Below, piece by piece: positions 1 through 64,000 of a stretch of 64,000 bases of DNA. The notes beneath the pieces were generated by a model. It had not been told where the DNA came from. It saw only the letters and a list, made by a program, of their open reading frames with translations, and made no database searches. A program made the translations under genes and the position numbers. This DNA is from Ulota crispa. Taxonomy: Eukaryota; Streptophyta; Bryopsida; Orthotrichales; Orthotrichaceae. Location: assembly GCA_963920765.1 (NCBI GenBank), contig OY987244.1:23168358-23232357 (forward strand), given 5' to 3'. The stretch's first letter is position 1. Each line of letters starts with the position of its first letter.

Positions 1-1216
1 TCACATTAAATATCATCGTGCATAATAAGTCACCATACCACGTCTTGGCAGCATAATAAATATGCACAAAGAAGTTGCATAGTTCACCAGCCAGGAATGA
101 AATGCATGATATCATACAATTGATTCAGACTTAATTATATCACATTTTTTTCATACTTCAGTTCAAACTTGGAGAGGAGAAATAAGAAGATGATTTGCAA
201 CCAATGCTAATCAAAGCTTTGATTTTTTTGCTACAGACCAATGTTGAAAAGAATTTTGACTATTGGATCCAATCAAAAAGCTTACCTGAAATTCTGCCAC
301 AGTGCGCAATATATGGGAGCAAACTTACGGGCCCACCCTCAGCCAATACCATCCCTCTTTGATGAGTAAGGGTGGATCTCAAGGCGGGAGCTGCTCCCTA
401 GAAACAAAAAGTGGCACTACACAGCCTATTTGGAGTGCTTCGTTTGGAGGGGAAGAGTGGAGAAGCTCTAAGTTACGTTGACGTCCCAATGTCCAATCCC
501 AAACATTTTTGCCAATAGGAAAAAAAGCTTAGCAAACATTTGATTTTGGAAGCTTATCACTATAAGATTGTTTTTGAGAAATTTGAGTTTATTTATAGAT
601 TAATACACCTAATATGGTTTGGAATCACGGAAGGAGATAAATTGACCAATTCTAAATAGGGACATATTTTTTTCCTTTTACTCTTGTTTGTAAGTGAAAA
701 AGCACTTGCAACCATGCCTTAGTGGTTTTGGCCTTAGCACACCAATGAACTAGTCACAAATTAAAACTTGGGCTTGACGTGATGCTTACCATCATACCAC
801 ATCCAACTATAGTGAGGTCAAATGACCTCATTCTCACATGAAAATCCAAAGATTTCTTGAAAAGTAACCATGTTGGTTTTTGATACAATTTACCTTCTAA
901 TGGAATTATCAAGAATGAAATTTGCCATATAGGTTCATGAGACTTAGATAGTTAAACCTTTCCCTATAAACAATTCATTTGCAAGTTTTTGAAACCAAAG
1001 TTAACCTTTGTAATAAACAAAATAGAGCATCTCCACCCCCAACACCACAAGTATGAAATATACAAGACCAAGCCCTCTTTTCCTAGCTTGGTATATTGCG
1101 CATACATGTTTCTGGAGTCAAGGTGAAAGATCTTAGTTTTTTTATAAACAAGGGTGAAAGTTAAAATCTGCCCCTAATTTTGGCGTTGTCTAGTTGCATC
1201 CTCTGTGATTATAGAC
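1..1216. other. Intergenic AT-rich DNA, no gene seen
   Basis: No convincing reading frame, RNA gene or complete repeat was found. The stretch ends where the first TAAGGTAG-type element starts. Confidence 0.5.
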
Positions 1217-1618
1217 TAAGGTAGTATGCTCTAATATTGTCCTTGTAAGAGTTGGTCTGATTTTACATGGGCTTTTCAAGACATAAAGATTTTATGTCTA
1301 ATTTCCAGATAAAGAGAAATAGATGTCAAATGTAACACAATTTTTTTCATATTTTTTTAAGCATTATTGAATTGTTCATGAATTTTCATAGTTTCTGTAG
1401 TAGACACCTATTTGTGACTCTAGGTCTCCCATAAATTGTTCCCTTGCAACTTACAAAGAGATGAGGTGAAACTAAGGAGTATGATTGACTCTTGCAATAC
1501 AATACACATTTTCCTTTTTGATTTAAAGAGATCCATTCAAGTACCACTACATTACCATTCTTGACACCTTATGGGACGCTTTACTTGACAAGGGTTGCAA
1601 TTCAAGCATACTACTTTA
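1217..1618. mobile_element. MITE, TAAGGTAGTATGCT subfamily, copy 1
   Basis: Starts TAAGGTAGTATGCTCTAATA and ends in the inverted form AGCATACTACTTTA. A second copy in the same orientation lies at 4754-5167 in intron 2 of the mpaB-like gene; the two align by eye along their length, with many substitutions. No coding capacity. It belongs to the wider TAAGGTAG group in this window. Boundaries are read from the inverted termini; no target-site duplication was established. Confidence 0.7.
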
Positions 1619-1813
1619 CATGATCCCTAAATCCAAATGTGAATTCAAAATTCCCAAATTCAATCTTCCAATGATAAAACTTTAACTCTTAGGATATGTT
1701 CACACTTGGTCATAAGAAGGTAGTAGCAAAGGAAAATTAGATGCATTTGGACACACTTTTAGATTGCATTCATATTGCTAATACCCTTCTTAATATCAAG
1801 GGTAAACATACCC

Positions 1814-2280
1814 TTAAGGCCCATTTGCACTTGGTATTAGTATTCTTCAAACAACGGTTCTCCAAACCTGCACATTCACACATAGTGCATTATTAGGGTC
1901 CAAGCCTAGCTGGCTTGGCTTTGGGCAGGTTCGTAACAGTAGCTCTTACAAAAAGAAGGAGCTAAATTCCCATTAGTTGCGGGATTGTTTGCTAGATACT
2001 TGTAGGGGCATTCTTCTTTTGAAACTTAGATTTGAAGGAATTGCGGTTTCCAAAAGGCATTATTTGCTAGTGGCAGCATGAGAGCCCCATTACGTAACAA
2101 CGCTATGTTAAAAATAATTATATAAAGAACGCTTATGTGAACACATACGTACTTAGGACCTTATATAATAATCATCAAATGGGAGATTTACTGAAAAAAA
2201 AAGCCTAATTCCCTGGGTACAGGGACGAGTCTTAAAATTAAAACCGATTCTTTGAAGGGCCAAGTGCGAATGGGCCTTTA
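1814..2280. mobile_element. Short inverted-repeat element, TTAAGGCCCATTTGCAC termini
   Basis: The left end TTAAGGCCCATTTGCACTTGG is mirrored by CCAAGTGCGAATGGGCCTTTA at the right end, giving a 467-bp non-coding unit. No second full copy was recognised. It lies about 350 bp upstream of the first gene. Confidence 0.6.
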
Positions 2281-2635
2281 TACTTTAACTCTTACATTTT
2301 CTGGCGGGAGAAAAATCTGAGCTTTTCCACCCTGGCCTCACAAACGCCGTGTGTGCAGTAAACCGAGCCCCTTATCCCTCGAGGCAGGGTAGTCTAGCAG
2401 TCTAGCTGGGGAGCTTACTATTCAAGGATGCTCCGAGTTTCCAAATATGTTTTGAGTTTTACAGAGGTTCTTGTACTTCGAACCTCTGATCAACGAGTTC
2501 AGATCCCCATCCCCATGAATCTTCCACACTGGCGTCACAAAACTGACCTGAGATGACTTCCTATCGCACTAAGCTTAAGCTTACTCTAGGTGGGTGACGG
2601 TGTTTCTGTCGAGAGGGAGGGTGCTGGTGCTGGCG
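2281..2635 (+). promoter_or_regulatory. Upstream region of the mpaB-like gene
   Basis: Spacer between an inverted-repeat element and the chosen ATG, presumably carrying promoter and leader. No clear TATA box or leader intron could be assigned. The frame of exon 1 is open back to 2579, so an upstream exon spliced into this frame cannot be excluded. Confidence 0.3.
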
Positions 2636-5600
2636 ATGGCGATGGCGGTGGTGATGGAGGGGAGTGGCAGGGAGTGGATGGTGGCGACGGTGGTGGGCGT
2701 GGCCATGTTGTGCAAGCTCACGGCCATGTGGCTGCGAGCGCGGCGAGTCAAGTTCATAGCCTCGTTCTCACCCGTCGACGATGCCCGCGTCGTGCACGAG
2801 CTGACGACCAGCGTGGAGTTCCCGTTCATCGCCAACCTGGCGCTGCAGTTTGCGCTCTTCCGCTCGTATGCCGTGCCCTCCATTTCCAAGCTGCTTGTCA
2901 AGGTATTATTACTCTTATCCCTCGCTTCATCCCTTCTGGGGTACGGTAGTTCCCAAGGTGGGAACTCATTCTCGTGGCTGCTGAGTGTGTTCTTCATTCG
3001 AGTGAACTCGATATTCGTTAATTTGGGAAAAAATCCGATTTTGAGGCTTTTGAATTTTTTATTTTTAAGAGTTTTTAGGTGATTCAGAGTAAATTTTATG
3101 ATGGTTTCTTGAAGACCTTACATCAATGATGACATATCTTGAAGAAATTATCAAGAAATCATTTTGAAATTATCAAGAAATCATTTTAAATCACCAAAAA
3201 TATTCTCACAAATGCAAATCAGTGTCCCAAAACAGACTTTGGGAAAGTGGTTTTTGCAAATTAACAAATATGAAGTCACTGTGACGTGAATCTGTGGTGC
3301 ATGGGATTACTAAGGAAAATTTCAAAAATTATAACAGGAATAGATAAAATCCAAACAAAAGTTTAGTTGGATAATTGGATTATATGTAGTAGAATCTCAA
3401 GTGTGGAGGGCGAGAGGAAGGTGCTGGCAAACGCAGACATGACTGGGTTTCTACTGCATAACTATCAGTCAATTCTTGTCTCCTACCTGTAAACGTCACT
3501 TGAACAAAAAAATTGCATTTTTGGTTGCCCTTACTCTTGTGAATGTAACAACAACAATTGCAAAGTGGTGTCAAGCTGCGTAAAGTCACTCTTGTAATCA
3601 GAAAGGACAATATTTTCTTCAAGAAACTTTTAGCTAAGAACCTCACTCATGGGCAATCCGCGCATGGACAATCTCATGTTTGTATCATCAGTTACTTGGA
3701 CTCTATCCTAGTTCCTAATGGCTTAAATGTGGGAATGCCTTTTTGTGAGGCTCTTACCTTACACTTATTTTTTTCTTTACGCTCCTTATTCTACCTAATT
3801 TTGCAATAATGCATCTAAGTTGGAGTTGGTGGAGTGCATTACACGAGCATGGAATGCACTGCTGCCACTACAATGAGGTTCCTAATTATAAGGAATCAAT
3901 ACTTACAGTTTTTTTTTATTTGCTAGTTATTATGAGAGACATAACCTCTCTGGCAAAATCTACATTGAGACCTTGGAGATCTATATGCTAATTACCCACG
4001 ATAAGAGAAGGCCATGAAATCTTGACCTTAAAATTTGTCTGTTACACTGAATATTGCGTTTAGCGTTTAGGTTGCTTTCCACTAGTTTATTGACAATTTA
4101 CATTATACAAATATTTACCAATAATACGGCAATTAACAACTTTTAAAAGGCCTAACATCAACAACGACTAGCGCCATTTAAACCATAAACCATGTGAATG
4201 TAAAGTTGTATGTACCTCCAGGTGGCCAAGTCATGAGATAATTTTCCAAGGTGAGGCAACCTAATTGTCAACGTAATCTAAATGCAATATTTAGTGTAGG
4301 CTTCAGCTGATGCAATATTTCGTGTAGGCTTTCAGCTGCTCAGCTTCACTCAACGTCATGCCTATATTAGGTCCATGAATATGCATGATGATGGGCAACC
4401 CACCTCAGATTATGAAATTCTGACGGTTTGGCTGTTGTGCATAATTTTGCTGAAGACGGGGAACTTCGCTGCGAATGCGGCAAAGCGAGCAGACGACACG
4501 GAGATATTGTTGAGGGAAGGCACGAGTCACCACGTGGACTCTGATCGGGGAGCTGCTGCCATTCGGCGATTGAATTACATTCACGGGCAGTTCCCAGGCA
4601 TCAAAAACGAGGATTTTCTGTACGTGCTGTCGTTGTTTATCCTGGAGCCAGTGCGATGGATTTCTCAGTGAGTGCCATTCATTGCAGCCTTTTCCGTGCT
4701 TGACAGATTGCTTTCCAACAGTTAGAAAATCACGACGCAGACTGAAATTGACATAAGGTATTATGCTCTAATACCATCACTCAGGGCTGGTTGGCCTTTT
4801 CATGGACTTTCTAAGCCAAGAAGAGTTTTATTTAATTTTTAGACAAAGAGAAAATAGATGCCAAACATAACCCAATTTTTTTCATATTTTTTAAAGCATT
4901 ATTGAATTGTTAATGAATCTTCAAAGTTTTCTGTATTAGACATCTATTTGTGACTTTAGGTCTTCCATAAATTATTCCTTTACAACTTGTAAAGAGATTA
5001 AGAGAAATCAAGGAGTATGATTAGATCTTACAATAAAATACACCTTTTTTTCTATGGCTTAAAGATGTCCATTCAAGTACCACTTCATACCCATTCTTGA
5101 ACTACCTATGGCACGCTTTGCACACTTTACAAGAAAAGGTTGCTATCAATCATAGCATACTACCTTAATAGGTTTCAAATTGCCTGAAAGCATTCTTATT
5201 TTTGGAGCCTTGAGCAGATACGGATATAGGCACATGACAACCTCGGAATGCATAGCAAATTACATTGTCTGGCGAGACTATGGCATTCGAATGGGCATCA
5301 AGGACATTCCTGAAGGTGCCGAGGTGCGTTTTCTCTTGACACAACAATCAGCGTGGTTCCTAATTGCAATACCCAAATTTGAAAAACTAAGAGCATCATC
5401 AATCCAAGACGGGGATGGGGCTGTAACTGCATTTGTATTGGTGGAGCCAATTGTGTGGGAGAATGAGGAATTTTTAGAGCTCCAACACAACCATTGCAAT
5501 TTATAAACAAGAAATGGCCCCATCAAAATGACCTCAAAATTTGCTTGTTTCCCAATGCCCTTGCTCATTTTTGAGTGTCCTAAGTCTTTCACTGTGTTTG

Positions 5601-6676
5601 CTGCTGGAATGACACTAGAATGACACATTACTTGTAATAGTTTGCAATTTTTGGGCAACAACTTGCCAATACTTGCAAATGTCTTGTTCTCCCGTGCATT
5701 TGCTACTTGTAGAGTTGCATCAGTATTGGGAGGATCCGTTTGGTGAAAGGGACTACAAACGTAGGGGGCAGGGAGCAACACATGAGCCAGTTTGCAGTCC
5801 CATTCTAGTCCCATTTCTGGTGTAGTGTACAATAGAATTACTCTAAACTGATATGCTTGGGACCCCAAGAAATAAATTAGTTTAAGTAAGTTATTAGCTA
5901 ATTAATTTGAGGTTAGTGCCAAGATACCATCAAGAAGTATTACTATTATTAAATTAATTGCTTTGGTTTATGATTGACATATGATTTGACATTGAGATTT
6001 GTGTTATACATTAGTTTACAAAGCATATTAGCTTACAAAATATTAGCTTACACGATATTAGCTTACACGAGTTCTACTATATTGGTCGATGATGCTCTAT
6101 CCTGAAACCCTAAGTTGAAACCCTAATATTTTCCTTCGTCCCATGGTGCAGGAGCTTGAGAAGTGGCAGCTCAAGTACGAAGCGGAGCAGATGGTCTACT
6201 CACACACGAACCGTGCGGTCGCCGACGTAACAGTAGCGCTCTTACTGAAGCCCCTTCCGAAATGTACATGGCCGATGATCCGGCCCGTAATTATTGCCAT
6301 GCTCGATGACAGGCTGCGAGTGGCATTCGGCTTTCCCAAGCAACCGCCATGGCTGGGATTTCTGGCGAAAGCGGTCCTGAAATTCTTCAACGGTACGTTC
6401 GTCGCGTTGTTACTCCCGCCGCGGCCACTGCCGTGGGCTGTCACCCGGATTTCTATTGACGTGACAGAAGACGGAGCCACGTTCGATGTGAACAAACCTC
6501 GGAAGCTTGCTTTCGATCGCTATGGCTGCAGCTGTTATCCGGATGGGTACAAGATCTCCGAACTAGGGCCTGGCAAACCGGGTGCGTTGGGGAAGGTTTT
6601 CCCCGGGGAGCTTCTGTGTCCGATTTCGGAGCGGTACTTCCAGACGCCGTGGCCTCCGAGCTCTCATGGTCGCTGA
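2636..6676 (+). CDS. mpaB/rubber-oxygenase-like (DUF2236) protein, four exons
   Basis: Exons 2636-2902, 4456-4667, 5218-5323 and 6152-6676 join in phase with GT/AG borders to give 369 residues. Seen: a hydrophobic N-terminal segment (about residues 10-25); then a block of family-like motifs: TGNF (90-93), KRADDT (99-104), RLNYIH (127-132), EDFLYVLSLF (141-150), EPVRWI (153-158), YGYRHMTTSE (161-170), WRDYGIRMGI (178-187) and DIP (189-191). These match the pattern I know for the ER-bound oxygenase mpaB / latex-clearing-protein catalytic domain. In fungi mpaB cleaves a farnesyl side chain; rubber oxygenases cleave polyisoprene using a haem. The substrate of the plant protein is unknown and I cannot assign haem ligands here. 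Start: first ATG (2636) in a frame open from 2579; two more in-frame Mets follow (residues 3 and 7). Intron 2 contains a MITE ending 50 bp before exon 3. Family call fairly sure; function inferred. Confidence 0.8.
2903..4455 (+). other. Intron 1 of the mpaB-like gene
   Basis: 1,553 bp between donor GTATTA and acceptor GAAG. AT-rich, without a recognisable gene or complete repeat. The sequence AGGCTT(T)CAGCTG with GCAATATTT(A/C)GTGT is present twice at about 4283-4340, a small local duplication. Confidence 0.7.
4754..5167. mobile_element. MITE, TAAGGTAGTATGCT subfamily, copy 2, in intron 2
   Basis: Terminal repeats TAAGGTATTATGCTCTAATA and AGCATACTACCTTA. Direct-repeat partner of 1217-1618. 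It fills most of intron 2 (4668-5217), ending 50 bp upstream of the exon 3 acceptor, so branch-point and polypyrimidine sequence for that acceptor lie in or next to the element. Confidence 0.75.
6026..6070. repeat. Three tandem copies of a 15-bp unit in intron 3
   Basis: TATTAGCTTACAAAA followed by two copies of TATTAGCTTACACGA, 82 bp before the exon 4 acceptor of the mpaB-like gene (intron 3 is 5324-6151). A weaker related stretch (TTAGTTTACAAAG) precedes it. Confidence 0.8.
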
Positions 6677-7003
6677 TACCCGGGGCCACGAACAGCCGGT
6701 TTGAAACGGATAAAGAAGTATCTTGTATTTTTTGGTGGAAAATTGGGAGACAATCACTTTTTCAAGGTTTCATCCACTTTTCTCCTAAAGATAACTTCTC
6801 TACCATTCTAGGACAGGAGATTTGAGATGCCGGTTTGTGAATTTTCAAGAATGTTAGTTTTTGAGCAAGTCAAAAAATGGGCTTGGAAAGCCAAAGAATC
6901 TGCTTTTCTTCCACACAGTAGTAACCGGCCGCCACTTGTTTTTTACAAAACGCCGTTTCAAACTGCTGGTTTGGTTTGGTGTGGCCTGGCCTTGAGCAGC
7001 TGG

Positions 7004-7423
7004 TAAGGTAGAAGCACCCAAATGTGACACTTACCTTAGATGTGGTAATTTGGAGGGTCTTTTGAGAATGTAATGGCATGTGCTTGTTAGGAAATGGGTA
7101 CAGATTCAAGCAAAATTGTTTTTGAAATTTTTTGAGATTGCATGAATAAATTATGAATTATTGTAGGTCACTCCCTAGATTGACCTATTGTGAACCACTA
7201 GACCCCTAAAAAAGCGACAACAACAAGACCATATCATGATAACAAAAAGAGCATGTCACACCCAATCAAAAACTACCACTTACACAATTTTTATTCCCTT
7301 ATGTCAACGTACGTGTCTGATTTGAGTGTATTTATGTCTTGTTTGGGTACAAGAATATCTACTTTAGGTTTAATTTTAGATGTTACAGAACGGCTGGTGT
7401 TGCAATTGGGTGCTCCTACCTTA
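7004..7423. mobile_element. MITE, TAAGGTAGAAGCACCC subfamily, copy 1
   Basis: TAAGGTAGAAGCACCCAAATG at the left and CAATTGGGTGCTCCTACCTTA at the right; 420 bp, non-coding. An inverted copy lies at 21337-21770 in the GT92 gene. It starts about 330 bp after the mpaB-like stop codon. The flank 6677-7003 holds only presumed 3' UTR and spacer. Confidence 0.75.
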
Positions 7424-7696
7424 ATCTGAAAGTTGCGGGACGGAGCTTGCGAGAGCTTTACATGCCCAAAGGGCTTGCAAGAGCCGCCGCTTTCACGTCA
7501 CTCGAACTGGGCCAGTGGTGAAGATCATATATTTTTCCACAACTAAGTTAGGCTACAAAATTTGAGATCCATAACAAAGATGCAGTAGCCTTCTGGAAAA
7601 ATAAGATTTCAAGTAGAAGTTGGGAAACGGGGAAGTGATTATGCTCTACATAACCGGTTGCCCCGCATAATGGTGACACGGTCGTTGGGCCACGGT

Positions 7697-7757
7697 GAGA
7701 CGGTTATGGGACCATGGTGAGCCGGTTATGGGACCATGGTGAGCCGGTTATGGGACC
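7697..7757. repeat. 22-bp tandem repeat, 2.8 copies
   Basis: Units GAGACGGTTATGGGACCATG+GT, GAGCCGGTTATGGGACCATG+GT and a third broken at GGGACCC. A degenerate copy (GACACGGTCGTTGGGCCACG) precedes at about 7672. The stretch is GC-rich compared with its surroundings. Confidence 0.8.
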
Positions 7758-8353
7758 CTCTCTGGTAACTAGATTGAGTAGATCGAGACCATCCAACCTT
7801 GAGGCCAAACCTTGGAGATCTACAACTGTCCGTCCATCTGGAGTCTATTATTGTAAGTAGTCAACTCAATCTCTACCCTAGAATGACGCAATATTAGGTT
7901 TTCTTGCGACATCCCTCCTTGTTCATATTATTTTTCTCTACAGATCCTATTCTAGTGAGCTCCTCATCTCAAGCAATTGCCAACTGTCTGTAGACTAGAA
8001 GGCTTTGTTGAGATCATCACCTCCAAAGTATAATGTTACCCATCGTAATATTCATTACGCTAAAGCTGCCTTAATTTGAATTGAAGCGAACTTGAATTTT
8101 ATGATAATACTATGCTTGCTATGATGCCCTATGAGGAACTGAACAAAAGACCCTTTGATTCAAGAGTACAATTTAACAATTTTTCCATAACATTATGACT
8201 TGACTTCCTTTCCAGCTCTTGACATGATCAGTTCCAAGTTTTTTCTCTTAATAGAGACCTTGTGTTTGTGTTTGTGTTTTTATGCACATACATATACATA
8301 TGAGAGTAAAAAAGATATGGTGTTGTATTTGGTAGCTACACTGTTTCTAACTG
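7758..8353. other. Intergenic DNA, nothing recognised
   Basis: AT-rich spacer between the 22-bp repeat and the nested element. It has a short run of (TTTGTG) near 8265 and no supported gene. Confidence 0.4.
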
Positions 8354-8873
8354 AACCCTTGAAAGACCACACACATTTTCACAAAATTCACTAAAAATTG
8401 GGGCAGTAAACTTGGATGTGTAGTTGAATCAAATATGGACTCAATTTTAATAATCCAACTGTACAAATGCAAAAGACATTTTGTTTGTTGTAATGTATAA
8501 AAAATTCAACTAGATTTACCATTTGAGGTGAAAAACTATAATGATTGAGTGAGTTGTAAGTGGAAAAGCTCTAGTTTTCATGCTTGTGAGGTATTGGATC
8601 TCACTGCTTCCTGAGAGCTTCACTTGAGAAAAGCCTTATATTTCTAGAACGCAAGGTTTCTCACCTTTCCAATGAGACTAGTTTCACACAAAATGGATAA
8701 AAATATCAATCACACAAGGTGTAGCTAAGCAAACAAAAAGGGTAAAAAATCTCACTTTATTTGCTACCCAAGAATAGTTTTACAAGAAATTTGATAAATG
8801 CTATGGAAAATCCAATTGGTGAAAACAAACATAAACGACCTTAAATGTAGGATGACAAATCTTTAAGATGAAA

Positions 8874-9326
8874 CATTAGAGGAAAAATGAGCTCAAGAGA
8901 AGGACCTCAAGGGAGGTTGCTAGAGGGGTCAAAAGCATTTAAATGTACTATCTTTTTTCAAATAAAAAGAGACTAATGCCCTATACCCGCTTGCAACTCA
9001 TGATGTAGTACTTCAGGAGTATAATTTCTTTATACAATATTTTACTCTCTTTGTTTGATGAGTGTCCTTGTTTGACTAGGAATTCTAATTGTAGTTTATT
9101 TATGTGCCTCACTAGAGGTCCTTGCATTAGTGATTGTCATGTTATAATATTGCTTTGCATCATCAAATCCTATTGTCAATTTGTCAGGTAGCATGGTACA
9201 TTTGAATACTTCACACAAGGTAAGGACCCTTGTGTAGGTACCTTACCTGTGCTTCTCCTACCTCAATAAATAAGGTGGTGTGTCAAGGTTGAGAGGCCTT
9301 CTCTTGAGCTCATCTTTCCTCTAATG
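8874..9326. mobile_element. Nested element, CATTAGAGGAAA termini
   Basis: Starts CATTAGAGGAAAAATGAGCT and ends with the inverted AGCTCATCTTTCCTCTAATG; inverted similarity extends through CTCAAGAGAAGG(A)CCTC. 453 bp, non-coding. It interrupts the 8354-10449 element just before the segment matching CTTCAAATACTACAATTATA in other copies. Confidence 0.7.
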
Positions 9327-9397
9327 TGATAGCACCATTTCAATAGATCTTCAAATACTACAATATACAACTACTATATAGAAATACAATACATGCG

Positions 9398-10134
9398 GGT
9401 GATTCCAAGAAACACTTGTACTATTTTTTGTCCCCTTCACCTCCGGCGGGTGGTTTTTGGCTCCTATCTTTTGTGTCAAAGTCATTTTGACTTGGAATTT
9501 CAAAGTAGTGCTCACTTCAAAGTTATAGATGTACAATGATTTTTTTGGTTTTTTTATAATTACTTTAATATTTTTAAACAGCCCATGAATAGGTGTCTAC
9601 TTTGGATGTTTTGGGGGGTTTTAGTACTATTTTGGGTCCAAAAAAGCAAATCTCATGCCACAAATCAAGGAAGTTGTTCATCATAGGACATTACATGGAT
9701 GTGTAGAAGGGTTCTAGGAAAATGTGAATTCTCTGCCTTCCACATGCTCTCAAAGTGGGCATCCATTCTCTTTGCATTGGTGAAATAAATAAAAAATCCT
9801 CCAAAAACCACTTGCATCAGGTGAAGCTACTCAAAGAGATAAAAAATGGTCATCTTTTGTATTTTTTTTTGAATTTTTTTACTATTTTCTAAACAGCAAA
9901 AAGGAAATTGTCTTTTTGTTGGTAGTTTTTGTCCCTATATTTTTGTGCATAACTTTTAGAATAAGTTTTTTCTAGGTCTAAACTTTCATGAATATCCTAT
10001 TTTAAGTGCTTTACAAATTTTTCGTTTTTTATTTTTTATTTTTTAAAATTATTTCAAAAGCTCATAGTACTACCTAGTACTACCAGTTTTAAAGGTGTTT
10101 GAGACAAAATCATGAAGTGTTTCTTGCAACTACC
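9398..10134. mobile_element. Nested element flanked by CATGCG duplication
   Basis: A 737-bp insert lies between CATGCG at 9392-9397 and CATGCG at 10135-10140. The ends are imperfectly inverted: GGTGATTCCAAGAAACACTTG versus GTGTTTCTTGCAACTACC. The flanks become contiguous with uninterrupted family members (segment equivalent to CAAGCGTATTTCTTAAGCAA) when it is removed. The true duplication may be 6-9 bp. No transposase frame. Confidence 0.7.
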
Positions 10135-10449
10135 CATGCGCATTCTTTAAGCAATTTGAAATATTTTAGGATTGCACAATTGAAATTTGGTATTCTTCTT
10201 AGATATTGGGTGTAATGTGTTGTTGCTTTGATCTATCTTTGATCAAATATGAATATGAATTTTGAGGTCATATTGTATAAACACCATTATTTCTCAACTC
10301 ACAAACCTGATTCCATAGTTGGATACAAAATTCTTGTGATCACAAGCGTTCTAGAAGACCAATTTCCAAATTGTTAAGCAATTTTACTATATAAGCCAAA
10401 AACCACTCTCATGAACCAAAATGTGGTTTGGTGGTCTCTAAAGGATTAA

Positions 10450-11244
10450 ACTATGTTGGGCTCTTAAATTCTAATAACACAATCAAAGAAAAGCAACTTC
10501 AAAATGGTGCTTGCAACATTGCATAAACCATGTCCTTGGAAGTATGCCAAAGCCAATCCCGCAAGGTTAGTATGACATTAGATGACTAGCCATTGATCTG
10601 GGAAAAAAACTGATTGTGGGACTTTTGAATTTTATGCCCTTGAATGGGTATTTAGTAAATACTCTTTTGAGGAGGTTACTTATGAACTTTGATTAAATGT
10701 AACAACTGATGACTTCGTACGACTTACATTAGACATTTTATAAGATTACAAATGACTTGCCATATACAATTTAGACCTCATAAATGGCCCCCAAAAATGC
10801 ACAAAACAAGTCATTTGATGACACCATACCAATGCATCACGCAATAGTGCTATGGCGTCAGCTTCATGTACTTGGCAACAGCAAATTACGTGAGCAAGTT
10901 GGCGTCACGTCGGTCATGTTTTTGCGTTGCGAAGGTCCATGTTGGAGAATACGGACAAGTTACCATGATTTGCATGGAGTACGTGACACTGATATTTCTC
11001 TTGACAACCAACCATTTCTCTCTCTCTCAAGATCAGATTAGTGACTGCATTGTCACAACTTGGGATTAGAATACGGGGATTATTGCTTCGTGAGATAACA
11101 GGGTTCGTTCGTTGTCCATGGGCAGCAATGGCAGATTGAATGTGAAGCCGTGAAGGTTCAAGAGAAAAGCAGTGTGCATCCTGCCTTTTCTGATCACATT
11201 TCTTCTGCAAAGTGTCCATGACCAGTCTCCACGGCCAGCAGCGT
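10450..11244. other. Intergenic DNA with a less AT-rich stretch at 10780-11250
   Basis: No gene could be supported. A + strand frame at 10866-11069 has a coding-like composition with hydrophobic runs, but I recognise no family, start context or splice partners. It could be a decayed exon or chance. Confidence 0.3.
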
Positions 11245-11480
11245 TTAAATTTCGGGCAAATTTTGGCCAAAATCTTGCTTGAATTTGTGACTGGCTAGCA
11301 TAATTCTAGAAAATTTGGGCGAGGAAATGGATGAATTTGCCAGGTCCCTCCCCAAGAAAACATTAGGTTTGCCAACATTTGGATGGAAGTTACTAATATT
11401 TGTATATTTTATGGATGAAGGTGCACACGTCAATGATTCTATCCATTTCTATCCAAATTTTCTTGCATTGTTGAGTGTCA
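11245..11480 (-). repeat. TTCATCCA dispersed repeat, copy 1 (reverse)
   Basis: Reverse-orientation relative of 49545-49745, 55635-55845 and 62340-62540. Shared elements: TTGGATAGAA / TTCATCCA blocks, a CCAACTTT...TTGG segment and a stretch resembling GGTAAG(A/T)TT(A/T)GGCAAA. Non-coding; ends are fuzzy. Confidence 0.45.
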
Positions 11481-11615
11481 ATTTTGGGACTAGCAAATAA
11501 AATTAAAGGCTGCCACCCTGTGCCTTTGCTTGCCAAAGAATCACAATGGTGTTGAGCTTGTGTTGTTGTAGAGTGATTGTCTTTGCTTTTGGATCTAGAG
11601 ATTAGTTGAAAGTTA

Positions 11616-12160
11616 GAGCATCTCTAGCTTTGCACTTCAAGCTTAACACTTCAAGAGAAAATATCTATTTTTGAAAGGCACTCCAAATTCTTGTTCTCCA
11701 CCCTTGCACTTCAAGCTTAACACTTCAAGAGAAAATATCTATTTTTGAAAGGCACTCCAAATTCTTGTTCTCCACCCTTGCACTTCAAGCTTAACACTTC
11801 AAGAGAAAATATCTATTTTTGAAAGGCACTCCAAATTCTTGTTCTCCACCCTTGCACTTCAAGCTTAACACTTCAAGAGAAAGTATCTATTTTTGAAAGG
11901 CACTCAAAATTCTTGTTCTCCACCCTTGCACTTCAAACATGACCCTTGCACCCTAAAGCATACCTCATTAATAGTCATTTAACCGTTCACCAAGGGGAGT
12001 ATAAGATAAAGCTCATTAAACTTAAGATGAATAGTGTTTTGAAGGGTCATTGCTTTGACAAACTAGGATGGAGTGCCACGAGAGAATTTTGAGGGGCCCA
12101 AAGCGCTTACCATCCATGCTTGAAGTGTGTCAAACCCTAAGAGAGCAACTGGAGAGACGC
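11616..12160. mobile_element. GAGCATCTC-type element containing a 74-bp array
   Basis: Begins TTAGAGCATCTCTAGC. Its body (GGATAAAGCTCA(T/C)TAAACTTA-like segment, then AATAGTG...GAAGGGTCATTG) is shared with 47848-48130 and with the inverted pair at 53468-55037. The right end is poorly defined (AGAGCAACTGGAGAGACGCT). Non-coding. Confidence 0.5.
11631..11926. repeat. Tandem array, four copies of a 74-bp unit
   Basis: The unit starting TGCACTTCAAGCTTAACACT begins at 11631, 11705, 11779 and 11853, exactly 74 bp apart. The first three full units differ little. The fourth has AAGTATC for AAATATC and ACTCAAAAT for ACTCCAAAT. The start of a fifth follows at 11927 (TGCACTTCAAACATG). The near-identity suggests recent expansion. 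Confidence 0.93.
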
Positions 12161-13420
12161 TTGTAACCTTTTTTGGTTATCTTTTTGAAAGCTCATAAAA
12201 AAGACTTTCATTTCAGGATACCAAAGATACTAAATGTGATTTTCAAATTAGTAGCTCCAGTGGCTTTAAAAAACACTACTAGATCTGCTAAACATTAAAA
12301 CATGACAATAATCATCATAATTAATATAATCGGAAAATTTTTAAGTCTTAAATATCAAATGAAGGCCTATTAGCACTTGATGTCAAGTTCCACTAATACT
12401 CTTTTTTTTTTTTTTTGCAATTCAAGAAAACATGCGTTCATCTTACAGATTCACATATTTGCAATAAATCATGCACAAGGCTACTTTTAGAATTAAAATA
12501 ATAATTTGCATTCACCTTAAATTCAATTGGTATTATTGCTAAAATGTACACGTTGTTCCAATTTACCGATGTGGTGTTATTGGGGTGGTTTTGATAGTAC
12601 TTATGTAAATAATTGTAAGGAAGAATTCGATAAAAAGGTTTGCTAACTTTAGTTGCATTTGTGGGTGTTGCAAGACACACCGTTATAGAGATAGGAGGGA
12701 ACACGTTGCAAAAACCTAAACTTTGCTTGTAGAACTACTGTAGTGATTTTGCTCACATGAGAGAGGAAACTTGGGAGGGTGTGTTTCTAGTTGGAGTTGA
12801 ATTGATCAATCACGTGAATTTTTTAATGAGAGATAAAGAGATATTGGGTAGAAAAAAGCTGATTTTTTGTTGATTTGAATTAGCAAAATCTTTAGGTTTT
12901 TGTGGTGTATTTTCTGGACTACTTTTTGTAGGATGATTCAAATGCAAGAGTGTGCCTTCAAGCAAACCTTGGCAATTTTAGATAATAAATATGCAATTTT
13001 CGAAGAGAGTGCAACGATCTCTTCATAATGTTTAAGATTTTGGAATCTAAAAATTTACCAACTAACTTTGACGTCAGGTTATCATATAACTGAAATTGCA
13101 TACATTATTCACATGTTTTTGAGTTTAACCACAATTGAGAAGGAATTTTTTTATATGTGCCTAGTAGTTATAAAGCCACGTTCAACTGAATTTTAACCTT
13201 GCAAAAATAATAATTGAACTACAACACACCTACACAAAAAATTAGGAGATGTGTGGTATGCATTAGGGTGAAGGCATTTTTAGGCTACTACCGGTAGAGT
13301 TCTGACGTCCCCCAACCTGCTAGTATGCATTAGGATATGAGTACAAAACATCAAGAGATCCATATTTCATAAGGAGATCTCTCTATGTTTTGCTTCCAAA
13401 ATCCAAAATTATATGAATAC
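12161..13420. other. Intergenic DNA, nothing recognised
   Basis: AT-rich, with a T-run near 12402-12415. The segment 13325-13400 (CAAGAGATCCATATTTCATA, GGAGATCTCTCTATG) resembles 30190-30260, pointing to an older dispersed repeat. Confidence 0.4.
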
Positions 13421-13822
13421 TTGTAGGTTGAGAGCAGATTCGGCATAAAATAATTCCTTGAAATTTTGCCTAATTATTCTATAAATTATTTTTCAAAAAT
13501 GTTGCATGTCAAACAAACCAAAAAATTGAAATGTTGGATATTATACAAGTCATTAAGCTTAACCAACAATGAAAGGGCAAGGTTGGTTCCAAAAGGGCTC
13601 AATCTACTACAAATTTCTTACCAAGGGCTAATTTCAGAAAGTGGAAGATGCTTAGAAAAATGCTTTATTCTACTTTAAAAAATTGGTTGAATGCCAAATA
13701 ATAACAATTTTTTTTAAAAGTGCCTGGTCTTGTTTAATTATGAAATCAAATGCCACATTGATTTTTTCTCATAAAATAATCAATTTGGCAAAGACTTGCC
13801 GAATTTGCTCTCAACCTACAAT
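13421..13822. mobile_element. MITE, TTGTAGGTTGAGAGCA termini
   Basis: Left end TTGTAGGTTGAGAGCAGATT followed by CGGCA; right end TGCCGAATTTGCTCTCAACC followed by TACAA. About 400 bp, non-coding. Only one full copy seen. Confidence 0.75.
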
Positions 13823-13915
13823 AGTCTATTTTTAATCAAATGTGACATTAGACCTTGTTGACTTGCAATCTAGATTATCAAACAAGTTTTTTGAGTTATT
13901 GATGACCCTACATTA

Positions 13916-14164
13916 AACACCATATTTGTTAAATTGGGAAAAACAGAGGTACCAATTTATACTCCACCTCAAACCCAAAAAGTTTCTTTAAACCAAATTC
14001 ATAAGTGTCAAATTTAGCCTGAGCCACTAAGATTTTTTCCCTTGCAAATTCCTCCTCTCAGGTGAGGGCAAGTGCACCAAAAAAACGTTGCAAGCTCAAT
14101 TTGAGGTGATCACCTCAAAGTCCCAAAATGTACTCTTGTTCCCAATTTAACAAATATGGTGTTA
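13916..14164. mobile_element. About 250-bp MITE, TTTGTTAAATTGGGAAAAAC termini, copy 1
   Basis: Inverted ends AACACCATATTTGTTAAATT and AATTTAACAAATATGGTGTT. Body includes GAGCCACTAAGATTTTTTCC and CTCAGGTGAGGGCA. Other copies: 25701-25952 (inverted) and 42375-42632. Confidence 0.8.
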
Positions 14165-15826
14165 ATTAAGTGTATGGGACATTTAATGAAATATATTCTA
14201 CTATTCTAAACTACTTGAGAATTGACTTTTTCTAATCAATTTTAAGCTTGGCTTTACAGAGGCTGCACCATTAATGATGAGTCCAATGTGCTTCATTGAA
14301 TGATCAGTGTAAAGTACCTATTTACATGATGCAAAAGAAAAAAACACAAACATGAAAATGAGAGATAGGCTTGACAACTATCTTCATTATTACCAAAAAA
14401 AATTCGCTATGTGTGAGGTGCCCTATTATTTTTTGGTCCTTCTAAATTTCCATGCTAAAATGTTATTAACACTTGAAAGTCAAGTGTTGTCAAAGCAAAT
14501 ATCAATCAACCACTTTACGGTTGCCTTATCATTAAAGGGCCAACCCTTACAAAAAAAAAAACATTCAATGCATGGATTTGATATGTTGCTTAATCCTTTA
14601 GTATCCCAAATGTCCATATTTTAGATCAAGATTAAGAATAGAATGTTTCAAAGTTGATGTTTTGAACAAACAGTGTCTAATTCTTTTAAAGTGATGCTAA
14701 AGTTCTTAAATTAAAACAACCCCCTTTTATGAAAATTTCAATAAAAGCAAGGTAAAGAATATATATTTCCTAAGCAAAACTAGTGTGCAAAAGTAATAAA
14801 AAAAAATGACATGAAAATTTCACAATAAAAATTCTTCAAGAAGCTATTTTGACACCTTGTAGTTGGTCACAATCAACTGAAATTTCAAATTCTAAAATAA
14901 GCATTCTAGCATTCACTTGTCATTTATTCAAGAACACAACAATACCACAAGATTGAGATGCAAAACAATAATACATTTTTGTGTAGATGCAAGTAGTTGC
15001 ATCTAAATGGAAACAAAACTAAAATAGAACTACGGACATTACCACATCTATACTATAAAGAGCAAGTTGTTCACATGTCTCATGATATAATTCTTTGTTA
15101 ACACCACAAGTTCTAATGGAATCTAGAAATGGAAAGGCACCTAAAGGGAGGGTGAAAAGTCATTGGAGTGTTTTCTAAATTCTCTTTTATAAGTTTGAAA
15201 TTCTCTATCATAAAGTATAAGATGCCAAACATTGGGTGTATGTTATGTCACCCAAGATTTGAAATTCAAAAAGGGGTAGGGAAAGGAAAATGCAAGAAAA
15301 GGGGTGGTAAAAAGTCACTTGAAAAGTCAAAAGAAATTAAGAGAAACACAACTCAAAGCATGCACGAGGCATACTTGTAAATAAAAAGGAGAAGTACATG
15401 CCATCATTTTCATAGAGCTTATTCCACACGTCACTCATGAATGATAAACAAGCAACTACACTTCAACAAACATTGTCCTTGTAACTTTGACTTGCTTTTT
15501 GAATAAGGTACCTACTCACACTTCCTCAAGGTAGTTCCTCTTGATGTAAAGCCTCCTCTCCTACGACCAATAAAAAACTCCCCTACAACCAATAAACAAT
15601 TTCTTGTTCTTACTAAACTTTTGAGTTATAATGCTCAAGCGGAAAAAATACATTTACTTATTTTATTAGTCTTGTGCCAACTTCCACGTTGGATGCGCAG
15701 AGCATACTTCAAAGAAACCACGGTTTCTCAAGATTCTTACCATTCTTCTTTTCATTTCCTCTCTTTTCAACTAGCTTTCCTCGGAGGAGGTTTGCTCGTA
15801 AGCAAGAACACAGTTTTTAATCAGCG
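14165..15826. other. Intergenic DNA, nothing firmly recognised
   Basis: AT-rich. A frame at 15621-15845 is not supported by homology and runs into the next MITE. The block 15480-15560 resembles 37490-37560, so part of this stretch is an old dispersed repeat. Confidence 0.4.
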
Positions 15827-16154
15827 TAAGGTAGGAGGCTTATAAATGGATCGTCCAAGGGCTGAAACTAAATTTTGAATTTTGTGGAGACAAAACTTCT
15901 TGAAATATTTTTCAGTAAATTCCCCTTCAAAGACAAGAGGAGTTGACATTTGACCCAAATTGTTTCATATTTTTTGAAGTTTTGTGAAATTAGTTATAAA
16001 TTTCTGAATTAAAATGACATAGGGCTCTAAAATGGATCACCTCTTCAAATGTACATTTTCTTTTCTGTACAGCCTATGTAAAACAACATGTACAACAATA
16101 ATACATTTGATAAGGTGATCCATTTTAGAGCCTGAGCCGAATTAGAACCTCCTA
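15827..16154. mobile_element. MITE, TAAGGTAG(G/A)(A/C)GGCT subfamily, copy 1
   Basis: Starts TAAGGTAGGAGGCTTATAAA and ends in inverted GAACCTCCTA. In inverted orientation it matches 24751-25079, sharing TTGGGTTAGATGTCAA-like and TTTCAAGAAGTTT-like segments. An internal hairpin is formed around GTACATTTTC and TGTAC. Confidence 0.65.
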
Positions 16155-17750
16155 GCGTGATAGCAAAGTGCTTCTTCAATGGCTAAAGATTGTACGTCGT
16201 ACGTCGTAGGAACGTCCGTCATGGCATGATTACTGACAACTCGAACGGACAGCTTCTGTAAAAGGACGCCATAGCCAATGCAAGTACTACGGCGACGAAC
16301 AAAAGCCTCCGGGATTCAAAGTCCGCAGATATGGCGGCCATGGCTTCGTTGTACGTTTTTTCTTCCGTTGCTCCTACTGAAGCCGTTTGCAATTATATTC
16401 CGTCGTTCTGAGTGCGTTTCACTGAACAAAAAAACGACGAGAGTGTTATAACTTAGCTTAGTTCTTGGCGCTCTACGTTAGCTATTTTTTAAATCACTAA
16501 ATTGGAGTGCAATGGCCGAAGGACTGCATATGTTGAAGCCGCTATGGTGATTGTGTCAGCGTTCCTTTGCACGCACATGATGCTGTACTCGAACTTATGC
16601 GGCAATTTGTCATGGTTTGTACTTTAGGACATCCAGTGATCCAGTGAGAGTCCGTGATCGTCCATGACGCTACCGTAGCAGTAGTCCTGCCATGTTTTCA
16701 CATCTCATGCACGCAGTCGGCTCTGTTTTTTTGGCTTTCTAACAAACCGTTAAATGCTATTTATGTTTTCTTGTTGCACTTCGTAACACATTTTCCTCTT
16801 TGAATGCACAAATTCGGCATGATCTGAGCTTTACAAGTACTTCATTTTCTATCGTGCTACCGTAGCAATCCTCACTTCGTTATCGTATTGAAGCCGTTCC
16901 AGTGCACGCGACGGTTGTTATTGGAGTAATTCATTCTGCATAAATTTCTTTGATATTTCCCTTTCATTCAGGTTTATTTCTGAGAGGAGCGTGAATTGAG
17001 GTGACTCAATTTAGTCTGGAGTGGTCCAGGACTACTTACTCGAGGTTGCGGAGTGGCAGTTTTGCTAGTCACGAAATTTAACAAAGGGACGGACTCTTGT
17101 TAATACGAAATTTATCTTTCTCCTTTAGTATGAGGTAACCTTGTTAGGACCGCGATGCTTCTTTTTTTCTCTTTTGAACGCGATGCTTCTCGTCACAAAA
17201 ATGCGGTTCTTATTCATAAGCAGCAGCTTCCGTCGTTAAAAGTCACGCCGAAATCGACCAATGAACTGTCTTTTTCTGCCGGTCTCAAGATTCTGAAATT
17301 ACGGAGACAAGGTATTAATAGTTTCATACAAGAGTCGTCCAAAAATGGATCACTCGAAGCACTGACAAAAAAATAGCTTTCGATTTACGAATTCAAGAAA
17401 CGCTAGCATAAGTTTCTTATAATCTGGTTTGCGCTTTTCGTCCCGGTAAATTTCATTCAACGAAGGTATCGTGACACTATGTCCGCCGTCAATATCCATT
17501 TGTCTAATTCCGATCGTTCTCCCTTGATGGAGAATCACCGACCCTAGAGAGAAATGGTTCTCAAAGGAACACTAATGATCTAATTCTTCCAGACTTTCAA
17601 TTGAACAGATGTCTGCAACAATTGTCTGGAATCAAGAAAAGAGCAACTGTTGCTAGAATCAACATACAGTGGCAGCAACATTCTTGATTCATCTGGTGTA
17701 TTACGAAGACGGGAGATGTATGTATCTGTGAGCTGATTAAAGGCTTCAAA
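16155..17750 (+). promoter_or_regulatory. 5' flank and leader of the GT92 gene
   Basis: Noticeably less AT-rich, with CpG-containing words (TACGTCGTACGTCGTAGG near 16195), unlike the repeats around it. It probably holds the promoter and 5' leader, but no transcription start, TATA box or leader intron could be placed. A 73-codon ATG-started frame at 17155-17376 could be an upstream ORF if transcription begins before it. Confidence 0.4.
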
Positions 17751-20700
17751 ATGTCTGGACATGGATGGAAACCAAGCAAGCCGGCAGCCAGGCCATCAAC
17801 AAACAACAGATCATCGGAGATTGCACGAGTGATACTCTTCTCAATACTCCTGGCGGTCTTATTCCAGTTTCCAATGTCAGCCGTTCATCGTTCCCAGGTC
17901 GAGAGATTCTCCCGCTCAGTAGAGCCGGAGGCTGGTGAACCGGAATCCGCTTATTCATCTGCTATCGTTGAACAGAGCAGAGCAGTACGACAACGAGCAT
18001 ATCAGCCAACGTCCATACCGCACTACGCTTTCATCAAGTTCAGTTCGTATCGAGTTTCGCTGAAGACCTTCCATGTAGTCGGGATCTCAGCACAGGTTGT
18101 CCGTGACTGGGACAGACAGAAAGTCGTGCACACTTGTGAGTGGCACTCGGCTTCAAATGGAAGCCAACTGAATTCGAGTGTGATTGTTGCGAATGCGAGC
18201 ATGCTTTACATTCCATTTGATGAGAATGGGGCGACGTACGTTCCTGCCATCGTGAATTGCACTTTTGGCGACGACGTTGGTGCTGATGGTCATGGCGGGC
18301 AGCTTGTCATTAGGGTTTCCTTGACGTACCATCGATGGGAAAAGGATGTTCCTTCTGTTGTTCTTGATGAACACAACGGTGACGTCGCATTATTTCTCAA
18401 GCCTCCGAAAGAGGTACCGATCAAATCTCTACACATTTTGTCTTCCTTTCAATAGAATTTAGGGAAAATTTCACGGATACCCCTGAAGTTTGCAATAATT
18501 TCATAGATACCCCTGCTTTTTCAGAAATATCACAAATACCCTTGGACCAAAAAATTTAGGTGTTTGTTTTGTTGTGCATGTCACTCCCTTCCTTTCTTTG
18601 TGCACACGCATAACAAGAACATAGTAGTGTGCGCACAAAGGTTGAAGGAAGTGACGTGCATAACAAAGCAAATGTCTAAAATTTGTGGTCCAAAGGTATT
18701 TGTGATATTTCTGAAAAAGCATGGGTATCTATGAAAATATTGCAAACTCTACGGGTATCTATGAAAATATTGCAAACTTTAGGGGTATCCATGAAATTTT
18801 CTCTAGAATTAAATGGCATTCAATTGGATGTCGATCCCCAGGTGCGGCTCTTGAAAATGATTCATTGATATGCTTTTTGCACGTTTTTCTAAACTAAATC
18901 AGAACTTTTTAGTTGATTGCGAATTTTATCAAGAAATGGAGTAAGACTAGTGGTTTTAAGTAGTCCTCCTCTCAACCATGGACACTAGTAAGTACTTTCA
19001 ACACTCTATGTTACCAAAATAGATATCTAACACCGAGATGTCAAACGTTTACAGAAACCTCACAAGTATGCCTTCTGTGGACCTCCGATGCACGGCCACG
19101 TGAATGCCGATTGGATTAAAGCTTGGCTCCTTTATCACAACCACATATGGAAGGGTAATGCACTGTTTTTCTTTTACAATGTGGGAGGCCTGCGGGATGA
19201 CGAGCGGCACCATTTCAAGGAGTTTGTCGAGGCGGGGATTCTCCACATCACAGATCTGGCGAGCACTCAAATTCAGAGTTTGTATCCGGCCTGGTATTAC
19301 CATCAAATCTTGTTTATCAACGATTGCTTCCAACGAGCGCAATTCCTTGCAGATTACGTTTTCTTCTTCGATTTTGATGAGTTTTTACAGGTACAAAGAA
19401 AATTATTGAACTACTGTTGCAACTTACCTTTTTTTTTGGGTCTAATGCTGCTTTAATACGTGTATCAACGTTAGATTGCCAATTTTTTATACTTAGATTC
19501 ATCAGTTTGCTAATCCTCCTACACCAACCGATTAGCACCAATAAGCAAACTAGTAAGGTGTCCATAAAGTAGAAAAAATAAACCAACGTGTTATTTGTCT
19601 ACACGTCCAAGCTTTTGAGGCAGGTTTCAGGGTAACTTACTACCACATCATTGGAGCATGCAATTTATCATTCATACCATTTTTATGGTCATTATCAATT
19701 TGTTCCCCTCTAAATTGGAAGAATTTTCATTTTTTTTTGTTGGTTCCACAAAAAAAAAGGTGGACATCCTATCTATCATTGAAACACAATCATGTGAATA
19801 GTGCTATCATCAAGCTGTAACCATACTCTATAAAGGTGGTGATCTACTTTATAACTAAGAGGCTAGCAAAAATAAATGTAAAGTTTTTATTTTTTCAGTC
19901 AGGTGAAATCAATACAAACTCATTAACAAACACAAGTTCAAAAAGTGCTTGTATTTAGTAATTAGTTCCAGTTATGAAGAGATATTTGCATTGTGAGTTA
20001 CGAGTAATGTTAGTAAAGTCGTTATAGTCCAAAGATTTCCTAATGACACTCTTAACACCAAGTGACAAACATATCATTAGCTAAATGACACTACTTGGTT
20101 GCCATTTAATTGACAAGTAGCCACTAACACAAAGAGCAATATTGTAAGAATCAAGTTGTTTTAACTCTTAAACATTTGAAAGACCTTTGTAGTCAATACA
20201 ATACAAGGTATTTTTCTAGTATTTGGATTAGATCCACACCTTTCCTATTTGAGATTAATAAAGAATTGAAATATAGATCAATGCAATTTTATTGGGTTAT
20301 TTGAGATCCCAAATTAAAACTTTTCATTTGTAGTAAACGCCAATTGTATGGTAAGTATATCTACTATGCCCATGGGACGTTTGAGGATTAAATGACGGTT
20401 GTGATGTGATTTGTCTTTAAACCCTTTAGAGACCACCAAACCATATTTTGGTTCGAGAGAGTAGTTTTTGGCCTATATAGTAAAATTACTCAACAATTTG
20501 GAAAACGATCTTGAAGAATGCTTGTGATCACAATTTTTTTGCATCCAACCCAAAAAACAACAATAGAATCAGATACGGGAGTTGATAAATAATGGTGTTT
20601 ATACATCATGGCCTCAAAATACGTATCCATATTTGGTCAAAGATGGATCAAAGCAACAACACAATACATCAAACATCCAAGAAGAATGCCACATTTCAAT

Positions 20701-22355
20701 TGTGCAATCTTAAAAAAATTCAAATTGCTCAAGGAATACGCTTGTATTGTTTCTCTATATGGTAGTAGTACATGTACTATTTGAAAATCCATTGAAATGA
20801 TGCTATCAATTTGTTTTTAAAAAAATTTATCCTCCATTTAAGGCCAATTCTTGATTGCTTTCACCGATTGGATTTTTTGTAACAATTATCAAATTTCTTG
20901 AAGGTTTAGGGTAGCAAAGAAAATGGGATTCTTGACCCTTTTTGTTCACTTAGCTACACCTTGTGATTGCTATTTTTGTTTATTTTGAGTGAAACTAGTC
21001 TTGTTGGAAAGGTGGGAAACTTTGCTTTCTAGAAATGTAAGGCTCTTCTCAATCAAAGCTTGCATGAAGTGTTAACATTCAAAACCACACAAGCATGAAA
21101 ACTAGAGGTTCTCCACATATGGCTCACTCAATCATTATAATATTTCACCTTCAACAATAGATGTAGTTGAAATTTTGATGAATTGCAACAAATGATGGTG
21201 TCTTTCACATTTGTATAGTTGGATTATTCAACTTAGGTCCATATTTGATTCAAATGCACATCTAATCTTATTGCCTCAATTTCTAGTGCATTTTGGGAAA
21301 ATATGTGTGGTCTTTAAAGGGTTAAGGTATGAAGAGTAAGGTAGAAGAACCTAAAAGTGACACTAGTAGTTTAGTGGCATTTAGAAATAAACCTAAAGCT
21401 GCATGCTCCTGCATGGCTGCACCCAAACAAGACATGCAGGCATCCAAACCAAACATGCAAGTTAACATAAAGGAACATAAATTGTGTAGGTGACGGTCTA
21501 AGATTGGATGTGAGATGGTCTTTTTGTTGTTGTGACACAGTCTCTTTGTTGTCACATTTTTGGGGGTCTAGTGTCTACAATAGGTCAGTCTAGGCGTCTA
21601 GGGAGTTACCTTCAACAATTCATAATTTATTTATACAATCTCAAAAATTCCAAAAAAAATTTACTTACATTTGTGACCATTTACTAACAAGCGCATGCCA
21701 TTAGATTCTCAAAACGCCCTCAAAACCATCACATCTGAAGTAAGTGTCACTTTTAGGTTCTTCTACCTTAGTGTTGTTCTAAGTACCTACTCTCTTACTT
21801 GTGCTTATGGATAAAAAGAGTTGTTTTTCTTGACTGCTTTGAACACAGATCCGTCCTCCACTGACTCTGGATGGCCTGCTGGACGAGCACAAACACCTCC
21901 CCTGGATCTCCGTGGGCAACGTTCCCGCCGACATCGCTCACTGCGCTGCCCCAGATACAAGCCCAATGGGGGACCAGCAGCAGCAGCAGTACGCCGTGGA
22001 ACGAATGCTGTGGCACTACAGCCAACCGGAGTGCCAGAGCTTCGACGAGGACCCGTGGGTGTGCTTCGCTCAAATCGGGCGGCGCAAGTGGATCGCCAAC
22101 ACCAAGTTCGCCATCCTCGGGGGCGTGCACCGCGCCGCTCAGCCAGCCGAGGGCGGACTCCAAGTGAACGGCTCCGAGGCCCGCGTGCTCCACTTCCACG
22201 GGGTTCTCGACCCTTCCAAACGTGTGTGCAGCCATCTGGAAGCGGAGAGCAACCTGGGTCACATGGAACGCGACGAGACCATCAAGCTCGCCTTGGCTCA
22301 AGCCAAACTTTTGCCTCTCAAACGAACAGTCACCACTGCTGCGAGGTACCGGTAG
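17751..22355 (+). CDS. GT92 family glycosyltransferase, galactan synthase (GALS)-related
   Basis: Exons 17751-18413, 19055-19390 and 21849-22355, all phase 0 with GT/AG borders, encode 501 residues. Layout: short cytosolic tail; one signal-anchor helix at about 24-43; stem and lumenal part with several N-glycosylation sequons (NGS, NSS, NAS, NCT); then the GT92/DUF23 catalytic domain with a KYAFCGPPMHG start (225-235), a WLLYH segment, YYHQ...FINDC, and the metal-binding DFDEF (327-331); then YAVERMLW (381-388), GRRKW and a C-terminal LHFHGV block. GALS enzymes add beta-1,4-galactose to pectic galactan in the Golgi from UDP-galactose. The family is clear; the exact acceptor is inferred. Length is near the usual 490-520. 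Oddities: a Gln-5 run at 376-380; introns packed with transposon relics; the end of the last exon is repeated twice more downstream with open frames. Start: first ATG of an open exon, giving a good type II membrane topology. Confidence 0.88.
18461..18804. mobile_element. Long-TIR MITE in GT92 intron 1, AGGGAAAATTTCA type
   Basis: Inverted arms of roughly 90-110 bp built from ATACCCCT / GGGTATC words; ends AGGGAAAATTTCACGGATAC and GTATCCATGAAATTTTCTCT. The right arm contains a 30-bp direct duplication (GGGTATCTATGAAAATATTG). Second copy at 28567-28889. The long terminal repeats resemble Mutator-like MITEs, but no target duplication was resolved. Confidence 0.7.
20161..20391. mobile_element. 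About 230-bp TTAA-class MITE, copy 1, GT92 intron 2
   Basis: Ends TTAACTCTTAAACAT and GGGACGTTTGAGGATTAA. Body includes CAATACAATACAAGGTATTT and TTTGAGATCCCAAATTAAAA. Copies at 27033-27273, 41766-41996 and 46295-46517. Non-coding. Confidence 0.75.
20417..21325 (+). mobile_element. About 0.92-kb TTAA-class element, GT92 intron 2
   Basis: Ends TTAAACCCTTTAGAGACCAC and GTGTGGTCTTTAAAGGGTTA+A. Colinear with 29100-30042 and 46714-47628, including CTTAGCTACACCTTGTGATT and GAAACTAGTCTTGTTGGAAA. It begins 25 bp after the preceding TTAA-class MITE. No transposase. Confidence 0.8.
21337..21770 (-). mobile_element. MITE, TAAGGTAGAAG(C/A)ACC subfamily, copy 2, inverted
   Basis: TAAGGTAGAAGAACCTAAAA at the left and TTTTAGGTTCTTCTACCTTA at the right. 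Inverted relative of 7004-7423. It ends 78 bp upstream of the exon 3 acceptor (21849), so it abuts the splicing signals. It is the third element in intron 2 (19391-21848). Confidence 0.78.
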
Positions 22356-22468
22356 TAAACTGTTCAAAAAACAGTACTGTCTATTGAAATTTAGTGTTTT
22401 CACCCTAGAATGTGACTTAATTCTAGTCCTCATTTAGTTGAAAATGTGTGTTCATGTTGAATAATACA

Positions 22469-22636
22469 CAGCGAAGTCTTTCAGATTTCCCTGTGTGATT
22501 TCAGGAATTCTACACAAGGAAATGAGAGACAGGGAAAAATCATAGAAGAAATACACTGAAATGTTGGACATCTCACAGGGAAAACGTGAAGAATTCCTGA
22601 AATCACACAGGGAAATCAAAAAGACTTTGCGGTGAT
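22469..22636. mobile_element. Hairpin insert in unit 1 of the GT92 3' repeat
   Basis: About 168 bp with inverted arms of 40-50 bp around GATTTCCCTGTGTGATTTCA and TGAAATCACACAGGGAAATC. Absent from the same position of units 2 and 3 (GTTGAACAATGCTATAGTGC), so it is a clean presence/absence insertion. It lies in the likely 3' UTR. Confidence 0.75.
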
Positions 22637-22952
22637 ACTGTAGTGCAGCAGGGTGCATTATCTAGGGTAATATTTTTGATTTCTGGTGGAGGTTTCGTTC
22701 ACAATTAATATTATAATTCATGCTGACATCTAGTGTTCAATAACATTAAAATCGTTGTTGACATTTTAGAGTTACAGTTTGTAATTGGTGTTGCAAGCAT
22801 TAAATGTCATTGTTAGTGTAAGGTAGGAAGGTTGGATCACATGAAACGCGACGAGACAATCAAGCTTGCCTTGGCTCAAGCCAAACTGTTACCTCTCAAA
22901 CAAAAAGTCACTGCTGCTGCGAGGTACCGGTAAACTGTTCAAAAAATAGTAC

Positions 22953-23288
22953 TAAGGTAGCGACAGCCTCTCCGTGAGTCCCTATTGGGGGTTGCCTATG
23001 CGCCAAATTTGTGTTAGTGAATGATAAATACAAAAAAAATTGGTTGTGGGTGACAAAGTGCTTCAGTAAGCAACTTTTTTTAGCATCTCTTATACACGAT
23101 TATACATTTTCAGTGATTTTGGATTTTTAAAAATCTTTGTGCACAAATGCTTGCAGATGAAACTTTTAAATTGATGCCAATATTTTTGATTTCCTCTTCC
23201 TAACTTGACAATAATTTTTTCAAAGTTCATCAATTGATTATCCTACTCCAAAATCCTCAGTTTCATGCTTATGGGTGTTGCTACCTTA
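22953..23288. mobile_element. MITE, TAAGGTAGCGAC subfamily, copy 1 (unit 2)
   Basis: Ends TAAGGTAGCGACAGCC and GGGTGTTGCTACCTTA. It sits just after the duplicated stop codon, at AGTAC | ATGAAATTTAGTG, a point where unit 1 has AGTACTGTCTATTGAAATTT. Confidence 0.8.
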
Positions 23289-23697
23289 ATGAAATTTAGT
23301 GTTATCATTTGCCCTATAATGTAATTTGATTCTAGACAATCCTTATTTAGTTGAAAATTTGTGTTCATGTTGAACAATGCTATAGTGCAAGGTGAATTAT
23401 CTAGGTAAAACTTTTGATTTCCGGTGGAGGTTTAGTTCATAATTAATATAATTCATGCTGGCATCTATTCATTCTAGTGTTTGATAGCATCAAAATTGTT
23501 GTTGATATTTTAGAGTTACAGTTTGTAATTGGTGTTGCCAACACTAAATATCATTGTTAGTGTAAGGTAGAAGGCTCATAAACTGTGCAAATGCAACGAG
23601 AAGATCAAGCTTGCCTTGGCTCAAGCCAAACTGTTACCTCTCAAACGAACAGTCACTGCTGCTGTGAGGTATTGGTAAACTATTCAAAAAATAGTAC

Positions 23698-24132
23698 TAA
23701 GGTAGCGACACCCCTCTCCGTGAGTGTCCCATTGGTGTTGCTTATGCGCCATATTTGTGTCAATGAATGACAAATACAAAAAAATTGGTTATGAGTGACA
23801 AAGTGATGGTTTCGGGTGACTTGGCATGACAATTTTGAATTCCCTATTGCATTATTTAAGGACTCCTCACATTAGTACTATGAGTGTATGAGCACACTAA
23901 AGACTCCAGTAAGCAACTTTTTTTTAGCATCTCCTACACAAGACTATACATTTTCAGTGATTTTGAACTTTGAAAAATCTTTGTGAACAAATGCTTACAG
24001 ATGGAACTTTTAAATTGATGCCAATATTTTTGATTTCCTCTTCCTAACTTGACAATAATTTTTTCAAAGTTCATCAATTGATTATCCTACTCCAAAATCC
24101 TCAGTTTCATGCTTATGGGTGTTGCTACCTTA
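23698..24132. mobile_element. MITE, TAAGGTAGCGAC subfamily, copy 2 (unit 3)
   Basis: Same element at the equivalent position of unit 3. It is about 100 bp longer owing to an extra segment after GTGACAAAGTG (about 23801-23905). The identical position shows it was copied with the unit rather than inserted twice. Confidence 0.8.
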
Positions 24133-24750
24133 ATGAAATTTAGTGTTATCATTTGCCCTATAATGTAACTTAATTCTAGTCCTCATTTAGTTGAAAATTT
24201 GTGTTTTTGTTGAATAATATTGTAGTATTCCACCATGAGCAAGGATAGGTGCTTTGGAATGCGTTTTTTCTGTCCTTTTCAAGGTTGGGGTCACTTAAGT
24301 CATATCACATGTCCTAAAGTGAGGTGAGAAGTAATGAGCTAAAAGTAGTTTGGCTATTGGTGGAATTGCATACATTTAGATATTGGCCATGAGCCTAGAA
24401 CACATTTTGACTCCCAAATTTCACAGTAATTTGAGGTTTACACAATTTTGCAATCTCAATACTTCTTTACTTCCTATATAGGAAAAAAAAAAAAAAAAAC
24501 TGCCTCAAAATCTTTGAAGGTTGTTGCAAAATTGCTTAAGTTATTGGGTATGGGAGCTTCCACCTTATCAAGGTCTTTTGATTTCTAGTGGAAGATTGGT
24601 TCGCAATTAATATTCATGTTGGCATTTAATGTTTAATAACATTCAAAAAATTTGTTGACATTTTAGAGTTACAGTGACTATGTAATTAGTGTTGTCAGCA
24701 CTAAAAATCATTGTTAGTGTAGTGGGTTTCGGAAGGTACATTCCATGGTA

Positions 24751-25079
24751 TAAGGTAGACGGCTCATAAACCGTGCACCGTCTTAAACCGTACACCTTCT
24801 TAAATGTACCTTGCACATACATGTTGTTTTTTATAGTTTTCAATAATGTACAAGCAGTGTACATTTAAGAAGGTGCACGGTTTTAGAGCCCTATGACTTT
24901 CCACTTCAAAATTTCATAACTAATTTTACAAAGCTCCAGAAAATATGAAACAAGTTGGGTTAGATGTCAATTTCTCTTATCTTTCAAGCAAAATTTACTT
25001 AAAAATATTTCAAGAAGTTTCACCTCCCCAAAATTCAGTTTCAACCCTTAGATGCCCGGTTCTTGAGCCGTCTACCTTA
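24751..25079. mobile_element. MITE, TAAGGTAGACGGCTCA, full copy ending the triplication
   Basis: TAAGGTAGACGGCTCATAAA at the left and GAGCCGTCTACCTTA at the right, 329 bp. Its inner part contains a second hairpin (AAGGTGTACGG... / TTAAGAAGGTGCACGG). Fragments of its left end lie at the two earlier unit junctions (TAAGGTAGGAAGG at 22819; TAAGGTAGAAGGCTCATAAA at 23563). Confidence 0.8.
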
Positions 25080-25700
25080 GGAGTTTTCCATGCTGACTAG
25101 CAATGTCTACATGATAGTATGAAGTGTTGAGAGTTGAATTCATTCTCTTGATCCATGTCACTTAGCACAGGACCCAAATGACACTCCTGATGAGTGTTAT
25201 CTTCCCTAACATGGTGACAACTCAACAAACACAACGTCATAGACAAACAAGAGTCCCTCTATCTGTCTAGTAAAGTCAAATTTTAAGTTGACTTTTAAAT
25301 AAAGCACTCTCTATTTCTGATCTTGATATATTAATGTTTTGTTTTATTGAAGTATCTCAATTTAATATACACTTATTACCATCTATATTTTGGGTCATAT
25401 TTAAAGTAGGTTTTCAAATTATCTCAATTTGTTAAATATGACCTTCTTAAAAAAATGTTACTCATACTTGACATTTCATGCACAAGATCGGATGTTAGAC
25501 AGATAACACAACAACCAGACCTCAAAATCTGTCCGACAAGAGAACGATGCTCCTGATTTGAATTGATTGAGAGTAGAATTGACTACACAGCCTACGCCCT
25601 AATTTTACGCTTAGAGTTGCAGGTGCATAAGGATGTCCTTGATTGATTTAAGTGACAATTGATTAAACCAGTAAACATAGCGTTCAAATTTTGTTTTGAA
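25080..25700. other. Intergenic DNA, nothing recognised
   Basis: AT-rich spacer between two short elements; no supported frame or repeat. Confidence 0.4.
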
Positions 25701-25952
25701 TGCGTTATTTGTTAAATTGGGAAAAACGTTACATTTTGGGACTTGTGAAGGTTTCAAGTGACCACCTAAAACCACTCATAGGGTTTTTTTTGGTATATGT
25801 GCCCTCACCTGAGAGAAGGAATGTGCAAGGAAAAAATTCTTAGTGGCTTAGATTAAATTTGATACCTTTGTATCTAGTTGAAGGTGACTTTTTGGGTTTA
25901 AGGTGGAGTATAAAATGGTACCTTTGTTTTTCCCAATTTAATGAATAACGCG
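25701..25952 (-). mobile_element. About 250-bp MITE, TTTGTTAAATTGGGAAAAAC termini, copy 2
   Basis: Ends TGCGTTATTTGTTAAATTGG and CCAATTTAATGAATAACGCG. Inverted relative to 13916-14164 (body has TGCCCTCACCTGAGAG and AAAATTCTTAGTGGCT). Confidence 0.8.
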
Positions 25953-26650
25953 TTTTTGAGTTTGCATTCCTCAACATTTCAGTGGTTTTGATGAAGTGTA
26001 AAGCAAGACTAAGAGTACATATTTTTGTTAAACATAGCTAGATTTTAATTAAATGTTGATTTTCACGGGCATTTCAACACTACCTTTGTCTCAATGTAGA
26101 AAGGAAAGTTGGACTCCGTGTTGAATCTAGCATTCTAGTGCGTGAAACAACTATGATCTCCGTTGTCCAAGGCAGACCTCGCTGGCTTGAATCGTTTGCC
26201 AACTGGGCTTTCCTTTAGAACTTGCACCACAAGGCTTCCGACCTTGAACACTCAGGCAGCTTTCACATGCATTCCTATACTAAGGAGGAGGTCCATAAAC
26301 TGACCATTTAACCCTACCTAACTTGTCAATGATAGTAATTGATATTTGGAGGAACATGTCACTCTTTCCTAGAATGCAAATTAAATTAGAACCCAAGTTA
26401 TTTTCTAGCCCTCCTATCTTAACTAGAAGTCTTGATGTGGACTTCTATTTCATGTCATTAAGAGCAAACTTCCATGGTGATATAGAAAAGGAAAAAGAAA
26501 ATCAGAAATGACAAACAAATTTGTAGTGTGAATTTATTTGTTCTTTCTAGATTTTTCATGAAATTTTGCTCTAACTTATTTTTTATTAAAGTATGAGTTT
26601 GTAAACCCATTTAGCAAGCCAAATGAAGTCTAATATGCAGTGTTTCTATG

Positions 26651-26767
26651 CTCCCATCCCATGTCCCCCATGTGCCCATGCCCCATTCCATGTGCCTAGG
26701 CCCCATTCCATGCCTCCCATGTGCCCATGGCCCCCATGTGCCCCCCCTATGTGCCCATGCCCCCATC
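26651..26767. repeat. C-rich minisatellite, CCATGTGCCC words
   Basis: Irregular repeats of CCCATGTGCCCATG and CCCCATTCCATG over about 117 bp, with C-runs of 5-7. Strong strand asymmetry (C and T rich on +). Confidence 0.8.
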
Positions 26768-27032
26768 TTACCGCCGGTGACACCAGTCAATAACTACTGA
26801 ACAGACATGTCGCAGTGCCAGTTTTTTTTTTTATAGATTACAGATTTATTTTTTATTTTTTGCTCTAAAGAAAGTGATTTTTTTTTGTCAAACTTGTGTT
26901 GAAATCTTTGTTTTGAGTGAACAAAATCAACTAGTGCTTATATCACTAGTAGCATGAAGTTTATGAATTGTTTTAGAATAACACAAAGCTTTGTGCAGCC
27001 GTAGTACTTTGTATGTGATGTCCTTATATTAT

Positions 27033-27273
27033 TTAACCCTTAAACAACCAGGCAGCTTTTGCAACTAGTACAATATGAGGCATTTTTCTTGAATATGGAG
27101 TGCATACACACCTTTATTACATTTGAGATCAACAAAGAAGATAGAATATAGATTAATGCTATTTTAGTGAGGTAATCAAGATCCCAAACTAAAAAAAATT
27201 GTTGGTAGCAAATGCCAATTATACAATAGCATACATACTATGTAGTATAGTAGCTCATTCCTTTAAGGGTTAA
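27033..27273. mobile_element. About 230-bp TTAA-class MITE, copy 2
   Basis: TTAACCCTTAAACAACC at the left and CTTTAAGGGTTAA at the right. Body matches 20161-20391 (GTACAATATGAGGCATTTTT, TGAGATCAACAAAGAA). Confidence 0.8.
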
Positions 27274-28566
27274 CCCTGGCTTGTTTATCCATCACTTTAC
27301 ACATGGTGTGGTTTTTTGAGTACAATCTATTATTTTGTTAAATCACTTTTTGATCAATCAACTGCTCATTGAGTGAACTTAGTACTTGCACATCAAAAAA
27401 AATTAAGAGATTTTACATAAAAATGCAAAATCACAACATAATTGCAAACGGAGGCACAATCAAAAGTTATCAACATTGTTGTATCATTTTCTCAACATGA
27501 AATTGTTCAATAAGTGTTGCATTTATGTTGAAGTTTTTATAGTTCCTTGCCTATTGTTGCAACAACAAAAAATGTGACTTCTGCAATACTAAAAATTTGA
27601 AACTGTTGCACATTTGTGACAACAATTTTAGCCACTTGATTGAGTTAAGTCCAAAAATCACATTTAGAACCATCACTTGATGTTGAGTGATTGTGACCAT
27701 AAAAGTTAGCTTTTGTGTCATGTTATTTTGCAACTTCCATGGTACCTTGACTTGGAAGAATCACTTAGTTGCAAGTAGGCAACCAAACATCTTGGTGATT
27801 TGGAAAAGATGAGAATGAAAACAAAGCTTCATTATTACTGTTGGTTGTGGCAAAGTGGTAAATAAATTCAAAAGCAATATTGTGGATGTGCCCCTTTAAA
27901 TGATTGTTTTCAAGTTGTGCCCTTATTTGTAACTTTTTTTAATGATTTTTCCCTTTGTTTTTAGATTCTTTAAATTTTCAATCTTATTATGCTAATTGTT
28001 GATCAACCAACAATTAATAGGAATCTACAAAGCGTTTTTCTATAAAAATATTTATATTGTAATAACCAACTTATTGTTGAAAAACAAAAAACTAAGAAAA
28101 CGCTCAATTTTAGTACATTTGAGCACTCTTATTTGATGAACACTATAAGTTTTTTTAAGTACTTTTGTTTTCTAATGTTTGGAATGGAATATACGAGTAA
28201 TTAAACTATCTACAAAATGTTTGAATATATGCCTTTTTGACTACTTTCCTTCAAGTTCTATAACCGTACCTATAATTGTTGCCCTCAAACTTTTCACCTT
28301 TACCATGATTGTAAAATTGGGTTTCTTTCTTTTCAAATCGTCATTGTTTTTTTTTCCAAGCGTACATGAACATTAAATTTGGAATTCAACTAAATTTTTG
28401 TGAAGAGCAAATCCTCAAAGGCTCATAGCAAGACAACCGTTTGATCATGCACAATAGAACAAATGTTTAACCTAAATTTTGCCTTTTAGATTTCTCGATA
28501 GAATTAAAGTAAGAATAAAATCAAGACACTCATTACTTTTTCACAAAAATGTGTATATCTTTTTAA
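27274..28566. other. Intergenic DNA, nothing recognised
   Basis: AT-rich, several T- and A-runs, no supported gene. Confidence 0.4.
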
Positions 28567-28889
28567 AGAAGATTTCACGGATAGCCCTTAAGATTGCAAT
28601 ATTTGCATAGATACCCCTATTTTTTCAGAAATTGCACAAATATTCTTGGACCATAAATTTTAGGCATTTATTTGTTGTACTTGAACTTCCTTCATGATTA
28701 ATGTTGAAAAAAGAATGTAATGATACAAAAAAGAAGCAACGTGCGTACAAAAGAAGAGGGGAAGTGGCATGCACAATAAAATAAAAGCTTGAAAATTTTG
28801 GTCTAAGGGTATTTGTGCAATTTCTGAAAAAGCAAAGGTATCTATGCAAATATTGCCAACTTCAAGGGTATCCATGAAAATTTCCCTTC
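28567..28889. mobile_element. Long-TIR MITE, copy 2
   Basis: Inverted arms with ATTTCACGGATAGCCCTTAA and AAGGGTATCCATGAAAATTT. Same structure as 18461-18804 in GT92 intron 1; arms include TTTTTCAGAAATTGCACAAA / TTTGTGCAATTTCTGAAAAA. Confidence 0.75.
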
Positions 28890-29099
28890 TTTTTAAATGA
28901 CTAATTTTTTTGCAAGCGTTGTATGGATATAATTGAAATGTGACTTGTAAACTTTATTGTGGGTTGTATCACAGATTGTGTCAAGGAACATGGCACAAGT
29001 TATGTAATTTGATTTGAGTGAATCACAGGGTTACTTCCAAAGTGTGTCATGGATTTTATCATTGGTTATCACTAATTGTGTCATGAATTGGGCCCCCAT

Positions 29100-30042
29100 T
29101 TAACCTTTTAAGGACCACGCAATCATGTTTTGGTCGCTAGGAGTGGTTTTTGGCCTGTAGGTTGAAATCACTCAATAATTTGGAATTTGGTCTTGAAGAA
29201 TGCATGTGATCACAAGAATTTTGCATCCATCTAAAAAAATAACAATGCAATTGGGTACGTGAGCTGATAAAAAATGGTGTTTATACGGCAAGGCTTCAAA
29301 ATACATATCCTTTTTTTTTGTCAAAGATGGATCAAAGCAACAACACAATACATCAAGTATGCAAGAAGAATGTCAAATTTCAATTGCACAATTCTAAAAA
29401 AATTCAAATTGCTTAAGAAATACGCTTGAATTGTTTTCATATACGGTAGTTGTATAATTGTAGTATTTGAAGATCCACTGAAATGTTGTTGTCATTTTGG
29501 CTTTAAAATACGTCATCTTACATTTAAGGCCAATTCTTGATTGTTTTCACCGACCAGATTTTCCAAAACAATTATCAAATTTCTTGTAGAATTATTTTAG
29601 GGTAGCAAAGAAAGTGGGTTTTTTGACCCTTTTCGTCCACTTAGCTACACCTTGTGATTGCTATTTTTGTCTATTTTGTGTGGAACTAGTCTTGTTGGAA
29701 AGGTGGGAAACCCTACTTTTTAGAAATGTAAGGCTCTTCTCAATCAAAACTTGCATGAAGCGGTAACAATCAAAACTTGCATGAAGCGGTAACATTCAAA
29801 ACTAAACAAGAATGAAACACTAGAGATTTTCCGCATACGGCTCACTCAATCATTGTAATATTTCACCTCCAACAACAGATGTAGCTGAAATTTTGGTGTT
29901 TTATAATAAACAAGGTGTCTTTCCCATTTATACGGTTGGATTATTGAAAATGGGTTCATATTTGAGTCAATTCTAAATCTAAGCTTACAACCCCTGTTTT
30001 GAGTGGATTTTGTGAAAATGGGTGTGGTCGTTAAAGGGTTAA
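29100..30042 (+). mobile_element. About 0.92-kb TTAA-class element
   Basis: TTAACCTTTTAAGGACCACG at the left, GGTGTGGTCGTTAAAGGGTT+AA at the right. Very similar to 46714-47628 over its 3' half, so one or both moved fairly recently. Contains a 29-bp local duplication (CAATCAAAACTTGCATGAAG at 29733 and 29767). Confidence 0.85.
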
Positions 30043-31461
30043 TCAAATCTAGACTATGTAAAGCCCAAAACGATGATTGAAGTGCAAGAGACTTATACAA
30101 ACAATGAGAGATTTGTAGTGCTTGGGTGTTGTGTAGTATACATTGAAATATGTGTGTAGAGCATCAAGAGATGTGTGCAAAAAAAAATAGGGAAATGTGT
30201 GCAAAATATCAAGAGATCTATGTCCCTCAATATAGGGAGATCTCCCTATGTTTTTCACTCAGATTCTAGAATTACATGAGTAGTTTAGATTTAGTTTAAT
30301 GTAACATAATTGTAGTACTGACTCTCTTATTCACTATGTCATGAACTCTCATTTGAGTGAATTGGAAGGTTTACTATTTTAAGTGAATCAAAAGGTTGCT
30401 TACCAATTGTGTCATAGATCATGGCACAATACTTATTTGAGTGAATAAGAATGTCACTCACTAGCTATGTTAATGACTATGTCATGAACAATCAAGTCAC
30501 AAAGTGCATTATAAATTGTGTCATTAATTAAGTTAAGGATTGTGTTACTAACTATGTTGTAAGTGACTTAATAAGAAACAAACTCTATGTTTTGAATGTA
30601 TTGAAAAGCTACTTGTGGACTTGTATGTCAAAAGGTCATTAATGTCACTCACTAATCATAAAGAACATCACACTTATCTTCATGATGCAATCACGGATTG
30701 TTCACAAATTGTGTCATGGATTCTAAAATTGATTTTATCATGAAGTGTGTATATGAATGATTAGGTGATTTGAATGGATAAAGAAAAGTCATTCAATGAA
30801 TTTGATTTGCACAAAGTGACATACACCACTCACTATAATGGGCAATATTACATAACATAAAGTTATGTCACATACTTAAATTTGATTTAATCAAAATGTC
30901 ATCATGGGACTTTCATTTAAACAAATTGAAAGGTTACTAAAGGGTTTTCTTTTAAATAAATAAAATATAGTTCATCATAATTGACATAAGAAATTGGCTA
31001 ATTAGTATAAAATGGCTAGTTGTTGGAATGCTTAATGTTGCAACTTTTGCAAGGAGTTTACCTACCCTCATTTAGCTTTGCAACAAACAATCTTAAATTC
31101 AATTTTTTTATAATCTTGTGCACTTTTTGAACAAGAATGAATACTAAATATGTATAATAAATTGTTGGCAGCGCATAGAGCTTGCAAGGCACTTGTTATT
31201 TGAAAAAATGTTATCTTTGCTATAATAGAAGAAACGTCAAAAAACACCTTGATACAAGTATGTTTTCTCTAAACTTTGAAAACCTATAATCTCTATATAT
31301 AATTGAATTGGATGTCAGTCAATTAGGATCGGGCATGATTAGGATTGGAAAGTTATAAATGGAGTAAAGTAAAATCACATATGCTTCACTAGATGTTAAC
31401 AACAGGTCATTGGCAGTTGCACTACAACTTTCTCTCACCCAAAACTTTCTCTCACCAAAAA
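30043..31461. other. Region of degenerate short direct repeats, no gene
   Basis: From about 30300 to 31000 words such as TGTCATGAAC, ATTTGAGTGAAT, AAAGGTTACT and AATTGTGTCAT recur at irregular spacing. The same words occur at 28920-29095, on the other side of the 29100-30042 element, which suggests that element split an older satellite-like region. Confidence 0.5.
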
Positions 31462-31660
31462 GAGGGCACAAGGATAAGGGGGGTGGACATGGGAATAGGG
31501 GGACACTGGGATAGGGGGCACAAGGAAATGGAGGCATAAGGATAGGGGAGCATGGGAATAAGGGGGTGGACATGGGGATAGGGGACACGGGGATATGGGG
31601 GCATAAGGATAGGAGAGCACGGGAATAAAGGGGCACGGAGATAGAGGGTGGGGGGACATA
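31462..31660. repeat. G-rich minisatellite, GGGATAGGGG words
   Basis: About 200 bp of irregular repeats built from GGGGGTGGACATGGG, GGATAGGGGG and GCATAAGGATAGGGGAGCA. The larger unit of about 105 bp appears roughly twice. Many G-runs of 3-6 at short spacing could form G-quadruplexes on the + strand. The proline-rich frames on the - strand are a by-product. Confidence 0.85.
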
Positions 31661-32275
31661 ATCCCGTTGATATGACGGGCTGTATTTACATCTATAAAAG
31701 AATCCCAAGACCCCATTTTGGATGAAAAGTAAAAAGTTTGAGTGCAGTTATGCGTTGCATTCCATGTATGTAAGTTGCACCTTTTACATTTTATTTATTT
31801 AACAGGTTTCACTTTTTACGTTTTCTATTGTTGCACCTTTTACATTTTCCATTTAATCCCTCCGTTGGTACAACAGGTACATAAACTAGTACTAATAGAA
31901 TTAATATTCTTCTTCCCTACACTACTTCAGAAATTATGCCTGACATTTGCATTTAAGAACTAATGTTTTCTATCACGAGTTGTGTGCCCTTCCTCCAACA
32001 TAGCGTGATGAATCTTTTCATGAGTCCAACTTATCTCATGTGCCAGTTGTGGCGAGTCTTTCAAGTGGGCAAGTGTTCTTCGAGAAGACCAGAGTGACGC
32101 CAACCTTCCTCCATTCATCCATTCATTCATCCATGCATCCACCTTCCGTGATGGAACCGCTTCGCAGTATCGATGAATGTCATCCTCCTGCAGACATCAT
32201 CCCCCGGACTGCGGGGGCTCCACGAGGGTGCTCCACTTCCGCGATCGGATTACCGAGTCGCGTTTCACCGTATAA

Positions 32276-32560
32276 TTTCATCCAACTCGGCTATAAAATG
32301 AGCGCAACGATCAACTTCATCCATATATGAACGGCGTCGATATAGCATCGAATGAGAAACTACAGATGGATTTCATCCACATCCGCTCGAGTACGAGCAC
32401 AAATATCAACGCCATCCATTTAATGAACGGAGTTGCTAGAGCATCGAATGAGAAAATATGGATGCATTTCATCCAACTTCTCTAGAAAATGAGTGTCACG
32501 ATGAACTTCATCCTTATATGAACGGCGTCCCTACAGAATCGAATGAGAAACTATGGATGA
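32276..32560. repeat. 95-bp tandem repeat, three copies, upstream of the Rab gene
   Basis: Units start TTTCATCCA at 32276, 32371 and 32467 and end near GAATGAGAAA(C/A)TA. Shared words: TATATGAACGGCGT, GCATCGAATGAGAAA. Period 95-96 bp; units have diverged by point changes. A simple ATTCATCC-type run sits just before (about 32110-32140). Confidence 0.85.
32288..32300 (+). promoter_or_regulatory. TATA-like box candidate for the Rab gene
   Basis: GGCTATAAAATGA lies in the first 95-bp unit. Copy 3 has CTAGAAAATGA at the equivalent place and copy 2 lacks it. It is about 860 bp before the ATG, so a long or spliced leader would be needed. The 32561-33156 interval is CpG-containing and leader-like, with a T-run ending in CAG at 32779. 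Confidence 0.25.
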
Positions 32561-33156
32561 ATGTACGTCGGAGGGGGGGTCTCCTTGGCCTGGCTGGCTC
32601 GCTTGCTCTCCCTTTCTTCCCGAGCTTGGAGCTCCGGTGCCTCTGCTGTCGTGGTGTCCGCGCTTGCTTCGAAAACGCCGTCGATCGCTTGCGAAGCAGA
32701 GATCTTAGGCGTGCCCTTGCTCGACTAAGCTTATGTACGTAATCAGCTCTCTCCTGTTCTATTCTGTATTTTTTTTCAGGTTTCGAATTTGGTAGATGAA
32801 AGCTCTGTTTCCGAGTTTTGGTGTTCGGCGATCTGACGAATCGGAAGTAAGCTTAAGGTGTGAGAAATTTGTTGAGATGCCGTTTCATCGAAATGCGGGA
32901 GTGATCTGATCTACGAGCTTTAGCAGCTGTGAATTGAGCTTCACTGAAACCTAGGTTAAAGTGAAGAGTCTCGGCTGTGAGACGATATTTCTTTGCGCTG
33001 TTGCTTTTCAGTGCGAGGTTTTTGTTATCTGATTCTCAAGAGTTCGTTTTTTTGGAGAACAGAGCTTTGTCGGCACCGGTAAACAAGGAGTGAGACAGAG
33101 AGACAGCGTGGAGATAGGGTCAAGTTGGATCTTGTGAAGGGCTGCAACTAGCCGTC

Positions 33157-35821
33157 ATGGCCGCGGGTGGATCACGAGCTCGGGCCGACTACGATTACCT
33201 CATCAAGCTGCTGTTAATCGGCGACAGCGGTATGTGTACTGACCTCGAGAGAATTCAATCCCGGTCTTAGTGAGCTCTCTCTCTCTCGGCATTTTGAGGA
33301 TGTTTTCTGTGAGCTTGAGTATCGGCGAAAAGCGAGTGTTAGGCGTTGCTTTTCCAACAAGTTAATCGATACAAGCACACTTTAAATAGCTGTTTTATGA
33401 GTTATATGGCATTTACCGTATTGTCAGCCGGTGAATGCAGTGAGATATTAAAACTATCCGCTGTCTTTCACATTTTATCATCCACACTGCACAAGTAGCA
33501 GCATTAATCTTGTAGTGCGCTCATGCTCTCGTTACGATATCTGGGACTCAACTCGCTTGAGCCGCAGTTTATTCGAGTTGTGCTAATGACGAGTGTTTTT
33601 CATGTTCCTTGACCAGCGTACTGGTCCTAGTCTGTATTTGCAATAGGTCTTCGTGTACTTGAGGACTAGAGGCTTGCGTGCTTATGAAGAGTGCGGTTTT
33701 TGTAACAAAATGACATCTAGGTTGATGTGTCCCGTACATGGTTGTGTCAATGACGGTCTGCTTTGCGTTGTAATTGACATTTGCAGGGGTTGGGAAGTCT
33801 TGTCTTCTCCTTCGTTTTTCCGACGACTCTTTCACGACGAGTTTCATCACCACGATAGGGTATGCTTTATTGGGCATTCATTTAAGAGTATCTTGGGAAA
33901 GTCGCTTAGGATCTGGTTGGTTTAATTAAATTATGAACGCTAAGATTTCTATTGTTGAATCTCGTGTTTATCTTCTCGAAACGGTGTTTTGCCTCACAGG
34001 TGTTTTGTTCGTGCATCTCGTCGTGGGCACATACTTTTAGTTCTGTTCGTCTTCGTCATGTCATCATGAATGTGAAGTGCTTGTGTTGGTTTATACTCCC
34101 GTACATGGCTTTCAATGCCAGCAATTGTAGTGCGCGAGTGTACTATTCATTTGGAATTCCAGCGTGTCTCCGCTAGTGTTTGAACGATTCATGGCATAAT
34201 TTTGAGAAAAGTGTAAATTTTGGTCGAACTAGAGAACTGTTCACGGTATGTAGAATTTATCGCATCTTTTGCACTGTATTATGTCACTCCTGCCGTCTTG
34301 GAATATTTTCTGTACGTTTTTTGATTCTTTGATGTGCAGCTTATTACAGAGGAGCAATGGGAATATTGTTGGTCTACGATGTGACAGATGAATCTTCATT
34401 CAACAGTATCCATCCTTCTGCAATTTTTTTGTCTTTATTGCATTTGATCAGTTTTGGATCGCAAGGGATTTGTTCTTCTTATGGCGATCTTGTTTTAAAC
34501 ATGGCATGTCGGTGAAAAAGGAGGAATCTCGCTGTTGACATGACTCGGCATGCATCAGATATTCGGAACTGGATCAGGAACATTGAGCAGCATGCGTCTG
34601 ACAATGTGAACAAGATCCTGGTAGGAAACAAGGCTGATATGGACGAGAGTAAACGAGTACGTACCTAACACTCACTTATGTTATAGTTTCGCCATGTATG
34701 CTGCCTGAGGCGCATCCGACATCTGTTTTCTCTCTTTTTCGTCGAGAACTTGGAATTCAAGTTCGAGGCACATGTTTCACCCATGTTCTGCTGAGATGTC
34801 TCTATTTGAGTGTATGCTGATGTAGTTAGGCAATTCCGATATCTGCACTAATACTCGTGCCTGAATACGGGTTTAGTATCCATCTATTTTTACTTATATT
34901 TCCGATTTCAAAACTGATTCACGCACTGAGCGTCTCATCACGGTAACTGTCCAATAAGAAGTTACAGGACAGTACGTCATTTTTGATCTAATGGTTTTTG
35001 CATTTTATGATAGGATGAGTTTTGGTTCCATCATCATTCCGAACGCGTTATTTTTTTGTTTTTGTAGCTTGTAAACTTGAAATAACAATATTTTGATGGA
35101 CCGGAGCTCTCTCGCTGTATTCTGTAAGATTACGTCCAGTCCTCTATATCTGAAATTCTTGGCCTCCGGGGCATGTGAGGTGTTAATGGAGATATGGTTA
35201 TTTGTGCAGGCGGTCCCTTTTGCCAAAGGTCAAGCTCTGGCTGATGAATTTGGAATCAAGTTTTTTGAAACTGTAAGTTAACGATGTAGTCCTGTATATC
35301 TTTCATGAAAAGAATTGGCTTTGTGGTACTGTGCAGACATTAACGTAGTTGGATGCTAATACTAATTCCAGTTGTTAGTACCTTTATTCTGGGTGCCTCC
35401 TATTCCTGGCAATTTGACCACAGAGTTACTGATGACTAGCTTGTGATCAACGAATGTATTGCAGAGTGCCAAAACAAACATGAATGTGGAGGATGTTTTC
35501 TTCACAGTTGCGAGGGACATCAAACAAAGGCTAGCGGAGTCCGATTCAAAACCAGAGGTGACTTAACGTTTTTTTTGTTTTTATAGGGATATCCTATTGC
35601 TTTGTAGATTAGGTACGATTTGAATTAGCTGTTATATTCTTTCCCCTGGATCTTCCTTAGGTACTGCAAGCGTTACGTATTGTATAAGCAGGACAAAAAC
35701 TTAACAACATTAGTACAACATTCGTTCTTTGCAGGTTGCCAAGAATGCCAAGCCAGATGTCAAGCTTACTCCTGGGAACGCTCAACAGAAGCCAGCTGCT
35801 GGTTCTTGCTGCTCATCATAG
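33157..35821 (+). CDS. Rab8/RABE-type small GTPase gene lacking the switch II exon
   Basis: RABE GTPases (plant Rab8) drive Golgi-to-plasma-membrane vesicle transport. Exons seen: 33157-33229, 33787-33859, 34340-34405, 34559-34656, 35210-35272, 35465-35557, 35735-35821, all with GT/AG borders. Exon 1 starts [20 protein letters not shown]; the P-loop GDSGVGKS spans exons 1-2 (residues 22-29); exon 2 has switch I with TTIG. Later exons give [23 protein letters not shown] (G4), SAK (G5), and the C-terminal CCSS for double geranylgeranylation. Missing: the segment between TTIG and AYYRG, which holds the DTAGQE (G3/switch II) motif. Exon 2 ends two bases into a codon and exon 34340 begins with two; an exon of about 101 nt is needed, which would give 217 residues, the family size. 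Nothing like it lies in 33860-34339, and direct joining shifts the frame. So this is a damaged gene, an assembly loss, or a gene with that exon elsewhere. Confidence 0.9.
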
Positions 35822-38266
35822 GTATGACTTATGTTGGAAAATACTTCTGACCTTTGGAATCTATCCCTAGTCCAGAATACAATTTTACTGTGTTTTGAGC
35901 TTTCTCCAAGCAGCTGCTTGCATGCTTTGGAGTTGATTCTTGGGCCAGGGTTGTAAGCTGAAACCTCTAGTCAAGAAACTAGAGATTTCTTGGGGCCATT
36001 TGGGAGGGGCCACATGGCACTGAAGCGTTCTGCTAAGTTCTCTTTACCGATTTTTTGAAAGCAACATTGCACAAAGTTTTAGCTTTCTCAATTCCTTCTC
36101 AGGATGAGACGCTAAGAGATGAGATAGACATGGCTCTCTGCAATAGATTGACTTGCTAACTTTCTCTATTTGACTACTTTAGATATATTTGCATAGATTT
36201 CACTTCCTTAGTATCTTTTTAGAGGATATAGTGCTGATGGTATGTCCTTGTGGAGTACTTCGATTGTGTAACATCTCTTGGTATTAGGATTGTCGGGTGG
36301 GGTCGTAAATGTGTTGTGAACTGATTTTGTGTAGCTTGCAGTATTGTAATTACTGATGGTTTTTTCAATGCAACCTTTTAAGAATGTTGAGATATTCGTT
36401 TGTGGTTCATCGTTGTGTGATCAAATGACGTCTATAAATTCCATGTTTGTTTTGGATGTGCCTTTATCTGAGACACGTAAAGGCTCTGGTTCCTTGTTGG
36501 TGTCCGTTTTTCTCCTTGAGTCTCAAGTTATGCACCTCGTGGTCTTGATCCATAATTAAGTTGGATGATGAACTATGTTCTCTATGACAGATTGTACTGG
36601 TGGCCTCAGGATGAATTTCTTAGGTGTCTCTGATAATTTTTGGCCTTTTTAATGCCTAAACTTTTAGCGTCTTTAGGGTCTGGTCTTTCTTTCTCTCTTG
36701 TCACAAAGAGCTGGAAGTGTTATCATGACCAAGTGGACGATCTTACGGGTCAGTTATCTAATAGTTTTGCAAACAAGTTTTTGAAAAACTTAAATATTTT
36801 GATGCAAAGATCAAATGCGTAGACCTCCTAACAATTGGGTTGACTTTTATGTAATGTGGCACGACATGTTGTAGATGTATACATAGAAACTATGATTATG
36901 ATACACGAGGGCTATATCACGCTTGCATACCATGAGTACATAAGCATAATCCATCAATGTTAAATGTATGCGATCTATTGATGTTTTCTATTACCATGTT
37001 ATTGATCCATACAAATGACGTGTTTTGTTTTTGGTGAATAATGTGGTCAAAGCACGTAGAAGGCAATTTCACGTAAGACCAACGCGTTCGTGCAAAGCTT
37101 GGTTAGTGTTATTATATTATCTTGAAGTACAAATGAAAGGTGCACTCAAATGAGTCCTACCTTTTCGTGGTTTTGCAATAGGCTTGGTTTTGCATTAGAT
37201 TATTGCAACCTCTAGATAAAACTTTAATGTACCACTTGCATCATTTTCCAATTTTGGATAGACCCTCTAGGGTACGATATTTGTTGGATACTCCAAAAAA
37301 ATTAACTAAGCTAGAGGCAATTTAAGAAACCATGATAGTTGGGTCCAACATCCTAAAATTGATGTTTATGGCAAATATCACTTCGTGCCAAGTGTAATGG
37401 ATCTTAGTAAAAATTGAGGGCCCTTTTTTACATTTAGGAACAAATAAGTTAGTTACAAGAGGGTTTGTCCTTGTAACATTGCCTAACTTGTTTTTTGAGT
37501 GAGGTACTTATTCAAACTTTCTCAAAATAACTTCTCTTTACACAAAAGCTTCCTCCCTTGCAATCAAGAGACAACTAATCAAGCTCAATGAATTTTTGGT
37601 TGCCCTTGAGTTAGGTTTGTTGGCATCTAGTTTGAGAAACCCTTGTGGACAAAACAAAGGGGGCCACCTTGGACTTGTCATGGATTGTTAACCCTGAAAT
37701 GTTTGTGGCACCCAGATTCTGGTGATATTTACACTAGAACCTGGTGCCTTAAGCATTTAGGGGGTAATTAGGAAAATCAAAGAAATGTTTTGACACTAAA
37801 ATACATTTAGAAGACCACAGTTTCTTTTATTTAATTGTCTTAAAATTTGTTTGTTGCTTTTGTTGGCAATTTGAAAGACACGTCTCATGCTCTCTTCTTT
37901 AGACAATTACATGAAAGGCTACAATTATGTTAAAAATACATTCAAAATTGGCTCTTTGATTCAAATTGTGTATATTTTAGGTAATAATCCAATTTGTACG
38001 GATTGCTTTAGTTGAACATGGTGCTAGTCTTTTTTGCTTTTGAGGATTATTGTAGTTGTCAATCGCAATGTCTACTTTCTAACAGAGTTATCAAGGATGA
38101 ATTTTACCATCTAGATTCATGAGGTTTAAACATTTGAACCGTTTTCAACAAGAAATTGATTCACAATAGTTTTTTAAAACTGGGATCAATTTTCACTAGT
38201 AGAAATAAGGTCTTGGGGCACCAAATAGTGACATTGTAGCTTGGTACCCCCACAACATTATTTCTA
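35822..38266. other. Rab 3' flank, then gene desert
   Basis: The first several hundred bases are probably Rab 3' UTR; a donor-like GTATGA directly follows the stop codon, so a 3' UTR intron is possible. Beyond about 36850 the DNA is AT-rich. Part of 37450-37640 resembles 15470-15560. No supported gene. Confidence 0.4.
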
Positions 38267-39063
38267 TTAACCTCTAAGCGCCCCACAAGCCAGAATATGG
38301 CTTTTGCAAATCAAACTTTCCTTAAAATCTGGTTCAAATTTGTACTGTACCTCCCAAAAAAGTGACTTGGTCAAAGGTATGGTACTACTCTCATGCCGGG
38401 AAGTGGGCAATGGAGGTTTCACCACTTGTACAAGCATAGATTGTGCAAGTTAACCGTGACAATAGTACACTAAAACTTCATTCCAAGCAGTTTAGGGCTT
38501 AGGTGCAAGGATAAAGACCACCGTCTATGACCGGTTTAATACTATTAGGGTGTTTTGGCATGCATGCCTTAGACTAGAAAAGGGTTTTGCAGCTATACTA
38601 TTGAGATTTGTGCCCTTGTGGAGGTCAAAACTGTATCCGTACCGTGTCTATTGTTCACCATGCCGTGTGAGCCTTGCAACTTTGGGCCTCTAAAAAGCAC
38701 CTTGCGGATGTCAAAACATTACCAGATTTGGCAGCAAGCGAGATACTTGTAAATTGCACCCCCTGTCTAAATTTCATATAAAGGAGCCTCCTCTAAGGCA
38801 TGAATTTTTGCATCCATAGCCATGGACTCCCCCAAAATTAGCCGGTTGCCACATAGTCAATTGTACTTTGACTTTTATAATCTCCAAAACGATGCGGTCA
38901 AAAGTTTTGCAAATTTCTAGTTGGGTGCATCAAGCACTCTTTTTGCTATTTCAGCGATGAATCCTCCTCGATCTAAGTTCCCAGCTTGGGGCGTGCAATT
39001 TTTACGAGCATGGTCACTCCTGGCCTCATTTTTTGGATTTTGCGCTGGGCACTCAGGGGTTAA
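38267..39063. mobile_element. TTAA-class element, AGCGCC termini, long form
   Basis: TTAACCTCTAAGCGCC at the left and GGGCACTCAGGGGTTAA at the right, 797 bp. Related ends are found in the 247-bp element 43329-43575. Non-coding. Confidence 0.65.
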
Positions 39064-39139
39064 AGCTTCTTTTTCAATTACAATGTTTCACGGTTTGTAT
39101 GTTTTTTTTCTTGAATGGAGTTGTTGGATAAGGGGTGTT

Positions 39140-39990
39140 TTAACCCTTAAAGGTTTGTGCATCCAAAAAGTGGATGTGCCTTGGTCAACCCTAATTGTAA
39201 CTTTCAGAATATCAATTTTTGGTACATAGCTCAAACTAAGAAAATGAAGCTTGACAAGTTTCCTTTCTATTCCGTTTAAATTTTTTGGAAAATGTCAAAA
39301 ATCAAAAGAGTTATTGCTATTGAAAGCTCCAAGTGTTAAAATCCAAATAACACAATATGGTCTATTTTTCATTCATATTTTCTACTCTCTAAATACATTT
39401 TAAGTTTAAACTACTAAACTATGTTTCTCATTCTACCATTCATTTATGGTAGAAATCATAGCTTTTTTTTAATATATATTCTGATTTTATTTCCATATTT
39501 AGCTTTAAAAATCATAATAATTTGAATATTCTATCAAATTTATTGAAAAAAACAGCATAAATAGAAAATGAATGTGTCTTCTAGTAAAAAATATCAAAAT
39601 TTTACAAATTAATTAAATATAAGGATAAACATGGTTTGATAGTCAAATTTGACTTTAAATTCTTTGTTGTGGCTGTTTTGGGTGTAAAAAAAATAACCAA
39701 TTGAAAAAATTTCACACTAATCTTTAATGCTACTTGTACCTCTTGAAAAAATTTCAAGTCATTCAAACTTTTTTGCTATTTTATCTTATTTATGTTTATT
39801 TCATGAAAACAAAATGATAACAATTACAAATTTTCATGAAACAAATTGAAATTTCTTACAGTGATATGTTATTCATAGTTTCAAGTAATAAAAATAAAAA
39901 ATAGTTGTTTGACCTCAATTTAAAAGGCAAAGTTAAGCTTAGAAATGAAGTTTGACCATTTCAAAATGGATCAAGTCCTTTACGGGTTAA
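39140..39990. mobile_element. TTAA-class element, 0.85 kb
   Basis: TTAACCCTTAAAGGTTTGTG at the left, TCAAGTCCTTTACGGGTTAA at the right, each with extra flanking T or A. Very AT-rich body with no ORF. It starts 76 bp after the preceding TTAA-class element. Confidence 0.6.
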
Positions 39991-40433
39991 AAGCATACAT
40001 TCTGTTATATATAGGCACTAATACTATAAAGGAGAGTTACGGACAAACTTCTTTGCTGCCCATGAATTGGAAAACCCAAAAATGACATACTGTGTTTACA
40101 TTACTTGGAAGTTTGCGCTTAATATCCAGGCACTTGAAATTCCGGCCTAAAGTGATCCCATTGCACTTTGGAGTTCCCGGTTATGCCTTTTTGGGCCTTC
40201 CATGCATGGAACTTTGGAAATCCCATTGTGTATGTGCACACCTACGTAGATTTATCTCCACTTATCTGTACTTGAAAACTGCCACTTTTGGTGTGTTGGT
40301 GGAGAATTTTGAATTTCCCATGATGAACAAAGACATCTTTTGTTTTATAAAAGAAATTATGCTTTTAAGCTACTTGACACTGATCAATGTGAACTTTTAA
40401 AATTTACGTTCTAAACCACCTTAGATAAGTTGT

Positions 40434-40752
40434 CTAAGGTGGGTACACCCATAAGCGTTAGTGTCCCCATAACCATCACCTCTGAAATTTTGGAAAATCT
40501 GTGGAAATAAATAGATGTAATGACAAGGATGTACAACATGTGAACATGAAACCTTAATATTGGTTATGGGTGCAATGGCAATTTGCTCTTTAAAAATTCA
40601 TAACTTATTCTCATAGTATCCAAATAATACATTTGAAAGTGCAAACTCATTTTTTTACTGTTCCTAATTGGATCCTATAATTTGCTAGATAATTATTAAT
40701 AGTCATCATGTTTAAAACCCTTAAACTCACGCTTATGGGTATACCCACCTTA
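40434..40752 (+). mobile_element. MITE, TAAGGTGGGTACACCCATAA subfamily, copy 1
   Basis: TAAGGTGGGTACACCCATAA and TTATGGGTATACCCACCTTA ends; 319 bp. Same orientation as 63143-63460, sharing TTGGAAAATCTGTGGAAAT and GGTTATGGGTGCAATGGCA. Confidence 0.85.
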
Positions 40753-40858
40753 TATGCTGTCTCAAAATAGCCCCATTTGCCCACAGTTTCCACAACATAT
40801 AACTCGTTCCTATCTCAATTTTATTTCTTTGTTTGAACCCACCTAACCCCATCGTTCT

Positions 40859-40859
<1 letters not shown>

Positions 40860-40889
<30 letters not shown>
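40860..40889. repeat. Poly(A) tract, 30 bp
   Basis: Thirty consecutive A bases. No adjoining retroelement coding sequence or target duplication was recognised, so it is a simple repeat rather than a proven retroposon tail. Confidence 0.9.
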
Positions 40890-40893
<4 letters not shown>

Positions 40894-41765
40894 TTGTAAT
40901 TATATGGCTTTGAGAAGTAAATTTGCAATGTTTTTTAAAACACAAGTTGCAAAACAAAGGAATGCTAAGTATGAGGAGTAATTATATTTTAGACTTTTGT
41001 TGACAAGAGGGGCATTTGGAGAAATTTTAATAAATTGCGGATTTTCCTACTTGTAAGCTCCAAATTTCTTACCATGGGAGGGATTTCACAATAAAGTCCA
41101 TCATTAAGGGCTTCAAACATCAACTTTTTCAAGTGACTCACGTTGCAATTCATCTTGGTGAATTCACTAGTGAACATCAAGGTGGGTCACCTCTAGAATT
41201 CACTCCTGATTACGTGATTCGCATTAAGAGTGAATTTTAGAAACTCATTTTTGTGCAGCTCATCCTCTCAGGTGTCTTAAACACTCAGACCTTGACTTGT
41301 GCACAAAACCCTACTTGCAAACTCACATGTGTGTCAAACTTTGGACATGCAAGTGAACAAAAATAATTCACTAGTGGACGGGGATCATGTGAGGTGAGAA
41401 ACTCATAGGGCACATTTTATGTTTGAACCCCCCTATTGTTGACAAACCCACAAGTTTCTTTTATGCAAGTTTAATAGTATTTACTACTTGAAATGTAATT
41501 GTAGTAAAAAATGTCAAAGTGGAATACAGACTAACTTAATAAAGCATAATCCCACATTAACATGCATAATCCTTGCTATTAATCGATATGTGTTATGGTC
41601 ACTCCTGATATATCTATATATTTTTTTGTTGCCTTCGTATTAAAAACAAGCTACAAGAGGCTTTGTTTAAGTGGCATTGGTTTGGTTTTTTGGTAAGGCC
41701 CTACAAACTTCTTCACATATAGCTTTTTGTCAATAAAAAGCCTCATTTCTTTCAAACATTGTTGA
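40890..41765. other. Intergenic DNA, nothing recognised
   Basis: AT-rich, no supported gene or full repeat. Confidence 0.4.
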
Positions 41766-41996
41766 CACCCTTAAACGTTTAAGCATGCCTTTGCAACCAA
41801 TACAATACAAGATTTCTTTCTTGTATTTGGAATGGTTACACATCTTTACTACTTTTGAAATTATCAAAGAAGTTGAAATATAGATCAATACGATTCTAGT
41901 GAGCTATTTGAGATCCCAAATTAAAACTTCTTGTTGATAATAAATGCCAATTATAAGACAACCTATATACTATGTCATGTGGTCATTTAAGGGTTA
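41766..41996. mobile_element. About 230-bp TTAA-class MITE, copy 3
   Basis: ACCCTTAAACGTTTAAGC at the left, GGTCATTTAAGGGTTAA at the right. Body matches the family (GAGATCCCAAATTAAAACTT). The left TTAA has decayed. Confidence 0.8.
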
Positions 41997-42374
41997 AACA
42001 CCTAAAGATTAAAGCTTTTTTAGGTCTAACTATACTATGCTAGTTTTTCTTCTGATTCTATTTTGAATTTTCTAACCTTTAGGATTGTAGCCAGTTCATA
42101 GTTTGTTTGTCAAGCTTTTTATGCAATTAATCATGTATAATCTATAGAACATAAGCCTCAATTATTATGCACATATATGATTTTCCGTGTATACTAGTGT
42201 TGAATTAATTCTAAACCCAAGTTATATATATTTGATAAAAATAAAAAGAACTTGCAAAAGTAAAGAAAAAATCATTAAGGTATACTACCTATCAATTCCG
42301 TAACACAACGACCATTTTCACATGGTTGAAGGTGTCCATTACTCATGAAGGACCATAATCAAGCAAATTGCACA

Positions 42375-42632
42375 TAACGTGTTATTCGTTAAATTGGGAA
42401 AAACGTAGGTACCATTTTGTATTTCACCTAAAACTCAAAAAGTTATTTTAAACCAGATTCAAAGCTATCAAATTCAATCTGAGCCACTAAGATTTTTTCT
42501 CTCGCAAATTCCTCCTCTGAGGTGAGGGCACGTGTACCAAAAAAAATGTTGTGAGCTGGAATTCAGGTGATCACCTAAATTCTTGAAAGTCCCAAAATGT
42601 ATTGTGTTTCTCAATTTAACAAATAACGCGTT
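42375..42632 (+). mobile_element. About 250-bp MITE, TTTGTTAAATTGGGAAAAAC termini, copy 3
   Basis: AACGTGTTATTCGTTAAATT at the left, AATTTAACAAATAACGCGTT at the right; body has GAGCCACTAAGATTTTTTCT and GAGGTGAGGGCACGTG. Same orientation as 13916-14164. Confidence 0.82.
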
Positions 42633-43328
42633 ACATTCATTTTTTAGCATACCTATGACTTTGCAAGATCTATCATTTTCTTTACCCAACAACTCACCAT
42701 TCAATGGATAAACATGAAGGTTTTAACCTTGAAGCCCGAAGGGTGATGTAGAGAAAATAAGACCAACACTGCCATTTTTTTGATGATTTATGTAAAATTC
42801 AACATAAAAACTTTTTTTTTGAGTTTTAACTGTACGGAAGTGTAATATACAAGTAAGGCAATATGTGAAAAAAAGTTCAGCCCATATAACCGCATAGATT
42901 GTAAGGTTATAATGTTTGAAGTGAGAAAACAACCTTTTTTCATTCTTGCAAAACAAGGTCAGTAGACTTTGAGCCCTCCTAAAGTAAATTTTTTGCTCTA
43001 TACAAAAATAAGAGTTTAGACCATTCACAAGTACATGATGTTAGGTTTACTCATAGAAAATTTTAGAAGCAAATATATAATCTAGTTTATTCTAAATTAC
43101 CCTATAATGCAAGCAGAGGTTCAGTGAATTGGCAACACACTAGTCATTTTTTCATGATTTCTTGTAGAAGGAAGAAGTCTTTTATTTGAAATCTGAACAG
43201 TTTAAATTTAGAGCCAAACATTTGAGATATATGAGAAAAGTTTCAAGAACTTTGAACTTATGGATTGCAAGATGACAGGGCTTGAAGTTAGAAGAAACTA
43301 TATTTTCTTGAAAATCACCCGAACATAG

Positions 43329-43575
43329 TTAACCCCTGAGCGCCTAAGGGGCCAAAATATGGCCTCTCAAATTTGAAAATTTCCCTGTTTGACCGTTATA
43401 ATCTTTTCAATGATACAATGAAAGGACATGTCCTTTTCCTTGGAGCTCCAGGCCTATATTCACTACCAATTGGTACAATTAGTTTTTGTGGATCTCTTTT
43501 AGGTGATAGTTTGATTGAAATGAGTTCCAAAAGGTTTGGATTTGAGTGAACTTGTGTTGGGCGCTCAGGGGTTAA
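43329..43575. mobile_element. TTAA-class MITE, CCCCTGAGCGCC termini
   Basis: TTAACCCCTGAGCGCC and GGGCGCTCAGGGGTTAA, 247 bp, near-perfect inverted ends. Inner AATATGGCCTCTCAAAT resembles 38267 (AATATGGCTTTTGCAAAT), so the two are long and short forms of one family. Confidence 0.85.
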
Positions 43576-43710
43576 CAAAGTTTGATTCCTCTTAGATTGT
43601 GATTTGTGTGCTCATTTTTTTTTCTTTTTGACAATTGTATACCATATTTTATTAGTAACATACATGCCAATTTTCAAAAATTGATGAGAGTTTTAGCATA
43701 AGATTCTCCA

Positions 43711-43883
43711 AAGACACCAAAAGAAAAATGGCAATTAAGAACTAAGTAATGTAGTTGTTGTGCAGTTATTGTGACCATATGTAGTCGTTTCATAGTTGTT
43801 ATATGGTCACATATGGTTACAATAATTGCACAACAACTAAATTACTTAGTTGTTTATTGCCGTTTTTCTTCTAATGAGATGTC
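43711..43883. repeat. Hairpin, about 70-bp arms
   Basis: The left arm contains AACTAAGTAATGTAGTTGTT and GTTATTGTGACCATATG. The right arm contains CATATGGTTACAATAATTGC and AACAACTAAATTACTTAGTT. The fold extends outward to AAGAAAAATGGCAATTAA / TTTATTGCCGTTTTTCTT. It could be a small foldback element or give a stem-loop RNA. Confidence 0.8.
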
Positions 43884-44849
43884 CAAATTGCTGAAGGTGC
43901 CCTAATTCTTTTGGACAACATAACTTTTCACTCTAGCATCCGATTGGAATTTTTTTTTTTCCTCACACAAAGACGTTCATTGTGTGCACCTTGTCTCCAA
44001 ATTTCAAAAACATTTGCCAAATTGACTTCATAGGAATCTACCCAAACTTTCAACTGACTGTTGAACGATCTTTTGTGATTTAGGGGTTAATATTAAAAAA
44101 ATCTATTTGATGACATCATCAACTCAAAATCAACTGAGTTTAAGTAAATTTCTCAAACTTCCTCCCATCTAATTTTTGTTGTGTCAATACAAGGCCTCTC
44201 ACGCTTTAATCAAGAGCAAAAAAAAATGTTTTCATTTATGTAAACACAAATATGTTTTATTTTTTTCTTAAGTCAAGTACAACTTCAAATCTCAGAAAAT
44301 AATTTCTTTTTCTTTTGGAGTTGTTTTTTCTATGTACGACCCAATTTAATCAAAACAAAAGTGCTAAGGGGCGGCCAAGTCTAGGATTCTAGGATTTTTT
44401 ATTGGACAATAATTCTCGTGGGCAATAAGGATGGAATGGGAAATTGTGCCCCGTTGTTGACTAAACACTCCAAATCCGAAACCCCGTGCCTGTAAAGTGG
44501 TATAACCCGTGTCCATCAATTTTCCATGTTCATTTTTTTCAAACCCCAACCGAGTCAATTCATAATTCAAAAAGACAAAAAAAAACACAAAAAGTTAAGC
44601 AACACAAAAAAAAAGGCGGATCAGAGGATCCTAGTTCACTTTGAATTTTTCCTTTGTCAAAATGGACAAATAAACTTGTATAACCAAATTCTTGTATTGA
44701 ATACTAGTATAGGCACCCGTCAGTTTGATGGGACGCAAAATAATTTTAGACCCAATTACGCAAAAAATTTCCTTTGTAAGAAAGTAATTTTTACTTTTTA
44801 TCCAAGCCCCAACTTTGGCAATAAGATGAAATGCCTATGGGACGATGCT

Positions 44850-45475
44850 ATTTTGTGAGCGTAAAACTATGAATCCGTGAAAGGAGAGCCAAGATTTTGA
44901 GAGCCGGAATCAATTTTTAGCTCAAAATCAGCAAAAGAAACTTTAAAAACAACAAGTTTTTCAAGGTGCTATTTTGTGAGCATAAAACTATGAGCATGTG
45001 TACAATGAGTAAAGATTTTATGAGCGGGAATCAAGTTTTAGCTCAAAATCATTGAATTTTTTATTAAAAAAGAAAGTTTTTCAAGAGATGAATGTTAATA
45101 ATGCACAATTATAAGGCCCCATGTATACTTGTATAGGTAAAATTTAATATTCTAACAAAAAATCTAGGCTCATGGCTCAGGACTTGTGGATCCCTACTCA
45201 CAATTTAGCATTCCCTAAGGGTGGGGAATGCTAAACCGTGAGTGGGGGTCCGTGAGCCGTGATCCATGAGCCTTGATTTTTTGTCATAATATTGAATTTC
45301 ACCTATAACCATGTACTGTACATATGGCCATATAATTGTGCATTTTAAACTTTCATTTCTTAAAAAATTTGATTTTTTAATTTAATTTAATTAATTTAAC
45401 TCAAAATTGGTTCCCAATCACAAAACCTTGGCTCACCACTTATGACTCACTATTTTACGCTCACAAAATAATTTT
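44850..45475. repeat. Foldback element, about 0.63 kb
   Basis: Arms meet near 45215: GCTCATGGCTCAGGACTTGT...TTTAGCATTCCC and GGGAATGCTAAACCGTGA...CATGAGCCTTGATTTTTT. The pairing continues outward through TAATGCACAATTATAAGGCC / GGCCATATAATTGTGCATT to CTATTTTGTGAGC / GCTCACAAAATA. The left outer part (44850-44935 and 44970-45050) is itself duplicated. Confidence 0.75.
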
Positions 45476-46294
45476 GTTATGTATCTCTGCATGTAGGTAC
45501 TTTGCACCCATATAAGGGTCTTTCGAAAGTTACTTAGGTATTTCAGCAAAATATGGAGGTATTTCAAATTTTCCCCCAAATCAACCGGCATACATTATTG
45601 GCAGCAAAGATTGGTACTCACAAAAACCTTATATAATCCCATGCACATAGATCTAGTGCGACTTCTCTAGACCCAAGAATTTCAACACTAGCAGTATGAT
45701 TGATGACTTGGAAATTGGGATGCTTTCAATCATTACCACCATTCGCTTTGGAGCAATTTTTAGATAGTTCGGAGAGTTTATTTCTTGCATGAACATGTTG
45801 TTAAATGTCTCGAAATTTTGTCAAGGTGCAAAAACTCAGCATGATTGATAATCCTAGTTGAATCCATCTCCCTCTCTACATTTTAGACTACGCTAATTTA
45901 TCCAAAAACTATCATGATAATTGGTCAACTTTAATACCATATTTAACTAAATTTGGACTATTCATAGATCACCAGACTTTGTATAAGATAATCTCTCCGT
46001 GTTTGAGGAACACAAGCCTCTTTTCCATAAATCTTTTGATGTTTTTCAAAATTTTATTGATGTTTATATGTAAAATCCTAAACATTAGGTAACCTTGAAA
46101 TGGTTTACAAATAGATTATTATTTCTTTTCTTTTTTTAGATTGTCTATATGAAGTTAAATACGATATCTTTACACACAACACAATGTAATTGTGAAACTA
46201 ATATATCCTTTAGCAAATGGGATTAGAGTCATATTGAAATCCGTTTGAAACCGTACATCTATAAGTCACTTTACATTATTACCTACTCTAATCT
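45476..46294. other. Intergenic DNA, nothing recognised
   Basis: AT-rich spacer without a supported gene. Confidence 0.4.
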
Positions 46295-46517
46295 TTAACC
46301 CTTAAACATCTAATTTTTTTTTTGCAACTTGTACAATACAAGGTATTTTTTTTTGTATATGGAATGGATTCATACCTTTACTACATGTGAAAGTAACAAA
46401 GAAATTGAAACATAAATCAATGCAATTCTAATGAGCTATTTGAAATTCTAAACTTACGGGTAGCAAATACCCATTATACAGCAAAGCATCTACTGTCCCA
46501 CGGGACGTTTGGGTTAA
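46295..46517. mobile_element. About 230-bp TTAA-class MITE, copy 4
   Basis: TTAACCCTTAAACATC and GGGACGTTTGGGTTAA ends. Body matches 20161-20391, including GTACAATACAAGGTATTTTT. About 200 bp upstream of the next TTAA-class element. Confidence 0.8.
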
Positions 46518-46713
46518 CATCGACCAATTACAAAACTCTTTAAATAATTGTATTACATTTACCTTTGAAAATGAGATAAGCTTGCCCACCAGTGAAAACC
46601 AACCTGCGGTTGCAAAGTTGACAGTTCACATATATTAATCAGCTTGACCCCTACAATTGCAAAGGGGCAAATGATGTAGATCTGCAGCTTTTTGAGGTAA
46701 AATAGATTCTGAC

Positions 46714-47628
46714 TTAACCCTTTAAGGAGCACGCGACCATATTTTGGTCGCTTGGAGTGGTTTTTGGCTTGTAGGCTGAAATTATTTAATAATTTGGAAT
46801 TTAGTCTTGAAGTACACATGTGATCACAAGAATTTTGCATTCATTTAAAAAAATAACAATGCAATTGGGTACGTGAGTTGACAAATAATGGTGTTTATAC
46901 GGCACGGTTTCAAAATACATATCCATTTTTTGTCAAAGATGGATCAAAGCAACAACACAATACATCAAGTATGCAAGAAGAATGTCAAATTTCAATTGTA
47001 AAATTCTAAAGAAATTCAAATTGCTTAAGAAATACGCTTGTATTGTTTTCATATGCGGTAGTAGTATAATTGTAATATTTGAAGATTTACTCAAATGATA
47101 TTGTCAGTTTGGCTTTAAAATACGTCATCTTATATTTAAGGCCAATTCTTGATTGTTTTCACCGACCAGATTTTCCAAAACAATTATCAAATTTCTTGTA
47201 GAATTATTTTAGGGTAGCAAAGAAAGTGGGTTTTTTGACCCTTTTCGTCCACTTAGCTACACCTTGTGATTGCTATTTTTGTCTATTTTGTGTGGAACTA
47301 GTCTTGTTGGAAAGGTGGGAAACCCTACTTTTTAGAAATGTAAGGCTCTTCTCAATCAAAACTTGCATGAAGCGGTAACATTCAAAACTAAACAAGAATG
47401 AAACACTAGAGATTTTCCGCATACGGCTCACTCAATCATTGTAATATTTCACCTCCAACAACAGATGTAGCTGAAATTTTGGTGCTTTACAATAAACAAG
47501 GTGTACTTCTCATTTGTACGGTTGGATTACTGAAAATGGGTCCATATTTGAGTTAATTGCACATCTAAGCTTACAGCCCCTGTTTTGAGTGGATTTTGTG
47601 AAAATGGGTGTGGTCATTAAAGGGTTAA
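46714..47628 (+). mobile_element. About 0.92-kb TTAA-class element
   Basis: TTAACCCTTTAAGGAGCACG at the left and GGTCATTAAAGGGTTAA at the right, with intact TTAA at both ends. Nearly identical to 29100-30042 over long stretches (such as TAGGGTAGCAAAGAAAGTGG). No transposase. Confidence 0.88.
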
Positions 47629-47847
47629 GAAGATTCCAGAAATGAGATCTTCCTTATTCAGGTTTGTTCTCCACTATTGATTCAAAGTCTTTCACAACAA
47701 TCACAAAGCACCAAACGATCAGATTAGTACCATAGTTGAAAACTAAACAACTTTCTCTAAGTTCTATGCATACTTAAGTGGACTACATCCATTTTAATAA
47801 GCCCCATTTTATAGCGTTCACTGTTTACTTCACTAGCGCTTGCACCA

Positions 47848-48130
47848 TTAGAGCACCCGCACCCTTACACGCAATCAATGACGAGTCAATTGTTTACATC
47901 CAATATTGAAGAGCTCTCAAAAATTTTGTTTTTTATCCTTGCTCTTTAAATGAGTCCCATAAATAGTTAATTAACCAACAACCAAGTGGAGTATAGGATA
48001 AAGCTCACTAAACTTAGGATGAATAGTGCTTCAAGGGTCATTTCTTGACACGCTTGGTTAGAATTTCAAGAGGACATTTTGGGGGGCCCTAAGCATTTAT
48101 CATCTAAGTATTACATGTGATAAACCCTGA
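47848..48130. mobile_element. GAGCA-type element related to 53468-55037
   Basis: Starts ATTAGAGCACCCGCACCC and shares TAGGATAAAGCTCACTAAAC, GATGAATAGTG and GAAGGGTC-like segments with 11616-12160 and with the inverted pair at 53468-55037. The right end is degraded. Confidence 0.5.
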
Positions 48131-48190
48131 GCGTGTAACCGTGCATATTCTCTTAGGGGTTAAACAAATGGCATAAGATAAGTTTCTACC

Positions 48191-49127
48191 TTAATCCCTA
48201 AAGGACCATTGTCCCTTCAAGGGACAAGTTGGACTTTGGGCATGTACCTATGGCTAAACTACTTTGTGTGATTTTCTGAAACTTTTATTGAAGGTGGAGA
48301 ATTCAAAGATCTACCTGAGCATCTAATTTTTTCTTCATTCCCACATTTGATGAAGTAGTTATGCATGAATTTATGAAAATTTGGGGAGGGCTATGTGGAC
48401 GGGTAGCCCAAAAACTTCCTTAAAATTTACTTTTTAAAAGATAAAAAATTCAAACTAGTTCTTTAGATTTTTTCATACATGAGAAGCTTACAATCATTCA
48501 ATTTCAATTAATGACAAGAAAGTTATGAGGAGTTTTTGTTTGGGGGCAATTATGGAATCTCTTCTCTAAAATAAACTTTGAAGTCTTTTATTTTAACTCA
48601 ATTTTCAATATTTTGGAAAAAAAACTAAACGAAAGGAAGTAGATTGTTTATCACAACATTATCACTATTGGGATTAGCCTTTTTCATTTCCATAATTAAA
48701 TTTTTAACAATTTAGTGTTTTAACTCATTCTCCACTTCTTTTTACTTACTATTTTTTCCTATATCTTGTAAAGTTCCAATTGATTTGAAAATTCTCCTGC
48801 ACATACCTAACTTGATCTCCTACATGGAAAAAATAAAGCGCAATTTTGGGTAGAGCAATCTTTTTGTTATAAGAGTGGTAAAAGGCTTCTGAAATTTTGG
48901 GGCAGCATGGAAAAAACTTTTTTTCCACTTTAGAAGTAAATATCTCACTCCTCTCCCTTTGGAATGAGCTGATTTTTTTCCCACAAGTACCTCTTCTAGT
49001 CTGGGGCAAGATCCTACGGTTGGATTTCCAAAAAACAAAACATAAAATCCCTTTTTTCTAAACCTCCTAAAAGTGGCAATTTTTAGTGATTTTGGGAAGA
49101 AAAAGGGCTTGGTCCTTTAGGGGTTAA
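48191..49127 (+). mobile_element. TTAA-class element, CCCCTAAAGGACC termini, copy 1
   Basis: TTAATCCCTAAAGGACCATT at the left and TTGGTCCTTTAGGGGTTAA at the right; 937 bp. Colinear with 53924-54851, for example AAGGGACAA(G/A)TTGG near the left end and TGGCAATTTT(T)AGTG near the right. Non-coding. Confidence 0.82.
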
Positions 49128-50309
49128 CTCCCCACCACCCAAGGGGATCAAGGGCACCAAGGGCACCAAGGGCCAACTTCCATGATGGATTGGAATTGGA
49201 AAACTATGGAAACAACAAAGAAGTTATGGAGCCATACATGATAGTGGTAGAAAATAAAAAAATTAGAAATATAAAGAATGGTGCTCCCACAAGTTTCTTG
49301 CAACAACCAAGGGAATCGTAGGGGGTTTGAGTTTTTCAAAATAAAAAAACAATAATCACCTTGGCCAATTCCAGATTAGCATGGAGGTTTACCCTAAATA
49401 CATTCTTCAACTAAGTACATCCCCTTTTCCATGTTACCACCAAAAGTAATACAATTTATAGAATTCATTTTTTGATTTTTTTTGTTGATTACACGGCACG
49501 CACGGTTGCACCCAAGAATGCAGGCAAGTAAGATAAAATTGGATAGAATTGGATAGAATCAACAATGTGTGCAGGTTCAGTGGTAAAGTTTTCTAATTTT
49601 AGTCACTTTCATCCAACTTTGGACAACTTGGTGTTTGCAGGAGAGGCATCTGGCGATTTCATCCATTCGTTCACCCAAATTTTTAGTATTATTGTATCCA
49701 GTGTCAAATTGAGGTAAGTTTTAGGCAAAAAAAAATCGCCTAAAACACGATCTTTGCTAATTTCACAAACAGTTCATGGCACGTTCATAATGCAGCAAAT
49801 GATGAAATACAACGGTTGATTTGTTTCAAAGTTCAAATGAGCCGCAAAAATTAAAAAAACGGAAAAAATTCAAATAAAGCTGCAAATCAGCATCCCTTGC
49901 ACACACCAAACATAACCTCGTTATGGAATTAGTTAGGCGAGCTTAATTTGAGTACATTGGTCACTGGTGGGCTGCAAAAATAGGACTCCTGGAGAGAAAA
50001 AAAAAGTCCAATAATGCCACAAAAAAGGAGAAAAAAAGCAGAAAAGCAAAAAAATACCTACCCACTAATAGACAGGAGCATGCTAAGAATGGGTAGCCCT
50101 TCGGCGCCCAGCCTGACAGTTCTATTCAGGGCACCTCATGAGGCACTGTACATTCCAACACTTCAAAGTTCTGCTCTATTCATATTTCAGTTTTCAAATA
50201 GTGCAACGACACTCTCTATATACACCCGGTAAACATTAAAAAAAAATTAGGGAAAACATCGAAAAAAGGCCTCACAATTGGCCGTATTTTGAAAAGAGGC
50301 ATGGCAATT
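49128..50309. other. Intergenic DNA with a TTCATCCA repeat at 49545-49745
   Basis: A short GGGCACCAA duplication lies near 49148-49172. At 49545-49745 is a copy of the TTCATCCA dispersed repeat (TTGGATAGAA, TTCATCCAACTTTGG, GGTAAGTTTTAGGCAAA). No supported gene. Confidence 0.5.
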
Positions 50310-51360
50310 ACAAAATATCGAAAATCGGCCTCATGGCAGGGTTTGGGAAAGAGTTTTTCCGGTTGATTTCTCGGGTTGTTTTCCTTCAAATTCCCGAACC
50401 TGTTTATCAAGGAACTTTTTCCGTTATTTTCTCTATTTCATATTGAAAAATTAGATTTTCAACCGATTTTTCAGCCAATGTTTACAAATTGCAGATAGTT
50501 TTTTCTCATTTTAATTGGCTAACTTGCACTAGGAGTCGGTTCTTTTCGGACCTTGGGCCTCATTATGTATCAAAAGTAGGCCTTACAACTAAGGTGACCA
50601 AAAATTTGTGCATGTTTATTTATGGGAATTGATATGAGAATACCCGTGGTCTGATGTGTGCACATTAGGGGAGGGCCAAATTTTGAATGTTTACCATCAA
50701 ACAGCTAAATTTGAAAATTTTGAATTCAAATTTGGATTTAGAAACCTTAATTTAGTCTAGAATCACAAAAGAGGCTACAATTTAACTATTTCTAATGGAA
50801 AAGCTTAACTAGGGTGCAATTTATTATTTTTACCGTTGTTTGTAAATAAAATTAAGTTTTTCATTGGGCATTGTTCATTTGTAACTCCCATTGTGGTTAT
50901 AGACTAAGCTTAAAATCAAGATTTCTAAATCCAAATCTGATTTCAAAATTTTCAAATTTAGCTTTCTTGATGGTAAACATTCAAAATTTACCCCTCCCCT
51001 AGTGTGCATACATCAAACCCCGGGAGTTAGCATGTCAATTCCCATAAATAAACATGCACAAATTTTTGGTCACCTTATTTGTAAGGCCTACTTTTGATAT
51101 ATGATGAGGCCCAAGGTTTGGGAAGAATTAGTGCCTAGTTCAAAGCTAGCCGGTTGAAATGAGAAAAAACCATTTGCACTTTGTAAATATTGGCTGAAAA
51201 ACCGGTTGAAAATCTAGTTTTTTAATATTTATATTATGAAGTAGAGAAAATCATGAAAAAATTCTTATATAAACCGGTTCGGGAATTTGAAGGAAAACAA
51301 CCGAGAAATCGACAGAAAAACTCTTTCCCAGACCCTGCCATGAGGCCTATTTTTTATATT
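50310..51360. mobile_element. Long inverted-repeat (foldback) element, about 1.05 kb
   Basis: Arms of about 450 bp (50310-50760 and 50908-51360) flank a loop of roughly 150 bp. Paired words: GGCCTCATGGCAGGGTTTGG / CCCTGCCATGAGGCC; TTTCTCGGGTTGTTTTCCTT / AAGGAAAACAACCGAGAAAT; TTTGAATGTTTACCATCAA / TTGATGGTAAACATTCAAA. A diverged partial arm lies at 53105-53310. Non-coding. Confidence 0.85.
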
Positions 51361-53467
51361 TTCTCAAAAATTAATCAGAAAGCTGTAAATTTGGAAGGTA
51401 GGATATTATTCGAATCCACCTAAAATTGGAAATTAATTTTGGTAGACGCAATACTTGTTTGCACTTTGCATTGTTCCCCAAACCCTTTGGTTCTATTTTG
51501 TATATTAATAAGATATATACTCCATCCAAAATGATTGTCCTTGTTTTTCATTGCAAACATTTTTGCTCTACTATCATTGATGGTATTCAAAAGGACATGA
51601 TTCATGTGAATCCGAATTTCAGAATCAATGAAGCTAATGGCATGGAATTGCCAAAATGAAAATTGAAATTGGATACACAAATGATCTCATATGACCTACT
51701 CAAAGCAAAATGGAAAAAAGTTGGGGATTGCATGTGGACAACCTTTTTGCAATGGAGATAATAGTAAAAATCTGCCCTTGTTTCATAGTTGATCAATTTT
51801 ACCTTTTTGGGTCATAATCAAGGGTTTCTAAATTCAAACCTACATTTAAAATTTCCAGATTTGGCCTATTGTAGTAAAGGTCTAATTTTGTAGCATCTTC
51901 CTCCAATTGCAAATTTTAGAAATTTTCGCTTTAGGATTCACTTAAAAACAGAAGGGATTTGGAAAAAATGGAAGCGGGTTTGTTTTTTTTATAAAGAGAA
52001 TAACTTCCTAATAATCTCTAGTGTGTGACGGTTAGAGGATTTTATCTTAAAAATTTCCTTAGTGAAGCGAAGTTCTTTATATTTTTCATCCAAGCTTCAA
52101 TCTCAAATGATCCAACAACCACTCTCTTTACTCACATTGAATATATAGCCAATAGACCAATCATAACTTGAAAGTAATCCCATCACACATGTAATCAAGT
52201 ACAAGAATCCATCTAAATTCAATTTTGCAACAATGACTTGAAAGACTTGATGTAAGAGCATCCTCAATGCATTACTATATATAGAGTCCCGGACACAAAG
52301 TGGCAATCCTTTTGTTTTAATTCTCTCACGCAATACATAATTAATCAGATCTGAAACTAATTACATATTTGAAAAGCTTAGAAAAAGGGGCAAATTGTAC
52401 GAAACTTTGACATAAATCTAATAAGGGGAAGCGTTAGAAAAAAAAAAAATGAAAAAAAATATCAAGTCATGGTTTAAATGCTTTTAAAATCACTACAAGT
52501 TTTGTCAACCATTTATCACCAGTATATTCTCAATCTATTCTTCATGTATAATGAGCTTGCGGTTTATGAGACAATTTCAAGTTCTAAAAGGTGATTAAAA
52601 CCCACAAAAATGTCAATAATGTTGATAAAAGTTGATAAATATGGCATGCTCGTTTGTGCAAAATTGCATTTGACATGGATAAAAAGCATGGTTTAGGAAT
52701 AGTCTACTCTTCAAATTCTAATACATTTTAACCCCCTTAGCAGGCTTTTCACTCACTTTAGATTTGATAAAATTTTGAGTATGTGAGAGGGGTTTCAATG
52801 AGGACTGCTCCTTTTTGTCCGGGTCTCTATGCATACTTCATGATAGTTTTATCCAATGTCCAAGGCGATTTTGAGCTTCCTTGATGAAAAGTCTTACATT
52901 TCTCATTTTGAATAAAAAAATTTGTGCCTGCATAGGATTTTGTCTATATAACTTAGTTGTATATTACAAAATTTCCTAAAAATCTAACTCATTTTTATGT
53001 ATTTGATTCAAATTTCAACTGGTTCTTTTGACATTTCATTTGACTAACTTTCGATTGTTTTTCACATCTCCTCGCTCATTGGTTCCAAGCATTGTGGGAA
53101 ATATTTGAGTTTGATCACCGGTTGATTCCTTCAATTTCTGTATAGAATGAGTTTATCAAGAAACTATTCCACTTCTTTTCTCTATTTCATATTGTAAATA
53201 TTGAAAAATAGATTTTAACCAATTTTTTAGCTGAAGTCTATAAATTGCAAATGGTTTTTCCTCAGTTCAACCGGCTAGCTTTGAACTAGTTGCCATTTCT
53301 TCTTGGACCTCAATTTCATCCATACATCATTATTTAACTACGCAACCACACTTTCTTTATACACCCAACCCACAATCAAAGGAAACACACAATCAAAGGA
53401 AGCAATTACAAATCATCATCAAATATACCTCTATAATCAAAATACAAGAATCTATCAAAACTTGGTC
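51361..53467. other. Intergenic DNA with a partial foldback arm
   Basis: No supported gene. 53105-53310 matches one arm of 50310-51360 (TTGCAAATGGTTTTTCCTCA; ACCGGTTGATT), so a relic of the same family was once here. Confidence 0.45.
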
Positions 53468-53644
53468 TTAGAGCATCTCCACTGGTTCAGGCTATTTCAA
53501 AGTTTTCCATCTGTTTTGGCGGTCCTCAAGCCCCTTGATCTCCACCCATGCTCTTCAAAAAGGTGGGCTTACACTCCAACAAGCCCCATAAATAAGAAGC
53601 TAATCACTTATCAAGGAAAGTAGAGGATAAAGCTCATTAAACTT

Positions 53645-53925
53645 AAAGTGAGTAGTGCATGAATGGTGGCTTGAAGGGCCCTTGCTAGACACGGTTGGAG
53701 AGAGTGTCTTGAGAGGGTTTTGAGAGGGGTCTTAACACTTTTCATCCACTTTGAGTGTGTTTGGGCCACCAATGGAAATGCCCTAAGGGCATCTCCATTG
53801 GTGGCCCAAACACACTCAAAGTGGATGAAAAGTGTTAAGACCCCTCTCAAAACCCTCTCAAGACACTCTCTCCTACCGTGTCTAGCAAGGGCCTTTCAAG
53901 CCACTATTCATGCACTACTCACTTT
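53645..53925. repeat. Near-perfect 281-bp palindrome
   Basis: 140-bp arms 53645-53784 and 53786-53925, centred on GCCCTAAGGGC, with only a few mismatches (for example ACGGTTGGAG versus its partner ACGGTAGGAG). It is the junction of the two tail-to-tail elements. It explains why almost the same peptide reads on both strands. Confidence 0.92.
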
Positions 53926-54851
53926 ATCCCCTAAAGGACCATTGTCCCTTTGGGGGACAAATGGGATTTCGGGCAGGTATCTACGGCTTCAATTTTTGTC
54001 TTAATTTTTTGAAACTTTTTTTGAAGATAGAAAAACACATAAGTTTTTGGAGAATATAATTTTTATTCCAATTGATGCGAGGGAGCAAAAGTTATGCCCA
54101 AATAAGCACAAATTTGGGGACTAGGGGCAGCAAAAATAATTCTTATAAAAACTTGAAAAAAGAATTTAATTTTCTTTTCTTATAGATTATATCTTTGTCT
54201 ACATTTGAAGCTTTGATTCATTCCATTTGGACTAGTTATGAGAAAGTTATGGACAATCTTGTTTTTTGGGCAACTCAAGCATCTTCTTGAAAAAATAACT
54301 TGTAAACTTCATTTTTGAATGCAGGTCTAACATTTTTTCTAAAAAATTGTTGGAGAGGGTGAAGTTTGCTTTCTAGAACAATCTCACCATTGGGATTATT
54401 GCATTTCAATTCCAGTCTAGGGTTGTTAACAATTTAAGTTTTTGTTCAATCTCATACCTTCTTCTACCTAATGTTTTTTTAAAGAATGAAAATTAAGTTT
54501 TTCTTTTAAAAAAATTTCCCAAGATTCCCAACTCAACTTCCCGCCATGCAAAAATAGAATTCCAAACTCTATGGTGCAAAAATTTTAAGTTAAAAATGTT
54601 CAAAAATAAAAAATCTAGTCAAGCAAGGTGCAAAAAAAGTACTTTTTTACACTTTAAATGCACATATCTTCCAATCTGTGTAGTTAAAGTTCTTGAGTTT
54701 TGTACGACACATTTTTATAGTAGTTTAGTACAAGATCCTATGGTCAGATATGCAAAATGCCTGATTTTCAAACTTTTTTACTCTTTGCCATAGAGGTGGC
54801 AATTTTGAGTGTCTTTTGACAAAATAAAGGCCATGGTCACTTAGGGGTTAA
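53924..54851 (+). mobile_element. TTAA-class element, CCCCTAAAGGACC termini, copy 2, nested
   Basis: TTATCCCCTAAAGGACCATT at the left and GGTCACTTAGGGGTTAA at the right; 928 bp. The intact sister arm at 53635-53655 gives the empty site, CACTTTAAGTTTA when inverted. The filled site reads CACTTTA...TTAAGTTTA, so the element occupies a TTAA/TTA target with duplication of those bases. Confidence 0.85.
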
Positions 54852-55037
54852 GTTTAGTGAGCTTTATCCTCTACTTTCCTTAATAAGTGATCAACTTCTA
54901 TTTTATGAGGCGTGCTGGAGTGTAAGCCCACCTTTTTGAAGAGCATGAGTGGAGATGAGTGGAGATTGAGAGCCTACAGACCTCGCCTAACCAGATGGGA
55001 AACTTTGAGCGAGCCTGGACCGGTGGAGATGCCCTTA

Positions 55038-56778
55038 CAACAAAGGTGGGTTGAGAGGCTCAGAATAATAAAGGAATAGGAAAAAGACTATCCTAAAATA
55101 GTAATTGTCCAGTTAGCCACGTGTCAGATGGTTTCCGGAGCGGCATTGAGGATGCCCAAAGCATAAGTTACCCATGCACATGGTTGGGCCCTGGAATTGG
55201 ATGGGGCGGGTGCTTTGGTTTGTGTGCATGGAAAGCACTGGCTGGCGGCTGCGGCCCAAGGACGCTTCGCAAATTCCAGTTTGCCCGTGGAGAACTCCAG
55301 CCTCCAGGGTTTATTTTTGGTATTTTGGATGGTAGAGCGACACCTCCAGGGTTTATTTTTGGTATTTTTGATGGTAGAGCGACACGCACCTCAGGATTTA
55401 AACCCTGAACGTCACATGCGCTGTGGAGATACGGTGCCAAATATGGTTGCAATCAGTATTTAGAAGTTTGAATTAGCTAGAAATTAAGTATTACAACCAT
55501 ACATATTGAAGGGTTGTATGATGAGGGGTGCATTTTTTTTTGATAAGTCCTCAGAACAGCTCAAATACGTCTGTATATACGGCCGTACATATGGCCGCAA
55601 AGGGCTTTGGTGCCGTTCAGGGGTTAAACAGGTTAGAAAAATTTGGATAGAACTAGACAGAGTTCATGACGCTTGCATGTTCATCCATCAAGTCTACTTG
55701 GATTAATAACCTTCATCCAAAATTTGACGAACCTGGTGCTTAGCTTGGGAAGTATTTGGCAATTTCATCCATTATTTCACCAAAATCTTCTAGTGTTACA
55801 ATTGCCAATCAAAGTTTGAGGTAAGATTTAGGCAAATTTTTGTCCAAGAAATTTTTTCCTCAAGGACTCCCTATGATAAGCATACTCCATGTGATTCTCT
55901 TTTGGACCATAGCTTCCTCTTCATTACAACATGTTTGGTCAATTACGAAATTGTTGAAATGTCAAAATACCTTAGGGTCACTTGGCCAAAGGTCACGAGG
56001 TTGTCATTTGTCACCAATCATGGCAAGAAATTAAAACTTTGGCATATAGATCCTTCACACTAAACGTCAAAGTTCAAATACCATTGCCTCTAAAATGCTT
56101 ACATGGCATCATTTTTTTAAATTAATAAAATGGCCTCTAAAATAACATTGGGTCAAGCAAAATGGAAATTCAAACTATGATAAAGTAGGTATCAATTTTT
56201 TTTCATAAAATAATCAAATTTTGACAAGATCTTGAACATTGGATTGGGAAGTCTAATAAATGTGGATTTGGACTTAGGGCTTGACCTTTGGGCTTCACGC
56301 TATGGTTGTTTAAGTCAAGAAGCCTTGGAAGTTCATTGCCAAAAATGGACTTTGAAGACTTTACACCAAGGTTGGCCAAAGGTTTCAAAAAATATCCTTT
56401 ATTGTCTATTTTTAGCCCATTATTTGGCCTCTCAATAATTTGGCCACTCAATTCTAGAGATTCTCGACTTGGTTGTTCATAATGTGAAGCAATCATATTA
56501 TCAAAATTTTCAAAATAATATGACATTTTTAAACAATTCAAAATTGTTTGCATAAAATGAAGACATATGAGTTTGAAAGGGCATTTACAAATTGAAGAAT
56601 TGAATTAATTTTCCTCATTATGAAAGCATAGTAGTCATATGATGATGGCTACTAAAGTTTGGTGTGGGCATTTTGTTGAATCTGTTCATAAGATGTTGCT
56701 CTTTCATGACATCAAGTCAAATGAAAATTGTGACGAATTGAGTGATGCAAAATTGGACACCAATTGAGTAGGTGATCT
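55038..56778. other. Intergenic DNA with small repeats
   Basis: Less AT-rich at 55100-55440, where frames on both strands are by-products of a tandem repeat. A TTCATCCA repeat copy is at 55635-55845 (ATTTGGATAGAACTAGA; TTCATCCAAAATTTGACGAA; GAGGTAAGATTTAGGCAAAT). No supported gene. Confidence 0.45.
55301..55384. repeat. 42-bp tandem duplication
   Basis: CCTCCAGGGTTTATTTTTGG... at 55301 and 55343, differing mainly at TTTTGGATGG versus TTTTTGATGG. Both copies end GGTAGAGCGACAC. Confidence 0.9.
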
Positions 56779-56900
56779 CACTACAAGAAAAAGAGGATTT
56801 TTTGGCTTAGATTGTCGTGAGTCATTTTATGTCCAAAATGACTCCAAAATGACTCATGGTAGTCATAGTGCTAAGTCAATAAAATTTCTTTTTCTTGTGA
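56779..56900. mobile_element. Tiny CACTA-like MITE, about 120 bp
   Basis: Begins CACTACAAGAAAAAGAG and ends CTTTTTCTTGTGATC, with GATC on both flanks. CACTACAAGAAAA is the typical terminus of plant CACTA (En/Spm) elements. The inner part has an ATGACTCAT / GAGTCATTTT inverted motif. Confidence 0.6.
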
Positions 56901-58533
56901 TCATGACCAATCTCCTTGAGCTCAACAATAGGTGGCAACATTTCATCAAGCCCATGTGATGGTTTCTTATGCCATAATCATTTCTTCACCTTCAAACTGT
57001 ACAAATTCTCTCGCTAACGTTTATTAATTTCCAACGTAGGGCGATTATATATCATAAAGTTCTCTTTGCACAGTCTCAACGTACCACGTACTCGAGAGCT
57101 TTTGGTATTATAAATCATATTAAATGGTAGTGTTAATTATCTCTATTATGTGATAATTTGGGCCTAAAAATGTTGTACCACCATTGTTGCAACTGTATTG
57201 CCCAAACAAACTTTGAAGTAGAAAATTTGGCCAATTAAAAACGTGTTTCTATAATTAGAGTTTTCATATTGTCCAGTGTCGTATTATTAGACTATTTTTC
57301 AATTCACCTCTTTTAAGACTACTTGTCACAATTATTTTAGTAGTGCCAACTAGCATTTTTGAAGCAATTAACGGTAAACAAAAGATTGGCTTAATCTTTT
57401 ATATATGTATATTTTTTCAGACGTTTCAAAAGGGTCTTTCAAATCATAGGTAGTAAATTTCCTATTAATGCTGATGCACATGAACCAACATTATTCATAT
57501 GTAAGATAAAATAAAAATAAGGATCCCAATGAAAGTCATGAGACATATCCATCAATATCTCAAAAAGTAAGTGAATTTATTTCACCATTGCATTTTGACT
57601 GGTTTTGAGTGAATATTCAAGGTGTGAAAAGGAGTAGAAAATTCATGATAATCTGTTCTGTTCCGCTTGGACATTGTTCAAATGAATAACTAGAATTTGA
57701 TGTTTCAAACTTGGAAAATGCTTGCACAATTTTTTTTGAAAATATCAGGTTTTAGAAGATTCTTCTGTTGGTGTTTTGGGGCGTTTTTTTAGAGGTTTTT
57801 GATCATACGAAACAAACTCCTCACATTTTGAATCAACCCATAAATTTACTCATTGACTTATAATACTATATTCTCTATTACATAGTAAGAGAGTCAGTGC
57901 CTTCCAATAGTTGGTGAAATGTTGCATGTCATGTGAAAATGATATAGTACATGCTTTCATAAACTAAGAAAATCTGTTCACAATGTGTGACAAACATTAA
58001 TTGTTTTGTGATTTGTAGAAAAATATATTTCTGGTTAAACTTTTCATTGACATAAATATTACACATATTTGTTTGTGAAGAGCTAAATTCATTGTCCGTT
58101 TGATTGAATTCCATTAATTTCACAAAACAATCGTATTCTAATTTGACAATGATAAACTATTTGAAGTAAGCATTGATATAGACATGTTAGATGCAAAATT
58201 ACAAATATTGTTTTCCAAGGAAAATAAATAAAATTTTGGTTGTTAGTATGAGTTGTAGTGGACGTTGGTATTGTCCATTATGAGGCGTTCATAAGCATTA
58301 TCATAGGTACTTTTATGGCAATGATGAACCACCCGCCCTTTGTAGGTCATATGAGCTCCAAGATTTTCCTTTTTTTATATTAAATGATTTTAAACACATT
58401 GAGTATTAGTTTCATGGTTTCACCTCTCCCACACATGTTGTATGTTTTTCTTGTTACCATATTTATCTTGCTTTTTATACTTTAGTCTAACATGTCAAAT
58501 CAACAATTCTGTTGACAAATAGAGTACTTTACA
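56901..58533. other. Intergenic DNA, nothing recognised
   Basis: AT-rich, no supported gene or complete repeat. Confidence 0.4.
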
Positions 58534-59741
58534 TTAACCCCTAAATGCAAGACGCACTAAATTTGGATGTTCAAAAAACTTTGAGACCTTGCTAATTTCT
58601 TTGGGGTCACTCTCCGATTTTTAGTAAACTACGTGAGACTAAAAAGAGGGTCAATTTTATTCATTGGAGATAAATTTTATATCTTTTTTAGATTTAACAA
58701 AGCATGTAGGATGAGTGTAGGGTTTAGAGTTCATGAGCAATGTGGATGAAAAATTGTTTTTCTGTCTAGGTTTTGGGTTGTAATGCTTTAGGGTTTAGCA
58801 ACAAGCTGAAGGATAATCGAAGAAGGGTCGGGTGTGTTGGCAAAGGCTAGCATTGTTGTAGAATCTTGAGAGTAGGGTTTGTACTCGTGAGCACATTGGA
58901 TTCTTTACACGCTGGCTTCTTTACATGCTGTTATGCTAAGCTTACCGTTGCTCTAGTTGGCACTGAGGATTTTCATATTTGAGATTGCTTTCTTGCTGTT
59001 TGCAATTTTTCTCTCCCCGGATTATCTGAGTGCGCTGAAAGTGGCGGCAAGGATGCTGTATAATTGAAGCTTCTCATCCTCCTTACAATTTTTTTGTCAC
59101 AACGCTATACTTGCAAGTGTGGGAGTGTGAGCTTTGTGGAATTTGCATTCAAGGTTGGATTTCTTATCTTCTTCTGCCAACGATGGTGGTGGACGTCGGC
59201 ATTACCGCTCATTTCTTTTTGCAGTTCTTGACAGTAAGAGCTAGAATTCACGCTCAAACTTACTTGCTGTTCTCTGCCCAATTTTCTTCCTTTCCTCTTT
59301 TCTTCTCCATTTTAGGGTTAAGTGCTTCAAAGCTCATCATTTGCCGTTTCTTGAGTATGCATGTGATTGAGGGTAATTTGAATTTTTAGGAATGAGTTAG
59401 GATTTAGGAAGGGTGCTTTGTAAATATAGTTTTAGGCACTTGCTATGTGTTAAATTCTTATGATGTTTTCTTGCAGGCCAAAGTCTTTTCTAAACCCATT
59501 GTATACACATAATTTTTTCTTATGATACTTTTGTATTTGTAAAAAAAATAGTATCTAAAAAATTAGGTCATATACCATTTAGAAATAAGCATAGGGTACC
59601 CTAAAATACACTAAAGTAGCTTTTTATCTAAAGAAAGGGAGGAAAAAATTACCTTAAATCATCTAAATACCCCCCATTTAATTACCCCATTATTGTAGGT
59701 GGTATCCAATCGTAAAGGGGTATGACCCCCCCGAGGCTAAA
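58534..59741. other. Possible TTAA-class relic and a less repetitive stretch
   Basis: TTAACCCCTAAATGCAAGAC at 58534 repeats the left end of 59742. Its right end is uncertain (TTTAGGGTTAA near 59311 is one option). 58740-59400 is mixed-composition DNA with several ATG frames but no recognisable protein; it could be transcribed, but I cannot support a gene. Confidence 0.35.
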
Positions 59742-60624
59742 TTAACTCCTAAATGCATGATGCACTAAATTTGGATGTTCAAAAAACTTTGAGACCTTGT
59801 TAAAGGCAGAGATTTAATTTTTGTAATTTTTTTGTTGGAGAAGTTGCAAGCTAAAGTTAGCTTCATCATTCAATTTTAATGTCCTCCACACTACATTCCA
59901 ATTTTTTTGGTGGAAGCTAAATTGTAGGCATACCTATTGCGCACCAAAAAATGAACTGTATAGTGTCACTAAAGAGCCAATGACAAGCTCCCACATTGGA
60001 AAGACAAATAACAAGTTGAGAATAAAATGAAAATTTCCCTTGGGCACTCCCTTGGGCAAAAAGGGCCCTTCTATGAAAATTCATCACTTAGGAAAATCCA
60101 AATGTGTTTTTGGGCTATTTTTACTTGGGATGTCTTTGTAATACAAATTAGAATGTATTTGCTTTTGAATTCTCTTTCATTCATAATGATTTTTGGTTAA
60201 TAATTGGAGCTCAAAGTTTTTGTTTGTATTAGGTGGTAGCTTTTTGACATCATTGCAAGGGCTCATTTATGAAATTGTAGGGATTTGGAAGGGGGTCATT
60301 AGTCTTGAAGTAACAATCAAAAATACTAAATCATCATAAGTGGTTGTTTCCCAATTTTACACACAAAATTTTCCATTTCTATATTAGAAGTTATGAGCAG
60401 CTCCAAAAAAATCATACCATTTTATACTCATCCACATTCAATTACAAATGTCTTGACATTTATGTGGCTTTATTAAACTTCTTTTTGGTTGCACCGTCTA
60501 GAAGCCTTGAAGTTCAAGATCATACGGTTACACCAATGTTTAATAATGATCTTATAACTATAATTAAAAAACTACCAAAATACCTTCCTGAATAGAGAAA
60601 ATAGTCCTCAGGCCTTTAGGGGCT
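59742..60624. mobile_element. TTAA-class element, CTCCTAAATGCATGA terminus
   Basis: TTAACTCCTAAATGCATGAT at the left; the right end GGCCTTTAGGGGCTGA is the diverged inverse. The first 50 bp repeat those at 58534. About 0.88 kb, non-coding. Confidence 0.5.
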
Positions 60625-60720
60625 GATGTCAACACCTAAACGACAAGTGTACGTTTAACCATTAAAATAAAGCAAAAAACTTTGGAATCCCTCCTTTGGC
60701 CCTAGCTCCCTACTAATTAC

Positions 60721-62242
60721 TTAGGACTTCTTTACACTAGTGACCAAGGCCAATGACCAAAGCAATATCTCTAAGGGCCTCATTCCATTAATGCCCGGAT
60801 CTCCAAGTCCTGGAGGGGGGCCTGGACAGTGGGCCTAGGTGAAAAAATCAACCTACTGGTTTCCATTGGGAGCCGGAGGTCCAGGTCCTGGAGGGTCCGG
60901 AGCTATCTAGCACTTGCTTCATGCTTGTCTTATTCAAAAAGTAAGAGATTGTAATTGGGTTAAATTGAAAAAGCAAAATATTGCAGTTGAACTAAAGTGA
61001 AATTAGAAAGTCTAGGCCCCCTCCAGGTCCTCCAGGTCTGCAAAGCCGATTTGCAAGGACTGGAGGCCTGGAGGTCCGATCGGCCATCTAGGTTGAATTT
61101 TGGTTCAATGGAATGCATTGAGGCCTCCGAAACCTGTACCTCCAAGTCCTTAATGGAATGAGGCCCTAATGTGATTGGAGGAGGAAAGCTGGAGGGTCTA
61201 AGTCCGCTTTACACTAGCTAAAAAAAAGGAAAATGACCAAGGGTAGAAATGAATGAAATAATGATATGGAATCCTACGTGTCCAAAAATGGATAACGTTT
61301 CATGGTCACTTGAGTTTTGCAACGAAACTCTTCAAAGAGGTTCTCTTGTTGCAATTTTTGGATGACCAAGAGCTGAAAAAGCTAAAAACCATTAAAAAAA
61401 CATTTTAAATTAAATTTTTAGCCATTTTTGTTCAATTTTTTTTCTAAACAGTAACTACAATTGTAATAGTTATTTTTGTTTTTGCTCCAATGGAAAGAGC
61501 CATTATCCCTCTTTTACTCATGAGCTGTTTCTTTTTTGAACGGCTACTTGAAGTGTGTATATATCTTTTGAAATTTTGCCTTACACTTTTATTGTTTGAG
61601 TAGATCAATTTTTTTTGTGCAAATTGTATACGTTCAGTAGCTCAATTTTTTCAATGGAGAGGTATAGTCCAAGCAACAATTGTTCTCACTCCAATGATGA
61701 GTATGTGCAAATAGCAAGCTACAAAATTCCCTATTGGAGGATTCCCCGATAGAGGAAAAATGATCAAACATTTGACCATATTTTAACCTAATAAGCTTAG
61801 ACTTGTTAAAAATTTACTAAAAATTTGTAAAAATTTGGATTTCTATAATGTGTTGTACTGACCTAAAATTGGAATTTCATCTTAAAAATTTCCAAATGAT
61901 ATTCATTTTGAGCCTTAAAAAGAACAAGTAAATGCTCAACTTAAATTAGGATGTACCAAAAAAGCAAGCCCTAGGCCTATGCCCCCCCTACCCTCACAAT
62001 ACGTAATTGACCACTTCTACCCAAAGTAGAAACCATAGGTTAACAAAAATTGAAAAATCTGGCTTTTAAAAATATATGTATATAATAATCAACTTTTCAT
62101 GTAATTGGTCCAAGTTCACTTTACACTATTGGAGGTGACTAATAAATGAAGAGATTGGCTCTTGGTCACTAGTCGTAACCAAGGGCGATGACCAGAACCA
62201 AAACATGGACCGGTTCTTGGTCACTAGTGTAAAGAGGCCCTT
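60721..62242. mobile_element. Element with CTTTACACTAGTGACCAAG termini, carrying a nested MITE
   Basis: TTAGGACTTCTTTACACTAG+TGACCAAGG at the left and CTTGGTCACTAGTGTAAAGA+GGCCCTTA at the right; 1.52 kb. The inner element 60772-61168 sits 50 bp from the left end. An additional CTTTACACTA word at 61209 and 62111 suggests partial internal duplication of the termini. Confidence 0.7.
60772..61168. mobile_element. MITE, TAAGGGCCTCATTCCATTAA termini, nested
   Basis: TAAGGGCCTCATTCCATTAA and TTAATGGAATGAGGCCCTAA ends, 397 bp, with further inverted words (CTCCAAGTCCTGGAGG, GGCCTGGAGGTCC). GC-rich for this region. Non-coding. Confidence 0.85.
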
Positions 62243-63142
62243 AGTTTAGAAAAAAAATCATTTTACTCTTAAACATTTAGTAGAAAAGGAAATTGTTTGA
62301 TTTCCATTGGGCCTAAGGAAAAGATGATTAGGATCATCAACCATCTATTTGTGCACGTTCATCCATACAATCAAGCTTCTGTTACCAACTTTCATTCAAA
62401 TGTTGGCACACCTTTTGTTTCCTTGAGAGGGATTTGAATATTTCATCCAAAAAAAATCACAAATTCTTTTTAGTGTTGAGGAAGGAAGTGCAAAAATAAG
62501 GTAAGATTGTAGCAAAAAAATTGCAAAAAAAAATGTTCCCTACATCAAAACTCTTAAAAATAGGCCAACCAAGTGGTTTGGGTGAATTTTTGCCTAATTG
62601 TAATGCCATCTTGAAACTATCTGCCGTTCGATTATTGAAGTCTAGTGGATAAAATCACCATCTCTCTCTCTTCAGAACATTTAGTTTACCAATATCTTGT
62701 ATGAAAGCAAGTAATAGTAGTAGTTGATGATACAAATGAACTTGTATAGAAGGATGATCCTATTTGTTTTATTCTTACTTGCATGCATTCATGATCATTC
62801 CATTTTTATTTCTAAACAAAAACTCATGAATGTTTGAGGAGAAGTGGAGAAAGGTATCCTCAACCTGTTGAAATTGCAAAAAAATTAGTTAAGATTTAAT
62901 TTTAAAACTAAACTAGTTGAATTTTAAAACTATCAAATAAAAGCTAGACCTACTTTTCAATAATAAAAATTATAATATTTTGCAATATAAACATAGAAAA
63001 CATGTACAAAACATCCCTACATGTACATAAAAAATTTGGTTGAAAATGAGAAACACCGGATTTTAGCCAATAAAATTTCTCCTGCAAATACACTGGAACT
63101 TCTAAACTTCAGTTGTGAGAGCTTGCTACACGTAGTGTGTAA
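62243..63142. other. Intergenic DNA with a TTCATCCA repeat at 62340-62540
   Basis: 62340-62540 carries GTTCATCCATACAATCAAGC, TTTCATTCAAATGTTGGCAC, ATTTCATCCAAAA and AAGGTAAGATTGTAGCAAA, the diverged pattern of the dispersed family. No gene. Confidence 0.45.
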
Positions 63143-63460
63143 TAAGGTAGGAACATCCATAAGCGTCACTGTCTCCATAACTGTCACATCTGAAATCTTG
63201 GAAAATCTGTGGAAATGAATAGATGTAATTACAATGATGTACAACATGTGAACATGAAATCTTGAAAGTGGTTATGGGTGCAATGGCAGTTTGCTCTTTA
63301 AAAATTCACAACTTACTCTCATAGTATCCAAATAATACATTCGAAAGTGCAAACTCAATATTTTTCTGTTCCTAATAGGATCTTATAATTTGCTAACTGT
63401 TTATTGATACTCATCATGTTGAAAACCCTTAGTTTGACGCTTATGGGTGCTCCTACCTTA
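63143..63460 (+). mobile_element. MITE, TAAGGTAGGAACATCCATAA subfamily, copy 2
   Basis: TAAGGTAGGAACATCCATAA and TTATGGGTGCTCCTACCTTA ends; 318 bp against 319 bp for 40434-40752, same orientation and closely similar. Confidence 0.85.
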
Positions 63461-64000
63461 CACCAGTGAAAAGTCCTTGCAAACAAGCTCATAAACCCCA
63501 AAAAGCAAACCTCTTTGTTCAAAATCTTCAAAAACACAACAAAACCTCCAAAGTGTGTAGCTATATGTTTGAAAGGTACAAGAGAATGGCACAAAACAAA
63601 TTACATAAAAATAATGCATTTAGGTTGCCTTGACAATTGGGTGAAAAGTTATCTTATCACTCATGGCTTGGTCACTTGGAGACGCATGCAACTCTTTAGA
63701 TACTAGGATTTCACATTGTTTACAACTTGAACAAATCTAATTTATTTTTCCACATCATTGTTGTTTTCAAATCCTTATTGCCGATAAAAACTGTGTACTA
63801 CTACAGTTACTGATGAAAATTATTGTAGTATCAATAAGTAGACTATTAAAATAATAGTCAATAAATTAAAGTGGGACAATCCAAATGCACTATTTAGTGC
63901 AGGTAGCATCAAAAATCATAGAGGATGACGAACAGAGAAAGAGAAGGCTGCCATTTCAAGGAACCTAATTTCTTTGTTCGTGTATTTTTTGTTTTTCTTA
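63461..64000. other. Intergenic DNA to the window edge
   Basis: No supported gene or repeat. Confidence 0.4.

Follow-up and report, generated by a model that had tools for sequence, protein, structure and literature searches.

The RABE gene considered here raises the question of how a GTPase gene can stand in good order in seven exons and without the exon for its G3/switch II region: whether that exon has been deleted from the plant, was dropped from the assembly, or is something the gene can do without. The locus lies in a stretch of 64,000 nucleotides of the Ulota crispa genome (the window; C3:23168358-23232357 in an assembly of 274.8 Mb and 157 contigs), and the interval in which the exon would be expected corresponds to C3:23202217-23202696. 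Within the window, a gene for a RABE (Rab8/Sec4-type) GTPase is seen in seven exons at 33157-35821, with a coding total of 553 nt and with all six introns, as read, bordered by GT and AG (Table 1). Among PDB sequences, the joined exons match Rab8A chains best, and at the DNA level they are most similar, within the genome, to the RABE copies on C9, two of which carry all 33 of the Rab8A exon-3 residues; as judged by these matches, Rab8 is the nearest subfamily. All 56 of the columns that are invariant among four reference Rabs, at positions within the seven exons, are kept. The G1 P-loop is present as GDSGVGKS in exons 1-2, G4 (NKxD) as GNKAD, and G5 (SAK) as ETSAK spanning exons 6-7, while the CCSS end supplies the C-terminal prenylation cysteines. 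Both halves of the gene are free of stops, the first for 48 residues plus GG and the second for 134 residues and the stop codon, so that the RABE identity, the seven exons and the exon borders proposed in an earlier note on this DNA all held; no single open frame, however, runs through all of the exons. At 32275-32559 of the window, ~0.6 kb upstream of the start codon, a 95-bp unit occurs in three imperfect tandem copies (73 % matches), and a donor-like GTATGACT directly follows the TAG stop (window 35819-35829) and could belong to an intron in the 3' UTR.

Table 1. Exons of the window RABE copy and the interval between exons 2 and 4
Feature	Position in window	Strand	Basis or remark
RABE exon 1	33157..33229	+	homology to Rab8A
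RABE exon 2, with switch I	33787..33859	+	25-residue peptide same in both C9 paralogues
480-nt GT-AG interval in place of intron 2, exon 3 and intron 3	33860..34339	+	
RABE exon 4	34340..34405	+	
RABE exon 5, carries GNKAD (G4)	34559..34656	+	
RABE exon 6, start of G5	35210..35272	+	
RABE exon 7	35465..35557	+	
RABE exon 8, C-terminal tail, CCSS end, TAG stop	35735..35821	+	

Alignment to Rab8A defines what is absent. Between the two halves, 33 residues (IDFKIR...) are lacking, and their 99 nt, together with one base from each split codon, give a missing exon of 101 nt, the size that the earlier note had claimed. The lost block holds G3 and the RabF1-F3 motifs. When the Rab8A exon-3 peptide was compared with the interval in six frames, its score of 23 was reached by 93 of 200 first-order Markov resamples, which preserve dinucleotide make-up, while the Rab8A peptides of exons 2, 4 and 6, used as controls, scored 88, 93 and 49, values that none of 200 resamples reached; the note's reading that nothing like IWDTAGQE stands in the interval is thereby confirmed. 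Across the gene region 32700-36300, the score of the exon-3 peptide was matched by 143 of 200 resamples, and a tblastn search with it over the 64-kb window gave nothing convincing (best E = 1.1). WDTAGQE/switch II was hence found neither in the interval nor in the gene nor in the whole window. A divergent or inverted exon 3 inside the interval was rejected, both strands scoring like random DNA. In its composition (39 % GC, 39 % T), the interval resembles the remaining five introns (35-43 % GC, 34-40 % T). Searches of Rfam at gathering scores gave no match, a viral-contig scan gave no relative, and a promoter/terminator scan of the interval, using a bacterial pattern, stayed near chance. A limited literature search turned up no paper that we recognised as dealing with this locus or with a RABE gene that lacks switch II.

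As assembled, the gap breaks the reading frame. If exon 2 is joined directly to exon 4, translation goes out of frame and a stop within exon 4 ends it after 65 residues; the frame shift and the loss of G3 anticipated in the note are both seen. Stops are met as well if the interval is retained in the transcript.

The genome holds intact relatives of this gene, as the earlier note had suggested looking for. Two RABE paralogues lie in tandem on C9, A (L052; C9:6425169-6427485) encoding 216 residues and B (L053; C9:6431193-6434717) encoding 214, each in eight coding exons, and the exon 3 of both is 101 nt long, exactly in the phase that the window copy needs. A genome search with the exon-3 peptide, also proposed in the note, listed 29 places with E values of at most 10. 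Among these matches, the two that are identical at 33 of 33 residues are both C9 genes, two neighbouring rows at C9:2.675 Mb make up one broken RABE copy, and the remaining 25, taken as a set rather than classified one by one, score at most 46.9 bits against 63.1. With the exon-2 peptide, three of the six places listed are full matches, one in the window and one in each of the C9 genes; the broken C9 copy is missing here because its exon 2 is truncated. Among the matches listed, an intact exon 3 is consequently present in just two of the three long RABE copies, and no relocated third exon 3 appears in the 157 contigs searched. The exon-3 peptides of A and B are identical at 33/33 residues (88 of 101 bases agree), and therefore a moved copy should have been found.

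The age and history of the window copy can be read from its remaining exons. In exons 1-7, leaving out exon 3, 152 of 154 residues are identical to those of A, and by the Nei-Gojobori method there are 54 synonymous differences at 102.5 sites and two amino-acid-changing ones at 359.5 sites. The resulting values (dS 0.91 and dN/dS 0.006 for exons 1-7; 0.87 and 0.019 when exon 8 is added), like those against B (dS 1.30 for exons 1-7 and 1.35 overall), are near saturation and hence rough. Over all aligned codons, the changes unique to the window copy are 26 synonymous and four not, as compared with 24 and three unique to A; in exons 1-7, five residues differ among the three copies and just one, a T to S change, is specific to the window copy. 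The window copy is thus old, at a dS of about 0.9 from A, and has long been under purifying selection. It resembles a non-processed pseudogene, as assembled, in having kept its introns and in having a broken frame. The relaxed selection and further lesions of a pseudogene are not seen: beyond the gap there is no stop, frameshift or lost splice site, and the low dN/dS against A in exons 1-7 stands.

Since exons 1-7 show only two amino-acid differences from A, one of them specific to the window copy, any loss must be recent. In a rough model, the joint probability of finding no other lesion and one amino-acid change is 0.41 at 0.4 % neutral divergence since the loss, 0.055 at 1.0 % and 0.0085 at 1.5 %. 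The absence of lesions alone bounds the loss far more loosely (0.42 at 1 %, 0.08 at 3 %). The rate of disabling changes was taken from simulation, with transitions assumed at 2:1 and 0.12 indels per substitution, and the timing figures depend on these assumed rates. If the gap inactivates the gene, the model would place its origin within roughly 1 % neutral divergence; with half of the window-A distance at ~0.44, the loss would then fall within about the last 2-3 % of the branch leading to the window copy. The modelled timing speaks for a deletion that is very young or polymorphic, or for the plant having none at all.

The reading that we consider best, and to which we give about an even chance, is a very recent or polymorphic deletion of exon 3, by which the gene is just becoming a pseudogene while two intact paralogues buffer the loss. 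The window gene would have been a working copy for most of its history, until a very recent deletion took exon 3, with G3/switch II and the neighbouring Rab motifs, together with part of the flanking introns. The result would be one fused intron of 480 nt that uses the former intron 2 donor and intron 3 acceptor, and a transcript that joins exon 2 to exon 4 and ends prematurely, as described above, yielding no GTPase. The window copy would accordingly be an incipient pseudogene, or else a null allele of the individual sequenced, and the plant would tolerate its loss thanks to the two intact paralogues. What we infer here is that the exon is missing from the plant itself, and not just from the assembly, and that its absence inactivates the gene. 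A broken copy of A, described below, shows that such deletions occur in the family; on the other hand, the gap is the only lesion, a pattern that an assembly error would also give.

The breakpoints of such a deletion cannot be read, because the window introns have diverged too far from those of the paralogues. Single blastn alignments do span exon 4-intron 4-exon 5 (71-73 % to A and B), and another runs from exon 7 to the 3' UTR (67 % to A). The window introns compared alone with A or B gave no clear signal. Two scoring schemes were used, and the best results, each from a single scheme, came from comparisons with B: one resample in 200 did as well as intron 4, and three in 200 did as well as intron 6. 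The interval, set against A or B, likewise gave nothing clear, be it with intron 2, with intron 3 or with the full span. The interval's 480 nt compares with 481 nt for intron 2, exon 3 and intron 3 together in A and 997 nt in B, and the agreement with A is taken as coincidence. Direct repeats that link intron 1 with the interval, a 12-mer (33730, 34097) and an 11-mer (33510, 34125), were rejected as a deletion footprint, as by our own estimate a similar number is expected by chance in 3.1 kb. On synteny with C9, the one neighbour tried, an exon for a glycosyltransferase of family 92 (Pfam PF01697; window 19031-19453), has no copy near C9:6.4 Mb. The nearest relative of this exon in the genome is on C1, at 50 % identity over 130 residues, and the long ORFs that flank it (17688-18452 and 21843-22352) have no Pfam match. 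Elsewhere in the window, at 11630-11936, is a near-perfect tandem repeat of a 74-bp unit (4.1 copies, 99 % matches).

The strongest rival, to which we grant somewhat less than an even chance, is that the gene is intact in the plant and that a few hundred bases with exon 3 were dropped in contig building or consensus. The functional look of the rest of the gene, with its dN/dS of 0.006 against A and its single residue of its own in exons 1-7, speaks for such an error, as does the gap being the sole lesion seen. Against it, there is no N anywhere in the window, and a genome search with the interval returned only the interval itself, so that no repeat or foreign sequence stands at the join; a chimaeric join or a repeat insertion is unlikely for that reason. 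Moreover, the missing exon was not found elsewhere in the 157 contigs, among the matches listed, and the borders of the junction are still a clean GT and AG. As a matter of judgement rather than calculation, we place a real, recent deletion slightly ahead of assembly error.

It is improbable that the gene works without an exon 3 of its own, whether through an unrecognised cryptic exon or through a C9 exon 3 joined in trans, to give an in-frame product that might be a non-cycling GTPase. Selection on the remaining gene does seem unrelaxed, and a strong internal donor, ACG/GTATGT at 34246, has a higher score than any of the 20 real donors in the three RABE copies. By our own estimate, however, a hexamer match of this kind is not rare within 480 nt, and we give it little weight; the top internal acceptor, ending at 33999, is weak and ranks under 18 of 20 real acceptors, with scores for donors and acceptors alike coming from a matrix derived from the same real sites that were compared. 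The stretch between these two sites, 34000-34245, is 246 nt long, a multiple of three, and therefore fails to restore the phase; it lies outside the 31 AG/GT-bordered cryptic exons in the interval that would keep the frame. In none of those 31 is a switch II recognisable, so that the divergent in-phase exon which the earlier note had allowed for did not appear. There is no orphan exon among the genome matches listed, and no evidence of trans-splicing exists. Still less credible is a gene that works under selection with its switch II exon supplied in trans from C9 RABE pre-mRNAs, or with a product that is truncated or cryptic. A RABE that functions without the exon is unlikely; of the three options raised in the note, clean exon loss and assembly deletion are both retained and a special transcript finds little support.

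That exon 3 was moved elsewhere by translocation or inversion, or persists in diverged form, is very improbable; nothing was found in its favour, as the matches listed hold only the two full peptides and the broken copy at C9:2.675 Mb, and as neither strand of the interval rises above random DNA.

The broken copy (L054; C9:2673000-2677500, minus strand, with RABE sequence at 2.674-2.675 Mb) is 94.5 % identical to A over 695 nt. An internal deletion has taken out its intron 1 and part of exon 2, so that exon 1 now runs straight into what is left of exon 2; the residues of exon 3 fall in two different frames, and exons 5-8 were not recognised in the 4.5 kb around the fragment. It is a decayed pseudogene, a fragment of gene A, and illustrates how a RABE copy in decay looks in this genome. 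Several other loci were also seen. A RAB2-like remnant (L055; C1:6164500-6171500, minus strand, about 2442-2996) has a match that begins at GQESFRS and an in-frame stop, and its N-terminal half was not found in the 7 kb around the locus; remnants without a full G3 may therefore not be unique in this genome, this one being plainly degraded. A Ras-family gene (Pfam PF00071) occurs as an inverted pair ~16 kb apart (C3:23827000-23834000 and C3:23845500-23852500; L062 and L063), on the same contig as the window and 0.6 Mb from it. The inverted copies of 2684 nt differ by one mismatch, and the pair is either a palindrome of recent origin or a duplication made in the assembly. At C6:16.00-16.04 Mb, a Ran-like exon with WDTAGQEKFGGLRDGY is present three times within ~35 kb, in both orientations (L056, L057 and L058).

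Should the deletion be real, a trafficking gene under high constraint is seen here when its loss has only just begun, and its backups are identified; if it is not, a local assembly error would lead annotation to drop or truncate a RABE gene. In either case, the kind of event, or artefact, is ordinary and not a new biological system. The window copy is like paralogues A and B in exon layout and, for A, in nearly all residues of exons 1-7, and differs from them in that they have exon 3 and full frames. With the broken copy of A, it has in common that a RABE gene was damaged by internal deletion, in the window copy as assembled; unlike that fragment, however, it has no decay besides the gap. Compared with plant RABE1, animal Rab8 and yeast Sec4, the window copy shares G1, the end of switch I, YYRGAMG, NKAD, ETSAK and the double-cysteine tail, but is without G3/switch II and its flanking block, 33 residues in all, and shifts frame across the gap.
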